DNA from: Alphaproteobacteria bacterium
GTDB lineage: Bacteria > Pseudomonadota > Alphaproteobacteria > ATCC43930 > CGMCC-115725
NCBI GenBank assembly: GCA_030041335.1
Contig: JASHOB010000018.1
Coordinates: 1-54,746 of the forward strand
Direction: 5' to 3'
Length of the DNA: 54,746 nucleotides
The first letter of the stretch is position 1. Every line of letters starts with the position of its first letter. The translations under genes and the position numbers were made by a program. Under the pieces are notes generated by a model. That model did no database searches. It had not been told where the DNA came from and saw only the letters and a program-made list of their open reading frames with translations. Positions 1 through 54,746 of the stretch are shown here, in pieces.

Positions 1-330
1 ATGCTGCCGCGCCGCCACCGCCGCCGGACCGCGCCGCGCTGCCGCAGTGATGGGCCAGCGAACCGGTTCGCGCGCGGCATCGCGTTGCGCCCGCGTCAGC
101 ACGCCCGTCGCGCTCCGCGCTTTGGGCGTCGCTTCATCGGCCGCGTCCGGCGCGAGTGAGGCGCAGCATGTCTTGCGAATGGCCCGTTCGAGCCACGCTT
201 CGACACTAAGTCCCGAGCGCGCGGCCGCTGTCTCGGCCATGCGCCGCAGTGCAGGGTCGATCCACGTGGCCTCCCAAAGCAGCGCCGAGGGATTGGGCGT
301 GAGGCAGCTAATCTCGCTATTGAGTCTCAT
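1..330 (-). CDS. Partial CDS, N-terminal part of a protein with a WL-type helical motif (C-terminus beyond window)
   Basis: This frame runs open from ATG at 330 to the left edge (110 codons, no stop), so the gene is cut by the window. Its start codon overlaps the stop of the upstream gene (ATGA at 327-330), which suggests translational coupling. Residues about 22-57 contain WIDPALRRMAETAAARSGL followed by WLERAIRKTC. The upstream protein has a closely similar segment at its own N-terminus. From memory, this W..D...R..A...A...GL...WL...I pattern also occurs at the N-terminus of PodJ-like and Sel1-repeat proteins of alphaproteobacteria. The rest of the visible part is low-complexity and rich in Ala and Arg. 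The function is unknown. Confidence 0.65.
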   Translation of the reverse strand, partial: MRLNSEISCLTPNPSALLWEATWIDPALRRMAETAAARSGLSVEAWLERAIRKTCCASLAPDAADEATPKARSATGVLTRAQRDAAREPVRWPITAAARRGPAAVAARQH

Positions 331-1325
331 GGCATGCGAGTTCTGGCCGGCGCGATGGGGGCGGCGGGGTCGAGAACGGACTTTTCGAGCAACAGAAAGG
401 CCGCTGCGCGCGACAGGGCGCCGCGCTCGATCATGTCGCGCTCTTTGTCCGGCAGGCTCAAGAGGCGCAGCGAACGCGCGACTTGCTCCTCGGTGCGGCC
501 GGTGGCGAGCGCGATCTCGGAGATGCTCGCGCCCTGTTCATCGATCAGCTTCGCGAACAGACGGGCCTCGTCGATCGGCGATAGTTCATTGCGCCGCAAG
601 CGCTGCACCAGCGTCGACAAGGCGGCGAGCCGGACGTTGGAGCGCGATGCCGCCAACGGAAAGGATATCGCGGGGAGGGATGGCGCGGTTGCGGCTGCCG
701 CCCTCTCTCGCGGCGGCGCCGGCGGCGGCTTGCCGACGAAGATGTGTTCGGGCGGCGCCACCGGTTTGGTGGCGATCATCGGCGGCATCGTCTCAGGCCG
801 CGCCGTCGACGCCGCACCGCCCGCCCTCGTGGGCGCTTGTGCCGGAGGTCGAAGTGCGAGCGGCGCGATGGGTGGTGTCGCGGGCGGCATCGACTCTCGC
901 GCCGGTGGCGTTGCGCGCCACTGCGGCGATATTTGGCGGTGCGGTTCGCTGGGGCGCAGTACCGAGACCACCCTGGTCTTGGCCCAATCGTTGCGACGAT
1001 CGTCGCCGGCCAAGCCCTGATGCGGTGCCGGCCCAGGCCGCCCGACCGCGGGCCGCCCTTCGGTTGCGCCAGCGCCCGGTACCACGACGATCGGCTCCAA
1101 TGCGGGCGGGGGCGCAACGGCGGGAGCATGATAGTGGCCGTTCGCTGAGGCCTGGTGGCCGGCGATCGCCGACAATTCGCGGCTTAGCGGCACGCCTTCC
1201 GCGGCGCAGGTATCCCGTATCAACTTACCCAGCCAGCGATGGAGCGGCAGCCCGTCGTCTTGTGCCGCACTTTCGGCATTTTGACGGACCTCATCCGGAA
1301 GCCGATCGAGTTGCCAGTCGCTCAA
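327..1325 (-). CDS. ParB-type helix-turn-helix protein without a visible ParB N-terminal domain
   Basis: A 332-residue protein in three parts. Residues 1-42 hold an amphipathic motif (LDRLPDEVRQNAESAAQ ... WLGKLIRDTC) shared with the downstream gene. Residues about 65-215 are a Pro/Ala-rich, probably disordered linker. Residues about 230-315 look like the ParB/KorB DNA-binding region (ELSPIDEARLFAKLIDEQG, then ISEIALATGRTEEQVARSL and LRLLSLP). The ParB CTPase signature (a GERR-like box) is not visible, so this is not a standard segregation ParB. The start is TTG at 1325, chosen because a strong purine-rich Shine-Dalgarno (GGGAGGGGGA) lies just upstream on the minus strand. It is probably DNA-binding; the target is unknown. 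An antisense reading frame (47-1573) was rejected. Confidence 0.72.
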   Translation of the reverse strand: MSDWQLDRLPDEVRQNAESAAQDDGLPLHRWLGKLIRDTCAAEGVPLSRELSAIAGHQASANGHYHAPAVAPPPALEPIVVVPGAGATEGRPAVGRPGPAPHQGLAGDDRRNDWAKTRVVSVLRPSEPHRQISPQWRATPPARESMPPATPPIAPLALRPPAQAPTRAGGAASTARPETMPPMIATKPVAPPEHIFVGKPPPAPPRERAAAATAPSLPAISFPLAASRSNVRLAALSTLVQRLRRNELSPIDEARLFAKLIDEQGASISEIALATGRTEEQVARSLRLLSLPDKERDMIERGALSRAAAFLLLEKSVLDPAAPIAPARTRMP

Positions 1326-1741
1326 GCCGTCCCCCTCCCGCCAATCCCGCCAATTCGACTATATCGACGCTGCAAGAAATGTGCGAAGCGGCGTCTTTAA
1401 GACTAACGGCAGCCCTTGACATTACAAGGCCATTGCAGAACTTTTTAAACATCATACAGATCTGTTGGGTCGCGGTCCCGGATGAAAATAGATTTTTTGC
1501 GGTGCGACTCGTTGGGCGTCGCGCCGGGCGCGGGGAGAAGGCCCGGCAGTACCGGAATGATCCTCGACTGTGACGCTCCCGCAGCGCGTCTCGTGTCTGC
1601 TCTGTCCCGTCTTTGCCGCTCAAGCGATGCGGTCCGCTTGGCCGCCTCGCTTGAGGGCGCAACGACGAGGACGACATGGCGGCCGTGCTCGATTGCCGGC
1701 GCCCGCGCACCCGCGAACAATGTTGGTTAGGACGATCGTCA
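1326..1741. other. Intergenic region between divergent genes (416 bp)
   Basis: The gap lies between the minus-strand HTH gene and the plus-strand MetE-like gene and must hold both promoters. A consensus -35-like TTGACA is visible on the plus strand at 1416-1421, but the hexamer at a 17-bp spacing (AACTTT) is poor; a TTTAAA further on is too far away. A tandem 9-bp repeat (CCCGCCAAT twice, 1337-1354) sits beside the Shine-Dalgarno of the minus gene. A short frame at 1482-1730 has no coding character. No RNA gene or riboswitch was recognised. Confidence 0.4.
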
Positions 1742-2857
1742 ATGCCGCCATCGACCACGCCACCCTACCGAGCCGATCATGTCGGCAGCCTGCTACGTCC
1801 CCCGGCATTGCGTGCGGCGCGCGAGCAGTTTCTCGCGGGCAAATTCGATGCCGGCGCGTTGCGCGCGCTCGAGGACGCGGCTATTCGCGAAGCCATCGCT
1901 CTCGAGGAGTCGGTCGGCCTCGCCAGCATCACCGACGGCGAGTTCCGCCGCACCGCGTTCCATTTCGATTTTCTCGGTCAGATCGAAGGCGTGTCAGCAG
2001 TGCTCGGCCGTCCGCCCGATGCCGCGGCGCCGCCTGGCCAAGCGTTCCAGCCGCCCCAGCTCAAAATCGTCGGCAAGATTTGCCACCGGCGCAACATCGA
2101 AGTGGAAGGGTTCAAATTCACCAGGGCGGCGACCCGGCAAACCGCGAAGCTCACCATGCCGTCCCCCACCATGTTGCTGCGCGGCGGACGCAGTGCAATC
2201 AGCGAAAGCGCCTATCCCGATCTTGAGGCCTATGCCGACGACGTCATCGCCGTCTACGCTGCGGAATTGAAGGCGCTGGGCGAGGCGGGCTGCACCTATG
2301 TTCAATTCGACGACACCAACTTCGGCTATCTGTGCGACCAAACGATGCGTCAAGCCATGCGCGAGCGCGGCGAGGATCCCGATGCGTTGCCGCACCACTA
2401 CGTCAAGCTCATCAATGCCGTGATCGCGAAAAAGCCGGCCGGCATGGCGATCTGCATTCATCTCTGCCGCGGCAACATGGCAGGGCGGTGGGCGGCAACC
2501 GGGGGTTACGAGCCGATCGCTGAAACCGTGTTTGGCGGTCTCGCCGTCGATGGTTATTTCCTCGAATATGAGTCGGTGCGCGCCGGCGGCTTCGAGCCGC
2601 TGCGCTTTATGCCCGAGGGCAAGCGGGTGATTCTCGGCCTGGTCAGTTCCAAGGTGGCGGAGATGGAAAGCATGGATCTGTTGAAGCGGCGGATCGAGGC
2701 CGCAGGCAAATATATGGCGGTCGAGGACATGGGTGTGTCGCCGCAATGCGGCTTTGCTTCGGGCTACCAGGGCAACCCGGTGACCGAGGACGTCGAGCGG
2801 CGCAAACTCGCGCTGTGCGTTGAAACCGCTGCCGAGATTTGGGGCTCGACCCGGTAA
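1742..2857 (+). CDS. MetE C-terminal-domain-like (cobalamin-independent methionine synthase family) methyltransferase
   Basis: A 371-residue protein matching only the catalytic C-terminal half of MetE; full MetE is about 750 residues. The family moves a methyl group to a thiol held by zinc. The zinc ligands can be placed: His240 and Cys242 (IHLCRGN), Glu275 (FLEYES) and Cys336 (SPQCGF). DHVGSLLRP near the N-terminus is typical of stand-alone members. The ATG at 1742 is preferred over an upstream in-frame start at 1676 because AGGAC lies just before it and the protein motif begins at once. Without the MetE N-terminal half, polyglutamyl-folate is an uncertain donor; related proteins use other methyl donors or act in catabolism. 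The adjacent GntR gene starts 8 nt downstream and probably regulates it. Confidence 0.85.
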   Translation: MPPSTTPPYRADHVGSLLRPPALRAAREQFLAGKFDAGALRALEDAAIREAIALEESVGLASITDGEFRRTAFHFDFLGQIEGVSAVLGRPPDAAAPPGQAFQPPQLKIVGKICHRRNIEVEGFKFTRAATRQTAKLTMPSPTMLLRGGRSAISESAYPDLEAYADDVIAVYAAELKALGEAGCTYVQFDDTNFGYLCDQTMRQAMRERGEDPDALPHHYVKLINAVIAKKPAGMAICIHLCRGNMAGRWAATGGYEPIAETVFGGLAVDGYFLEYESVRAGGFEPLRFMPEGKRVILGLVSSKVAEMESMDLLKRRIEAAGKYMAVEDMGVSPQCGFASGYQGNPVTEDVERRKLALCVETAAEIWGSTR

Positions 2858-2864
2858 TCGCGCG

Positions 2865-3641
2865 ATGGCCCGCCGCACCACAATCCTGAGCGAGGCCGAC
2901 AAGAGCGGCGACGCCGCGCCGTGGCAGCCGGTGCGGGACGGCACGCTCTCTTGGCGGATTATCCGCCAGATCAGGGCGATGCTGTTTGCCGGGGAGCTCA
3001 AGAGCGGTGAGCGGCTCGGCGGCGAAATCGAGTTGGCGCAACGCTACGGCGTAAGCCGCATGGCGATCCGAGATGCGCTGCGCTCGCTCGAAGCTGCCGG
3101 TATCGTCGACATCCGCGTCGGCGCCAAGGGCGGCACCTATATCGCCGCAGGCAATCCCGAGCGCTTCGCCGATGCGCTTGCCATCCAGCTCAAGCTGATC
3201 GGTGTCACGATTGCAGAAATCTTCGATGCGCAGATCGCCATCGAAGTCACCTCGACCGAACTCGCGGCACGCAACGCCGACGCGAGCGACTTGCGCTTGC
3301 TGCGCGACATTCTGCGCCGCCAGCGCGAGCAGCGCCACTCGAAGCCGCAATTCACGGACCTGTCGCTGCGTTTTCACGAAGCGCTGGTGGCGGCATCGCA
3401 TAACCGTGCGATGATCGCGCAATTCAAGGCGTTGCGTTACGTGCTCGAGCCGCTCCTGGCGCGACGTCTCAACGACGATGTCGCAACCCGTGTCATCGCC
3501 TCGAATACGGCCCTCCTGGCACGAATCGAGGCGCGCGATGCCGAAGGCGCCCGTGCCATGATGCACCGCCGACTTCACATCGTCCGCGCCCGCCAGCTCG
3601 ACGCCGCGGCAAGCGAGCAGATGGCCCAGCCCACCGATTGA
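2865..3641 (+). CDS. GntR family transcriptional regulator, FadR/FCD type
   Basis: A 258-residue regulator. Residues about 28-95 form the winged helix (ELAQRYGVSRMAIRDALRSL, wing around GAKGGTYI). The C-terminal half is all-helical and fits an FCD ligand-binding domain, with Asp and His residues (FHEALVAASHNRAM) in the usual metal/ligand positions. Start: an in-frame ATG at 2820 lies inside the preceding gene. The ATG at 2865, 8 nt after that gene's stop, gives the normal family length. FCD regulators usually bind small carboxylic acids. The arrangement suggests co-transcription with, and control of, the MetE-like gene, but the ligand cannot be read from the sequence. Confidence 0.88.
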   Translation: MARRTTILSEADKSGDAAPWQPVRDGTLSWRIIRQIRAMLFAGELKSGERLGGEIELAQRYGVSRMAIRDALRSLEAAGIVDIRVGAKGGTYIAAGNPERFADALAIQLKLIGVTIAEIFDAQIAIEVTSTELAARNADASDLRLLRDILRRQREQRHSKPQFTDLSLRFHEALVAASHNRAMIAQFKALRYVLEPLLARRLNDDVATRVIASNTALLARIEARDAEGARAMMHRRLHIVRARQLDAAASEQMAQPTD

Positions 3642-3684
3642 GTTTGCCGTGGCGCCCGCGTAATCTGCTCGAAAGGGTGAGGGT

Positions 3685-3864
3685 ATGGCGAACCTAGACG
3701 ATGCCATGAAGCAGCTGGAGGGCGCGATCGGCCGGCTCGAAAAAGCCGCGGGCAAGACATCGGCGCGGCGTTCCGAACCCACGGTCCTGGCGCAAACCGT
3801 GGCCCAAGTTGCAGCACGTCTCGACGCCGCGATCGCGCGACTCGATCGCATCCTGGAAGATTGA
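3685..3864 (+). CDS. Small coiled-coil protein upstream of zapA (DUF4164-like)
   Basis: A 59-residue reading frame with two heptad-rich helices (MKQLEGAIGRLEKA and VAARLDAAIARLDRIL) joined by a short basic stretch. The gene is preceded by a good Shine-Dalgarno (AAGGGTGAGGG) and its stop overlaps the zapA start (TGATG at 3862-3866), so the two are almost certainly translated together. From memory, small DUF4164-type proteins sit upstream of zapA in many alphaproteobacteria. A role beside ZapA in division is an inference from position and coiled-coil character only. Confidence 0.72.
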   Translation: MANLDDAMKQLEGAIGRLEKAAGKTSARRSEPTVLAQTVAQVAARLDAAIARLDRILED

Positions 3865-4169
3865 TGGCGCAAGTCACGATTTCCCTGAACGGCCGCGAAT
3901 ACACGGTCGGCTGCGGCGCCGGCGAAGAGGCGCGCATTCGCGAGCTCGCGCGCGGCGTCGACACGCGGATGCGGAAATTCGGCCCGCAAGCCGGACAGAT
4001 CGGCGAGGCCCGCCTCCTGGTGATGATGCTGCTTACCATGGCCGACGAACTGTTCGAGGCGCGGAGCGGCGCCAACGGCCAAGGCCTGCCGGGCTTTGCC
4101 GACGGCCTGACGGCGCTGGCAAAACGCATCGAAACGGTTGCCGAGCGGCTCGAGGCCGCCAAAATATAG
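3864..4169 (+). CDS. zapA: Cell division protein ZapA
   Basis: A 101-residue ZapA-family protein, the usual length. ZapA binds FtsZ and cross-links protofilaments at the division ring. The N-terminal beta hairpin with the family motif is present (VTISLNGREYTVGC), followed by the helix with EEARIRELARGVDTRM and a long C-terminal coiled coil ending in RIETVAERLEAAKI. The start is the ATG at 3864 overlapping the stop of the upstream small gene; a TTG one codon earlier is also in frame. The position directly before 6S RNA is the standard order in proteobacteria. Confidence 0.93.
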   Translation: MAQVTISLNGREYTVGCGAGEEARIRELARGVDTRMRKFGPQAGQIGEARLLVMMLLTMADELFEARSGANGQGLPGFADGLTALAKRIETVAERLEAAKI

Positions 4170-4187
4170 CGGCGATAAGGAATGGAT

Positions 4188-4340
4188 GGGGCTGCGCAGC
4201 GCGTTAGGCCGCAATGTACCCCGGGGCCGATATTTACCTCGAGGGGACTGTCCCTACCGGAGCCGTGGCTTCGGCACACGGTGCCCACCTGCGAAAGCGG
4301 GCCGCGAGGGTAATGCAATGCCGACGGCCGTCGCGGCTCC
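4188..4340 (+). ncRNA. ssrS: 6S RNA
   Basis: About 153 nt starting 18 nt after zapA, the canonical locus. 6S RNA binds the housekeeping RNA polymerase holoenzyme by mimicking an open promoter. The long rod can be drawn. A terminal stem pairs GGGGCTGCG (4188-4196) with CGCGGCTCC (4332-4340). An inner stem pairs TTACCTCG (4234-4241) with CGAGGGTAA (4305-4313, one bulge). The apical hairpin (about 4264-4280) has a TTCG tetraloop. The unpaired central region lies between these stems. The ends are set by the terminal stem and are approximate. The folate gene fau, often found after 6S RNA, is absent. Confidence 0.88.
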
Positions 4341-4476
4341 ATCCTCGTTTGCCATCTCGCGTCTGCGGCAGGCCAAGCGGCAGGGGTAAAGAGGGTCGGC
4401 ACCGCCCGGCTTCGGCCTCGCCTCAACCCTTGGGCGTTGCCGTTTCGCCCCGCGTCGGAACGGAAATCGAGGTGCC

Positions 4477-5313
4477 ATGAGAATTCTATTCTGCGGTGAT
4501 GTGGTGGGACGTTCCGGCCGCGATGTCGTGATCGCCAACCTGCCGCGGCTGCGGGACGAACTGGCACTCGATTTCGTCGTCGTCAACGGCGAGAACGCCG
4601 CCCACGGGTTCGGTATTACCCCGGATATCTGCGGCGATCTCTACGCCGCGGGCTGCGATGTCATCACCGGCGGCAATCATTCCTGGGCCAAATCGGAGAT
4701 CGTCCCCTATATCGGCGGCGACCCGCGTCTGTTGCGCCCGATCAATTATCCGCCCGGCACGCCGGGCAAGGGCCACGGCATTTATCAGCTCAAGGACGGC
4801 CGGACCGTCCTCGTCATCAACGCGATGGGGCGCGTGTTTATGGATGCGATCGACGATCCGTTCCGCGCGGTCGACGGGCTCCTGCGCCAGCATCCGCTCG
4901 GCACCGTCACCGCAATCCTGGTCGATTTCCATGCCGATGCAACCTCCGAGAAAACCGCGATGGGCCAGTTTTGCGACGGCCGCGCCTCGGCGGTGGTTGG
5001 CAGCCACACCCACGTGCCGACCAGCGATCATCGCATCCTCGGCGGCGGCACCGCCTACCAGTCCGATGCCGGCATGTGCGGCGATTACGATTCCATCATC
5101 GGCATGAAGAAGGAGGGCATCATCGCGCGTTTCGTCACCAAGATGCCGGGCGAGCGCATGCAGGTGGCGGAAGGCGAGGGCACGCTCTGCGCGATTTTCA
5201 TCGAGACCGACGACGCGACAGGCCTGGCAACCTGGGTGGCGCCGCTGCGGCTCGGCGGCAGGCTTGCCCCCACCTGGCCCTTGCCGGCGGCAGAAACGGC
5301 ATCGACCGGATGA
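4477..5313 (+). CDS. YmdB-family metallophosphoesterase (TIGR00282)
   Basis: A 278-residue calcineurin-like phosphoesterase of the YmdB type; the Bacillus member hydrolyses 2',3'-cyclic nucleotides. The dimetal ligands are visible: Asp8 (CGDVVG), Glu39 and Asn40 (NGENAAHGFGIT), Asn67 and His68 (GGNHSW), and the histidines of FHADATSEK and GSHTHVPT. The length matches the family. The start at 4477 has GAGGTG just upstream. The next gene starts inside the stop codon (ATGA), so the two form an operon. The cellular role in alphaproteobacteria is not established. Confidence 0.88.
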   Translation: MRILFCGDVVGRSGRDVVIANLPRLRDELALDFVVVNGENAAHGFGITPDICGDLYAAGCDVITGGNHSWAKSEIVPYIGGDPRLLRPINYPPGTPGKGHGIYQLKDGRTVLVINAMGRVFMDAIDDPFRAVDGLLRQHPLGTVTAILVDFHADATSEKTAMGQFCDGRASAVVGSHTHVPTSDHRILGGGTAYQSDAGMCGDYDSIIGMKKEGIIARFVTKMPGERMQVAEGEGTLCAIFIETDDATGLATWVAPLRLGGRLAPTWPLPAAETASTG

Positions 5314-5561
5314 CGCCGAGCAATCAAGACAGGCGGCTCGGCGCCCGCCACAGCCTCAAGCTGGCGGCCGCGGCCTTGTTCTTCTGTCTTGTCGCCGTGC
5401 TGATTTATGGCTGGTTCACGCTCAGAGGTTCGGGGCTAAGCACGGTTGCGGTGATCGCGCTCGGCGGCGGCGTTTTGTTAACGCTGATCCTGGGCATCGG
5501 CCTGATGAGCCTCGTCTTCTACAGTCATAATGAAGGGTGGGACGACGACATCGGTCGCTAG
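5310..5561 (+). CDS. Small two-TM membrane protein
   Basis: An 83-residue protein beginning at the ATG overlapping the ymdB-type stop (5310-5313). It has a short basic N-terminus, a first hydrophobic helix (about residues 17-37), a second (about 45-70) and an acidic tail (EGWDDDIGR). This predicts a hairpin membrane protein with both ends on the same side, cytoplasmic by the positive-inside rule. I recognise no family function. Overlap with the phosphoesterase gene suggests co-expression. Confidence 0.7.
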   Translation: MTPSNQDRRLGARHSLKLAAAALFFCLVAVLIYGWFTLRGSGLSTVAVIALGGGVLLTLILGIGLMSLVFYSHNEGWDDDIGR

Positions 5562-5642
5562 GCCGGGCGCCGTCTTTCCCAAAGGATTCGCCGTAATCCT
5601 GCCATATTGAAGAGGTTAGCTCGCTATCGCGGCTGACGGGGC

Positions 5643-5671
5643 TTCGGCTGCTTCCCCACATGTGGTATGAT
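5643..5671 (+). promoter_or_regulatory. Possible yebC promoter
   Basis: A TATGAT hexamer at 5666-5671 with a weak -35 candidate (TTCGGC, 5643-5648) 17 bp upstream. It lies in the 145-bp gap before yebC. A start site near 5678 would leave a leader of about 29 nt. The -35 match is poor, so this is only a candidate. Confidence 0.3.
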
Positions 5672-5706
5672 GCCGCTCCTTAATCGTCAGGATTTAGCTG
5701 TTTGCC

Positions 5707-6456
5707 ATGGCTGGCCATTCGCAATTCAAGAACATTATGTATCGCAAGGGCGCCCAGGACAAAAAGCGCGCCAAGATCTTTACCAAGTTGATCCGAGAGC
5801 TGTCGACGGCGGCGCGCAGCGGCGTCGCCGATCCGGCCGCCAACCCGAGGTTGCGCGCCGCGGTGCTGGCGGCGAGGGCGGCCAACATGCCAAAGGACAC
5901 GGTCGAGCGCGCCATCAAGCGCGGCGCCGGCGGCGACGGGCAGGAGAATTACGAAGAGGTTCGCTATGAGGGGTACGGGCCCGGCGGGGTTGCGGTCATC
6001 GTCGAGGCGCTGACCGACAATCGCAATCGCTCGGCCAGCGAAGTGCGCGCCGCCTTCACCAAATCCGGCGGCAGCCTCGGCGAAAGCAATTCCGTCAGCT
6101 TTATCTTCGATCATGTCGGCGAGATCGTTTATCCGGCGTTGGCGGCGACACCGGAGCGTATGTTCGAGACGGCGGCCGATGCTGGCGCCGAGAATGTCGA
6201 GAACGGTGCTGACGGTCATCACGTTTTCTGCGCTCCGGACGAGCTCAACACCGTGCGCGATGCGCTCGAGAAGGCATTTGGTCCTGCTTCGTCGGCCAGA
6301 TTGGTGTGGAAGCCGAAGTCGGTGACCGCCGTCGAAGGCGAGACGGCCGAGTCGCTGTTAAGGCTCCTCGAAACGCTCGAAGACAACGATGATGTTCAGA
6401 ATGTCTACGCCAATTTCGACTTGTCCGAGGAGGCGATGGCGCGGTTGAACGTATGA
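5707..6456 (+). CDS. yebC: YebC/PmpR (TACO1) family protein
   Basis: A 249-residue YebC-family protein of normal length. The family was first described as DNA-binding transcription regulators and has more recently been linked to translation of polyproline-rich proteins. The N-terminal signature [18 protein letters not shown] is intact, followed by [10 protein letters not shown] and the conserved GYGPGGVA and [11 protein letters not shown] segments. It stands directly before ruvC, a common proteobacterial order. Its stop overlaps a possible upstream ruvC start (ATGA at 6453). Confidence 0.95.
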
Positions 6457-6488
6457 GTGCGCGGGCCCCTGGGGTAAAGGGACAAGGC

Positions 6489-6989
6489 ATGCGCATCATC
6501 GGTCTCGATCCGGGTCTGCGTCACACCGGTTGGGGCGTCGTCGCGATCGACGGTACGCGGCTGCGCCATATCGCCGACGGCGCGATCCACGCGCCGCCGC
6601 GCGGCACGTTGGCGCAAAGGCTGGTCGCGTTGTTCGATGGGCTGGACGAGGTGATGGCGCAGCAGCGCCCCGATGCCGCGGCGGTGGAGGAAACGTTTCT
6701 CAACAAGAATCCCGGCTCAACCTTGAAACTGGGCGCGGCGCGCGGCGTGGTGCTGCTGGTACCGGCGCTCCGCGGTATTCCGGTCGCCGAATATTCGACC
6801 AATCTTGTCAAGAAGGCCGTGGTTGGTGCGGGCCACGCCGACAAGCATCAGATCGAAGTCATGGTGGGAATGCTGTTGCCGGGCGCGCGAGCGCTGGCCG
6901 ATGCCGCCGACGCACTCGCCGTTGCCGTCTGTCACGCGCACCATGTCCAGACCAGCCGCATCTGGGAAAGGGCCGAACCTCTCTCATGA
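6489..6989 (+). CDS. ruvC: Crossover junction endodeoxyribonuclease RuvC
   Basis: RuvC cuts Holliday junctions bound by RuvAB. The four catalytic acids fall at the expected positions for a start at 6489: Asp7 (GLDPG), Glu67 (VEETFLNKNP), Asp138 and Asp141 (ADAADALA). The protein is then 166 residues. An upstream in-frame ATG at 6453 overlaps the yebC stop and would add 12 residues. I prefer 6489 because MRIIGLDPG is the family N-terminus and AAAGGGACAAGG lies just before it. ruvA follows with an ATGA overlap. Confidence 0.95.
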   Translation: MRIIGLDPGLRHTGWGVVAIDGTRLRHIADGAIHAPPRGTLAQRLVALFDGLDEVMAQQRPDAAAVEETFLNKNPGSTLKLGAARGVVLLVPALRGIPVAEYSTNLVKKAVVGAGHADKHQIEVMVGMLLPGARALADAADALAVAVCHAHHVQTSRIWERAEPLS

Positions 6990-7579
6990 TCGCGATGTTG
7001 TCGGGACTGGTCGACCAAATCGGCGACGAAACCCTGGTGCTCGATTGCAACGGCGTCGGGTATCTGGTCTACGCCTCGTCGCGCACGCTGAGCCGGACGC
7101 CGCGCATCGGCCAGCCGTTCAAGCTTCTGATTGAGACGCAAATCCGCGAAGACCGCATTCAGCTGTTTGGCTTTGTCGATGCTGCGGAACGATCGTGGTT
7201 CCGCTTGCTGACCACGGTGCAAGGGGTCGGCGGCAAGGTCGCGCTTGCGATACTGAGCGTGCTCGATCCGGAGGCGGTGGCGACCGCCATCGCCGCCCAG
7301 GACAAGGCGGCGTTTGTGCGCGCCGACGGCGTCGGGCCGAAGCTCGGCCAACGCATCGTCATGGAATTGCGCGACAAGATGGGCGCCGTAGCGGCTCCGG
7401 TCGCGGGCGGCGCGATCGCGCCTCCTGGCGCCGTCGCCGATGCGATCTCCGCCCTCGTCAATTTTGGCTACGCCAAGAGTGCCGCTTACGGCGCCGTGAT
7501 GGCGGCGGCGGCGCGGTTGGGCGGTAACGCCAAGATCGATGCGCTGGTGCGCGCCGGCTTACAGGAGCTTGGGCGATGA
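6986..7579 (+). CDS. ruvA: Holliday junction branch migration protein RuvA
   Basis: A 197-residue RuvA: an N-terminal OB-fold ([29 protein letters not shown] split across residues 1-29), tandem helix-hairpin-helix motifs ([18 protein letters not shown] and [16 protein letters not shown]), a flexible Ala/Gly/Pro linker, and domain III that contacts RuvB ([21 protein letters not shown]). RuvA tetramers hold the Holliday junction square-planar. The ATG at 6986 overlaps the ruvC stop, and the ruvA stop overlaps the ruvB start, so the three genes are one translationally coupled operon. Confidence 0.96.
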
Positions 7580-8628
7580 ATGCCGATAAGCGGGTGGTGG
7601 CGCCGCGGCCCGAGCCTGAGGACGCCGCGGAGAGCGGTCTGAGGCCGCAATCGCTCGACGATTTCGTTGGCCAGGCGAAGCAGCGCGAGAATCTGCGCGT
7701 GTTCATCGCCGCGGCCAAGACCCGCCACGAACCCTTGGACCATGTCTTGCTGCATGGTCCTCCCGGGCTCGGCAAGACCACGCTGGCACAAATTGTGGCG
7801 CGCGAGATGGGCGTCGGTTTCCGTGCCACCTCGGGACCGGTGATCCAGCGCGCCGGGGACCTCGCGGCGCTGCTGACGAACTTGCAGCCGTTCGACGTGT
7901 TGTTCATCGACGAGATTCATCGTCTGGCGCCGGCGGTCGAAGAGGTGCTCTATCCGGCGATCGAGGATTTCCAGCTCGACATCATCATCGGGGAGGGACC
8001 GGCGGCGCGTTCGATGCGCATCGATCTCCAACCTTTCACGCTGGTCGGCGCCACCACGCGCTCGGGTCTGATCACGCGGCCGTTGCGCGAGCGCTTCGGC
8101 ATTCCGCTTCGTCTCGATTTCTACACCCCCCAAGAATTGCGCCAGATCGTCTTGCGCGGTGCCCGCCTTCTCGGCATGGGGCTTGAAGATGACGGCGCCA
8201 CCGAGATCGCATCGCGCGCTCGCGGCACGCCGCGCGTCGCGGTACGACTGCTGCGCCGGGTGCGCGATTTCGCCGCGGTGTCGGGGATCAACAGGATCGA
8301 TGTCAAGGTCGCCGACGCGGCGCTGTTGCGGCTTGATATCGACAAGATCGGGCTCGACGCCATCGACCGCCGTTATCTCTCCTGCATTGCCCAAAGCTAC
8401 GGCGGCGGACCGGTCGGCGCCGAGACACTGGCGGCCGCGCTCTCCGAGGAGCGCGACGTGATCGAGGAAGTGATCGAACCTTATCTAATGCAGGAGGGGC
8501 TGGTGCAGCGCAGTGCGCGCGGCCGATTGCTGACCGATCGCGGCTATCGCCATCTGGGGCTGGTGCCGCTGCGGCCACCCTCGGCGCAGCTCGACCTTCT
8601 TGGCGACGACGCGACGGAGCCGCGATGA
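7576..8628 (+). CDS. ruvB: Holliday junction branch migration ATPase RuvB
   Basis: A 350-residue AAA+ motor that drives branch migration. Walker A is GPPGLGKT at residues 61-68 and Walker B is LFIDEIHRL. The sensor region [19 protein letters not shown] and a C-terminal winged helix ([29 protein letters not shown]) are intact. The start is the ATGA overlap with ruvA. In many proteobacteria ybgC follows before tolQ; here only about 60 bp separate ruvB from tolQ and no ybgC is present. Confidence 0.97.
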
Positions 8629-8689
8629 TCCGGCGTCACCCAAGGCCGCAATCCCGCATCGTTCAAAATTGCGCAACGGAAGAATAATC

Positions 8690-9427
8690 ATGGAAAGTAC
8701 CAACGTCGTCAGTCAGGTCGCTCTCGCCGGAGCAGGAGCGGTACCGCACGATCTGTCGATCGTGACGTTGTTCTTGCAAGCCGACCTGGTGGTCAAAGTC
8801 GTCTGCGTCCTGTTGCTGCTGGCGTCGTTCTGGTCGTGGGCGGTGATCTTCGACAAGCTCACCAAGCTGCGCCGACTGCGCCGCGACGCCGAGAGCTTCG
8901 AAGAGACTTTCTGGTCGGGCGGTTCGCTCGACGACCTCTATGATCGGATCGGCACGCGGCCGGCCGACCCGATGTCGGCGGTGTTCGCGGCCGCGATGCG
9001 CGAGTGGCGCCGCACCGCGGCGCGGGGCAGGGTGCCCAACACCGGGACCAAGACCGGCCTCCAGGACCGGATCGAGCGTGTCATGCAGGTGACGCTGGGC
9101 CGCGAGATGGATCGGCTCGAGCGCTTCATGCCGTTTCTCGCCACGGTCGGCTCGACCGCGCCGTTCGTCGGATTGTTCGGCACCGTTTGGGGCATCATGA
9201 ACAGCTTCCAGTCGATCGCCGCGGCCAAGAACACCAGCCTCGCCGTGGTGGCGCCCGGCATCGCCGAATCCTTGTTCGCGACCGCGCTCGGGCTGGTGGC
9301 GGCGATCCCGGCCGTCATCGCCTATAACAAATTCGTCACCGATTTCGGCCGTTATGCCGGCCGGCTCGAAGGCTTTGCCACCGAATTCAGCGCGATCTTG
9401 TCGCGCCAGCTCGACGAGAAGGCCTGA
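8690..9427 (+). CDS. tolQ: Tol-Pal system proton channel subunit TolQ
   Basis: A 245-residue inner-membrane protein of the MotA/TolQ/ExbB family. Three transmembrane segments are visible: residues about 30-50 (VVKVVCVLLLLASFWSWAV), about 142-165 (FLATVGSTAPFVGLFGTVWG, the conserved channel motif) and about 180-205 (ESLFATALGLVAAIPAVIAY). With TolR it turns proton flow into motion of TolA for outer-membrane constriction. The ATG at 8690 is chosen over an upstream frame start at 8600 because CGGAAGA lies before it and the N-terminus fits the family. Confidence 0.95.
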   Translation: MESTNVVSQVALAGAGAVPHDLSIVTLFLQADLVVKVVCVLLLLASFWSWAVIFDKLTKLRRLRRDAESFEETFWSGGSLDDLYDRIGTRPADPMSAVFAAAMREWRRTAARGRVPNTGTKTGLQDRIERVMQVTLGREMDRLERFMPFLATVGSTAPFVGLFGTVWGIMNSFQSIAAAKNTSLAVVAPGIAESLFATALGLVAAIPAVIAYNKFVTDFGRYAGRLEGFATEFSAILSRQLDEKA

Positions 9428-9429
9428 TC

Positions 9430-9918
9430 ATGGCGGTCGCTCTTCCCGGCCGCGGCAACGGGCAAAATCACCGCTATCGCCCGATGAGCGAGATCAATGT
9501 CACGCCCATGGTCGACGTCATGCTGGTGCTGTTGGTCATCTTCATGGTGGCGGCACCGCTCTTGACTGTCGGCGTGCCGGTCGATCTGCCCCAGACTCAG
9601 GCCCCGGCGATCAATCAGCCGCAGGAACCACTGGTCATCACTGTCAACGCGCAAGGGCAGATGTTCCTGCAGAACGACCAGATCGCCGACGATCAACTGA
9701 TCCCGCGTCTCCAGGCAATCACCAAGGCCAATCCCAATGCCGATATTTATGTCCGCGGCGACCGCGCAACCAATTATGGCCGCGTCATGGAGATCATGGG
9801 CCTGGTGAGCGCCGCCGGCTTCGACAAAGTGTCCTTGATCACCGAACCGACACAATCCGGTGGTACGCCGACCCCGCCACAACCGCACACCCAGACGAGC
9901 CCACCGAAGCAGCCGTAG
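9430..9918 (+). CDS. tolR: Tol-Pal system protein TolR (ExbD family)
   Basis: A 162-residue protein with a cytoplasmic N-terminus, one TM helix (MVDVMLVLLVIFMVAAPLL) and a periplasmic domain. The conserved SEINVTPMVDVMLVLL stretch includes the protonatable Asp of the TM helix. The periplasmic part has the usual VDLPQTQAPA and a C-terminal beta domain, then a Pro/Thr/Gln-rich tail. It starts 2 nt after tolQ and is followed by tolA after 4 nt. It pairs with TolQ in the proton channel. Confidence 0.95.
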   Translation: MAVALPGRGNGQNHRYRPMSEINVTPMVDVMLVLLVIFMVAAPLLTVGVPVDLPQTQAPAINQPQEPLVITVNAQGQMFLQNDQIADDQLIPRLQAITKANPNADIYVRGDRATNYGRVMEIMGLVSAAGFDKVSLITEPTQSGGTPTPPQPHTQTSPPKQP

Positions 9919-9922
9919 CGCA

Positions 9923-10822
9923 ATGCTGGAACGCAGAGGTTATATCGCGTCGGGAATCCTGCACCTTGGTCTGGTGCTGTTGTTCATCCTCGGCTTGCCC
10001 AATCTCTTCGGCCATCGCCTGCCGGAGGAGACGCCCCTGGTCGTGCAACTGGTAAAGATCGGTCCCGAAACCCGGGCGACGCAATTGACCAAGACGCCGC
10101 CGACACCGCAGGCGAAACCGGAACCGGCCGAAGAGCCGCCGCCCACGCCGCCACGGGTCATCCCGCAATTCCAGCCGCCGCCGATGCTGACGCCGCCCGA
10201 ACCGCAGCTCGCGACGCCCGAACCGCCGCCGCCGGCGCCGCAGCCAAAACCCAAGCCGCCGGCGCCGATTCCGCCGGTGCCCGCGCTGAAGCCGCCGACG
10301 CCACCCGAGGTGAAACCGGTGAACGTGCATGTGCCGTCGCCCAAGCCGCAGCCGCCAAAACCCAAGTCGAGGCCCGACGAGACCCAGCAGTTCGACGCGC
10401 TCCTCAAAAATCTCGCCCAAAACGATGCGACGCGCAGTGCCCCCGATCAACCGCGAGAGAGCCACCCCAACCGCCGGACGTCGTCGCAACCGATCGCTCC
10501 CCTGGGCGCACAACTCACCGCAAGCGAGCTCGACCTGGTCAAAGAGCAAATCGAGCAGTGCTGGGATATCCCGGCCGGCGCACGCGACGCGCAGGACCTG
10601 AGGCCGGAATTTCGTGTTTATATGAATTCGGACGGCACGGTGCGGACCGCTGACCTGCTCAATCAGGATCAGCTCGGCGATCCGGTGTTCCGGGCGGCTG
10701 CAGACGCCGCGTACCGCGCTTTGAAGAACCCGGCCTGTCAGCCGCTCAAGCTGCCGCCGGACAAATTTGATCAATGGCAAACCTTTACCATCACTTTCGA
10801 CCCCAAGGACATAGCAGGATGA
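9923..10822 (+). CDS. tolA: TolA-like cell envelope protein with a proline-rich middle
   Basis: A 299-residue protein with a single N-terminal TM helix ([19 protein letters not shown]), a long periplasmic spacer and a C-terminal TolA/TonB-like globular domain (about residues 205-299, with [17 protein letters not shown] and [12 protein letters not shown]). The spacer (about 40-165) is dense in Pro with Lys and Glu, unlike the Ala/Lys/Glu helical spacer of E. coli TolA. The start at 9923 follows tolR by 4 nt; a longer frame from 9860 would overlap tolR. Position in tolQRAB-pal supports the call. Confidence 0.88.
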
Positions 10823-12150
10823 TTCGTTTCGCCGCCGTACCCTTTGCCGTCTGCCTCGCACTCGGAATTGCGCTCGCCGCGCCGGTGGCGCGCGCCGAAC
10901 TCCATCTCGATCTCACCCAGGGCCGCGTCGAGCCCATGCCGATCGCGATTCCGGATTTTGCCGGCACCGATGAAGGCGTGCAGCTGGGACACGATATCAC
11001 ACAGGTGCTGTCGGCCGATCTCGAGCGGTCGGGTTTGTTCAAGCCGCTCGATCCGCGCGCCTTCGTCGACAAGGATGCCGCCACCCACATCCCGCCCAAT
11101 TATGCCAATTGGCGAGTTCTCAACGCGCAGGCACTGGTCACGGGGAATGTCGCGGTGCAACCCGATGGCCGTCTCGCGGTGGAGTTCCGGCTTTGGGATA
11201 TTTTCGCCGAGCAGCAGCTCGCCGGCCTGCGCTACACCGCCACCCGACAGAATTGGCGGCGCGTCGCCCACATCGTTGCCGACGCGATCTATAAGCGCAT
11301 TACCGGCGAGGACGGCTATTTCGACACGCGCATCGTCTATATCGCTGAAAGCGGTCCGCTCGAGCATCGCATCAAGCGCCTCGCCATCATGGATCAGGAC
11401 AGCGCCAATAACCGCTACCTCTCCGACGGCCGGGCGCTCGTGCTGACGCCGCGTTTCTCGCCGACGTCGCAGGAAATCACCTACCTTTCCTTCGCGCACA
11501 ACCAGCCGCGCGTCATGCTCTTTAACATCGACACCGGCCAGCAGGAAGTGCTCGGCGATTTTCCCGGCATGACGTTCGCGCCGCGCTTCTCGCCCGACGG
11601 CAACAAGGTGATCATGAGCCTCGCGGTCAACGGCGCCAGCAACATCTACACCCTCGATCTGCGAACGCGCCGGGCAGTCAGGCTCACCGACACCTCGGCG
11701 ATCGACACCTCGCCATGCTACTCGCCCGATGGCGCCCAAGTGGTGTTCAACTCGGACCGCGGCGGCAGCCAGCAGATATATGTCATGAATTCCGACGGCA
11801 CCGACATCCATCGCATCACCTTCGGCAAGGGCCAGTACGGCACACCGGTCTGGTCGCCGCGCGGCGATCTGATCGCCTTCACCAAGATCGATGGCGGCCA
11901 GTTCTATATCGGCGTGATGCGCCCCGACGGTTCGGGCGAACGCCTGCTGACCAACGCGTTCCTGGTCGAAGGACCGACCTGGGCGCCCAATGGCCGGGTT
12001 TTGATGTATTTCAAGGGCTCGCCTGCCGATTCGGAGGGGAGAGGAGGCCATAACCGGCTCTGGACCATCGACCTCACCGGCTACAATGAGCGGGAGGTGC
12101 CGACACCGCAAGATGCGTCAGATCCGGCCTGGTCCCCCTTGATTCCATAG
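10819..12150 (+). CDS. tolB: Tol-Pal system periplasmic beta-propeller TolB
   Basis: A 443-residue exported protein. It has a signal peptide ([20 protein letters not shown], cleavage near ARA-E at residues about 25-27), an N-terminal alpha/beta domain ([29 protein letters not shown]), then a six-bladed propeller with repeated FSPDG/YSPDG blades ([33 protein letters not shown]). TolB binds Pal. The start is the ATG overlapping the tolA stop (ATGA at 10819); an earlier frame start at 10774 lies inside tolA. Confidence 0.96.
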
Positions 12151-12281
12151 ACTCCCGCTCCTATAGTCGCGCCCATCTTCGGACCTCACCATAGACGATT
12201 ACACAAACCCCCAAATGGTGCGGGGTGGCGTGTCGGTTCTATCATGAGTAACCGAGCTCCATCCTCGAGGAGTTGAGACCG

Positions 12282-12761
12282 ATGAATCTGCGTCCCATAG
12301 GGTTGCTCGCAGCGGTGCTGCTTGTGGCGGCTTGCGCCCAGAACCCGGCACCGACCGGTGGACCGGCACCCGGCCCGGCGCCGACCCGGCTTCATGGCGC
12401 CGTACCCGGATCGCGCGAAGATTTTATGCAAAATGTGGGTGACCGGGTTTTCTTCGCCTTCAATCGCAGCGACATTTCCGCGGAGGGTCAGGCGACCTTG
12501 CAGAAGCAGGCCGATTGGCTGAAACGCTACGAGAACGTGACCGTGACCATCGAGGGCCATGCCGACGACCGCGGCACGCGCGAATACAACCTCGCCCTGG
12601 GCAATCGCCGTGCCGCCGCCGCGAAGCGGATGTTGGTTAGCCTCGGCGTTGCCGGCAACCGTATCGCCGTGATTTCCTACGGCAAGGAACGGCCGATCGT
12701 CGTGGGCGACAACGAGGAGGCCTGGGCGCAGAATCGCGTCGCCATCACCGTCATCAACTGA
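12282..12761 (+). CDS. pal: Peptidoglycan-associated lipoprotein Pal
   Basis: A 159-residue outer-membrane lipoprotein. The lipobox LLVAAC places the lipidated Cys at residue 18. A Pro/Gly-rich spacer follows, then an OmpA-like peptidoglycan-binding domain (VFFAFNRSDISAEG, EGHADDRGTREYNLALGNRRA, NRVAITV). The ATG at 12282 is preceded by AGGAG at 9-nt spacing; a TTG three codons earlier is less likely. A 131-bp gap from tolB leaves room for an internal promoter; a TATCAT hexamer lies near 12240. Confidence 0.96.
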   Translation: MNLRPIGLLAAVLLVAACAQNPAPTGGPAPGPAPTRLHGAVPGSREDFMQNVGDRVFFAFNRSDISAEGQATLQKQADWLKRYENVTVTIEGHADDRGTREYNLALGNRRAAAAKRMLVSLGVAGNRIAVISYGKERPIVVGDNEEAWAQNRVAITVIN

Positions 12762-12872
12762 CCAGGTCGGACCGGTTTATGGTCGGGCGTCGGTTCATCG
12801 AAATGGGGTGGGACCGGCGCCCTTGATTCGCCCAAATTGCTGACTAAAGATGCGCTTGAGATTAGGCTTGCC

Positions 12873-12898
12873 GACGGGTGCCTTTTGAGGCTCCCGTC
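12873..12898 (+). terminator. Hairpin between pal and cpoB (possible weak terminator or attenuator)
   Basis: The sequence folds as GACGGG-T-GCC, loop TTTTGA, GGC-T-CCCGTC: nine base pairs with one internal T-T mismatch. The tract after it is only moderately T-rich (CTTCTACTTATT), so full termination is uncertain. It sits in the 163-bp pal-cpoB gap and may tune how much cpoB is made relative to tol-pal. Confidence 0.4.
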
Positions 12899-12924
12899 GC
12901 TTCTACTTATTGTGGCCAGGTCCC

Positions 12925-13773
12925 ATGAAAAAATTGCCTTTTGTCGCCCTGGGCATCGCGCTGGCGCTCGGCGCGTCAACCACTTTCGCCCAGCAGGATC
13001 AGGATCAAGACAATAACGTTGCGCAGCCGGGCGCCGCGGCCGGCAACGAAATGCGCCTCGAGCAGCTCGGTGACCAGATGCGGGAGTTGACCGGCCGCAT
13101 CGAGGAGTTGCAGCACCAGGTCGAATCGCTGCGCTCGCGCATGGACCGACTCTCGAGCGATGTCGATATGCGCCTGCAGGGCGTGGAACAGGGCAACGGT
13201 GGCGGCCTGCGGCCGAACAACGCCATGAACGAACCGCCGAGCAACGCCATGAACGAGCCGCGGTCTCTGACCCGGCCACCGGCATCAGGGCCGCCTCTGT
13301 CTTCGGAGCCGCCACCGCCATCCGACGAGGGCGAGACGGCCATGAATGATGCGCCGCAAATGGCTGATCCGGGGATGCTGCCGAGCGGCTCGCCGCAGCA
13401 GCAATACGACTATGCGTTCGGGCTCTTGCGTGACGCCAACTACCCGGCCGCCGAGCGCGCGCTCAGGGATTTCGTCCGCCGCTATCCGGACAATCGGCTC
13501 TCGAGCAACGCCCAATATTGGCTCGGTGAAACCTATTTCGTGCGGCGCAACTACCAAGCGGCCGCCGCGGCTTTCGCCCAGGGCTATCAGCGCTTTCCCA
13601 AAGGCCCCAAGGCTGCCGAGGCCCTCCTGAAGCTGGGCAGCTCGTTGACGATGCTCGGGCGCCCGGCCGATGCCTGTCGCTCCTTCGCACAGCTCGACCG
13701 CGAGTTCCCCATCGCGCCGGCCAATCTCAAGGCAAAAGAGGCTGAAGAAAAGCGCAAGGCGCAGTGCCGCTGA
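12925..13773 (+). CDS. cpoB: Tol-Pal associated coordinator CpoB (YbgF)
   Basis: A 282-residue periplasmic protein: signal peptide (MKKLPFVALGIALALGASTTFA), a trimeric coiled coil (MRLEQLGDQMRELTGRIEEL and following heptads, about residues 45-85), a low-complexity linker with two NAMNEP copies, and a TPR domain (about 150-282; DYAFGLLRDANYPAAERALRDF). CpoB links Tol-Pal to peptidoglycan synthesis. The ATG at 12925 fits the signal peptide; an earlier start adds five residues. The tilS start lies 4 nt beyond its stop. Confidence 0.93.
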   Translation: MKKLPFVALGIALALGASTTFAQQDQDQDNNVAQPGAAAGNEMRLEQLGDQMRELTGRIEELQHQVESLRSRMDRLSSDVDMRLQGVEQGNGGGLRPNNAMNEPPSNAMNEPRSLTRPPASGPPLSSEPPPPSDEGETAMNDAPQMADPGMLPSGSPQQQYDYAFGLLRDANYPAAERALRDFVRRYPDNRLSSNAQYWLGETYFVRRNYQAAAAAFAQGYQRFPKGPKAAEALLKLGSSLTMLGRPADACRSFAQLDREFPIAPANLKAKEAEEKRKAQCR

Positions 13774-13777
13774 TGCC

Positions 13778-15091
13778 GTGACCACCGACCCGCCCTCTGG
13801 CCCTGTTGCCGCAGCCGAGTTTGCCGCTCTGATGCACGCGCTTGGGCCGTTCGAGCCGGCACCCGCGGTCGCCGTCGCGGTCTCCGGCGGCGCCGACAGC
13901 ATGGCTCTCCTGCTCCTTTCACAAGCCTGGGCCGCGGCGCACCGCGGCCGCGTCACCGCGTTAACGGTCGATCATGGTCTGCGGCCCGAATCCGCGGGCG
14001 AGGCCCGCAAGGTCGCGCGCTGGGCCCGAAGACGCGGCATCGCCCACCAGACGCTCCCGTGGGTTGGCGCCAAACCCACCGGTGACATTCAAGCGGCGGC
14101 ACGGACGGCGCGCTACCGCCTTCTCGAGGAATGGTGCGCGCACACCGGTATCTTTCATCTCTTGGTCGCGCACCATCAGGACGATCAGGCCGAGACTTTT
14201 CTTTTGCGGCTGGCGCGCGGCAGCGGCCTCGACGGCTTGGCGGCGATGGCGCCCTTGGTCGAGCGGCCGAGCTGCCGGCTGCTGCGGCCGCTATTGACGA
14301 TGCCGAAGGCACGGCTCGAGGCAACCCTCAAAGCGCATAACCAGGCTTGGCTCGAGGACCGCAGCAATCGCAACGATAAATATGCCCGGGTGCGGCTCAG
14401 AGGGGGTCGCGCGGTCTTGGCGCGCGAAGGCTTGAGCACGGTGCGTCTTGCCGCGACCGCCCGCCGGCTGGCGCGTGCGCGCCAGGCCCTGGAGCTGCCG
14501 CTGGCGCAGCTTTTGGCGCAAGCCGTGACCCCCGATCCCGCAGGCTTCGTTCGGCTTGATCCGACGCCGCTTCATGGGGCGTCACCGGAATTGGGGCTGC
14601 GCGCGCTTGCCGCCGTGCTGATGGCGGTCGGGGGCGCGGACCACCCGCCGCGGCTCGAACGGTTGGAGCGACTCTATCAGGATATCACCGCCGGGCTGAG
14701 CCGCGGCCGGACCCTGGGCGGCTGCCGGATCGTGCCGGAGCACGGCTCCTTGCTCGTGTGCCGCGAAGCCAAGGCAATGGCGGCGGCTGTCGCCGCCCGG
14801 CCGGGCACCACCATCAATTGGGACGGTCGGTTCAAGTTAACGTTATCGTCGGACGGGCCGAGCGGTCTGACGCTAGGGGCCTTGGGCCCGGTCAAAATTG
14901 GCCCATCCGGGCGCCTCCTGCCCGCCCTGGCACGGGTCGCGGTCGCGGCCTTGCGCGACGATCGCGGCATCATCGCGGTGCCCGCCCTCGGTTACCGGCG
15001 CGACCGGGGGGAGACCGGGGGGCCGGCGCCGGAAGCGGTATTGTTACGAACCTCTCGACCGGTGACCGGCGCCGGAGTTAAAGTTGTTTAA
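13778..15091 (+). CDS. tilS: tRNA(Ile)-lysidine synthase TilS
   Basis: A 437-residue N-type ATP pyrophosphatase that converts C34 of tRNA-Ile(CAU) to lysidine. The PP-loop SGGADS is at residues 36-41, followed by the conserved TVDHGLRPES and VAHHQDDQAETFLLRLARGSGLDGLAAM. A GTG at 13778, 4 nt after the cpoB stop, is preferred to a far-upstream frame start inside cpoB. The C-terminal part is less conserved. The cpoB-tilS-ftsH order is common in alphaproteobacteria. Confidence 0.93.
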   Translation: MTTDPPSGPVAAAEFAALMHALGPFEPAPAVAVAVSGGADSMALLLLSQAWAAAHRGRVTALTVDHGLRPESAGEARKVARWARRRGIAHQTLPWVGAKPTGDIQAAARTARYRLLEEWCAHTGIFHLLVAHHQDDQAETFLLRLARGSGLDGLAAMAPLVERPSCRLLRPLLTMPKARLEATLKAHNQAWLEDRSNRNDKYARVRLRGGRAVLAREGLSTVRLAATARRLARARQALELPLAQLLAQAVTPDPAGFVRLDPTPLHGASPELGLRALAAVLMAVGGADHPPRLERLERLYQDITAGLSRGRTLGGCRIVPEHGSLLVCREAKAMAAAVAARPGTTINWDGRFKLTLSSDGPSGLTLGALGPVKIGPSGRLLPALARVAVAALRDDRGIIAVPALGYRRDRGETGGPAPEAVLLRTSRPVTGAGVKVV

Positions 15092-15143
15092 TGGCGAGAC
15101 GGCCACCATTTAATAGCGGTGGAGATGCGTGAGGGCATGAGCC

Positions 15144-17065
<1,922 letters not shown>

Positions 17066-17069
<4 letters not shown>

Positions 17070-18151
17070 GCGGCCGGCCGATAAACCTTTGCCCAGAAGA
17101 GATTCTAACAGGCGCCGCCGCGCGTGATGCGGTCGCGCGGGGGAGGGCCCTGCCGCTTGCCGGCGGTCCGCTGGCGTTCGCCGCGGTCGAGGTGCTGGAG
17201 CGAATGGCCGACGGCAGCGCCGAATCCCGCTATCTCGCGATCGCAGAACTGAAGGATTGGGCGGCTCGGCGCGGGCGCGCCGCCGAAATCGAACGGACGC
17301 TCGAGACGATCGCGGCGGCGCGGGCGCCATGGGCCGGCTTCGCCCTCGATCGGCCCATCGTCATGGGCATCCTCAATGTCACGCCCGACAGTTTTTCGGA
17401 CGGCGGCGCCTACGTCGATCCGGCGCGCGCACTGGCGCATGGGCGCGCGATGATCGAAGCGGGCGCCGATATCGTCGATATCGGCGGCGAATCGACCCGG
17501 CCAGGCGCGGATGCCACGCCGCTCGACGAGGAGCTGCGGCGCGTCATTCCCATCGTTGCCGCGCTCGCGCGGGACGGGGTCACCATCTCCGTCGATACGC
17601 GGCGCATGCCGGTGATGAAAGCCGCGCTCGACGCCGGCGCACGCATTATCAATGACGTCACGGCGCTCACCGGCGATGCTGACAGTCTGGCGCTGGCGGT
17701 GGCGAGCGGCGCACCTTTGGTCCTGATGCACATGGCGGGCAAGCCGCGCACCATGCAGGAGGCGCCGCGCTATGACGATGTCGCCATGGATGTGCTCGCC
17801 TACCTCGAGGCGCGGATCGCGGCATGCGAAGCGGCGGGCATTGCCAAGAGCCGCATCGCCGTGGACCCGGGCATCGGGTTTGGCAAGCATCCGATCGAGC
17901 ACAATTTGCCACTGTTGCGCCGCGTCGCGCTGTTGCACACAACTGGCTGTGCCGTTCTCCTGGGTCTGTCGCGCAAGCAGTTTATCGGGCGTGTCAGCCG
18001 CAATGAGCCGGCCGGTGAGCGCATTGCCGGCTCGGTTGCCGGCGCGCTCTGGGGTCTAAGCCAAGGCGTGCAGATCCTCCGCGTCCATGACGTTGCCGAG
18101 ACGCGCCAGGCGCTGGCGGTGCGGCGGGCCATCCTGATGAGCGTGGCTTGA
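17066..18151 (+). CDS. folP: Dihydropteroate synthase
   Basis: A 361-residue protein with the DHPS barrel from about residue 90: [59 protein letters not shown] and DPGIGFGKH are all intact. It joins pABA to the pterin pyrophosphate in folate synthesis. The N-terminal ~88 residues extend beyond the minimal enzyme (about 270-280 residues); similar extensions occur in alphaproteobacteria. The GTG at 17066 overlaps the ftsH stop. Confidence 0.94.
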
Positions 18152-18182
18152 CGCAGCGCTGACGCGGTTGCCTTATAGCATG

Positions 18183-19547
18183 ATGGATCGCAAGCTCTTC
18201 GGCACCGACGGGATCCGCGGCACCGCCAATCTCGAGCCGATGACCCCGCAGACCGCGCTCCGCGTCGCGATGGCAACCGGCCGGGTCCTGCGGCGCGGCG
18301 ACCATCGCCATCTCGTCGTGGTCGGCAAGGACACGCGGCTTTCGGGCTACATGATCGAGCCGGCGCTGACCTCGGGCTTCATCGCCATGGGCATGGATGT
18401 CGTTCTGGTTGGGCCGATGCCGACCCCCGCCGTCGCCATGCTGACGCGCAGCCTGCGCGCCGATCTCGGCGTCATGATCTCGGCCTCGCACAATCCCTTC
18501 GAGGATAATGGCATCAAACTGTTCGGCCCCAGCGGCAACAAGCTCTCCGACGACATTGAAGCCGAGATCGAAGCACGGCTCGACGAGGATGATGGTCGAG
18601 CCACCGCGGTGGCGTTGGGCCGAGCGCGCCGGCTCGATGATGCCGATGGCCGTTATATCGAGGTGGCGAAGTCGAGCTTCCCCAAGGGCTTGCGTCTCGA
18701 CGGCATCAAGATCGTGATCGATTGCGCCAATGGCAGTGCCTACAAGGTGGCGCCCACCGTGCTGTGGGAATTGGGCGCCGAGGTTTATCCGCTCGGCGTT
18801 TCACCCGACGGCTTCAATATTAACCGTGGCTGCGGCGCCACCCAGCCCGAGGCGATGCGTCAGGAGGTGGTGAAGCGCGGTGCCCACGTCGGCTTGGCGC
18901 TTGACGGCGATGCCGACCGATTGATCGTCGCCGACGAGCAAGGCCGGTTGCTCGACGGCGACCAGATCATGGCGCTCATTGCGCTCGAATGGCAGTCAGC
19001 GAGCCGCTTGGCGCCGGCCGGCCTGGTATCGACCGTGATGTCCAACCTCGGCTTCGAGCGCTGCCTTGCGGCCAACGGCATCCGCCTGACCCGGACTGCG
19101 GTCGGCGACCGCTATGTCGTCGAGGAAATGCGCCGCGTTGGCGCCAATCTCGGCGGCGAGCAATCGGGTCACATTATCATGTCGGATTACGCCACCACCG
19201 GCGACGGACTGATCTCGGCGCTGCAGGTGCTGGCGGCGATCGTGCAGCGGGGCGAGCCGGCGAGCCGCGTCTGCAATCAGTTCACCGCGGTGCCACAATT
19301 GTTGCGCAATGTGCGGCATGCCGGCGGCGCGCCGCTTGAGGCACCGACCGTCCGCGCGGCGATCGCAGCCGGTCAGCGCCGGCTCGCCAATGGCGGCCGA
19401 CTGCTGGTGCGGCCGTCCGGCACCGAGCCCGTGATCCGCATCATGGCGGAAGGTGACGACATGGGTCTGGTCGAGGAAGTTGTCGGCTCGGTCGAGACGG
19501 CGCTGCAGCGGGCGGGCCTCGCTGCGCACAGCCAGATTGCCGAATGA
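18183..19547 (+). CDS. glmM: Phosphoglucosamine mutase
   Basis: A 454-residue alpha-D-phosphohexomutase that makes glucosamine-1-phosphate for UDP-GlcNAc. The catalytic phosphoserine is Ser102 in [12 protein letters not shown], the metal loop is DGDADR, the sugar loop is GGEQSGHI and the phosphate loop is [11 protein letters not shown]. Two adjacent ATGs (18180, 18183) are possible starts; the second gives the family N-terminus [13 protein letters not shown]. The thiD start overlaps its stop. Confidence 0.96.
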
Positions 19548-20329
19548 GGGGACGCGTCCTCGCCGTCGCCGGCTCTGACTCGGGTGGCGGCGCGGGCATC
19601 GAGGCCGATATCAAAACGGCGACCGCGCTTGGCGCCTACGCCGCAACCGCTATCACGGCATTAACGGTGCAGAACACGCTTGGCATCGAGCGTGTGATGC
19701 CGGTGCCGGCGGATTTTGTCGCGCACGCCATGCGAGCGGTGCTGCGCGATATCGGCGCCGACGCGATCAAGACCGGGATGCTGGCCACGGCCGCGATCGT
19801 CGCCGCCGTCGCCGAGGCGATCGACGAATTCGCGCCGGGCCTGCCGCTGGTGGTCGATCCGGTGATGGTGTCTTCGAGCGGCACCCGCCTCTTGAGTGAA
19901 GACGCCATCGGCATCCTTAAGCGCCGCCTGGTCCCGCGCGCCACCGTGATCACGCCCAATATTGCCGAGGCTGAAGTTCTCTGGGGGCAAGGCATCGCGG
20001 ATCTCGGCGCCATGAAAGAAGCAGCCGCGGCGCTTCTCAAGGCCGGGCCGCGGGCGGTGGTGATTACCGGCGGTCACCTCGCCGGCCCGACGGTCTCAGA
20101 CGTCATCTGCGACGCGGCGGGTGTCGCGGTGCTGGAGGGACCGCGCGTCGACAGTCGCTCGGTGCACGGCACCGGCTGCACCTTTGCCTCGGCCATTGCC
20201 GCTTCTCTTGCACAAGGCATGGCACTGCGGCGCGCGGTCGAGCGTGCGCAACGCTTCGTGCGCGATGCAATCGGCACGGCGCCAGGTTTCGGGAGCGGCA
20301 ACGGTCCGCTCAATCATCTGCGCGACTGA
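19544..20329 (+). CDS. thiD: Hydroxymethylpyrimidine/phosphomethylpyrimidine kinase
   Basis: A 261-residue ribokinase-fold kinase acting twice on HMP in thiamine synthesis. [18 protein letters not shown] near the N-terminus, [13 protein letters not shown] in the middle and the anion-hole/catalytic [17 protein letters not shown] near the C-terminus are all present. It starts at the ATGA overlap with glmM. Transcription converges here with the minus-strand monooxygenase gene, whose stop begins at the very next base (20330). Confidence 0.93.
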
Positions 20330-21532
20330 CTATTCGGCCGCCATTTGCCGCGACGCGTGATATTCCTCAAGACGCGGCATCACTTCCTTGGCGAAGAGCG
20401 TAAGGCTCTCCACCGTGTCCTCGTGCGACATCGTACCCGCCTGCGCCATCATCTGCAGGACGCCGAAACCGCCGATCGCCTCGTAGAAATCGACGATCTG
20501 CTGATAGACCTGGTCGGGGGTCCCGGCGAACAGCAATCCGCCATGCATGGCGTCGGCGACCTTGGCCTCGACAAAGCCCGAGATGCGGTGGCCGTCTTTG
20601 TCGAACAAGCCAAGCTCGGAAAAGCCGGCGCGGCCGGTGCGGCGAAACTGGCTCGCCAATACCTGGGGCGCGATGTAGCCCGGGGGGCTGCGGAACTGGT
20701 CGGCGACAATGGCGTTGGTGCGCAGATAGGCCATGACATCGTGACCACGACGCAGCCCCTCTGCTTCGCTGTTGCCGACGGCGGCGAAGCAGCAATAGCA
20801 GAAGCGGTCGAGCGGGACCGGACCCGGTCTGCCGGAGGCGCGCCAGACGCGGCGATATTCGCTGAACAGATTCTTCGCGGCATAGCCGGTCATCACCGTG
20901 CCGAGTACATAGCCGCGCTCGGCGACGGGACGCACGCTGCCGACGCTGTTGGCACTGACCCAAACCGGCGGATGCGGCTGCTGCCATGGCCGCGGCCAGA
21001 TATTGACGGAGCGATAGTGGAAGTGCTCGCCCTCCCAGGAGAACGGGCCGTCGTGCGACGTCAGTGCCTTGATAATGAGATCGTGCGCTTCCCAGAAGCG
21101 CTCGACTTGGTGAACCGGGCGAGAATTCGACGGCACGATTTCGTAGGGCACGCCTTTGATGAAGCCCATGTCGAAACGTCCGCGCGAGATCACGTCGATC
21201 ATCGCGCATTCCTCGGCGACGCGCAGCGGATCGGGCCGGTTGGCGATCGGCATGCCCAGTCCGAGGAGACGCACGCGCTTCGTCGTTTTGGCAAGAATGC
21301 CGAGCACGATGTTGCACGAAGCGGTTATGCACGTCGCCGTCGAATGGTGCTCGTTGACGAAGATGTTGATGCCGAGCTCGTCGCACAGCGCCCATTCATC
21401 GAGGAAGCGATGATATTGATCGGCCGCGACTTCGGGATCGCAATAGCGGTTGGGCAGATTCACCCGCAGCGATTCGGCGCCGACGTTCCATGCATCGGGA
21501 TAAGGCTCCTCGGTCATGTGATAGACGCGCAT
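20330..21532 (-). CDS. Luciferase-like (LLM class) flavin-dependent monooxygenase
   Basis: A 400-residue protein of the bacterial luciferase superfamily. Supporting motifs are the NEHHST loop early in the barrel, the LGLGMPIANRPDPLRVAEECAMIDV region (split across beta-3/alpha-3), SRGRFDMGFIKG, and the C-terminal AGTPDQVYQQI segment. These enzymes use reduced FMN or F420; the substrate cannot be told from the sequence. The ATG at 21532 lies 2 nt after the hydrolase stop, so the two genes are co-transcribed. A longer upstream frame overlaps the hydrolase and was not used. Such pairs suggest a small catabolic or detoxification step. Confidence 0.85.
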   Translation of the reverse strand: MRVYHMTEEPYPDAWNVGAESLRVNLPNRYCDPEVAADQYHRFLDEWALCDELGINIFVNEHHSTATCITASCNIVLGILAKTTKRVRLLGLGMPIANRPDPLRVAEECAMIDVISRGRFDMGFIKGVPYEIVPSNSRPVHQVERFWEAHDLIIKALTSHDGPFSWEGEHFHYRSVNIWPRPWQQPHPPVWVSANSVGSVRPVAERGYVLGTVMTGYAAKNLFSEYRRVWRASGRPGPVPLDRFCYCCFAAVGNSEAEGLRRGHDVMAYLRTNAIVADQFRSPPGYIAPQVLASQFRRTGRAGFSELGLFDKDGHRISGFVEAKVADAMHGGLLFAGTPDQVYQQIVDFYEAIGGFGVLQMMAQAGTMSHEDTVESLTLFAKEVMPRLEEYHASRQMAAE

Positions 21533-21534
21533 GG

Positions 21535-22323
21535 TCAGGCTCCGAAAGCGGTGATGAGTTGGGCGCAGCCTTGCGGCTGTTCGATATAAGGGAAGTGCGC
21601 CGCGTGCGCCACGGTGACAAAACGCGCGCCCGGAATGAGACCGGCATAAGCCCTGCCATACGGGAGTTTGACGATACCGTCGTCGTCGCCCCACAGCACC
21701 AGTGTCGGCAGCTTGACACGGTGCAGGCGGCTCTTGAGCTTCGGGTCGTTCATGTAGGGCGACCACCCGAACAGCGCCGCCGATTCGCGATTGCGGAAAT
21801 GGATGAAGGCATCTTCCTCGGACATCGCGGCATGATCGAGCCGGGCATGCGCCGGATCGCGATAGGCGAGGCGCTCCAACGCCGATTGCTTGGTGGCAAA
21901 GAGGTCAACGATATCCGGCGTGTCGCGTTCGGAAAGGCGAACGCCGAGCGGATCAATCAGCACCAAACGCTCGAGACGCGGGCTTGCCTTGACCGCGATC
22001 TCGGCGGCGAGCCAGCCACCGAAGGAAGCGCCGACCAAGAGAATGCGATCAAGGTCGAGCTCTTCGATGAGGTCGAGATAGAAATAGGCCAGATCGTCGA
22101 CGGTCGTGAAATGCCGGGGCAGGGCGGAGCGGCCGAAGCCCGGATGTGACGGTGCGTAGACGGTGAATTTTTGGGCGAGCGCATGGAGAAACCCGTCGGC
22201 GCCGGCGAGGCCGATATGGGGATGCAGGAATAACAGCGTCGGCCCGGAACCGTGCTTTGCGAGCTCGACAGCAACGCCGTTGATCTCGACCGCGTTTGGG
22301 CGGTTCAGTGTTTCAGCTTCCAT
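21535..22323 (-). CDS. Alpha/beta hydrolase
   Basis: A 262-residue alpha/beta-hydrolase-fold protein. The oxyanion region is LFLHPHIG, the nucleophile is Ser100 in GASFGGW, the acid is likely in LWGDDDGIV and the catalytic His is in HAAHFPYIEQP. The ATG at 22323 is chosen because MEAETLNRPNAVEINGVAVEL begins the fold; an upstream frame start at 22428 adds sequence without family character. It is the first gene of a two-gene operon with the luciferase-like monooxygenase and may act on that enzyme's product. Confidence 0.86.
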   Translation of the reverse strand: MEAETLNRPNAVEINGVAVELAKHGSGPTLLFLHPHIGLAGADGFLHALAQKFTVYAPSHPGFGRSALPRHFTTVDDLAYFYLDLIEELDLDRILLVGASFGGWLAAEIAVKASPRLERLVLIDPLGVRLSERDTPDIVDLFATKQSALERLAYRDPAHARLDHAAMSEEDAFIHFRNRESAALFGWSPYMNDPKLKSRLHRVKLPTLVLWGDDDGIVKLPYGRAYAGLIPGARFVTVAHAAHFPYIEQPQGCAQLITAFGA

Positions 22324-22703
22324 GGTCAAACCATGCCATCGGGCCAGGGTCGCGACAAGTCGCGCGCCAGCGCCGCATCGCTCCCCGGACCGCGGCGCAA
22401 CACTCGATCGCGGAAGGCCGACGCCCACCGAATGTCCGGTCGGGGGTAGATCGCCCCCGAGAGGCCGACACGCGATGGTGGCGACGAGGCGCGGGTCGCC
22501 GCGGTGGGCCCGCCGGTCGCGCCTCCTGTGGCGAGCCGGCGCAGACGCGTTCGCACCGCTCCGGACTTGGCGATGGCGCTGCGCACGGGCTGGTGCTTAG
22601 GAAATCGCCAAGCGCCTAGGGAAGGTTGAACGCCAACCCTGTTGCGCAATGGGCGCGCGTTCCCATATAGTTCCTTAATTCCTTTCGAGATCTGGAGTCC
22701 GGC
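22324..22703. other. Intergenic region between divergent hydrolase and rpoZ (380 bp)
   Basis: The gap separates the minus-strand hydrolase operon from rpoZ and should hold both promoters. A perfect inverted repeat CGCGAC-AA-GTCGCG lies at 22351-22364, 28 bp upstream of the hydrolase start, and could be an operator. A probable rpoZ promoter is described separately. No gene with coding character or RNA was seen in the middle. Confidence 0.45.
22642..22671 (+). promoter_or_regulatory. Probable rpoZ promoter
   Basis: TTGCGC at 22642-22647 and TATAGT at 22666-22671, spaced 18 bp. A start site near 22678 gives a leader of about 26 nt containing a CTGGAG Shine-Dalgarno before rpoZ. The -10 matches well and the -35 partly. 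Confidence 0.45.
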
Positions 22704-23153
22704 ATGGCGCGGGTTACCGTCGAAGATTGTGTTCTCAAGGTTCCCAATCGGTTTGAGCTGGTGCTTCTGGCGGCCCAGCGTGCCCGCGATATCGCGGCTG
22801 GAGCGCCGATTTCGCTCGATCGCGACAACGACAAGAACCCGGTGGTGGCGCTCAGGGAGATCGCCGACGAGACGGTCCAACTCGACCAGTTGCAGAACTC
22901 GGTGATCACCGGCATGCAGAAGCATGTCGAAATCGACGAGCCCGAGGAGGAGGGCGACATCGAGGTTGGCAATCAGCAGTGGCCGATCGATCTGGCGCGC
23001 GTCTCGCCCGAGGACGACACCGCTGCGGTCGACGAGGAAATGCAGGAAGACATGCTCGAAGTGGCCGAGGACGAAGTCACCGGCCTCGACGAATCGGCGC
23101 TGCCCGAAATCGACGAGGATACGGGCGACGCCGTGCTGAAGGACGAGGACTGA
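22704..23153 (+). CDS. rpoZ: DNA-directed RNA polymerase omega subunit
   Basis: A 149-residue omega subunit. The conserved core [10 protein letters not shown] ... [16 protein letters not shown] and [11 protein letters not shown] are intact in the first ~60 residues. A C-terminal extension of about 80 residues is strongly acidic ([24 protein letters not shown]). Alphaproteobacterial omegas usually carry such tails; this one is on the long side. Omega helps assemble RNA polymerase and forms part of the ppGpp site. It stands directly before the ppGpp synthetase gene, a typical order. Confidence 0.95.
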
Positions 23154-23154
23154 C

Positions 23155-25335
23155 TTGAGCGAAGGCGCGACGCTCACAACCAGAGCGCCCGCGCCCATGA
23201 TGCGGCAGTTCGAGCTCGTCGAGCGCGTCAAGGCCTACGACCCGTCGGTCGACGAGGACGCGCTCAACAAGGCCTATGTGTTTTCGATGAAGGCCCATGG
23301 CCAGCAGTTGCGGGCCTCGGGCGATCCCTTTTTTTCCCATCCGGTCGAGGTCGCGGGCATCCTGTCGCGGATGAAGCTCGACAGCGCCTCGATTGTTACC
23401 GGGTTGCTCCACGACACGGTCGAGGACACGCTCGCAACGCTCGAGGACATCGAGAAACGGTTTGGTCCGGAGATCGCGCGTCTGGTTGACGGCGTCACCA
23501 AGCTTTCGCGCCTCGAGTTGCAGTCCGACCAGACCAAGCAGGCGGAAAACTTCCGCAAGCTCGTGCTCGCCATGTCCGACGATATTCGCGTGCTCTTGGT
23601 CAAGCTCGCGGATCGGCTCCACAATATGCGGACGCTCAAATATCTGAAGGACGGCGCCACCCGCAAGCGCATCGCGCGCGAGACCATGGAGATCTATGCC
23701 CCGCTTGCCGAGCGCATGGGCATGAACGACATCAAGGACGAGCTGCAGGATTTGGCGTTCGGAGAACTGCAGCCCGACGCGCGCGAAGGCATCCGCGCAC
23801 GGCTGGCGTTTCTGAAGGAAAAGGGCGGCAATCTGGTCGAGCGCGTCATCGTGGCGCTCGACGACACGCTCGAAAAGGCGGGGATCAACGCGCAGGTCTC
23901 GGGGCGCGAAAAGACGCCTTACTCCATCTGGCGCAAGATGCAGAAGAAGGATGTCGGCTTCGAGCAGCTGTCCGACATCATGGCATTCCGCGTGGTCGTC
24001 GCGGACGTCGCCGACTGTTATCACGCGCTCGGCGTGATCCACAGCCGCTATTCGGTGGTGCCGGGACGCTTCAAGGATTACATCTCGCTGCCCAAGCCCA
24101 ATCAGTACCAGTCGCTCCACACCAGCGTGATCGGCCCGGAGCAGCAGCGCATCGAGATTCAGATCCGCACCCGCGAAATGCACGAGGTGGCGGAGCTCGG
24201 CGTCGCCGCCCACTGGGTCTACAAGCAGGACGCGACGCGCACCGAAGGCCGGCAATATCGCTGGCTGCGCGAGCTCCTCGACATTCTCGACCACGCCGCC
24301 GATCCGCAGGAATTTCTCGAGCACACCAAGCTCGCGATGTTTTCGGACCAGGTGTTCTGCTTTACGCCCAAGGGCGATCTCATCAACCTGCCGCACGGTG
24401 CCACGCCCATCGACTTCGCCTACGCCGTCCATTCGCAGATCGGCGACACCTGCGTCGGCGCCAAGATCAACGGCAAGTTGGCCCCGCTGCGCACCCAGCT
24501 CGCGAACGGCGACCAGGTCGAGATCATCACCTCCAAGGCCCAGGTGCCGTCGCCCACCTGGGAACGCCTGGTGGTCACCGCCAAAGCCCGGGCGCGCATT
24601 CGCCGCTTCATCCGCACCCAGCAGCGCACGCAATACCTCGATCTCGGCAAGGTCATCCTGCAAAAGGCCTTCCGCCAAGACGGCCACGAGATGACGGAAA
24701 AGGCGCTCGACGCGGCGCTCGATCGCTTCAAGTGCGAGACGGTTGAAGACCTCTATGTCGCCGCCGGCGCCGGCAATGTCACCGGTCGCGAGGTGGTGAG
24801 TGCGGTGTTTCCGCCGCCACCGGACACCAAGCCCGCCAAGGTCGTCTCGCTGTCGCGGGCGCGCGGCAAGAAGGCGGCCGAGAATGCGGTGCCGATTCGC
24901 GGCCTCATTCCCGGCATGGCGGTGCATTACGCCGGCTGCTGCCACCCGCTGCCCGGCGACCGCATTGTCGGCATCGTGATGACCGGAAGGGGCGTTACCA
25001 TCCACACCATCGACTGCGACAAGCTGGCCGAATACGCCGATACGCCGGACCGCTGGCTCGACGTCGCCTGGAACAACGCCGAGGACACCGACGCGCTGCA
25101 TGTCGGCCGCCTCAACATCACGATCGGCAATGAACCGGGCAGCCTCGGCAGCCTCACCACGGTGATCGGCAAGCATGCCGGCAACATCACCAACCTCAAG
25201 ATCACCAATCGGAGCCAGGATTTCTTCGAGCTCCTGGTTGACGTCGAGGTGCAGGACTTGAAGCACCTGACCAACATCATTGCCGCGCTCCGCGCGACGC
25301 CGGTGATCAATTCTGTCGAACGCGCCCGACGGTGA
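23155..25335 (+). CDS. rsh: Bifunctional (p)ppGpp synthetase/hydrolase
   Basis: A 726-residue Rsh protein. The hydrolase HD domain is intact (His62; His86-Asp87 in [15 protein letters not shown]). The synthetase domain has RFKD at residues 305-308, the form found in bifunctional enzymes, and [14 protein letters not shown] ([24 protein letters not shown] region), a middle Cys/His-rich part ([12 protein letters not shown]) and a C-terminal ACT domain follow. The start is taken as TTG at 23155, 1 nt after the rpoZ stop, because AGGACGAGGA lies before it. An ATG pair at 23197/23200 is an alternative. Confidence 0.95.
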
Positions 25336-26081
25336 CAGCGCCCGTCCGACCGCTCCGCCTCGGCGTCAACATCGATCATGTCGCCACCATCCGAAATGCG
25401 CGTGGCGGGCCGCATCCCGACCCGGTGCGCGCGGCGCTGACCGCGGCGGCGGCGGGCGCCGACGGCATCACCGCCCATTTGCGCGAGGACCGGCGCCATA
25501 TTTCCGATGACGACCTGCGGCGCCTCATGCGGGATCTCCACTTGCCCCTCAATCTCGAGATGGCCGCGACCGACGAGATGCTGGGGATCGCGCTGAGGCA
25601 TCGGCCGCACGCCGCCTGCCTGGTGCCGGAAAACCGCGCCGAGCGCACCACCGAGGGCGGGCTCGATGTCGCGGGCGGGCAGCTGCGTCTCACCCGCTTC
25701 GTCGAGGCGCTTGGCGCCGCCGGGATTCGCGTCTCGCTCTTCATCGAACCGGAGGCACGGCAGCTCGAGGCCGCGCGGGCAATCGGCGCACCGGTGGTGG
25801 AGCTTCATACCGGCGCCTATTGCGAGGCGACCGGCGTCGCGCGCGACCAGCAGCTGGCGCGCTTGCAACGCGCCGCGACCGAGGCCGAGGCGTTAGGTCT
25901 TGAATGCCATGCCGGTCACGGGTTGAGCTTCGATACGGTAGCGGCGATCGCCGCCATCCCCGGCATTGTCGAGCTCAATATCGGCCATTTCCTCGTCGGC
26001 GAGGCGATTTTCGGCGGCCTCGACAGCGCCGTGCGCCGCATGCGCGGCCTCATGCACCGGGCCCGCGGCGGCCGCCAATGA
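25332..26081 (+). CDS. pdxJ: Pyridoxine 5'-phosphate synthase
   Basis: A 249-residue TIM-barrel enzyme joining 1-deoxyxylulose-5-phosphate and 3-amino-2-oxopropyl phosphate to form [47 protein letters not shown] and CHAGHGL are the family motifs. The GTG at 25332 overlaps the rsh stop (GTGA), and acpS overlaps the pdxJ stop (ATGA), so rsh-pdxJ-acpS are coupled. Confidence 0.96.
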
Positions 26082-26494
26082 TCATCGGCGTCGGCAGTGA
26101 TCTGGTCGATATCAAGCGCGTCGCCAGGACGATCGAACGCTTCGGCGACCGCTTCATCCAGCGCATTTATACGCCGGTAGAAATCGCGCGCGCCGAGCGC
26201 CGGGTCGACCGCATTGCCACCTATGCGAAGCGCTACGCCGCCAAGGAAGCGTGCGCCAAGGCGCTCGGTACCGGCTTTCGCAAAGGCGTCTTCTGGCGCG
26301 ACCTCGGCGTCGTCAACCTGCCGGGCGGGCGGCCCAGCCTTGCCTTGACCGGGGGCGCCAAGGCGCGGCTCGATGCCCTGACCCCGGCCGGAATGGTTGC
26401 CCGCATCGACCTGACCATCACCGACGAGTACCCGCTGGCGCAGGCGCTGGTGATCATTTCGGCGGAGCCGGCCGAATCCGCTGCTCGTGCTTGA
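26078..26494 (+). CDS. acpS: Holo-[acyl-carrier-protein] synthase
   Basis: A 138-residue phosphopantetheinyl transferase that activates ACP for fatty acid synthesis. The magnesium-binding motif [14 protein letters not shown] and the coenzyme-A motif [15 protein letters not shown] are intact. The start is the ATGA overlap with pdxJ; a longer frame from 25904 lies inside pdxJ and was not used. The pdxJ-acpS-lepB-rnc-era-recO order is standard in proteobacteria. Confidence 0.95.
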
Positions 26495-26524
26495 CTCCGG
26501 GGCGAAGCCTTGGCTTGATCAGGG

Positions 26525-26555
26525 TTGACGCCGTTCGCCGAACGTGTGTTATTTA
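26525..26555 (+). promoter_or_regulatory. Probable lepB promoter with an embedded palindrome
   Basis: TTGACG at 26525-26530 and TATTTA at 26550-26555, 19 bp apart, in an unusually AT-rich patch before lepB. The spacer contains the perfect inverted repeat CGTTCG-C-CGAACG (26532-26544). The -35 is strong; the -10 and spacing are less ideal. An AAGG sequence before the lepB ATG serves as ribosome binding site. Confidence 0.45.
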
Positions 26556-26584
26556 AAATCAATATGTTATAAGGCAATCCTAAA

Positions 26585-27379
26585 ATGGCAAAGAAGGGTT
26601 CGGGCGGCGGTATCGCCGAGATCGTCAAGACTTTGGTCTATGCCGTTCTGATCGCGCTTTTCGTCCGCAGCTTCTTCTACGAGCCGTTCAACATCCCCTC
26701 CGCTTCGATGGTGCCGACCCTGCTGATCGGCGATTACTTGTTCGTGTCGAAATTTTCTTACGGCTATAGCCGGTATTCGCTGCCGTTCGGCCTGCCGCTG
26801 ATTCAGGGACGCCTATTTTACCGTACGCCGACGCGCGGCGACGTCGTGGTGTTCAAGCTGCCGTGCGAGTTCCCGTTGCTTTCCGCCGACGAGGCGGCGG
26901 ACCAGCGAACGCGGTGCGATACCTCCGTCGACTACATCAAGCGCATCATCGGCCTGCCGGGCGATACCATCCAGATGAAACAAGGGCGGCTCTATATCGA
27001 CGACAAGATGGTGCCGCGAGCGGCGACCGAAGACTGCCGGGATCCCGATGATCCGCGCTCGGCGATGGCCCAGCATTACATCGAAACGCTGCCCAACGGC
27101 GTGCAGCACTGCATCATTCAGTACGGCGATGCCGGCATCCTCGACAATACCGAGCCGTTCCACATTCCGCCCGGGCATTTTTTCATGATGGGTGACAATC
27201 GCGACAATTCGGCCGACAGCCGCGACCCCGGCAGCGGCGTCGGCTATGTGCCGGCGGAAAATCTGGTCGGGCGCGCCCAGTTCATCTTTTTCTCGACCAA
27301 TGGCTATGCCGATTGGTGGCAGGTCTGGCGCTGGCCCTTTACCGTCCGCTACGATCGTTTGCTCACCGCAATTCGTTGA
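26585..27379 (+). CDS. lepB: Signal peptidase I
   Basis: A 264-residue leader peptidase. The N-terminal TM helix (IVKTLVYAVLIALFVRSFFY) precedes the catalytic Ser41 in IPSASMVPTLLIGDY. The general base is Lys119 in DYIKRIIGLPGD, and FFMMGDNRDNSADSRD is box E. Between box C (RGDVVVFKLP) and the Lys box lies an insertion of about 18 residues bounded by two Cys residues (CEFPLLSADEAADQRTRC). The rnc start overlaps its stop (TGATG). It cleaves Sec and Tat signal peptides on the periplasmic face. Confidence 0.95.
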   Translation: MAKKGSGGGIAEIVKTLVYAVLIALFVRSFFYEPFNIPSASMVPTLLIGDYLFVSKFSYGYSRYSLPFGLPLIQGRLFYRTPTRGDVVVFKLPCEFPLLSADEAADQRTRCDTSVDYIKRIIGLPGDTIQMKQGRLYIDDKMVPRAATEDCRDPDDPRSAMAQHYIETLPNGVQHCIIQYGDAGILDNTEPFHIPPGHFFMMGDNRDNSADSRDPGSGVGYVPAENLVGRAQFIFFSTNGYADWWQVWRWPFTVRYDRLLTAIR

Positions 27380-28080
27380 TGGCGGAACAGAATCCCGATG
27401 GCGCAGCGCTAGCCGTCATTCTCGACCATCAGTTTAGTCGACCCGAATTGTTGCGCGAGGCGCTGACGCACCCCAGTGCCCACGGCCGCCGCAGCCGCTA
27501 CCTGCGCGGCTATGAGCGGCTCGAATTTCTTGGCGACCGGGTGCTGGGCTTGATCATCGCCGAACTGCTGTTCGCGCGTTTTCCGCGGGAGGCCGAGGGC
27601 GCATTGACGCGGCGCCATACCAGCCTGGTGCGGCGCGAAGCCTTGACCGAAGTCGCCAAGGCCGCCGGCCTCGGCGACCATATCCTGTTGTCGTCCGGCG
27701 AAGAGGCGGCCGGCGCACGCGCCAATCCGTCGGTTCTAGCCGATGTCTGCGAGGCCGTCATTGCCGCTCTTTATCTCGATGGCGGCCTCGCGGCCGCGAC
27801 CAAATTCGTCGAGCGCTGGTGGCAACCGCGCCTGTCGTCGCTGGGCGCGGCGCCGCCGCGCGATCCCAAGACCACACTGCAGGAATGGGCGCAGGCCCGC
27901 GGGCTGCCGCTGCCGGCCTACGAGACAGTGGCGATGGCGGGACCGGCACATCGCCGCATCTTCACCGTCACGGTGACGGTCGCGGGACTGGCGCCCGCGA
28001 CCGCGACCGGCAGCTCGAAGCGCGCGGCCGAAGTGGCTGCGGCGGCACTGGCGCTTTCCAGCGTCGAGCGCAAAGCCTAG
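27379..28080 (+). CDS. rnc: Ribonuclease III
   Basis: A 233-residue dsRNA endonuclease for rRNA and mRNA processing. The signature RLEFLGDRVLGLIIAELLF is present; the catalytic acids are Glu and Asp of this stretch and the later DVCEAVIAALYLDGG. The C-terminal dsRNA-binding domain runs from DPKTTLQEWAQARG to the GSSKRAAEVAAAALAL helix. The ATG at 27379 overlaps the lepB stop; an earlier frame start lies inside lepB. Confidence 0.96.
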   Translation: MAEQNPDGAALAVILDHQFSRPELLREALTHPSAHGRRSRYLRGYERLEFLGDRVLGLIIAELLFARFPREAEGALTRRHTSLVRREALTEVAKAAGLGDHILLSSGEEAAGARANPSVLADVCEAVIAALYLDGGLAAATKFVERWWQPRLSSLGAAPPRDPKTTLQEWAQARGLPLPAYETVAMAGPAHRRIFTVTVTVAGLAPATATGSSKRAAEVAAAALALSSVERKA

Positions 28081-28089
28081 TTTAGCGTC

Positions 28090-29031
28090 ATGACGCAACG
28101 CTGCGGCTTTGTCGCGATCGTCGGCGCGCCCAATGCCGGCAAATCGACGCTGTTGAACCGCTTGCTCGGCACCAAGCTCGCCATCGTCACGCCCAAGCCG
28201 CAGACGACGCGTCGGCGCATACTCGGGATCGTGGTCGAAGGCGAGACGCAGATCATCCTGGTCGACACCCCGGGAATTTTCCCGCCGCGCCGGCGGCTCG
28301 ACCGGGCCATGGTTGGCGCCGCCTGGACGGGCGCGTCCGAAGCCGATCTCGTCATGACGCTGATCGATGCCCAGCGTGGCATCGACGGGGAGGCCCAAAT
28401 TGTGCTCGATGGTCTTGGCAAGCATTCGCGGCCCGCGCTCGCGGTCTTGAGCAAGATCGACTTGATCGACAAGACCGACTTGTTGCCGCTGGCCGCGCAC
28501 CTCGACCGGACCGGCCTGTTTCAGTCGGTCCTGATGATCTCTGCACTGACCGGCGACGGGGTCGGCGATCTAAAGCGCTATCTCGCCGCCGCCATGCCGG
28601 AAGGGCCGTGGCATTTTCCCGAGGATCAGCTCACCGATCTTTCCGAGCGACTGATCGCTGCCGAAATCACGCGCGAGCGCCTCTTTCTCGAGCTGCGGCA
28701 GGAGCTGCCCTACGCCAGCGCGGTCGAGACCGAGCGATGGCAAGATCAGGCCGATGGCAGCGTGCGCATCGAGCAGACCATCCATGTCGAGCGCGACGGG
28801 CAAAAGGCGATCGTCGTGGGAAAGGGCGGCCGGCAGATCAAGCATATCGGCGAGCTGGCGCGGGCGGAAATGGAACGCAGCTTCGGCCGTCGCGTGCACC
28901 TCTTTTTGTTTGTCCGTGTCACCGAAGGCTGGGCCGAAAGTCGCCAACACCTGGCCGCGCTGGGGCTCGAAGATGAGGCGTCAGAGCCCGGACGATCCCG
29001 GAGCCGGTCTCGGCCTAGAACGGCCATCTGA
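28090..29031 (+). CDS. era: GTPase Era
   Basis: A 313-residue Ras-like GTPase with a C-terminal KH domain, acting in 16S rRNA maturation and 30S assembly. G1 is GAPNAGKST, G2 includes PQTTRRRILGI, G3 is DTPGI and G4 reads SKID in place of NKxD, a variation in the first residue. The KH motif GKGGRQIKHIG is intact. It starts 9 nt after rnc. A short Ser/Arg-rich tail (GRSRSRSRPR) extends the C-terminus. Confidence 0.95.
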   Translation: MTQRCGFVAIVGAPNAGKSTLLNRLLGTKLAIVTPKPQTTRRRILGIVVEGETQIILVDTPGIFPPRRRLDRAMVGAAWTGASEADLVMTLIDAQRGIDGEAQIVLDGLGKHSRPALAVLSKIDLIDKTDLLPLAAHLDRTGLFQSVLMISALTGDGVGDLKRYLAAAMPEGPWHFPEDQLTDLSERLIAAEITRERLFLELRQELPYASAVETERWQDQADGSVRIEQTIHVERDGQKAIVVGKGGRQIKHIGELARAEMERSFGRRVHLFLFVRVTEGWAESRQHLAALGLEDEASEPGRSRSRSRPRTAI

Positions 29032-29039
29032 GCGCGGCC

Positions 29040-29780
29040 ATGGAATGGCATGACACCGGCATTGTGCTGGCGACCCGCAAGCATGGCGAGCGCGCGCTCT
29101 TGCTGCACGTATTGACCGAGGCGCATGGCCGCCACGCCGGGTTGGTACGCAGCGGCCAGGGCGCCAAGCAGCGCGGCGCTTTTGTCATCGGCAACCGGCT
29201 CGATCTTACCTGGCGCGCGCGCCTGGCCGAGCATCTCGGCACGTTCCGCGCCGAGCTCGAAAAGAGTCATGCGGCAAATTTTATCGATGACGGGCCGCGT
29301 CTTGCCGCGCTCGCTTCGGCGGCGGCGCTGGCCCAAGCGACGTTGCCCGAGCGCGAGCCGCATCCCCGTGCCTATCGCGGCGTTCGCGAGCTGATCGCGG
29401 CACTCGAAAGCAATCGCGGCTGGGCCGAACGCTACGTGCGGTGGGAGCTCGAACTGCTCGCCGAACTGGGCTTTGGCCTCGATCTGGCGCGCTGCGCCGC
29501 CACCGGCCGCAATGACAATCTGACCTATGTCTCGCCCCGCTCGGGCCAGGCGGTGTCGGCGAGCGCCGGCGAGCCTTATCGGGATAAGCTCTTGGTATTG
29601 CCACAATTTCTGGTCTCCGACGAGCGGCCGAGCAGGGCCGAACTCGCCGCCGGGCTGGTCCTCACCGGCTTCTTTCTCGAGCGCCGTGTAGTCGAACCGC
29701 AGGGCCGCAAAATGCCGCCGGCGAGAACACGCTTCATTGACGTCATGCGCCGCAGACCTACAATGAATGGGTTGGCTTGA
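29040..29780 (+). CDS. recO: DNA repair protein RecO
   Basis: A 246-residue recombination mediator that loads RecA with RecR. The N-terminal OB-fold begins with MEWHDTGIVLATRKHGERALLLHVLT and GRHAGLVRSGQGAK; the helical part ends with the RELIAALESNRG and RYVRWELELLAELGFGLDLARC segments. The zinc-site Cys cluster of some RecOs is reduced to one Cys, as in other alphaproteobacterial forms (CAATGRNDNLTYVSPRSG). It starts 8 nt after era. Confidence 0.94.
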   Translation: MEWHDTGIVLATRKHGERALLLHVLTEAHGRHAGLVRSGQGAKQRGAFVIGNRLDLTWRARLAEHLGTFRAELEKSHAANFIDDGPRLAALASAAALAQATLPEREPHPRAYRGVRELIAALESNRGWAERYVRWELELLAELGFGLDLARCAATGRNDNLTYVSPRSGQAVSASAGEPYRDKLLVLPQFLVSDERPSRAELAAGLVLTGFFLERRVVEPQGRKMPPARTRFIDVMRRRPTMNGLA

Positions 29781-29843
29781 GACATCGGCCCTATTAGTTG
29801 CGAGCGGCTCGACGGCAGAGTGAAATCCTGAACTGAGGAATCG

Positions 29844-32075
29844 ATGGCCCCTCCAAAGCCTGTTCCGACCGGCGAAATTCGCGATGTGAAATTCGCCGAA
29901 GCGCTCGGCGACCGCTATCTCGCCTATGCGCTGTCGACGATCGTGTCGCGCTCGCTGCCCGATGTCCGCGACGGGCTGAAGCCGGTGCATCGGCGCATTC
30001 TCTACGCCATGCGCCAGCTCCGCCTCGACCCGCGCTCGGGCTACAAAAAATCGGCGCGCGTCGTCGGCGACGTCATCGGCAAATTCCACCCCCACGGTGA
30101 GGTCGCGGTTTACGACGCGCTGGTGCGCTTGGCGCAAGATTTTGCCCAGCGCTATCCGTTGGTCGATGGCCAAGGCAATTTCGGCAATATCGACGGTGAT
30201 AACGCCGCGGCCCAGCGCTACACCGAAACCCGGATGACGGCGGTTGCCGAGGCGCTGCTCGAGGGCATCGACGAGAATGCCGTCGATTTGCGCGCGACCT
30301 ATGACGGCGAGGGCGAGGAGCCGGTTGTGCTGCCGGCGCGCTTTCCGAATTTGCTGGCGAACGGCGCCAGTGGCATCGCGGTCGGCATGGCGACCAGCGT
30401 GCCTCCGCACAATGCGGGCGAATTATGCGATGCGCTGATCCATCTCATCAACCACAAGCGCGCTTCCGTGGCCGATCTGGTGGCGCTGGTCGGGGGCCCC
30501 GATTTTCCGACCGGCGGTGTTCTGGTCGAGGCGCCCGACGCGATCCGCGCCGCCTACGAGACGGGACGCGGCAGCTTTCGGCTGCGCGCCAGGTGGGAGG
30601 TGGAAAAGCTCGGCCACGGTCAATATTCCATCATCGTCACGGAAATCCCTCATCAGGTGCCCAAATCGCGACTGATTGAGCGAATTGCGGCCCTCCTCGA
30701 AGAGCGCAAGTTGCCGCTCTTGGGCGATCTTCGCGATGAATCGACGGACCAGGTCCGCCTGGTGCTCGAGCCGAAGACGCGAAACGTCGATGCCGCGGTG
30801 CTGATGGAGTCGCTGTTCCGTGCCACGGAACTCGAAGTGCGTGTGCCCCTGAACCTCAACGTGCTCGACGCCGCGGGCGTGCCACGGGTGATGAATCTGA
30901 AGGAAGCGCTGCAGGCCTTTCTCGACCATCGCCGCGTGGTGTTGCAGCGCCGCTCGCAATTCCGTCTCGATGCCATCGCCCGCCGCAGCGAGATCCTGCG
31001 GGGCTTCATCATCGTCTACGTCAATCTCGACGAGGTGATCCGCATCATCCGCTCGCACGACGACGCCAAGGAGCGGATCGTCAAGCGCTGGAAGCTGACC
31101 GAGACGCAGGCCGAGGCGATCCTCGACATGCGGCTGCGCGCCTTGCGCCGCCTCGAAGAGCTGGCGATCAAGCAGGAGCTTCAAGGGCTGCAGGCCGAGG
31201 AAGCGGAACTCAAGGGTTTGCTCGGCGATGAGCGCAAGCAATGGAAGGCGCTCGCCGCAGAGATGGCCGACATCAAGAAGCAATTCGGCCAAAACACAAC
31301 GCTCGGCAAGCGCCGCACCGAAATCGCGGCACCGCCTGCGGCGATCCAGGTGCCGGTGGAGGCACTGATCGAGCGCGAGCCGGTAACGGTGCTGTGTTCC
31401 GCCAAGGGTTGGATCCGCACGGTCAAGGGCCACAATCCCGGAATCGCCGATCTGCGTTACAAAGAGGGCGACGAAGCCAAGTTTGTGATTCAAGCCTCGA
31501 CCACCGACAAGCTGTTGCTGTTCGGCAGCAATGGCCGCTTCTACACGCTGAGCGTCGACAAATTGCCGGGCGGCCGTGGCCACGGCGAGCCGGTACGGCT
31601 GATGATCGATCTTGGCAACGAACACGATATTGTCGCGATCCTGATTTATCGCGAGGGCGTGAAACTGCTGCTGGCCTCGAGCGATGGCCGCGGCTTCGTA
31701 GTGCCGGCCGACGAGGCGCTGGGGCAGACCCGCGCCGGCAAGGTGGTAATGAACCCGGCCGCGGAGGCCGCCGCGGTGGCCGCCGTGGTCGCCGACGGCG
31801 ATCACGTCGCGGTCGTAGGCGACAATCACAAGATGATCGTCTTCCCGCTCGCCCAGGTTCCGGAAATGGCCCGCGGGCGCGGGGTCATCCTGCAACGCTA
31901 CCGCGAAGACGGTCTCGCCGACGTGAAAGTATTCCGGCGCGCCGAGGGCTTGACCTGGCGACAGGGCGAAAGCCGCACCCGCACCGAGACGGAGCTCGAT
32001 CCCTGGGTGGGGGAGCGCGCACAAGCGGGGCGTCTCGCGCCGCCCGGTTTCCCCAAGAGCAACAAATTCGATTGA
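29844..32075 (+). CDS. parC: DNA topoisomerase IV subunit A
   Basis: A 743-residue type IIA topoisomerase subunit for chromosome decatenation. SLPDVRDGLKPVHRRILYAM and DGQGNFGNIDGDNAAAQRYTE are intact, with catalytic Tyr126. The length (about 740) and the short C-terminal domain fit ParC rather than GyrA. In the quinolone region the residues matching E. coli Ser80 and Glu84 are Val87 and Asp91 (HPHGEVAVYD). GAGGA precedes the ATG. It follows recO by 63 bp. Confidence 0.94.
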   Translation: MAPPKPVPTGEIRDVKFAEALGDRYLAYALSTIVSRSLPDVRDGLKPVHRRILYAMRQLRLDPRSGYKKSARVVGDVIGKFHPHGEVAVYDALVRLAQDFAQRYPLVDGQGNFGNIDGDNAAAQRYTETRMTAVAEALLEGIDENAVDLRATYDGEGEEPVVLPARFPNLLANGASGIAVGMATSVPPHNAGELCDALIHLINHKRASVADLVALVGGPDFPTGGVLVEAPDAIRAAYETGRGSFRLRARWEVEKLGHGQYSIIVTEIPHQVPKSRLIERIAALLEERKLPLLGDLRDESTDQVRLVLEPKTRNVDAAVLMESLFRATELEVRVPLNLNVLDAAGVPRVMNLKEALQAFLDHRRVVLQRRSQFRLDAIARRSEILRGFIIVYVNLDEVIRIIRSHDDAKERIVKRWKLTETQAEAILDMRLRALRRLEELAIKQELQGLQAEEAELKGLLGDERKQWKALAAEMADIKKQFGQNTTLGKRRTEIAAPPAAIQVPVEALIEREPVTVLCSAKGWIRTVKGHNPGIADLRYKEGDEAKFVIQASTTDKLLLFGSNGRFYTLSVDKLPGGRGHGEPVRLMIDLGNEHDIVAILIYREGVKLLLASSDGRGFVVPADEALGQTRAGKVVMNPAAEAAAVAAVVADGDHVAVVGDNHKMIVFPLAQVPEMARGRGVILQRYREDGLADVKVFRRAEGLTWRQGESRTRTETELDPWVGERAQAGRLAPPGFPKSNKFD

Positions 32076-32077
32076 GC

Positions 32078-32314
32078 ATGGCCGAACCGATCATTCTCGA
32101 CGCCAAAGGGCTCAAATGCCCGCTGCCGGTCCTGAAAGCCCGCAAGGCGATGAAGAACGTGCCGGCCGGCGGCGTGTTGCGCGTGCTGGCAACCGACCCC
32201 GGCGCCGTCGGCGACTTCGAGCATTTCTGCGAGGTTACCGGACATCGATTGCTCGCGCGTCACGAGCGGGACGGCGTTTTTTGGTTTGATATCGAAAAAC
32301 GAGAGGTGGAATGA
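32078..32314 (+). CDS. TusA/SirA-family sulfurtransferase
   Basis: A 78-residue protein with the CPxP active-site motif: Cys14 in DAKGLKCPLPVLKARKA, and the typical LRVLATDPGAVGDFEHFCEVTGH middle (split beta-alpha unit). The family passes persulfide sulfur to partners for tRNA thiolation, molybdopterin or related uses. It begins 2 nt after the parC stop, so it is probably co-transcribed. Which sulfur pathway it serves here cannot be told. Confidence 0.88.
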   Translation: MAEPIILDAKGLKCPLPVLKARKAMKNVPAGGVLRVLATDPGAVGDFEHFCEVTGHRLLARHERDGVFWFDIEKREVE

Positions 32315-32371
32315 TCCCTCACCTCGATCGCACAACGGGGTCGATACCGGGGCGGGAAGAGGTGGGGCTTG

Positions 32372-33910
32372 TTATCGCAGCAGCGCGTTCGATGCCGCCT
32401 GGATCGGCTTGCCCGGCTCGTCGGCAAGTGCTTGCGCGTAACGGGCTGGATCCATGAGCAGCTGTCTTGCGACTTCGAGATCGACCGTGCGCGCGATCCG
32501 CGACGCCGGGCATTGCGCGCGCAACGCTTCCCAACCACGCTCATCGAGCGACGCGCGGGGCAGGCCGGCGACCGGCCGCGCGTCTTGCGCCGTGGCAATA
32601 TTGGCCGTGCATACGACCGGCACCACGCCATGGTGGTGGAGGACGTAGCCGCCCGGGGGAATGAGTCTCGCCCAGGTGACGGTGAGCTCGCCCTGGTTGG
32701 GCAGATGGATCACGTCCTGCACAGTGCCCTTGCCGTAGGACGAACTGCCGACAATGACGGCGCGATGGTCGTCCTGGAGTGCCGAGGCGACGATCTCCGA
32801 TGCCGAGGCCGAGCCGCCGTTGACCAGTACCACCAGCGGCAACGCCTCGACCGGGCGGTCGCGCGTCACGTCGAACACTTGATTGCTCTCGGGCACGCGG
32901 CCGGTGGTCGAAACAACACGGCCCGTATCGATGAAGAGGCTCGCAACCAGGACGGATTGATCGACCAGGCCGCCGGGGTTGCCGCGCAGATCGAGCACCA
33001 ACCCGCGCAGCGCCGCGCCCAGCTGACGATGGGCCTCGGCGATCCGCTCTTCGAGATTGTCGGCGGTGCGGGCATTGAAGCTGGTGATGCGTATTACCGC
33101 GACGCGATCGTCATGCGTCATGGTTACGGTCTTCAAGACGATGCGCGAGCGTCGCAAGGTGACCGTCAGCGGATAAGAGCGGCTGTCGCGCAGCACCGTG
33201 AGCTGCACGTCGCTGCCGACCGGGCCGCGCAAGCGCGCGGCAATGCCCTCGGCCGGCATCGCCATCGCGCCGACCCCGTCGACCGCGGTGATACGGTCGC
33301 CGCCGGAGAGACCGGCTGCGGCCGCCGGCGAATCCGGCAGCACCATGGCGATGCGCACCGACGCGCCTTCGCTATCGAGCGTCACACCGATGCCGCCATA
33401 ACCGTCGCGCGTGTCGCGCCGTTGGGTCGCGACCTCGGGAGGCGCATAACGGCTGAAGCGGTCGAGTAGCCCGAGACTGCCATCGATCACGGCCTGATCG
33501 AGCGCCTCTTGCGATTTGGCGGCAATGGCGGGCGAATAAACCTTGGCGCAATCGAGCACTGCCGCTGTCGCCCAACCCCAACCCTGACTGTCGTCAGTCG
33601 CCGGTGCCGCGGTCTCGAACAACTCCTTGTCCCTCTGGCGCAGCACCAGGAGATTGTGATCGCGGGTCACCGACAGCGACGCGTCCGGCGCAATCGCCTG
33701 TTGTAGCCCGGCAATTGCCAGGGCGTCGGCGTTGAGCGGCTCGATATAGTGGCTGAGAATGGCGCGATAGGCGGCGACAAAGAGGCTCGTCTCGGCTTGG
33801 GTCACGGTCGCCGGAAGCGGCGCGGCGCTGCACGCAAGCGCCTCGAACGCGCACACACCACCCACGAGAGCCGCCACGGCGCGGCCCGGAAACACCCGCC
33901 TGCCTAGCAT
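32372..33910 (-). CDS. S41-family C-terminal processing peptidase
   Basis: A 512-residue exported serine peptidase. The N-terminus has a signal sequence ending near FEALACSAAP, which could be SPase I or a poor lipobox. A PDZ domain (YGGIGVTLDSEGASVRIAMVL split over residues about 170-190; SPAAAAGLSGGDRITAVDG) is followed by the catalytic core: LDLRGNPGGLVDQSV, the Ser of GGSASASEI and the Lys of SYGKGTVQ. Such peptidases trim periplasmic proteins or cell-wall enzymes. GGAGGTAGGAG precedes the ATG at 33910. Two direct repeats lie upstream, between this gene and rnr. Confidence 0.88.
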   Translation of the reverse strand: MLGRRVFPGRAVAALVGGVCAFEALACSAAPLPATVTQAETSLFVAAYRAILSHYIEPLNADALAIAGLQQAIAPDASLSVTRDHNLLVLRQRDKELFETAAPATDDSQGWGWATAAVLDCAKVYSPAIAAKSQEALDQAVIDGSLGLLDRFSRYAPPEVATQRRDTRDGYGGIGVTLDSEGASVRIAMVLPDSPAAAAGLSGGDRITAVDGVGAMAMPAEGIAARLRGPVGSDVQLTVLRDSRSYPLTVTLRRSRIVLKTVTMTHDDRVAVIRITSFNARTADNLEERIAEAHRQLGAALRGLVLDLRGNPGGLVDQSVLVASLFIDTGRVVSTTGRVPESNQVFDVTRDRPVEALPLVVLVNGGSASASEIVASALQDDHRAVIVGSSSYGKGTVQDVIHLPNQGELTVTWARLIPPGGYVLHHHGVVPVVCTANIATAQDARPVAGLPRASLDERGWEALRAQCPASRIARTVDLEVARQLLMDPARYAQALADEPGKPIQAASNALLR

Positions 33911-33951
33911 CTCCTACCTCCGCACCATCATCATTGCGGAAAGAGGCTCGT

Positions 33952-33988
33952 GGGAGCAAGTGTTTATCGAGCGGGAGCAAGTGTTTAT
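33952..33988. repeat. Two perfect 16-bp direct repeats, 21-bp period
   Basis: GGGAGCAAGTGTTTAT occurs at 33952-33967 and again at 33973-33988, separated by CGAGC. The 21-bp period puts both copies on the same face of the helix. The pair fills the gap between the rnr stop (33993) and the S41 peptidase start (33910), upstream of the peptidase gene. A regulator binding site for that gene is the simplest reading; a recent slippage duplication is the alternative. Confidence 0.85.
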
Positions 33989-33992
33989 ACAG

Positions 33993-36284
33993 TTAATGGC
34001 GCCGCCGGCGCCTCGCACCCGCCCGAGCGGTAGGCGTTGGCGCGGTGCTGGTTACCGGCGCTGGGGTAAAAGCCAAACTGCCGGTCACGGCATCGGCCTC
34101 GGCGAGTTCGACGTCGATGGCATCCCCCAACGTAAATGTTTTGTTCGTACGCCGGCCGACCAGGCGATGCCGTTTTTCGTCGAACCGGTAGAAGTCGCCG
34201 CCGAGCATCGAGATCGGGATCAGGCCGTCGGCGCCGGTCTCGTCGAGCGTGACAAACAAGCCGGCACGGGTCACACCGTTGACGCGTGCGGCAAAAGCGG
34301 CGCCAACCCTCTCCGCGAGATAGGCGGCGGTATAGCGATCGAGTGCCCCTCGTTCCGCGGCCGCGGCCCGGCGTTCCGTCATCGAGATGTGCTCGGCGGT
34401 GGCGAGGAGTTCGTCATGGGGCCAATCGGCCCGATCGGCATCCTCCCAACGGTGCCCGGCGATCAGAGCGCGATGCACCAGAAGATCGGAGTAACGTCGG
34501 ATCGGCGACGTGAAATGGGCATAGGAGCGCAGCGCCAAACCGAAATGCCCGATATTGTCGGGGCTATAGACGGCTTGTGCCTGACTGCGCAGCACCAGCG
34601 TGCCGATCATCGTCGCCTGTGGCGTGCCGGCGGCGCGCGCGAGGATCTGATTGAAATGCCGCGGCCGGATCACCTGACCCTTGGCGAGGGTGAGGCCCGG
34701 CAGATCGAGCTCGCTCAGGAAATCGCGCAATGCTTCGAGCTTCGCCGGGTCCGGAGAATCATGGACGCGATACACGCAGGGCAGGCGCAGCTTCTCCAGC
34801 GTCTCGGCCGCCGCGACATTTGCGGCGATCATGAATTCCTCTATCAGCTTGTGGCTCGTGTAACGCGGCCGCGGTTCGATCTTTGTGACACGTCCCGCCT
34901 CGCTGATGCTCACGCTGCGCTCGGGGAGATCGAGTTCAAGTGTGCCGCGCCGGCGCCGCGCCTGGTCGAGCGCGTGGTAAGCGCCGTAAAGCGGCCGCAG
35001 CACCGGTTCCACGAGCGCGCGCGTGCGCTCGTTGCCATCGCCGTCGATTGCGGCCTGGACCTCGTCGTAGGTCAGGCGTGCCGCCGAACGCATCAGCCCG
35101 CGCACGAACCAATGGCGCTTGAGGTTGCCGTCGGCGTCGATGAGGAGATGGGCCGCGACACAGGCGCGGTCGACATCGGGCTTCAGCGAGCAAAGCTCGT
35201 TGGACAGCGCCTCCGGCAGCATCGGCACGACGCGGTCGGGAAAATAAACCGAATTGCCGCGCTCGCGCGCCGCGCGGTCGAGCGCGTCGCCGGCACGCAC
35301 ATACCAGCCGACATCGGCGATCGCCACCAGCAGATGCCAGCCACCGCCTTGCCACGGTTCAGCCCAGACCGCGTCGTCGAAATCGCGGGCGTCGACACCG
35401 TCGATCGTGACGAGCGGCAATTGCCGCAGATCCGCGCGGCTACCAAGTTGTACCGGCCGGGCGCTTTCCGCGATCTTGAGCGCGGCGGACGGAAACGCCG
35501 TCGGGATGCCGTGCGTCGCGATCGCGATCAGGCTGAAGGCCCGCGGCTCATCACGATGACCGAGGCGCTCGAGGACCTTGGCCTGCGGCTGGCCAAAACG
35601 GCGACCGGGCGTCGCCTCCGCGAGCACGATCTCGCCGTCGAGCGCTCCGGCAGTTAAGTCACGCGGAATCTCGAAAGTGGTCTTGACTTTGCGGTCCGTG
35701 GGCTCGAGCACGCCACCGTCACGGCCGGCCTCGAAAATGCCGACGATGCGGTCGGGCGTGCCCTCGATGGCGCGGATGATGCGCGCCTCATAGCCGCCAT
35801 CCTCGCGCCGCGCAAAGCGCGCCACGGCGCGCTCGCCGCGACCGAGCGCCGGTGTGCGCGTCTCCGGCACAACGGTGATCGATGGCGCCTCACCGGCGCC
35901 ACGCCAGCCGACCGGACGCGCCACCATCTCGCCGTCAAAATCGACGTCGACAATTTCGATCACGCCGATTTCGGGCAGGGTTTCGGTCGCCCCGCGCCTG
36001 CGTTTTGGGCCGCCCGCGATCAAGCCCGCGCGCTCGATCTCGCCTATGAGAGCCTTGAGCGCCGCGCGTTGACTCGGCGGCACCCTGAAGGCGCGCGTAA
36101 GATCGCGCCGGGCCAAGGGTATCGGGCTCGAGGCCAAGTAATCGAGCACTTCTTCGCGCGAAGGCAGGCGCCCCAGCCGGGTCGGGTTCTTTTGATCGCG
36201 GTCGTAGCGCGGGGCGGAAGGCGGAGGGTCTCTCGAGCTTGCATGTCGCTTGTGCAAGGTCGGTGTTTTCCTGTGTCGAGCCAT
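33993..36284 (-). CDS. rnr: Ribonuclease R
   Basis: A 763-residue 3'-5' exoribonuclease of the RNB family. An N-terminal helix-turn-helix-like region (REEVLDYLASSPIPLARRDLTRAF) is followed by cold-shock domains, the RNB core (IDGVDARDFDDAVWA with the metal-binding Asp residues; HFTSPIRRYSDLLVHRAL) and a C-terminal S1 domain (VNGVTRAGLFVTLDETGADGLIP split near residue 680-705). The basic tail is ARAGARRRRRH. The ATG at 36284 follows the topA stop by 25 nt; an upstream frame extension overlaps topA and was rejected. Confidence 0.95.
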   Translation of the reverse strand: MARHRKTPTLHKRHASSRDPPPSAPRYDRDQKNPTRLGRLPSREEVLDYLASSPIPLARRDLTRAFRVPPSQRAALKALIGEIERAGLIAGGPKRRRGATETLPEIGVIEIVDVDFDGEMVARPVGWRGAGEAPSITVVPETRTPALGRGERAVARFARREDGGYEARIIRAIEGTPDRIVGIFEAGRDGGVLEPTDRKVKTTFEIPRDLTAGALDGEIVLAEATPGRRFGQPQAKVLERLGHRDEPRAFSLIAIATHGIPTAFPSAALKIAESARPVQLGSRADLRQLPLVTIDGVDARDFDDAVWAEPWQGGGWHLLVAIADVGWYVRAGDALDRAARERGNSVYFPDRVVPMLPEALSNELCSLKPDVDRACVAAHLLIDADGNLKRHWFVRGLMRSAARLTYDEVQAAIDGDGNERTRALVEPVLRPLYGAYHALDQARRRRGTLELDLPERSVSISEAGRVTKIEPRPRYTSHKLIEEFMIAANVAAAETLEKLRLPCVYRVHDSPDPAKLEALRDFLSELDLPGLTLAKGQVIRPRHFNQILARAAGTPQATMIGTLVLRSQAQAVYSPDNIGHFGLALRSYAHFTSPIRRYSDLLVHRALIAGHRWEDADRADWPHDELLATAEHISMTERRAAAAERGALDRYTAAYLAERVGAAFAARVNGVTRAGLFVTLDETGADGLIPISMLGGDFYRFDEKRHRLVGRRTNKTFTLGDAIDVELAEADAVTGSLAFTPAPVTSTAPTPTARAGARRRRRH

Positions 36285-36309
36285 CACGTGGACGCGGCTC
36301 GATGAGCCG

Positions 36310-38886
36310 TTACTCCGCGGCGTCTTTTTTCTTGAAGGATTTTCGCGCAGCCTTGGGCGCCGGCGATCGCCGTGCCGCGCCGCGGGCGCGACGCTTGCCG
36401 CCACCGGTTGCCGCCACCCGTTCGGCCAACAGGTTGGCGGCCTGCTCCGCCGTCAAATCTTCGGGCGCGATATCACGCGGCAGCGTGGCGTTGACGCCGT
36501 TGCGGCTGACGTAGGGGCCATAGCGGCCCTTGTAGAGCATGATCTCGCCCTCGGGATGGCTGAAGGTTCTGAGCGACTCCCTTGTGGCACGGCCGCGCGC
36601 CTGGCGTGGTGCTGCGAGCAAGCTTACGGCACGGTTGATGCCGATGGTCAGCACATCGTCATCGGGCGGAAGCGACCGGTAATTTTTACCGTGCTTCAGG
36701 TAGGGACCATAGCGACCGAGCGCGGCGGTGATCGGTTCACCGTCTTCGGGATGGCGGCCCACCTCGCGCGGCAGCGACAGCAGGCCTAGCGCTTTTTCCA
36801 GATCGACGTCGGCAGGCGCGAGGCCGCGGGGCAGCGACGCGCGCTTCGGCTTTTCGCCTTCCGCCCCTTCACCGCGTTGCACATAGTGGCCGTAGGGCCC
36901 CTTGCGCAGCGTCACGCTTTCGCCGGTCGCGGGATCATGGCCCAGAAGGCGCGGGCCGAGGTCGCCGTTTTCGCCGTTTTCGTCCTCGCCCTCGAACCCG
37001 AGTTTGCGGGCATAACGGCACTCCGGATAGTTCGAGCAGCCGATGAAGCCGCCGAACTTGCCGAGCTTCAGTCCGAGCCGCCCCTTTCCGCAGGCGGGAC
37101 AGAGGCGCGCATCGCTGCCGTCGGCGCGCGCGGGAAAAAAGTGATTGCCGAGTTCCCGGTCGAGCGCTTCGAGAACTTGCGTGATGGTCAGGTCCTTGGT
37201 GCCGGCCACCGCACCGGAAAAATCCCGCCAGAAATCCTCCAGGACCTTGCGCCAAGAGATCTTGCCGTCGGAGATCTCGTCGAGCTGATTTTCCAGGTCC
37301 GCGGTGAAACCGTATTCGACGTAACGCTCGAAGAAATTTTCCAGAAACGCGGTGACGACGCGGCCGCGATCCTCGGGGATGAAACGCCTCTTGTCGAGCC
37401 GGACATAGCTCCGGTCCTGCAGCACTTGCAGGATCGAGGCATAGGTCGAGGGCCGGCCGATGCCAAGCTCCTCGAGCTTCTTGACCAGGCTCGCCTCGGT
37501 GTAACGCGGCGGCGGTAGGGTGAAATGCTGCGTCGGCGTAACCTTGCCGCGGCCGAGCGGGTCGCGCAGGGCCAGCGCCGGCAGGCGGCCGCCTTCTTCT
37601 TCTTCGCCGGGATCGTCGACATCTTCGCGATAGAGCTTGAGGAAACCGTCGAACAGAATCGTCGAGCCCGTGGCGCGCAAGCGCAGCGTCTTGTCGGCGG
37701 ATTCGATGTCCGCGGTCACCTGGTCAATCACCGCCGCCTCCATTTGGCAGGCGGTCGTGCGCTTCCAGATCAGCTCGTAGAGGCCGCGCTCGTCGCCGCC
37801 GAGCTCGCCCGCCCCGCTCGGGCGATAGAACAAATCGGTCGGCCTGATCGCCTCGTGTGCTTCCTGCGCGTTCTTGGCGCGCGCGGTGTAGTGGCGCGGA
37901 GTCGAAGGCAGATATTCGTCGCCGAAATCGCTGCCGATCAACCGCCGTGCCGCGGCGATCGCTTCGTTTGCCAGCGTGACGCTGTCCGTGCGCATATAGG
38001 TGATGAGACCGTCTTCGTAGAGCCGTTGCGCCACGCGCATGGTGCGCGATGCGCCGAAGCCCAACTTGCGCGACGCCTCTTGCTGCAAGGTCGAGGTGGT
38101 AAAAGGCGGCCCGGGATGGCGCCGGACTTGCTTTTTCTCGACCGCCGCGACGGCGAAGCCGGTGGCGCGTGCGATGCGCTCGGCCGCGTCGCGCGCCTTC
38201 GCCTCGCTGTCGAGATCGAACTTGTCGAGCCGCTTGCCGTCGAGATGGGTCAGGCGCGCCGTGAAGCGCTCGTGCTCGGCGGTTTCGAACTCGACCTCGA
38301 TGGTCCAGTATTCGCGCGACTTGAAGGCTTCGATCTCGTCTTCGCGCTCGCAAATGAGGCGCAGCGCCACCGACTGCACGCGCCCGGCCGAGCGGGAACC
38401 CGGCAGCTTGCGCCACAGCACGGGCGACAAAGTGAAGCCGACCAGGTAGTCGAGGGCGCGGCGCGCCCGATAGGCGTCGACCAGCTCCTGATTGACGTGA
38501 CGCGGTTCCCGGAACGCTTTCTGGACCGCTTCCTTGGTGATTTCGTGGAACACGACACGCTTGACGTCGACGCCCTTCAGGGCATGGCGTTGACGAAGGA
38601 TTTCGTCGATGTGCCAGGAAATCGCCTCGCCTTCGCGATCGGGGTCGGTGGCGAGATAGAGATGCTTCGCGCCCTTGACGGCGCGCGCAATCTCCTTGAT
38701 GCGCTTTTCCGCCTTGTCCTCGACCGCCCAAGACATGGCAAATTGTTCGTCCGGGCGCACCGAGCCGTTCTTGGGCGGCAGATCGCGGACATGGCCATAG
38801 CTCGCCAGGACGGTGTAGTCCTTGCCCAGGTATTTGTTGATGGTTTTCGCCTTTGCGGGCGATTCGACGATGACGACGTTGTTCAT
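36310..38886 (-). CDS. topA: DNA topoisomerase I
   Basis: An 858-residue type IA topoisomerase that relaxes negative supercoils. The TOPRIM domain begins at the start (NNVVIVESPAKAKTINKYLG; TDPDREGEAISWHI). The active-site Tyr is Tyr297 in GLITYMRTDS. One intact zinc ribbon (CPACGKGRLGLKLGKFGGF, then GCSNYPECRY) is followed by metal-free repeats (KGPYGHYVQ, GRYGPYLKHG, GRYGPYVSRNG) and a basic tail. The ATG at 38886 matches the family N-terminus; the frame extends upstream to 38952 without family sequence. Confidence 0.97.
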   Translation of the reverse strand: MNNVVIVESPAKAKTINKYLGKDYTVLASYGHVRDLPPKNGSVRPDEQFAMSWAVEDKAEKRIKEIARAVKGAKHLYLATDPDREGEAISWHIDEILRQRHALKGVDVKRVVFHEITKEAVQKAFREPRHVNQELVDAYRARRALDYLVGFTLSPVLWRKLPGSRSAGRVQSVALRLICEREDEIEAFKSREYWTIEVEFETAEHERFTARLTHLDGKRLDKFDLDSEAKARDAAERIARATGFAVAAVEKKQVRRHPGPPFTTSTLQQEASRKLGFGASRTMRVAQRLYEDGLITYMRTDSVTLANEAIAAARRLIGSDFGDEYLPSTPRHYTARAKNAQEAHEAIRPTDLFYRPSGAGELGGDERGLYELIWKRTTACQMEAAVIDQVTADIESADKTLRLRATGSTILFDGFLKLYREDVDDPGEEEEGGRLPALALRDPLGRGKVTPTQHFTLPPPRYTEASLVKKLEELGIGRPSTYASILQVLQDRSYVRLDKRRFIPEDRGRVVTAFLENFFERYVEYGFTADLENQLDEISDGKISWRKVLEDFWRDFSGAVAGTKDLTITQVLEALDRELGNHFFPARADGSDARLCPACGKGRLGLKLGKFGGFIGCSNYPECRYARKLGFEGEDENGENGDLGPRLLGHDPATGESVTLRKGPYGHYVQRGEGAEGEKPKRASLPRGLAPADVDLEKALGLLSLPREVGRHPEDGEPITAALGRYGPYLKHGKNYRSLPPDDDVLTIGINRAVSLLAAPRQARGRATRESLRTFSHPEGEIMLYKGRYGPYVSRNGVNATLPRDIAPEDLTAEQAANLLAERVAATGGGKRRARGAARRSPAPKAARKSFKKKDAAE

Positions 38887-38910
38887 GATTGGTCGATTTG
38901 AAGCGCGCGG

Positions 38911-38939
38911 AACATAGTGACGTGTCGCCGCTAAAGCAA
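38911..38939 (-). promoter_or_regulatory. Probable topA promoter
   Basis: On the minus strand, TTGCTT (38939-38934) and TATGTT (38916-38911) are spaced exactly 17 bp. The start site would fall near 38904, leaving a leader of about 18 nt with no clear Shine-Dalgarno sequence. It would drive topA and the close downstream rnr. Confidence 0.55.
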
Positions 38940-39036
38940 GGGCACCCGTCATACGAGCACCTTGACCCCCGGTGTTTTCGCAGCTTATGCGACTCGGACG
39001 AACGATCGGCGCTGCCTTGATGCCTGCGGTACGCGA

Positions 39037-39633
39037 TCACCCTTTTCGCGACAATTGAATCCGCCCTTCCTCGCCGCGAATGAGCCGACCGATATTGTCG
39101 CGGTGACGAATCAGCACCAGTACTGCCAGAATCGCGACGACGATCACCGGCATCACCTCATGCGAGGCGAACCACGCATAGATGGGAGCTGCCAGCGATG
39201 CGACAACGGCGGCAAGCGAGGAATAACGCGTGACCAGCGCGACCACGAGCCAGGTCGCCAGTGCCGCCACGCCGACCGGCCACAGGTAGGCGAGCAACAC
39301 GCCGCACGCGGTCGCCACACCTTTGCCGCCTTTGAAACCGAGCCACACCGGAAAGAGATGGCCGAGAAAGGCGGTGATGGCAGCGACGGCGGCGGCAATC
39401 GGCCCAAACGGCGCCAGCATCAATACGGCGATCACGCCCTTGGCCACGTCGAGCAGCAGCGTCGCCGCGGCCAGCCCGCGATTGCCGGTGCGCAACACGT
39501 TGGTGGCGCCGATATTGCCGGAGCCGATCGCGCGGATATCGCCGTAACCGCCAAGCCGCGACAGGATCAGCCCGAACGGGATCGAACCGAGCAAGTAGGC
39601 GCCAACGGCGCCGGCGACCAACGTCACAAGCAT
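39037..39633 (-). CDS. plsY: Glycerol-3-phosphate acyltransferase PlsY
   Basis: A 198-residue polytopic membrane protein that acylates glycerol-3-phosphate using acyl-phosphate, the first step of phospholipid synthesis. The three conserved cytoplasmic motifs are visible: GSIPFGLILSRLGGYGDIR with GSGNIGATN, then LGHLFPVWLGFKGGKGVAT, then the C-terminal IRHRDNIGRLIRGEE. About five hydrophobic helices fit the family. In many alphaproteobacteria dprA lies between plsY and topA; here there are only about 150 bp and no dprA. Confidence 0.95.
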   Translation of the reverse strand: MLVTLVAGAVGAYLLGSIPFGLILSRLGGYGDIRAIGSGNIGATNVLRTGNRGLAAATLLLDVAKGVIAVLMLAPFGPIAAAVAAITAFLGHLFPVWLGFKGGKGVATACGVLLAYLWPVGVAALATWLVVALVTRYSSLAAVVASLAAPIYAWFASHEVMPVIVVAILAVLVLIRHRDNIGRLIRGEEGRIQLSRKG

Positions 39634-39782
39634 GAGACGGTATTAGAGCAAATTTCAGTCAAGCAAAACCGCTCCTCGAGCGGCTGCAAAGCGCAAGGCG
39701 CCTCAGGGCGGCAACGGGCATTGGCGGCCGAGCCATCGCCGCTTCGCTGTCCCCCGCGCGCGCGACAGCGCGCTGCCGGACA

Positions 39783-40715
39783 TCAGGAGATTGCTTGCAA
39801 GCTCGTTCCGGCCGCCTTGACCGCCTTGGCCTCGCCTCTCAAGGCTACGACCAGATCGCGGACGAGATGAGCCGTGCGCAGATCTTCGTCGAATTCGGGG
39901 ATGTATTCGACGATCTCGATGGCCTCGAGCTTGGGATGGTTGGCGACCGAACGCAGCGCCGCAAGCGTCGGGGCGGCCCGCAAGCCATCCGTGCATTTCA
40001 GGCCGATGCCGGGCGCGTCTTGCGGATCGAATCCGTCGAGGTCAATCGTCAGGCCGAAGCCGGCGCCGCCGCGCGTGGCGATGTCGCGGGCCTCGGCGAG
40101 GCAGGCTTCGATGCCGCGGCGATGCACTTCACCCATGTCCATCACGCGCACACCGAGGCGGTGCAGCAGCGCCGCCTCTTCCGGCTCGTACGACCGCGCG
40201 CCGATATAGCAGAGATTTTCGGGGCGCACCGCGCCGCCGCAAATCCTGACGAAGCGCGGGTCACCCAGGCCGAGAAGCGCCGCCGCCGGCATGCCGTGCG
40301 GATTCATCGATGGCGTGGTCTCGACGGTATGAGCGTCAAGATGCGCGTCCATCCAGATCAGGCCGAGCGGCTTGCCGCCCAGACCGCGCGCGACGCCACC
40401 CCACGTGCCCATGGCGTTGGCGTGATCACCGCCAAGTACGATCGGAAATTCGCCATCGCCGAGCGCATGCGCGACGGCGTCGGCGAGCGCCGCGTTGAAA
40501 CCGGCGACCAAATCGAAGATTTCCTCGGTCGACGGTTCGGCGTGATCGTGCCAGCGCCGCTCGCTCGCGACCATGGCGCGCCAGTCGGCAGCGACACCGG
40601 CTGCGCGCAGCCAGTCGGTGAGACCGAGGGCACGCAACGCCACCGGACCATCTTCGGTCTGACGAAAACCGGCGCCCCATCCCGATGCGGCGCCGATCAA
40701 GGCAATCGCAGCCAT
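39783..40715 (-). CDS. Arginase/ureohydrolase family enzyme
   Basis: A 310-residue ureohydrolase. The dimanganese ligands are in GGDHANAMG, WMDAHLDAHT and TIDLDGFDP, and ALEAIEIVEYIPEFDE-type sequence near the C-terminus fits arginase (here EAIEIVEYIPEFD). True arginase, which gives ornithine and urea, is the best guess; agmatinase or another guanidine hydrolase is possible. It lies between plsY and the pyrC-like gene on the same strand, where I would not expect it; the pyrC-like stop (40721) is only 5 nt before its start. Confidence 0.85.
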   Translation of the reverse strand: MAAIALIGAASGWGAGFRQTEDGPVALRALGLTDWLRAAGVAADWRAMVASERRWHDHAEPSTEEIFDLVAGFNAALADAVAHALGDGEFPIVLGGDHANAMGTWGGVARGLGGKPLGLIWMDAHLDAHTVETTPSMNPHGMPAAALLGLGDPRFVRICGGAVRPENLCYIGARSYEPEEAALLHRLGVRVMDMGEVHRRGIEACLAEARDIATRGGAGFGLTIDLDGFDPQDAPGIGLKCTDGLRAAPTLAALRSVANHPKLEAIEIVEYIPEFDEDLRTAHLVRDLVVALRGEAKAVKAAGTSLQAIS

Positions 40716-40720
40716 GGCAG

Positions 40721-42007
40721 TCAGCTTTCTCGAGTGAAGACTGTTCGTCCGCCGACAATCGTACGGACCGCCATTCCTTGAACGGGTCTCCCGTCATACG
40801 GCGCGTTCTTCGATTTAGAACGGTAAGCCGCGCTGTCAATGAGCCAGGGCCGATTGAGATCAAAAATAATCAGGTCGGCCGGCGCGCCGGCGGCGAGACG
40901 ACCAGCAGGGAGACGCAAGATTTCCGCCGGACGCAGCGTCAGCGCACGCAGCACCGCGAGCAGACTCACGTCGCGATTGTGGTAAAGCGCGAGCGACAGC
41001 GGCAACAGTGTCTCCAGCCCGACAATGCCGCTCGCCGCCGAGGTGAAGGGCAGGCGTTTGGCATCCTGGTCGTGCGGGGAGTGGTCGCTGGCGATGGCGT
41101 CGATGGTGCCGTCGGCGAGACCGGCAACCACGGCACGGCGATCATCTTCGCTGCGCAGCGGCGGCGACACCTTGGCAAAGGTGCGATACTCGCCGACCTC
41201 GTTTTCGTTGAGCGCGAAATAATGCGGTGCGGTATCGCAGCTGACCGGAAGGCCGCGCGATTTCGCTTGTCGGATCGCGTCGATCGCGGCGCCGGTGGAG
41301 ACGTGCGCGAAGTGGAGCCGCGCGCCGGTGACCTCCATGAGGCGCAGATCGCGCTCCACCATAATCAGCTCCGCTGCCGGCGAAATACCGGGCAAGCCCA
41401 GCCGCGTCGCCACCTCGCCCTCGTTCATGGCGCCGCCTGCGGCGAGGCTAGGCTCCTCCGGGTGCTGGATCAGCAGCAGATCGAAAGTGCGGGCGTAAGA
41501 GAGGGCGCGGCGCATCACCTGCGCGTCGGCGATGGCACGGTCGGCATCGGTAAAGCCAACGGCCCCTGCGGCAGCCAAGAGCCCGTACTCCGATAGTTCG
41601 CGACCCTCGAGCCCCTTGGTCGCGGCGGCATAGGTGCGGATGTTGACCAGGCGAATGTCGCGCGAGCGCCGCGCAACGAACTCGACGAGCGCCACATCGT
41701 CGATCGGCGGGTACGTGTTCGGCAGCGCTACCATGGTGGTGACGCCGCCCGCGGCGGCGGCGAGGCCGGCACTCTCCATCGATTCCTGATGCTCGGCACC
41801 GGGATCGCGAAACTGCACGCGCATATCGATGATGCCGGGCGCGACGCAGGCGCCATCGCACTCGACGGTCTCGATGCCGGGGCCGCTGACGAGGTCGGGG
41901 CCCAGCGCGGTGACGCGGCCATCCTCGACCAGAAGATCGCCGCGCATATCAAGCTGCTGTAGCGGGTCGAGCAGCCGTGCGCGGCGCAGCAGCAAACGCC
42001 CGCTCAT
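40721..42007 (-). CDS. pyrC: Dihydroorotase-like protein lacking the HxH metal motif (PyrC'-type)
   Basis: A 428-residue amidohydrolase-fold protein of the type I dihydroorotase family. The strand-1 metal motif, normally His-x-His, reads Arg63-Val-Gln65 ([13 protein letters not shown]). The later His in FAHVSTG and the Asp of ASDHSPHD are kept. In enzymes of this family the HxH pair binds the alpha zinc, so this protein is probably inactive or unusual. Pseudomonas has a comparable inactive PyrC' that builds the aspartate transcarbamoylase complex. The ATG overlaps the pyrB stop (ATGA at 42004-42007), so the two proteins are made together. Confidence 0.85.
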
Positions 42008-42966
42008 GCCGGCGCCTGGTTCGAGAGCTCGCGCGTCAGGGCTTCGAGGCATGCCATGCGCACCGCCACGCCCATCTCGACCTGCTCACGGATGAGACTG
42101 CGGTCGATATCATCAGCGACGGCGGTGTCGATCTCAATGCCGCGATTCATCGGCCCCGGATGCATGATCAGCGCGTCCGGCTTCGCAACCTTGAGCTTTT
42201 CATAGTCGAGCCCGAAGAAGTGAAAATATTCGCGGATCGACGGTACGAAGCTGCCCTGCATGCGTTCGGTTTGAAGCCGCAACATCATCACGATATCGGC
42301 GTCGGCGAGACCGCGCCGCATATCGTGAAACACCTCGACGCCGAGCCGCTCGATCGCGGCCGGCAACAATGTTCGGGGCGCGACGACGCGCAGATAGGCG
42401 CCCATGGCGTTGAGAAGGGCGATATTGGAGCGCGCTACCCGGCTGTGAAGGATGTCGCCGCAGATCGCCACGGTCAGACCTTCGAGCCTCCCCTTGCGAC
42501 GACGGATGGCGAGCGCATCGAGCAGCGCCTGCGTCGGGTGCTCGTGGCTGCCGTCGCCGGCGTTGATGACGGCGCAATCGACCTTCTGTGCCAATAATTG
42601 CACGGCGCCCGATTCCGGGTGCCGCACCACGAGCACGTCGGGGTGCATCGCCGTCAGCGTCATCGCGGTGTCGATCAGCGTCTCGCCTTTTCTGACCGAG
42701 CTGGTCGCCACCGACATGTTGATGACGTCGCCGCCGAGCCGCTTGCCGGCAAGCTCAAAGGAGGTGCGGGTGCGGGTCGAATTCTCGAAAAACAGATTGA
42801 TGATGGTGCGGCCGCGCAGCAGCGACTGCTTCTTGTCAACCTGGCGATTTTGGTCGATGTAGGATTCGGCCCGGTCGATGAGGAAGCTGATCTCGTCGGC
42901 CGAAAGCCCTTCGATGCCCAACAAATGCCGGTGCGGATACGAGACGAGCGGCGTCAATGCGGTCAT
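42004..42966 (-). CDS. pyrB: Aspartate carbamoyltransferase catalytic subunit
   Basis: A 320-residue enzyme for the first committed step of pyrimidine synthesis. Carbamoyl-phosphate binding [43 protein letters not shown] and [12 protein letters not shown] are intact. No regulatory pyrI is near. The start at 42966 gives the family N-terminus; a long upstream frame runs through the promoter and a terminator and was rejected. There is no Shine-Dalgarno sequence: ten T residues (minus strand) lie just before AATG. The pyrC-like gene is translationally coupled downstream. Confidence 0.95.
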
Positions 42967-42967
42967 T

Positions 42968-43005
42968 AAAAAAAAAACTATAGGGACCGGCTGACGCAGC
43001 GGCAA
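42968..43005 (-). promoter_or_regulatory. pyrB promoter with a ten-T initial transcribed tract
   Basis: On the minus strand, TTGCCG (43005-43000), a 17-bp spacer and TATAGT (42982-42977) form a good sigma-70-type promoter. The last T of the -10 begins a run of ten T residues (42977-42968), then A and the pyrB ATG at 42966. The expected start site (near 42970) lies inside the T run, so the mRNA would begin with U residues or be leaderless. U-tract starts support UTP-sensitive reiterative transcription at E. coli pyrimidine genes; its use here is inferred. Confidence 0.7.
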
Positions 43006-43084
43006 GCGGCGAGCGCGAGTCGCGGCGCCGACATGCATCGAAAGGCGATTTGCCTCCGTCGACCAGCACCCGCGACCGGTGCCG

Positions 43085-43111
43085 AAAAAAAGGCGGCGCC
43101 ATGGCGCCGCC
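43085..43111 (-). terminator. Rho-independent terminator of the Gly-rich protein gene
   Basis: A perfect 20-bp palindrome (GGCGGCGCC-AT-GGCGCCGCC, 43092-43111) is followed on the minus strand by seven T residues (43091-43085). It lies 25 bp after the stop of the glycine-rich protein gene and about 80 bp upstream of the pyrB promoter, so it insulates pyrB. Confidence 0.88.
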
Positions 43112-43136
43112 TCGTCTTTATTCATGAACGTGTCGG

Positions 43137-43487
43137 TTAGTGGTGAAAGCCGCCTCCATGGCCGCCGCCGTGGAACCCGCCGCCGCCCCGGAAACCGCCG
43201 CCATGCCAGCCTCCGCCCCAGCCACCGCGGCCCCAGCCGCCGTGGCCCCAGCCACGACCATACCAACCACCCCAGCCCCAGCCCGCGCCATAATAGGGGT
43301 AGCCATAGCCATACCATCCGTAGCCGCAAGCGTAGGGTGCGTAATAGGGATTGCAGGCATAAGGATAGGCGTAGGCATAAGGCGAGACATAGGCTTGCGC
43401 TTGCGCCGGCTGCTGGGGAATAGCCGCGCCGGCGACAGGGACCGCGATCAGCGCCCCAGCCGTGAAAATCTTTCCGAGTCCAGTCAT
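43137..43487 (-). CDS. Secreted Gly/Tyr/Trp/His-rich protein
   Basis: A 116-residue protein with a clear signal peptide ([20 protein letters not shown], cleavage near AQA at about residue 31). The mature part is low-complexity: first Tyr/Ala/Pro with two Cys, then GYGYPYYG and [16 protein letters not shown] repeats, and a His/Gly tail ([15 protein letters not shown]). It may bind metal or form an extracellular or periplasmic matrix; no family function is known to me. GAGGAGA precedes a GTG-ATG pair; the ATG at 43487 is chosen. A strong terminator follows. Two overlapping frames on other phases lack a signal peptide and Shine-Dalgarno. Confidence 0.75.
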
Positions 43488-43746
43488 CACCGTTCTCCTC
43501 TTATGAACTCGTCGTAATGAGATATATGGAGCGGCGGCGAGGTTCGTACCTTAACGTAAGATTTTATTTAGTTTATTCGGCTGCACCTGTGGCGGAGCGA
43601 CGTGGCTCTTGTTGCTACTCACACGGAAATCGGTTGGGGTCAAAAGCGAAGCCGGTTCGGTTGAGGCGCGCCGCCAATCAACCCAAGTGGCCCGGAGACA
43701 TCATCGCGGGTTGTCGGTCTCCAGCGCTTGTCGTAGGCTTTGAAGC

Positions 43747-44079
43747 ATGAGAGACCGTGCACTGGCGCACATAGCCCTATTGTTATCCGGTTTGTGCTTC
43801 GCGGGTGTTGCCTGCGCGCAGGATGACCCTTTGTCTCCTTCTGACTACCATTGGCTTCACGAAAACCTCAATGTGCCGCCTGAAAGCCTGACGCTTCAGG
43901 ATCTGACGCCAAGCCAGAAGGCTCACGTTTACGCGTTGATCAATACGGCGAAACTCAGCGCCGACAAGAAAGTGATGGACAGCGCCGACTATCTCTATCG
44001 GGTAAACGGCGAGGATTTTGAAGAAATCCTGAGACGGTCGGAACAGCTGATCGTCGCGCCTCTGCCCGATCGGGACTAA
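43747..44079 (+). CDS. Small exported protein of unknown function
   Basis: A 110-residue protein with a signal peptide (ALAHIALLLSGLCFAGVACA, cleavage before QDDP near residue 25). The mature part is about 85 residues, charged and helical (SLTLQDLTPSQKAHVYALINTAKLSADKK). I recognise no family. The ribosome binding site is weak. The segment 43488-43746 upstream is noncoding and includes an AT-rich patch (about 43550-43575) that may hold promoters for both flanking genes. Confidence 0.6.
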   Translation: MRDRALAHIALLLSGLCFAGVACAQDDPLSPSDYHWLHENLNVPPESLTLQDLTPSQKAHVYALINTAKLSADKKVMDSADYLYRVNGEDFEEILRRSEQLIVAPLPDRD

Positions 44080-44163
44080 GACCGCGCGGCTCCATCGGCC
44101 GAGGGTTTGCTCCACAAATCCGGGCGATTGACGGCGATTGTCGATCTTTCAACATGCAATTCA

Positions 44164-44208
44164 CCGTCGGTTCCGGAACGACGGCGAGGATCAATTCCCG
44201 AAATTGAT
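44164..44208. repeat. Two adjacent inverted repeats
   Basis: CCGTC-g-GTTCC meets GGAAC-GACGG at 44164-44184, a ten-pair dyad with one extra base. ATCAATT-CCCGA-AATTGAT (44190-44208) follows, a perfect seven-pair hairpin. They lie just before a strong minus-strand terminator hairpin, so three dyads occupy about 80 bp. They could be operator sites or the end of an unrecognised transcript. Confidence 0.6.
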
Positions 44209-44210
44209 GC

Positions 44211-44244
44211 GGTAAAAGAAAAGCCCCCGGCTATGCCGGGGGCT
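44211..44244 (-). terminator. Rho-independent terminator, minus strand
   Basis: A perfect ten-pair stem AGCCCCCGGC / GCCGGGGGCT with a three-base loop (44222-44244) is followed on the minus strand by TTTCTTTTACC. The nearest minus-strand gene upstream is the RcnR-like regulator, about 700 bp away, with an opposite-strand gene between. What it terminates is unclear; it may also act as a hairpin for the plus-strand gene ending at 44079. Confidence 0.75.
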
Positions 44245-44361
44245 AGTGGCAACGAGCCAGGAGGCCGACCAACCCCAGCAATTTCCATGCCGGTCCCGAG
44301 GCGCGCCACGCCGTAGCCTCAGGGCGCACAATCGTCTATGCAGGAGCGAATCCACGGAACG

Positions 44362-44832
44362 ATGACGATGCGGCGCCGAAGCAAGATCGCGGAGACCAAC
44401 AATGGCCAGGGGCTTCGGCGCACAAGCGCCTGCTGCCGAAAGGCGTTTGATCCGCGGTCGGGGATCGCCCAAAACGCAGCCCTTCTGGTTTTCGTCATGT
44501 TGCTTGCCGCCTGTGCTGCGAAAGGGCCCCCAACTTCGCAAGAGCTCTACGATGCCGACCTGAAAAAATGCGATGCCTTGGCGCCGCCGTTTGATTCGAC
44601 GAGGGCAGGTGAGCCCGATTACCTGTCGCAGATGAACGAGGCATTCACCCAGCAACAGAAATGCTATTTCCAGGCGAACGTGAATCTGGAGGGGCGCGAC
44701 AAGACCCCTGCGTCCAACCTCAGAACGCTCCAGGAGATCGGTGGGAGCATGGAGCCGACCGGGCAACGCATGATGCCGGCGATCGCTCCTTCCGCAGCCG
44801 GCTCGGCGCCGGCGACGACGTCGACACCATGA
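44362..44832 (+). CDS. Putative lipoprotein of unknown function
   Basis: About 156 residues. A hydrophobic stretch IAQNAALLVFVMLLAAC ends in a good lipobox (LLAAC), implying a lipidated Cys. The mature part has two more Cys (LKKCDALA and QQKCYFQ), spaced as a likely disulfide, and an Ala/Ser/Thr/Pro-rich tail. The N-region before the hydrophobic stretch is unusually long (about 37 residues) and basic; in-frame ATGs at 44338, 44362 and 44368 are possible and 44362 is a guess. No family was recognised. Confidence 0.55.
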   Translation: MTMRRRSKIAETNNGQGLRRTSACCRKAFDPRSGIAQNAALLVFVMLLAACAAKGPPTSQELYDADLKKCDALAPPFDSTRAGEPDYLSQMNEAFTQQQKCYFQANVNLEGRDKTPASNLRTLQEIGGSMEPTGQRMMPAIAPSAAGSAPATTSTP

Positions 44833-44954
44833 CCCGGTGACCGAGGCAACGCCCGACGCTCAATCCCTACCCCGATGGTGACGGGCGAACGTGCGCAATT
44901 GCGAGTGGCGCTCGAGAACGGCCTTCGTCACCTCTTGCGCCCGCGTTGCGATCG

Positions 44955-45239
44955 CTATGTCAGGAACGAATGCACGATTTCGACCAGCTCCTCCGCCGCT
45001 TGCGCACGCGGATCGTCACGCGATGCCTTGGGGTCGACGAGGTGCTCAAGGATATGGTCCTCGATCACCTCGGCGATGAAGCCGTCAAGCGCGCCTCGAC
45101 ATGCCGTAGCCTGCTGCAGAATAGCGGCGCAGGTCGCATCTTCCTGGACCCGCCTCTCAACGGCGTCGAGCTGGCCGCGGATGCGCCGCAGGCGGAGGAG
45201 CAGTTTCTGCTTCTCTTTTTCCTGACTGGTGTGGGTCAT
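44955..45239 (-). CDS. CsoR/RcnR/FrmR-family metal-sensing repressor, RcnR-like
   Basis: A 94-residue all-helical regulator (LRRIRGQLDAVERRVQEDATC, ILQQATACRGALDGFIAEVIEDH). It has His3, Cys37, His62 and His66. Allowing a two-residue insertion in helix 1, these match the four Ni/Co ligands of E. coli RcnR (His3, Cys35, His60, His64); even the MTHT start resembles RcnR's MSHT. FrmR-type formaldehyde sensing is less likely because residue 2 is not Pro. The gene has a dyad over its own predicted promoter. No metal exporter is adjacent in the window. Confidence 0.85.
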   Translation of the reverse strand: MTHTSQEKEKQKLLLRLRRIRGQLDAVERRVQEDATCAAILQQATACRGALDGFIAEVIEDHILEHLVDPKASRDDPRAQAAEELVEIVHSFLT

Positions 45240-45573
45240 TTCGCTTGATCCTATCCTCCAGGGGAGGATAAATCACGGGACGTCGCTTGTCGAACTGGTT
45301 CTCGGCGCCGCTCCGGCCTTGCCGGCCCAGGCCCGAGTGACGGGCCTGGAGCAATCGCAATCGGGCGTGATGAGGATCTTGGCCAAGGAGCGAACCGTGT
45401 CCGCCCCGCGCAATCGTCCGTCTCCCCGACAAAGGGTCGGTCGGCTCGTTCTTGAAGCCTCGTGCCGCCGGTGACGTGCCACCTGGCAAGCCGTTCGGAC
45501 GGGTCGAACGCGCTCGCGATCCCGGGAGCATCTCCGTTTTGTAATAAATGCACGGTATTGGAAGGGAGGCTCC
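45240..45573. other. Intergenic region between divergent regulator and porin genes (334 bp)
   Basis: This region holds the regulator's promoter and operator at its left end and GGGAGG before the porin start at its right end. In the middle, CCAGGCCCG-AGTGA-CGGGCCTGG (45327-45349) is a perfect nine-pair inverted repeat of unknown role, not followed by a T run. Short frames here lack coding character. Confidence 0.5.
45252..45294 (-). promoter_or_regulatory. Promoter and operator of the RcnR-like regulator
   Basis: TATCCTCC-AGG-GGAGGATA (45252-45270) is a perfect eight-pair dyad with a G/C-rich centre and A/T ends, the general form of CsoR/RcnR-family sites. On the minus strand TTCGAC (45294-45289) and TATCCT (45270-45265), 18 bp apart, make a plausible promoter whose -10 is one half of the dyad. 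Binding there would block transcription of the regulator itself. Confidence 0.6.
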
Positions 45574-47010
45574 ATGCTTCGATCGGCGAAAACGTCTCGG
45601 ATCGCGCCGCGCGCGCTCCCCATCGGGGTCCTCCTGGTTGCGGCGACGGTGTCCGCGAGCTTTGGACAAAATGCGGCGCCGGCACCACAGCCGGCCCCTG
45701 GTTTGTTCAGTCAGGACCGCACCAATCTCTTGGGCGACATGGCCGGGCTCCGACCCGCCCTTGCCAATCTCGGCATAACGCTGACGATAACGGAGGCCGA
45801 CGAGGTCCTGGGCAATGTGACCGGCGGTGTTCGTCGCGGCGCCGAATATGACGGCTTGACCACCATGATCCTCACCATGGACACCGCCAAGGCATTCGGC
45901 TGGAACGGCGGCACGTTTAACATCAGCGCGCTCGAGATTCACGGCCGCAATCTCACAGCCGACAATCTCCAAGCTCTTCAGACCGTGAGTGACATCGAAG
46001 CCGATGACGCGGCACGATTGTGGGAGCTTTGGTATCAGCAGACTTTTCTGGGCGGAGCTGTCGACGTCAAAATCGGCCAGCAGAGCCTCGATCAGGATTT
46101 CCTGACCAGCCAGCTTGCGAGCTTGTTCCTCAACGCCGCGATGGGATGGCCGGTTTTGCCGTCCGTCAATCTCTATGCCGGAGGCCCGGCGTATCCCTTG
46201 TCTTCGCTTGGCCTGCGGCTGCGGGGGCGCCCCAGCGATGCGATCACCGTGCTCGGCGGCGTCTTCGACGACAATCCGCCGGGCGGTCCCTTCGACAACG
46301 ATTCACAAGTGCTTGGCGCCGAGGCGGCGGGCGCCCGATTCAACCTGGGGACGGGTGCGCTCTTTATTGCTGAGTTGCAATATGCCGCCAATCAGCCGGC
46401 GGCGGACGCAAACGCGCCCGCGCCGGCGGGCCTTCCGGGGACCTACAAAATCGGCTTTTGGTACGACACCGGCAGCTTTCCCGACCAGCTTCTCGATAAC
46501 ACCGGCGTCTCTTTGGCGAGTCCCTTGAGCACCGGCATTCCCCAAATGCATCGTGGCAATTTCAGTCTTTACGCGATGATCGATCAAACGGTCTGGCGGC
46601 CGGATGCCAAAGGCGCGGAATCGCTTGGCGCCTTTCTGCGGGTGATGGGTGCCCCGCCCGATATGAATCTGGTCACCTTTTCGGCCAATGCCGGGCTCAA
46701 TCTTAAAGCGCCGTTGCCGGGACGGGATGCCGACAGTTTCGGCATCGGATATGGGGTCGCCAAGATCAGCAGCCGCGCTAGCCAGCTCGACCTCGATACC
46801 GCGCTTTTCACGGATACGGCGTATCCGATCCGGACGGCCGAGCAATTCATCGAGATCACCTACCAAATCCAGGCGGCCGGCTGGTGGCAGATACAGCCCG
46901 ATTTTCAATACATCATCGACCCCGGCGGCGGCGTTCCCAATCGCAACGCGCCTGGACAACGCGTCAAGAACGAAGCGGTCCTCGGCCTGCGGTCGATGGT
47001 CACCTTCTGA
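45574..47010 (+). CDS. OprB-family carbohydrate-selective porin
   Basis: A 478-residue outer-membrane barrel. The signal peptide ends near residue 31 (VSASFG-Q). The mature part begins with LFSQDRTNLLGDMAGLRPALANLGITL, typical of OprB. Alternating beta-strand segments follow (FNISALEIHGRNL, SLGLRLRGRP, YKIGFWYDTG, GNFSLYAMIDQTVWRP) and the last residue is Phe (LRSMVTF), the outer-membrane assembly signal. GGAAGGGAGG precedes the ATG. The substrate is unknown; the divergent RcnR-like gene raises the possibility of metal-linked regulation, but the dyad is about 300 bp away. Confidence 0.87.
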   Translation: MLRSAKTSRIAPRALPIGVLLVAATVSASFGQNAAPAPQPAPGLFSQDRTNLLGDMAGLRPALANLGITLTITEADEVLGNVTGGVRRGAEYDGLTTMILTMDTAKAFGWNGGTFNISALEIHGRNLTADNLQALQTVSDIEADDAARLWELWYQQTFLGGAVDVKIGQQSLDQDFLTSQLASLFLNAAMGWPVLPSVNLYAGGPAYPLSSLGLRLRGRPSDAITVLGGVFDDNPPGGPFDNDSQVLGAEAAGARFNLGTGALFIAELQYAANQPAADANAPAPAGLPGTYKIGFWYDTGSFPDQLLDNTGVSLASPLSTGIPQMHRGNFSLYAMIDQTVWRPDAKGAESLGAFLRVMGAPPDMNLVTFSANAGLNLKAPLPGRDADSFGIGYGVAKISSRASQLDLDTALFTDTAYPIRTAEQFIEITYQIQAAGWWQIQPDFQYIIDPGGGVPNRNAPGQRVKNEAVLGLRSMVTF

Positions 47011-47059
47011 GGAGGGGAGCCGGGCAAGCTCCTTGGTGCGGTCGGGCCGTCGTCGTTCC

Positions 47060-47099
47060 AAGCAAAGCAAAGTTAACCTGCCGCTCGAGGCGGGCTAAC
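47060..47099 (-). terminator. Probable trpE terminator
   Basis: Reading the minus strand from trpE, a stem of eleven positions (47072-47082 with 47089-47099, one mismatch, one G-T pair, six-base loop) is followed by TTTGCTTTGCTT. It lies about 37 bp beyond the trpE stop and would end the ppiD-trpE transcript before it meets the convergent porin gene. Confidence 0.55.
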
Positions 47100-47135
47100 G
47101 CTTGGCCGCCGGCGAGCGGGGCTCGCGCGTCCTCC

Positions 47136-48638
47136 TTATTCGCGCGCGAAGCGGATCGCTTCCTCCGCCGCAACGAAGAGCGCCCGCATCTTGTCGAGCG
47201 CTTCCTGGTATTCGGCCGCCGGATTGGAATCGGCAACGACGCCGCCACCCGCCTGCGCGATCATGACCCCGTCTTTGACGATCGCCGTGCGCAGCACGAG
47301 ACAGGTGTCCATGCTGCCGTCGCCGGCGAAATAACCGATGGCGCCGCCATAGATGTTGCGCCGTTCGACTTCGAGTTCGTCGATGATCTCCATCGCCCTC
47401 ACCTTGGGCGCGCCCGACAAGGTGCCGGCGGGAAAACCTGCGATCAAAGCGCCGATCGCGTCGTACTTGTCATCGAGCACGCCTTCAACGTTCGAGCAGA
47501 TATGCATGACATGCGAATAGCGTTCGATGACGAAGCTCTCCGTCACTTTGACGGTGCCGACACGTGACACGCGGCCGACATCGTTGCGCGCAAGATCGAC
47601 CAGCATCAGATGCTCGGCGCGCTCTTTTGGGTCGGCGAGGAGCTCTTCTTCGAGGGCCTTGTCCTCGACCGCGTTGATGCCACGCCGCCGCGTTCCCGCG
47701 AGCGGCCGGATCACCACCTTGGCGTCGCGCACCCGCACGAGTATTTCCGGACTCGAGCCGACGATGCTGAAATCGCCGAGATCGAGGAAGAACAGAAACG
47801 GCGACGGGTTGAGACGCCGCAGCGCGCGGTACAGCGAGAACGGCGGCAACTTGAAGGGAATCCGCATCCGCATCGATGGCAGGATCTGAAACGCCTCGCC
47901 CGCGCGGATGTATTCCTTGGCGGTCTCGACCATCGCCATGTATTCGGCGCGGCTCATATTGCCTAGGGGCGCAGGCAGTTCGCGCACGGTCTCGGCGTTC
48001 TCCCGCCGATGCGGCAGGCTTCGCTCGAAATCGGCGAGCACATCGACGAGGCGCTCTTGCGCCTGTTCATAGGCGAGCCGCGGGGACATTTCACGATTGG
48101 GCCAAACCGTCGTCACCAGGGTGACGCGGTCGGCGATATTGTCGAAGATCGAAATCACGGAAGGCCGCAGAAACAGCCCGTCGGCAATTTTGAGCGTATC
48201 GGGATTGGCGTCGGGAAGACGCTCCATCAGCGATACCATATTGTAGCTCATGTAGCCGAACAGGCCCGACGCCATCGGCGGCAGGGGCGCCGGGGTTGCC
48301 ACTTTGCACTCGGCGACGAGGCGGCGCAGCGAGGCGAGGGCACCGCAATTCTCGATGGCGAAGGCGTCGGGATCGGAGCGAGCTTTGCGATTGATCTCGG
48401 CGCGGTCGCCGAAACAGCGCCAAATCAAATCCGGCTTTAGGCCGATAAAGGAATAGCGTCCGCGTGTGGCGCCGCCCTCGACCGACTCAAAAAGGAAACT
48501 GTTTGGCCGTCCGTCCGCCAGTTTGAGCATCGCCGAAACGGGCGTCTCCAAATCGGACACGAACGAGGTCCACACCAGCACCGGTTGATCGGCCGCAAAC
48601 GCGCGCTCGAAGGTCTCAAAAGTCGGCGTCAGTTGCAT
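47136..48638 (-). CDS. trpE: Anthranilate synthase component I
   Basis: A 500-residue chorismate-utilising enzyme for the first step of tryptophan synthesis. The catalytic block LMLVDLARNDVGRVSRVGTV, FPAGTLSGAPKVRAMEIID and RRNIYGGAIGYFAGDG is intact. An FLFES motif near residue 50 matches the LLES element of the tryptophan feedback site, so inhibition is probably kept. It lies 15 bp downstream of ppiD on the same strand. No trpG follows; a terminator and a convergent porin gene come instead. Confidence 0.96.
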   Translation of the reverse strand: MQLTPTFETFERAFAADQPVLVWTSFVSDLETPVSAMLKLADGRPNSFLFESVEGGATRGRYSFIGLKPDLIWRCFGDRAEINRKARSDPDAFAIENCGALASLRRLVAECKVATPAPLPPMASGLFGYMSYNMVSLMERLPDANPDTLKIADGLFLRPSVISIFDNIADRVTLVTTVWPNREMSPRLAYEQAQERLVDVLADFERSLPHRRENAETVRELPAPLGNMSRAEYMAMVETAKEYIRAGEAFQILPSMRMRIPFKLPPFSLYRALRRLNPSPFLFFLDLGDFSIVGSSPEILVRVRDAKVVIRPLAGTRRRGINAVEDKALEEELLADPKERAEHLMLVDLARNDVGRVSRVGTVKVTESFVIERYSHVMHICSNVEGVLDDKYDAIGALIAGFPAGTLSGAPKVRAMEIIDELEVERRNIYGGAIGYFAGDGSMDTCLVLRTAIVKDGVMIAQAGGGVVADSNPAAEYQEALDKMRALFVAAEEAIRFARE

Positions 48639-48653
48639 GGCGGCCGCCGCGCG

Positions 48654-50525
48654 TCACATCACTTTGTCGAGTGCGTCTTTGGCTTCTTCGACGGGAAACC
48701 GCTGCTGCAGCGATTGTTCGTACTGGCTGAGGAGATCGGCCTCGGTCACCTGTTCGATCTCGCGCCGGATGGCGGCCTTCTCGACCGCTTCAGTCGCAGG
48801 ATCGGGCGGTAGAATCTCCGCCAAAGCGGCGACAATCACGCCATTGCTGCCGGCGCTGCCGGTGACCGCCTGGCCCGGCTTGGCCCCGAACAGTTTGGCG
48901 ACCACGATCGGCGGCAGCTCTGCACTGGTGGTGCTGCGCGACAGCGGCTTGGTGGCGAAGGGCTTAAGCCCGTGAAGGGCGGCGAGCTCGTCGAGCTTCT
49001 GCCCCTTGTTGATCGCGCTGACAAAGTCCTCGCCGAGCTTGGCAAGCCGCGCATTACGCTCTTGTTCCTGCCAGGCAGCGACCACCTTGTCGCGAATTTG
49101 CGCCAGCGGTTGTGGTGCTGCCGGTGTCACTTTGTCGACGGCAACCATGTAGCTGCCCTGGTCCGGCAGATCCTTGACGTCGTGGGGCGGGCCGAGGGGC
49201 GATTCGAACGCCGTTTTCAGAATGCCGGGTGCGGGCAGTTTGACTTGCCGGCCGCTGGCGTCCCGGCCTTCGGCATCGACACCGTCGACCGTGATGGTCT
49301 TCAGATGAAACTTGTTGACGATCTCATGGAACGTAGAGCCGCCCGCCAACGCATCGTTGACCGCGTTGGTGATGTTGGCGACCTTGTCGATCGCTTGGTC
49401 GAGGGCAAGCTCGCTCGCCAGCTTGTCCTTCACGCTGTCGAGGGTCGCCACCTTGCCCGGAGTGACCGAAACCAGCTTCAGAAAGTGCCAGCCGAAGGAG
49501 TCCTTGATCGGCGGGGTGACGCCGCCGGGCTTAAGAGCGAACGCGGCCTGGCCGAGCTCACCCGGCATTTCATCCTGGCTCAGCGTCCCGAGATTGAGCG
49601 AGTCGGCGCTTTCGCCAAAATCGCGGGCGACGGTGGCGAAATCCTTGCCTTGCGCCAGCGCAGCCTTCACCGCTTTCGCCTTGGTCTCATCGGCCACCAG
49701 GATCTGCTGCAGCTCGCGCTTTTCCGGCACGGCGAATTGGTCCAAGCGTTTCTTGTAGGCAGCCGCCAATTGATCCTCGGGTATCTTGATGTCGGCCGCG
49801 TATTGCTTGGGATCGATCAGGGCGACGGTGAAGCTGCGGCGCTCGGGCATCAGGAAATCGTCCTTGTGAGCGTCGTAAAACGCCGCCAACGTCGCGGCGT
49901 CGGGCGTCGGCAACATGCCAACCGCGCTTGGCGGAATGAGAACCGCCGTCGCGGTGCGGCGCTCGCCCCGGCTTCGCCACAAGGCGTCGACCAGCTCGTT
50001 CGGCACCCCGGCACCGTCGGTAACGGTGGCGACGATGCGATTGCGTACAAGGTCAGTACGCAGCAACGCCTCGAATTGCTGGTCCGTCATCTGGTTGGCC
50101 GCCAGCACTTGCCGGTAGAGATCGCGGCTGAATTGGCCCGAGGGCCCGCGGAACGCCGAATTGTTGACGATCTCCTGACGCACCGCGTCGTCGTTGATTG
50201 CCAGCCCCAAATGCTGCGCCTCGAGATCGAGGAGATGCTGGTTGATGACCTCATTCAGGGCATTCCGTGGCAAGCCCAACTGTTTGATCTGTTCTTCGGT
50301 CAGGCTCGCATTGGTGGCCTGGCGCAGGCGTTCGACCTGGTGGCGCAAAGCATCGGCCACTTCGCTCGCTTGGATCTTTTGGTCGCCCACCGTAGCGACG
50401 CTGTTGTCGGTGCTTTGGACGCGGAAAATGTCGCCGATGCCCCACAGTGCGAAGGTAATGATCAGCAGGCCGAACAGAGCTTGGACGATGATGCCCGAGG
50501 CGCGCGAGCGAATGGCTTGTAGCAT
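48654..50525 (-). CDS. ppiD: PpiD-like periplasmic chaperone / peptidylprolyl isomerase
   Basis: A 623-residue protein with an N-terminal TM anchor (IIVQALFGLLIITFALWGIGDIF), a SurA-like helical domain (residues about 40-190) and a parvulin domain around 265-365 (REL then FATVARDFGESADSLNLG; AFALKPGGVTPPIKDSFGWHFLKL). A second, more divergent region completes the C-terminus. It helps fold newly exported outer-membrane proteins. The ATG at 50525 is only 8 nt from the -10 box, so the mRNA may be leaderless. Confidence 0.92.
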   Translation of the reverse strand: MLQAIRSRASGIIVQALFGLLIITFALWGIGDIFRVQSTDNSVATVGDQKIQASEVADALRHQVERLRQATNASLTEEQIKQLGLPRNALNEVINQHLLDLEAQHLGLAINDDAVRQEIVNNSAFRGPSGQFSRDLYRQVLAANQMTDQQFEALLRTDLVRNRIVATVTDGAGVPNELVDALWRSRGERRTATAVLIPPSAVGMLPTPDAATLAAFYDAHKDDFLMPERRSFTVALIDPKQYAADIKIPEDQLAAAYKKRLDQFAVPEKRELQQILVADETKAKAVKAALAQGKDFATVARDFGESADSLNLGTLSQDEMPGELGQAAFALKPGGVTPPIKDSFGWHFLKLVSVTPGKVATLDSVKDKLASELALDQAIDKVANITNAVNDALAGGSTFHEIVNKFHLKTITVDGVDAEGRDASGRQVKLPAPGILKTAFESPLGPPHDVKDLPDQGSYMVAVDKVTPAAPQPLAQIRDKVVAAWQEQERNARLAKLGEDFVSAINKGQKLDELAALHGLKPFATKPLSRSTTSAELPPIVVAKLFGAKPGQAVTGSAGSNGVIVAALAEILPPDPATEAVEKAAIRREIEQVTEADLLSQYEQSLQQRFPVEEAKDALDKVM

Positions 50526-50533
50526 GGCGGCGG

Positions 50534-50562
50534 ATATTATTAGTGCTGTCTAGCCACGGCAA
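50534..50562 (-). promoter_or_regulatory. ppiD-trpE promoter, probably giving a leaderless mRNA
   Basis: On the minus strand TTGCCG (50562-50557), a 17-bp spacer and TAATAT (50539-50534) form a near-consensus promoter. Only CCGCCGCC separates the -10 from the ppiD ATG at 50525, and there is no room for a Shine-Dalgarno sequence. The -35 hexamer is the same as at pyrB. Confidence 0.62.
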
Positions 50563-50585
50563 GGCGGGCATGTTAGGCGGAAGCG

Positions 50586-51332
50586 ATGCGCAAATTGATT
50601 GCGGGCAACTGGAAAATGAACGGCCTCCGGGCCGATGGCACGGCGCTGGCACGGGCCCTCGCGGCGCGGCATCTGGATGCCGGACCCGACTGTGAGCTGC
50701 TGATTTGTCCGCCGGCAACCCTGTTGGCCGAGATTGCCCCGCTCCTGGCGGGTACCGGCATCGCGCTCGGCGGACAGGACTGTCATCCCGATGCGGTCGG
50801 CGCCCACACCGGCGATATCAGTGCGGCAATGCTCAAGGACGCGGGCTGTGCCTATGTCATCCTGGGCCATTCCGAGCGCCGGCGCGAACATCACGAGACC
50901 GATGCACTGGTACGGCGAAAAGTCGGGGCCGCGCGGGCCACAGAGTTGATCCCGATTGTCTGCGTGGGCGAGACCGCGGCCGAGCGCGACGCCGGCCGCA
51001 CGTTGGCGGTGATTGGCGCGCAATTGTCGGGCTCGCTGCCGGCGCTCGCCGGCGCCGACCCCCTGGTCATCGCCTACGAGCCGGTATGGGCGATCGGCAC
51101 CGGCCGTACCCCGAAGCAGCACGAGATCGCCGACGTTCATGCCTTCATTCGCTCGGAATTGGCCAAGGGCACACCGCGCGCGGCGACGGTGCGCATCCTC
51201 TACGGCGGCTCGGTCAATGCCAAGAACGCACAGGACATCTTGCCGATTGCCAACGTCGATGGCGCCTTGGTCGGCGGCGCCAGCCTTGATGCCCAAGCCT
51301 TCTGGACGATCGCTCTCGCTGCAGGCGACTAG
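50586..51332 (+). CDS. tpiA: Triosephosphate isomerase
   Basis: A 248-residue glycolytic TIM barrel. The catalytic residues are Lys10 (GNWKM), the His of LGHSERR and the Glu of [11 protein letters not shown]; the phosphate loop is [15 protein letters not shown] precedes the ATG. It is divergent from ppiD with a 60-bp gap. The ppiD/tpiA-secG-pyrG arrangement is usual in alphaproteobacteria. Confidence 0.97.
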
Positions 51333-51386
51333 CATTCCACCGACGAACCCGCTACAACGCCGCATTCCCAAACCGCCGGCCGAGCC

Positions 51387-51734
51387 ATGATTCCAGTCAT
51401 TCTTGTGATTCACGTCTTTCTCGCGATCGCCTTGGTTGCCAGCATCCTTATCCAAAAGAGCGAGGGCGGCGCATTAGGCATTGGCGGTGGCGGCATGTCC
51501 GGCTTCATGACCGGCCGCTCGACCGCCAATCTGTTGACCCGCACGACCGCCGGTCTGGCGATCGCCTTTTTCCTCACCAGCATCACCCTGGCGATGTTCG
51601 CGGGCCGTGGCCATGTCACACACTCGGTGGTCGAGGGGCCCCTGCCGAGCCCGGTCGAGCGACCGGCGCCGATACCCGCCAGGCCGGCTGCGCCCGCCGC
51701 GCCCACTGCTCCGAGCGCGCCGCTCGCCAAATGA
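51387..51734 (+). CDS. secG: Preprotein translocase subunit SecG
   Basis: A 115-residue protein with two TM helices (VILVIHVFLAIALVASILI and AGLAIAFFLTSITLAMF). The SecG loop with the family motif is LIQKSEGGALGIGGGG, followed by MTGRSTANLLTRTT. The C-terminus is a Pro/Ala-rich tail, common in alphaproteobacteria. SecG aids SecYE-mediated export. It follows tpiA by 54 bp. Confidence 0.94.
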   Translation: MIPVILVIHVFLAIALVASILIQKSEGGALGIGGGGMSGFMTGRSTANLLTRTTAGLAIAFFLTSITLAMFAGRGHVTHSVVEGPLPSPVERPAPIPARPAAPAAPTAPSAPLAK

Positions 51735-51766
51735 TTCTTCAATAAATGTGAGATACGGGGGGAATT

Positions 51767-52996
51767 ATGACGGTGCCGATACCGGAACCAGCGTTGGCGC
51801 CCGCGACGATGATTGCGCGAGCGAAGGCGCTGCGTCCCATGGTGCGCGCCGATGCAGCCGCGGCTGAGGACCGCGGCTTTTATTCGCGGGAACTGCACGA
51901 CGCTTTTGCCGAGGCCGGTTTCTACCGCTGCCTGCAGCCGCGCAAGTTTGGCGGCTACGGGTTCGATGTTCGCACCTTCTTCAAGGTGATGATCGAGATC
52001 GCGAGCGGCGATCCCGGCATTGGCTGGTGCCTGTGTCTCGCCTCCGGCCATGCGCTGCAAATCGGCTCCTGTTTCGACGAGGCGGCGCAGGCGAAGATTT
52101 TTGGCCCGAACGGGCATTTTATCGCGCCTTACAGCCCGAGCGGCCCGTCGCCCGATGCCGAATGCGTCGCGGTCAGCGGCGGCTACAAGGTCAGCGGCAA
52201 ATGGCGCTATTGCTCGGGCGTCCCCTATTCCACCCACTTCATGGGGCTGGCGCCCCTCAAAGGCGAGCCGCATCAGGGCGGTCCCACCAAAAAACTCGTG
52301 ACCGTCGTGGTGCCGCGCGCAGGGTACGAAATCCTCGACGATTGGCACGATATGTTCGGGCTGCGCGGCAGCGGCTCCAACAGCGTCGTCATTAAGGACG
52401 CCGTAATCCCGGCGGCTTTCGTCAACGACCGCATCTTCGCCAGCGACGCCAACGGCTCGACGCCCGGCTTCGCCACTCATAACGATCCACTTTACGGCGG
52501 TCTGTTCTCGGCCTTCGGCGCCGGCGAGTTGGCCTGCTCGCAGGTTGGTGCCGCGTGGGCGGCACTCGAGGCCTTTGAAGCCCACATCAAGGAGACGAAG
52601 CCGCTCTTCTCTCCCAAGATGTTCAAGTACCAACACCACGACTGGCAGCGCATCTTCGGCCTCGCCCTGTCGATGTGCCACGCCGCCGAGGCAGTGCTGC
52701 TGCGGGCAGGCGAGATGTATCTCGAATTCGCGGCAGCCCGTCGCTTCACGGACGCCGAGGCGATGCAGCTTTGGGGCATGGAGCATCAGGCCTCGCGTCT
52801 CGCCTGGGAGGCCGGGTACGAGTTGTTTCGCGCCTCAAGTTCGCAGAGCATCCGCGACGGGCAGCTGATGCAGCGCCTGTTCCGCGACTTCGCCACCTAC
52901 CGCAACAACCCGGCGCACCAGCCTGATTTCACGGCGGCGCGCATCGCCCAAGCCTATTTCGGCCTGCCGCTCGAGGATTTCGACCTCAGAAATTGA
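51767..52996 (+). CDS. Acyl-CoA-dehydrogenase-fold flavin-dependent monooxygenase
   Basis: A 409-residue protein of the ACAD-related monooxygenase group (HsaA/DszC-like). Supporting features are the N-terminal helical domain (LRPMVRADAAAAEDRGFYSRELHDAF split over residues 20-46), the middle beta domain with KVSGKWRYCSGVPYSTHFMG and DWHDMFGLRGSGSNSVVI, and a C-terminal helical bundle. Such enzymes hydroxylate aromatic or polycyclic substrates with FMNH2 from a separate reductase; no reductase gene is adjacent. The start has GGGGGGAA upstream. It sits between secG and pyrG, where it is not expected. Confidence 0.83.
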   Translation: MTVPIPEPALAPATMIARAKALRPMVRADAAAAEDRGFYSRELHDAFAEAGFYRCLQPRKFGGYGFDVRTFFKVMIEIASGDPGIGWCLCLASGHALQIGSCFDEAAQAKIFGPNGHFIAPYSPSGPSPDAECVAVSGGYKVSGKWRYCSGVPYSTHFMGLAPLKGEPHQGGPTKKLVTVVVPRAGYEILDDWHDMFGLRGSGSNSVVIKDAVIPAAFVNDRIFASDANGSTPGFATHNDPLYGGLFSAFGAGELACSQVGAAWAALEAFEAHIKETKPLFSPKMFKYQHHDWQRIFGLALSMCHAAEAVLLRAGEMYLEFAAARRFTDAEAMQLWGMEHQASRLAWEAGYELFRASSSQSIRDGQLMQRLFRDFATYRNNPAHQPDFTAARIAQAYFGLPLEDFDLRN

Positions 52997-53038
52997 GCGA
53001 CGGCTGCTTCGGCGCGGCCTGTCAGCGACCTGCATGAC

Positions 53039-53069
53039 AACGGGTCGATTCGCACCGCCGCCCGTTTTT
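53039..53069 (+). terminator. Possible weak terminator after the monooxygenase gene
   Basis: AACGGG (53039-53044) can pair with CCCGTT (53061-53066), followed by a run ending in TTTC. The loop is 16 nt, which is long, so efficiency is doubtful. It lies just before the pyrG promoter. Confidence 0.35.
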
Positions 53070-53070
53070 C

Positions 53071-53100
53071 TTGTGACTGGGGCAAAGAATCGCTTACACT
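53071..53100 (+). promoter_or_regulatory. pyrG promoter, probably giving a leaderless mRNA
   Basis: TTGTGA at 53071-53076, an 18-bp spacer and TACACT at 53095-53100. The pyrG ATG is at 53109, so only GAAAGCCC lies between -10 and start codon. The expected start site (53105-53109) gives either a four-base GCCC leader or a leaderless mRNA. No Shine-Dalgarno sequence is present. Confidence 0.55.
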
Positions 53101-53102
53101 GA

Positions 53103-54737
<1,635 letters not shown>

Positions 54738-54746
54738 CCGGGAGGC

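Follow-up and report, generated by a model that had tools for sequence, protein, structure and literature searches.

Background

Among the described regulators of the CsoR/RcnR family (DUF156), RcnR of E. coli is the Ni/Co repressor of rcnA, and DmeR belongs to the dmeRF unit. According to the account in PMC7055735, metal binding releases RcnR, InrS and DmeR, and the Ni/Co sensors of RcnR and DmeR type are known as efflux switches. The family can also control genes other than exporters, as shown by a CsoR-family regulator of a sulfur oxidation pathway (PMC10318464). The NRMT proteins (NrmT) are represented by 7QIA (EleNRMT), an uncoupled Mg2+ transporter, and carry the signature DxxG-TxxA/T, as given in PMC8806188. 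As reported in PMC4072509, an NRMT relative of A. capsulatum acts on Mn2+, not Mg2+, and nrmT of Clostridium stands under M-box riboswitches. Besides, an OprB-family porin, FeoP, is part of a predicted Fe(II) uptake unit with Fur boxes in Acidithiobacillus (PMC2631029). A literature search, which reached few of the subscription journals, found no description of a DUF156 regulator paired with OprB and NRMT.

Here we analysed a window, i.e. one whole stretch of 54,746 nucleotides (contig JASHOB010000018.1) from an alphaproteobacterium, in which a DUF156 regulator stands back to back with an OprB-type porin. We consider it probable, if not strongly so, that this regulator is a repressor of RcnR type that acts on its own gene and on a module for divalent-cation entry, made up of a porin and a Mg2+/Mn2+ importer; in this genome, the module would be spread over two loci.

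The regulator, its dyad and the divergent porin

The features around the regulator are as follows (positions are those of the window).

44955-45239, minus strand: DUF156/RcnR-like repressor (CsoR/RcnR family), 94 aa, fingerprint H3-C37-H62-H66
45252-45270, no strand: perfect 8-3-8 dyad TATCCTCC-AGG-GGAGGATA (in full TATCCTCCAGGGGAGGATA), putative operator at the position of the site conserved in relatives
45265-45293, minus strand: promoter-like TCGACA-17-TATCCT of the regulator from a promoter scan, with its -10 at 45270-45265, within the dyad
45245-45272, plus strand: putative divergent promoter TTGATC-16-GATAAA around the dyad, positioned from the alignment with relatives
45240-45310, no strand: stretch that aligns to the divergent region in a same-genus relative (G002), 76%, from comparison
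45574-47010, plus strand: OprB-type porin, 478 aa, divergent from the regulator

The regulator matched PF02583 with 81.2 bits (cut-off 22.8) over positions 1-77 of the 78 in the profile, which places it in the CsoR/RcnR (DUF156) family. With E. coli RcnR (taken from NC_000913.3) as the reference for the ligand columns, H3, C37, H62 and H66 align with H3, C35, H60 and H64 of RcnR, so that the family cysteine and the whole H-C-H-H set of metal ligands are present; the two residues that the window regulator has in addition lie near the N-terminus. The porin matched PF04966 (OprB) over its full length (5.6e-101, 339.1 bits, profile 1-372 of 372), and its best solved relative is 'Porin B' (4gey). 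It shares 63% identity over 382 aa with a contig-cut OprB that lies behind NRMT and MgtC in G002. In comparison with the porin of locus L143, the identity is 27% over 111 aa, and the window porin belongs to a different OprB sub-clade than that of most compared loci; therefore the porin has been replaced at least once.

The dyad is the sole match to itself at up to 3 mismatches within the window (0.03 expected) and the sole perfect copy in the 5.17-Mb assembly. A scan of positions 44900-45650 called one sigma-70-like promoter, on the minus strand (0.1 expected in shuffles), and none on the plus strand. Because the site covers the regulator's own -10, the regulator is predicted to be probably autoregulated. 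The original prediction had described an RcnR ligand set displaced by a two-residue indel, a perfect dyad over the predicted -10 and an OprB-type porin as the divergent gene, and all three agree with our results; a failure of the four residues to align with the RcnR ligands, which it had named as evidence against itself, did not occur.

The window locus is like RcnR in its DUF156 domain, its H-C-H-H columns and the site on its own promoter. However, the NCBIfam RcnR equivalog gave 61.3 bits where 138 are required, and the window site does not have the RcnR-type operator form TACT-G6-N-AGTA, as that form is given in PMC7055735. The partner of the window regulator is a porin, and relatives also have NRMT or MgtC as partners. 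No exporter of the families searched was found either: tblastn with NicO and CDF queries over the window gave no match at E<=1e-4 and at least 45 bits, and a membrane-fusion query gave none within 8 kb of the regulator. The window has neither a linked rcnA-type exporter (by the NicO search), of which a probable one is found in the same-genus relative, nor a CDF exporter (dmeF) next door as expected of DmeR; the genome's own DmeR-like/CDF pair is on another contig, C77. The window regulator is of a known family and has the RcnR/DmeR fingerprint, but by score, exporter and operator it does not count as RcnR, nor by their own marks as DmeR or FrmR.

On the other side of the regulator, two small ORFs on the plus strand (43747-44079 and 44338-44832) are convergent with it and have no Pfam or NCBIfam match; the latter contains a lipoprotein-like LLAAC stretch. 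A 6S RNA (RF00013, 67.1 bits) is located at 4186-4343 on the plus strand.

Neighbours of the regulator in 86 related loci

We compared 86 loci, namely the window, 2 Acidiphilium plasmids, 6 genomes of the same family, 75 of 80 loci from a scan, and L041 and L042. The scan loci are the best 80 of 455 relatives, with LQQATACR used as one seed; L065, L066, L067, L079 and L100 were excluded before counting as duplicates of L030-L033 and L035. All counts below refer to mutually related loci picked by similarity, 33 of them from Sphingomonadaceae, many in draft assemblies, and the neighbours come from tblastn searches with selected families.

The close relatives of the regulator are in the six genomes of the family (69-95% identity) and on the two Acidiphilium plasmids (65%). 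Over the 86 regulators, C35 and H60 are present in all, H64 in 81, and a His among the first five residues in 75. Cys45 is present in 84 of 86, a figure biased by the LQQATACR scan seed.

An OprB-type porin is the commonest divergent neighbour found (64 of 86 loci), and a divergent NRAMP is found in 26, an ABC permease in 22 and MgtC in 16. OprB and/or NRAMP are divergent in 71 of 86 loci, and any of the four partners in 75. When only the 77 loci with at least 3.5 kb upstream are taken, OprB is found in 58, OprB or NRAMP in 64, and any of the four in 68. Among the 11 loci without any listed upstream partner, two have less than 450 nt available. The association extends over several groups, with a divergent porin or NRAMP in 27 of 33 Sphingomonadaceae, 7 of 9 Caulobacteraceae, 7 of 9 gammaproteobacterial records and 4 of 5 Reyranellaceae loci. 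Eight control loci (L036-L039, L043, L145, L146 and L147) have none of the four partners upstream, where L145 offers only 625 nt; four of them, L036-L039, are DmeR-like loci with a CDF gene next door. L041 and L042 were rejected as controls on account of the porin or NRAMP-porin-MgtC found there, and count among the 86 loci.

In G002, whose regulator is 95% identical to that of the window, the divergent genes are a 69-codon ORF, an NRAMP (NRMT), MgtC and OprB, and after the regulator comes a probable His-rich Ni/Co exporter (Pfam NicO weak, E 0.06; NCBIfam nickel/cobalt efflux model 4e-5, under its cut-off); both this exporter and the porin are cut by contig ends. In Acidiphilium, an NRAMP is divergent from the regulator with MgtC behind it. 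Another family genome, G027, has DmeF after the regulator (470.6 bits against a required 250), and none of OprB, NRAMP, ABC permease or MgtC was found upstream.

This DmeF next to a relative of the window regulator, together with the shared fingerprint, is the likeness to DmeR. In contrast, in a tree of only 92 columns for 95 rows, 82 regulators including that of the window group at support 99/90, and four DmeR-like references, named by context rather than by experiment, group apart at 97/90, with the window regulator outside them. L041 and L042, which have a porin, fall outside the group of 82. Mapped on the tree, the porin/NRMT label requires 10 changes and does not form one clade, and none of 500 shuffles gave a number as low.

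Several other observations were made at these loci. An ABC permease of about 580 aa with two BPD_transp stretches, together with an ATPase with AAA_assoc_C, recurs beside the regulator, and a gene like a Na/phosphate cotransporter lies near NRMT in three loci, i.e. in the window's own genome (contig C78), in G014 of the same family and in a gammaproteobacterial record.

ABC permease/ATPase, recurrent neighbour, examples: L143 3295-6383; L092 4722-7790; L034 5067-8140
Na/phosphate-cotransporter-like gene: L054 8561-10273; L034 12012-13697; L133 (Pfam for G014 alone, tblastn for the others)

The Acidiphilium unit of regulator, NRAMP and MgtC (L028, L029) is plasmid-borne near recombinase and transposase genes, and therefore may move between cells. 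The regulator of L102, a record titled Arthrobacter sp. TPD3018, groups among Sphingomonas and has the porin/NRMT unit; this record may be mislabelled or contaminated.

The predicted family operator and a second site in the same genome

In 74 of the 86 loci, an operator arm ATAC(C/T)C lies no more than 120 nt from the start of the regulator, where shuffled sequences gave 6.0 on average and 17 at most. Over the same distance, 46 of the 86 have TTGA(T/C)-N14-19-TATA pointing to the divergent gene, against an average of 0.26 and at most 3 in shuffles. Twelve loci miss the arm, and the window, in which it is altered, is one of them; it is also outside the 46. In its close relatives, the aligned sites lie between the -35 and -10 of the porin or transporter promoter, near the regulator start, which suggests that one site serves two promoters there. 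The window keeps TTGATC, but its divergent -10 departs from that of close relatives, with GATAAA in place of TATATA. Compared with G027, it is this replacement that gives the window its perfect dyad; among the close relatives such symmetry is peculiar to the window's genome, the others having an imperfect site at the same place.

The exact window dyad was dropped as a search pattern, for its matches at up to 3 mismatches in the assembly (5 places) were not above the reversed-pattern control (7), and the family promoter-operator CTTGATCCTAT-N6-GGGG-N-GTATAT was searched instead, again with up to 3 mismatches. This pattern was drawn after viewing the sites of G002, G027, G016, G004, G023 and C78, so matches there are expected and the new information is its near-absence elsewhere. 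Over 46 genomes it was found in eight places, seven of them at the regulator or its target; of the 7 genomes with a close regulator, 6 have it, as does 1 of the remaining 39. The former are the window's genome (G000), G002, G004, G016, G023 and G027, and the latter is G009 (once, 3 mismatches). No site was found with the pattern in G014, which has a close regulator, or in G046, which has a more distant regulator with the same partners.

In the window's own genome the family pattern was found in two places (reversed control 1): with 2 mismatches at 45244-45271 of the window, and perfectly at C78:106022-106049, upstream of an NRMT-like gene that shares 78% identity with that of Acidiphilium. The C78 site retains the leader of the relatives; next to it, roughly six codons look like the start of a regulator gene, of which no further part was matched there. 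In the window, NRMT, MgtC and the leader are absent, the leader not being found beyond about 45310, where the homology to G002 ends; MgtC was not found in the assembly at all. The simplest account would be a complementary loss, in which the regulator disappeared from C78, and NRMT, MgtC and the leader from the window. The NRMT-like gene on C78, of Acidiphilium type and 37% identical to the NRMT of G002, is probably a trans target of the window regulator, as predicted from its site; two more NRAMP-family genes in this genome do not have the family site. As the G000 assembly consists of 262 contigs and has 3.65% contamination, C78 could be foreign. A stretch of 11 kb of C78 has a tetranucleotide correlation of 0.97 with the window, within the range of loci from other genomes (0.90-0.98), and a G+C of 0.60 vs 0.65.

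The assembly contains three DUF156 genes: the window regulator, one on C94 that is CsoR-like as named from its sequence, and the DmeR-like gene on C77, with a CDF-family gene directly after it and its own dyad, so a Ni/Co efflux pair likely exists elsewhere in this genome.

These results change the original prediction in part. It had called the regulator an orphan, which no longer holds in view of the same-genus relative, where the regulator adjoins a probable Ni/Co exporter, NRMT, MgtC and OprB. The dyad with which it proposed a genome scan has a single perfect copy; as a search pattern it was too narrow, and the C78 site is found only with the family form. Of its two options, a distant target now has a candidate on C78, and a link with the envelope porin is supported by the survey. 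It had also stated that sites located solely beside an rcnA-like or copper exporter would speak against it, and the other site adjoins an importer-type gene.

NRMT-type transporters and the leader of the divergent transcript

Beside the regulator there are 27 NRAMP matches, the 26 divergent ones and one downstream (L096). In 24 of 27, TxxA in TM6 is combined with NDAG in TM1, and the next residue is A (G002 type) or G (Acidiphilium and C78). L069 differs with DDDPSG and TTIS, L117 is readable in TM1 only, and L094 in neither; when the NRAMP of L069 is removed, the porin-or-NRAMP count stays 71. The C78 transporter has NDAGG (TM1) and TTIA (TM6), an exact match to the NRMT signature, while the G002-type transporters, which make up most of the NRMTs divergent from the regulator, have DxxA rather than DxxG in TM1 and fit it nearly. 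For the two types tested (G002; C78), the best solved match is 7qia, with 2.9e-49 and 6e-46, and the next chains reach 1.3e-17 and 3.8e-9, so 7qia is far ahead of any MntH chain. These NRAMPs are likely NRMT-type Mg2+/Mn2+ importers, where import is the presumed direction; given the Mn2+ case of A. capsulatum, the substrate stays Mg2+ or Mn2+. They are like NRMT in the C78 signature and the best match, and differ in standing beside a DUF156 repressor rather than under the M-box riboswitches described for Clostridium.

The leader of the divergent transcript contains a short ORF, MNPRSS..EGDSRR, whose letters are conserved also at synonymous sites (CGATCTAGC, GACAGT).

Leader examples: L054 6105-6320; L030 3884-4094; L033 9472-9685, and relatives

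Third positions show a slight excess in this ORF over 28 leaders and a modest one over 8 of Novosphingobium type, and its translation is therefore unproven. Hairpins after CAGT are convincing to the eye but have different registers, and the best stem beats shuffles at p<=0.05 in 8 of 33 leaders; RNAalifold on the 33 leaders gave no consensus pairs. Rfam gave no fitting leader family at the gathering score in L030-L035, nor in one Caulobacter leader at E<=10. In Reyranella-like loci, the leader ORF is followed by a hairpin over the ribosome site of a 63-69-codon ORF, which stands out clearly in single folds, with z of -3.4 (G002) and -2.8 (C78) but only -1.4 and -1.1 in two others, and has almost no covariation support.

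Proposed mechanism and alternative explanations

Sequence supports the family, the ligands, the site, the neighbours and the second site, and from these we infer DNA binding, the identity of the metal, the import direction, the regulation and the physiology. The regulator would be a CsoR/RcnR-family sensor for transition metals, of RcnR type (His-Cys-His-His). In its metal-free form it would bind the dyad, which covers the regulator's own -10 and falls inside the opposite promoter, with the -35 and -10 of that promoter on either side, and one bound site would repress the regulator and the OprB-type porin together. The opposite transcript differs among relatives, with one or more of a porin, an NRMT-type importer, MgtC and an ABC permease, so the module would be a unit of divalent-cation entry and homeostasis. 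In the window's genome, regulator and porin are at the window, and the NRMT-like gene with its own perfect promoter-operator on C78 would be controlled in trans. Excess Co, Ni or a similar metal would release the repressor from both promoters, whereupon porin and NRMT would raise the supply of Mg2+/Mn2+ and outcompete the toxic ion; in some relatives an exporter would add to the response. The induction of Mg2+/Mn2+ entry by excess metal is the weakest step. Entry genes freed by metal excess would be unusual, because the nickel sensors of the family treated in PMC7055735 control export, and the paradox would be resolved only if the induced route carries a competing essential ion.

The same DNA logic would hold if the regulator sensed Mn, Zn, Cu or another metal rather than Ni/Co, which we regard as unlikely but worth serious thought: the fingerprint alone leaves the metal unfixed, the E64H variant of FrmR gains responsiveness to Zn(II) and cobalt (PMC5016687), the A. 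capsulatum relative behaves as a Mn transporter (PMC4072509), and the CDF gene downstream in L085 is closest to ZitB, though below the cut-off of that model, whereas PMC7055735 gives H-C-H-H for the Ni/Co sensors RcnR and DmeR. That the protein is an ordinary Ni/Co efflux regulator of RcnR or DmeR type, with its exporter lost and the porin as a chance or relic neighbour, is distinctly unlikely in our view. The H-C-H-H fingerprint, the probable NicO-type exporter downstream in G002, DmeF in G027 and a co-directional downstream CDF gene in 9 of 86 loci would fit it, but it is at odds with the recurrence of a divergent porin and/or NRAMP across several families, with the separate DmeR-like and CDF pair with its own dyad on C77 of the same genome, and with the sole other family site of the genome, which lies upstream of an NRMT-like gene.

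It is improbable that the porin conducts sugars and that the regulator links their uptake to some unrelated signal. Although PF04966 is named a carbohydrate-selective porin family, the recurrent neighbours identified in our searches with chosen families are cation transporters, MgtC and ABC permease, and the OprB-family FeoP is predicted for iron uptake in PMC2631029; FeoP is like the present case as an OprB-type porin in a metal-uptake unit, and differs in having Fur boxes where the window locus has a DUF156 regulator. A formaldehyde sensor like FrmR is hardly credible, even though FrmR is both the best NCBIfam model for the window regulator (88.2 bits) and its best solved relative. The score is below the FrmR cut-off of 133, and Pro2, needed by FrmR according to PMC5016687, is replaced by Thr while the Cys is present (Pro is at residue 2 in 2 of 86 regulators). 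Besides, His66, at the fourth ligand position, corresponds to Thr in the FrmR of E. coli and to Glu in that of Salmonella, and the neighbour is a porin.

Significance

Beyond the preferred reading of the window, we tentatively suggest a widespread and hitherto undescribed regulon, which is possible but which we would not yet call probable. In it, an RcnR-type sensor would control divalent-cation entry (OprB, NRMT, MgtC/ABC permease) with a second layer at the transcript level (the leader ORF and the Reyranella-like ribosome-site hairpin), as a metal-stress response that raises the competing essential ion. If true, sensors of Ni/Co type would also set what enters the cell, beyond efflux, and NRMT genes would be under a control other than the M-box riboswitch. 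The 'carbohydrate' porins would gain a role outside sugar uptake, and the system would offer a direct test of how bacteria keep their Mg2+ (or Mn2+) supply safe from Co and Ni.
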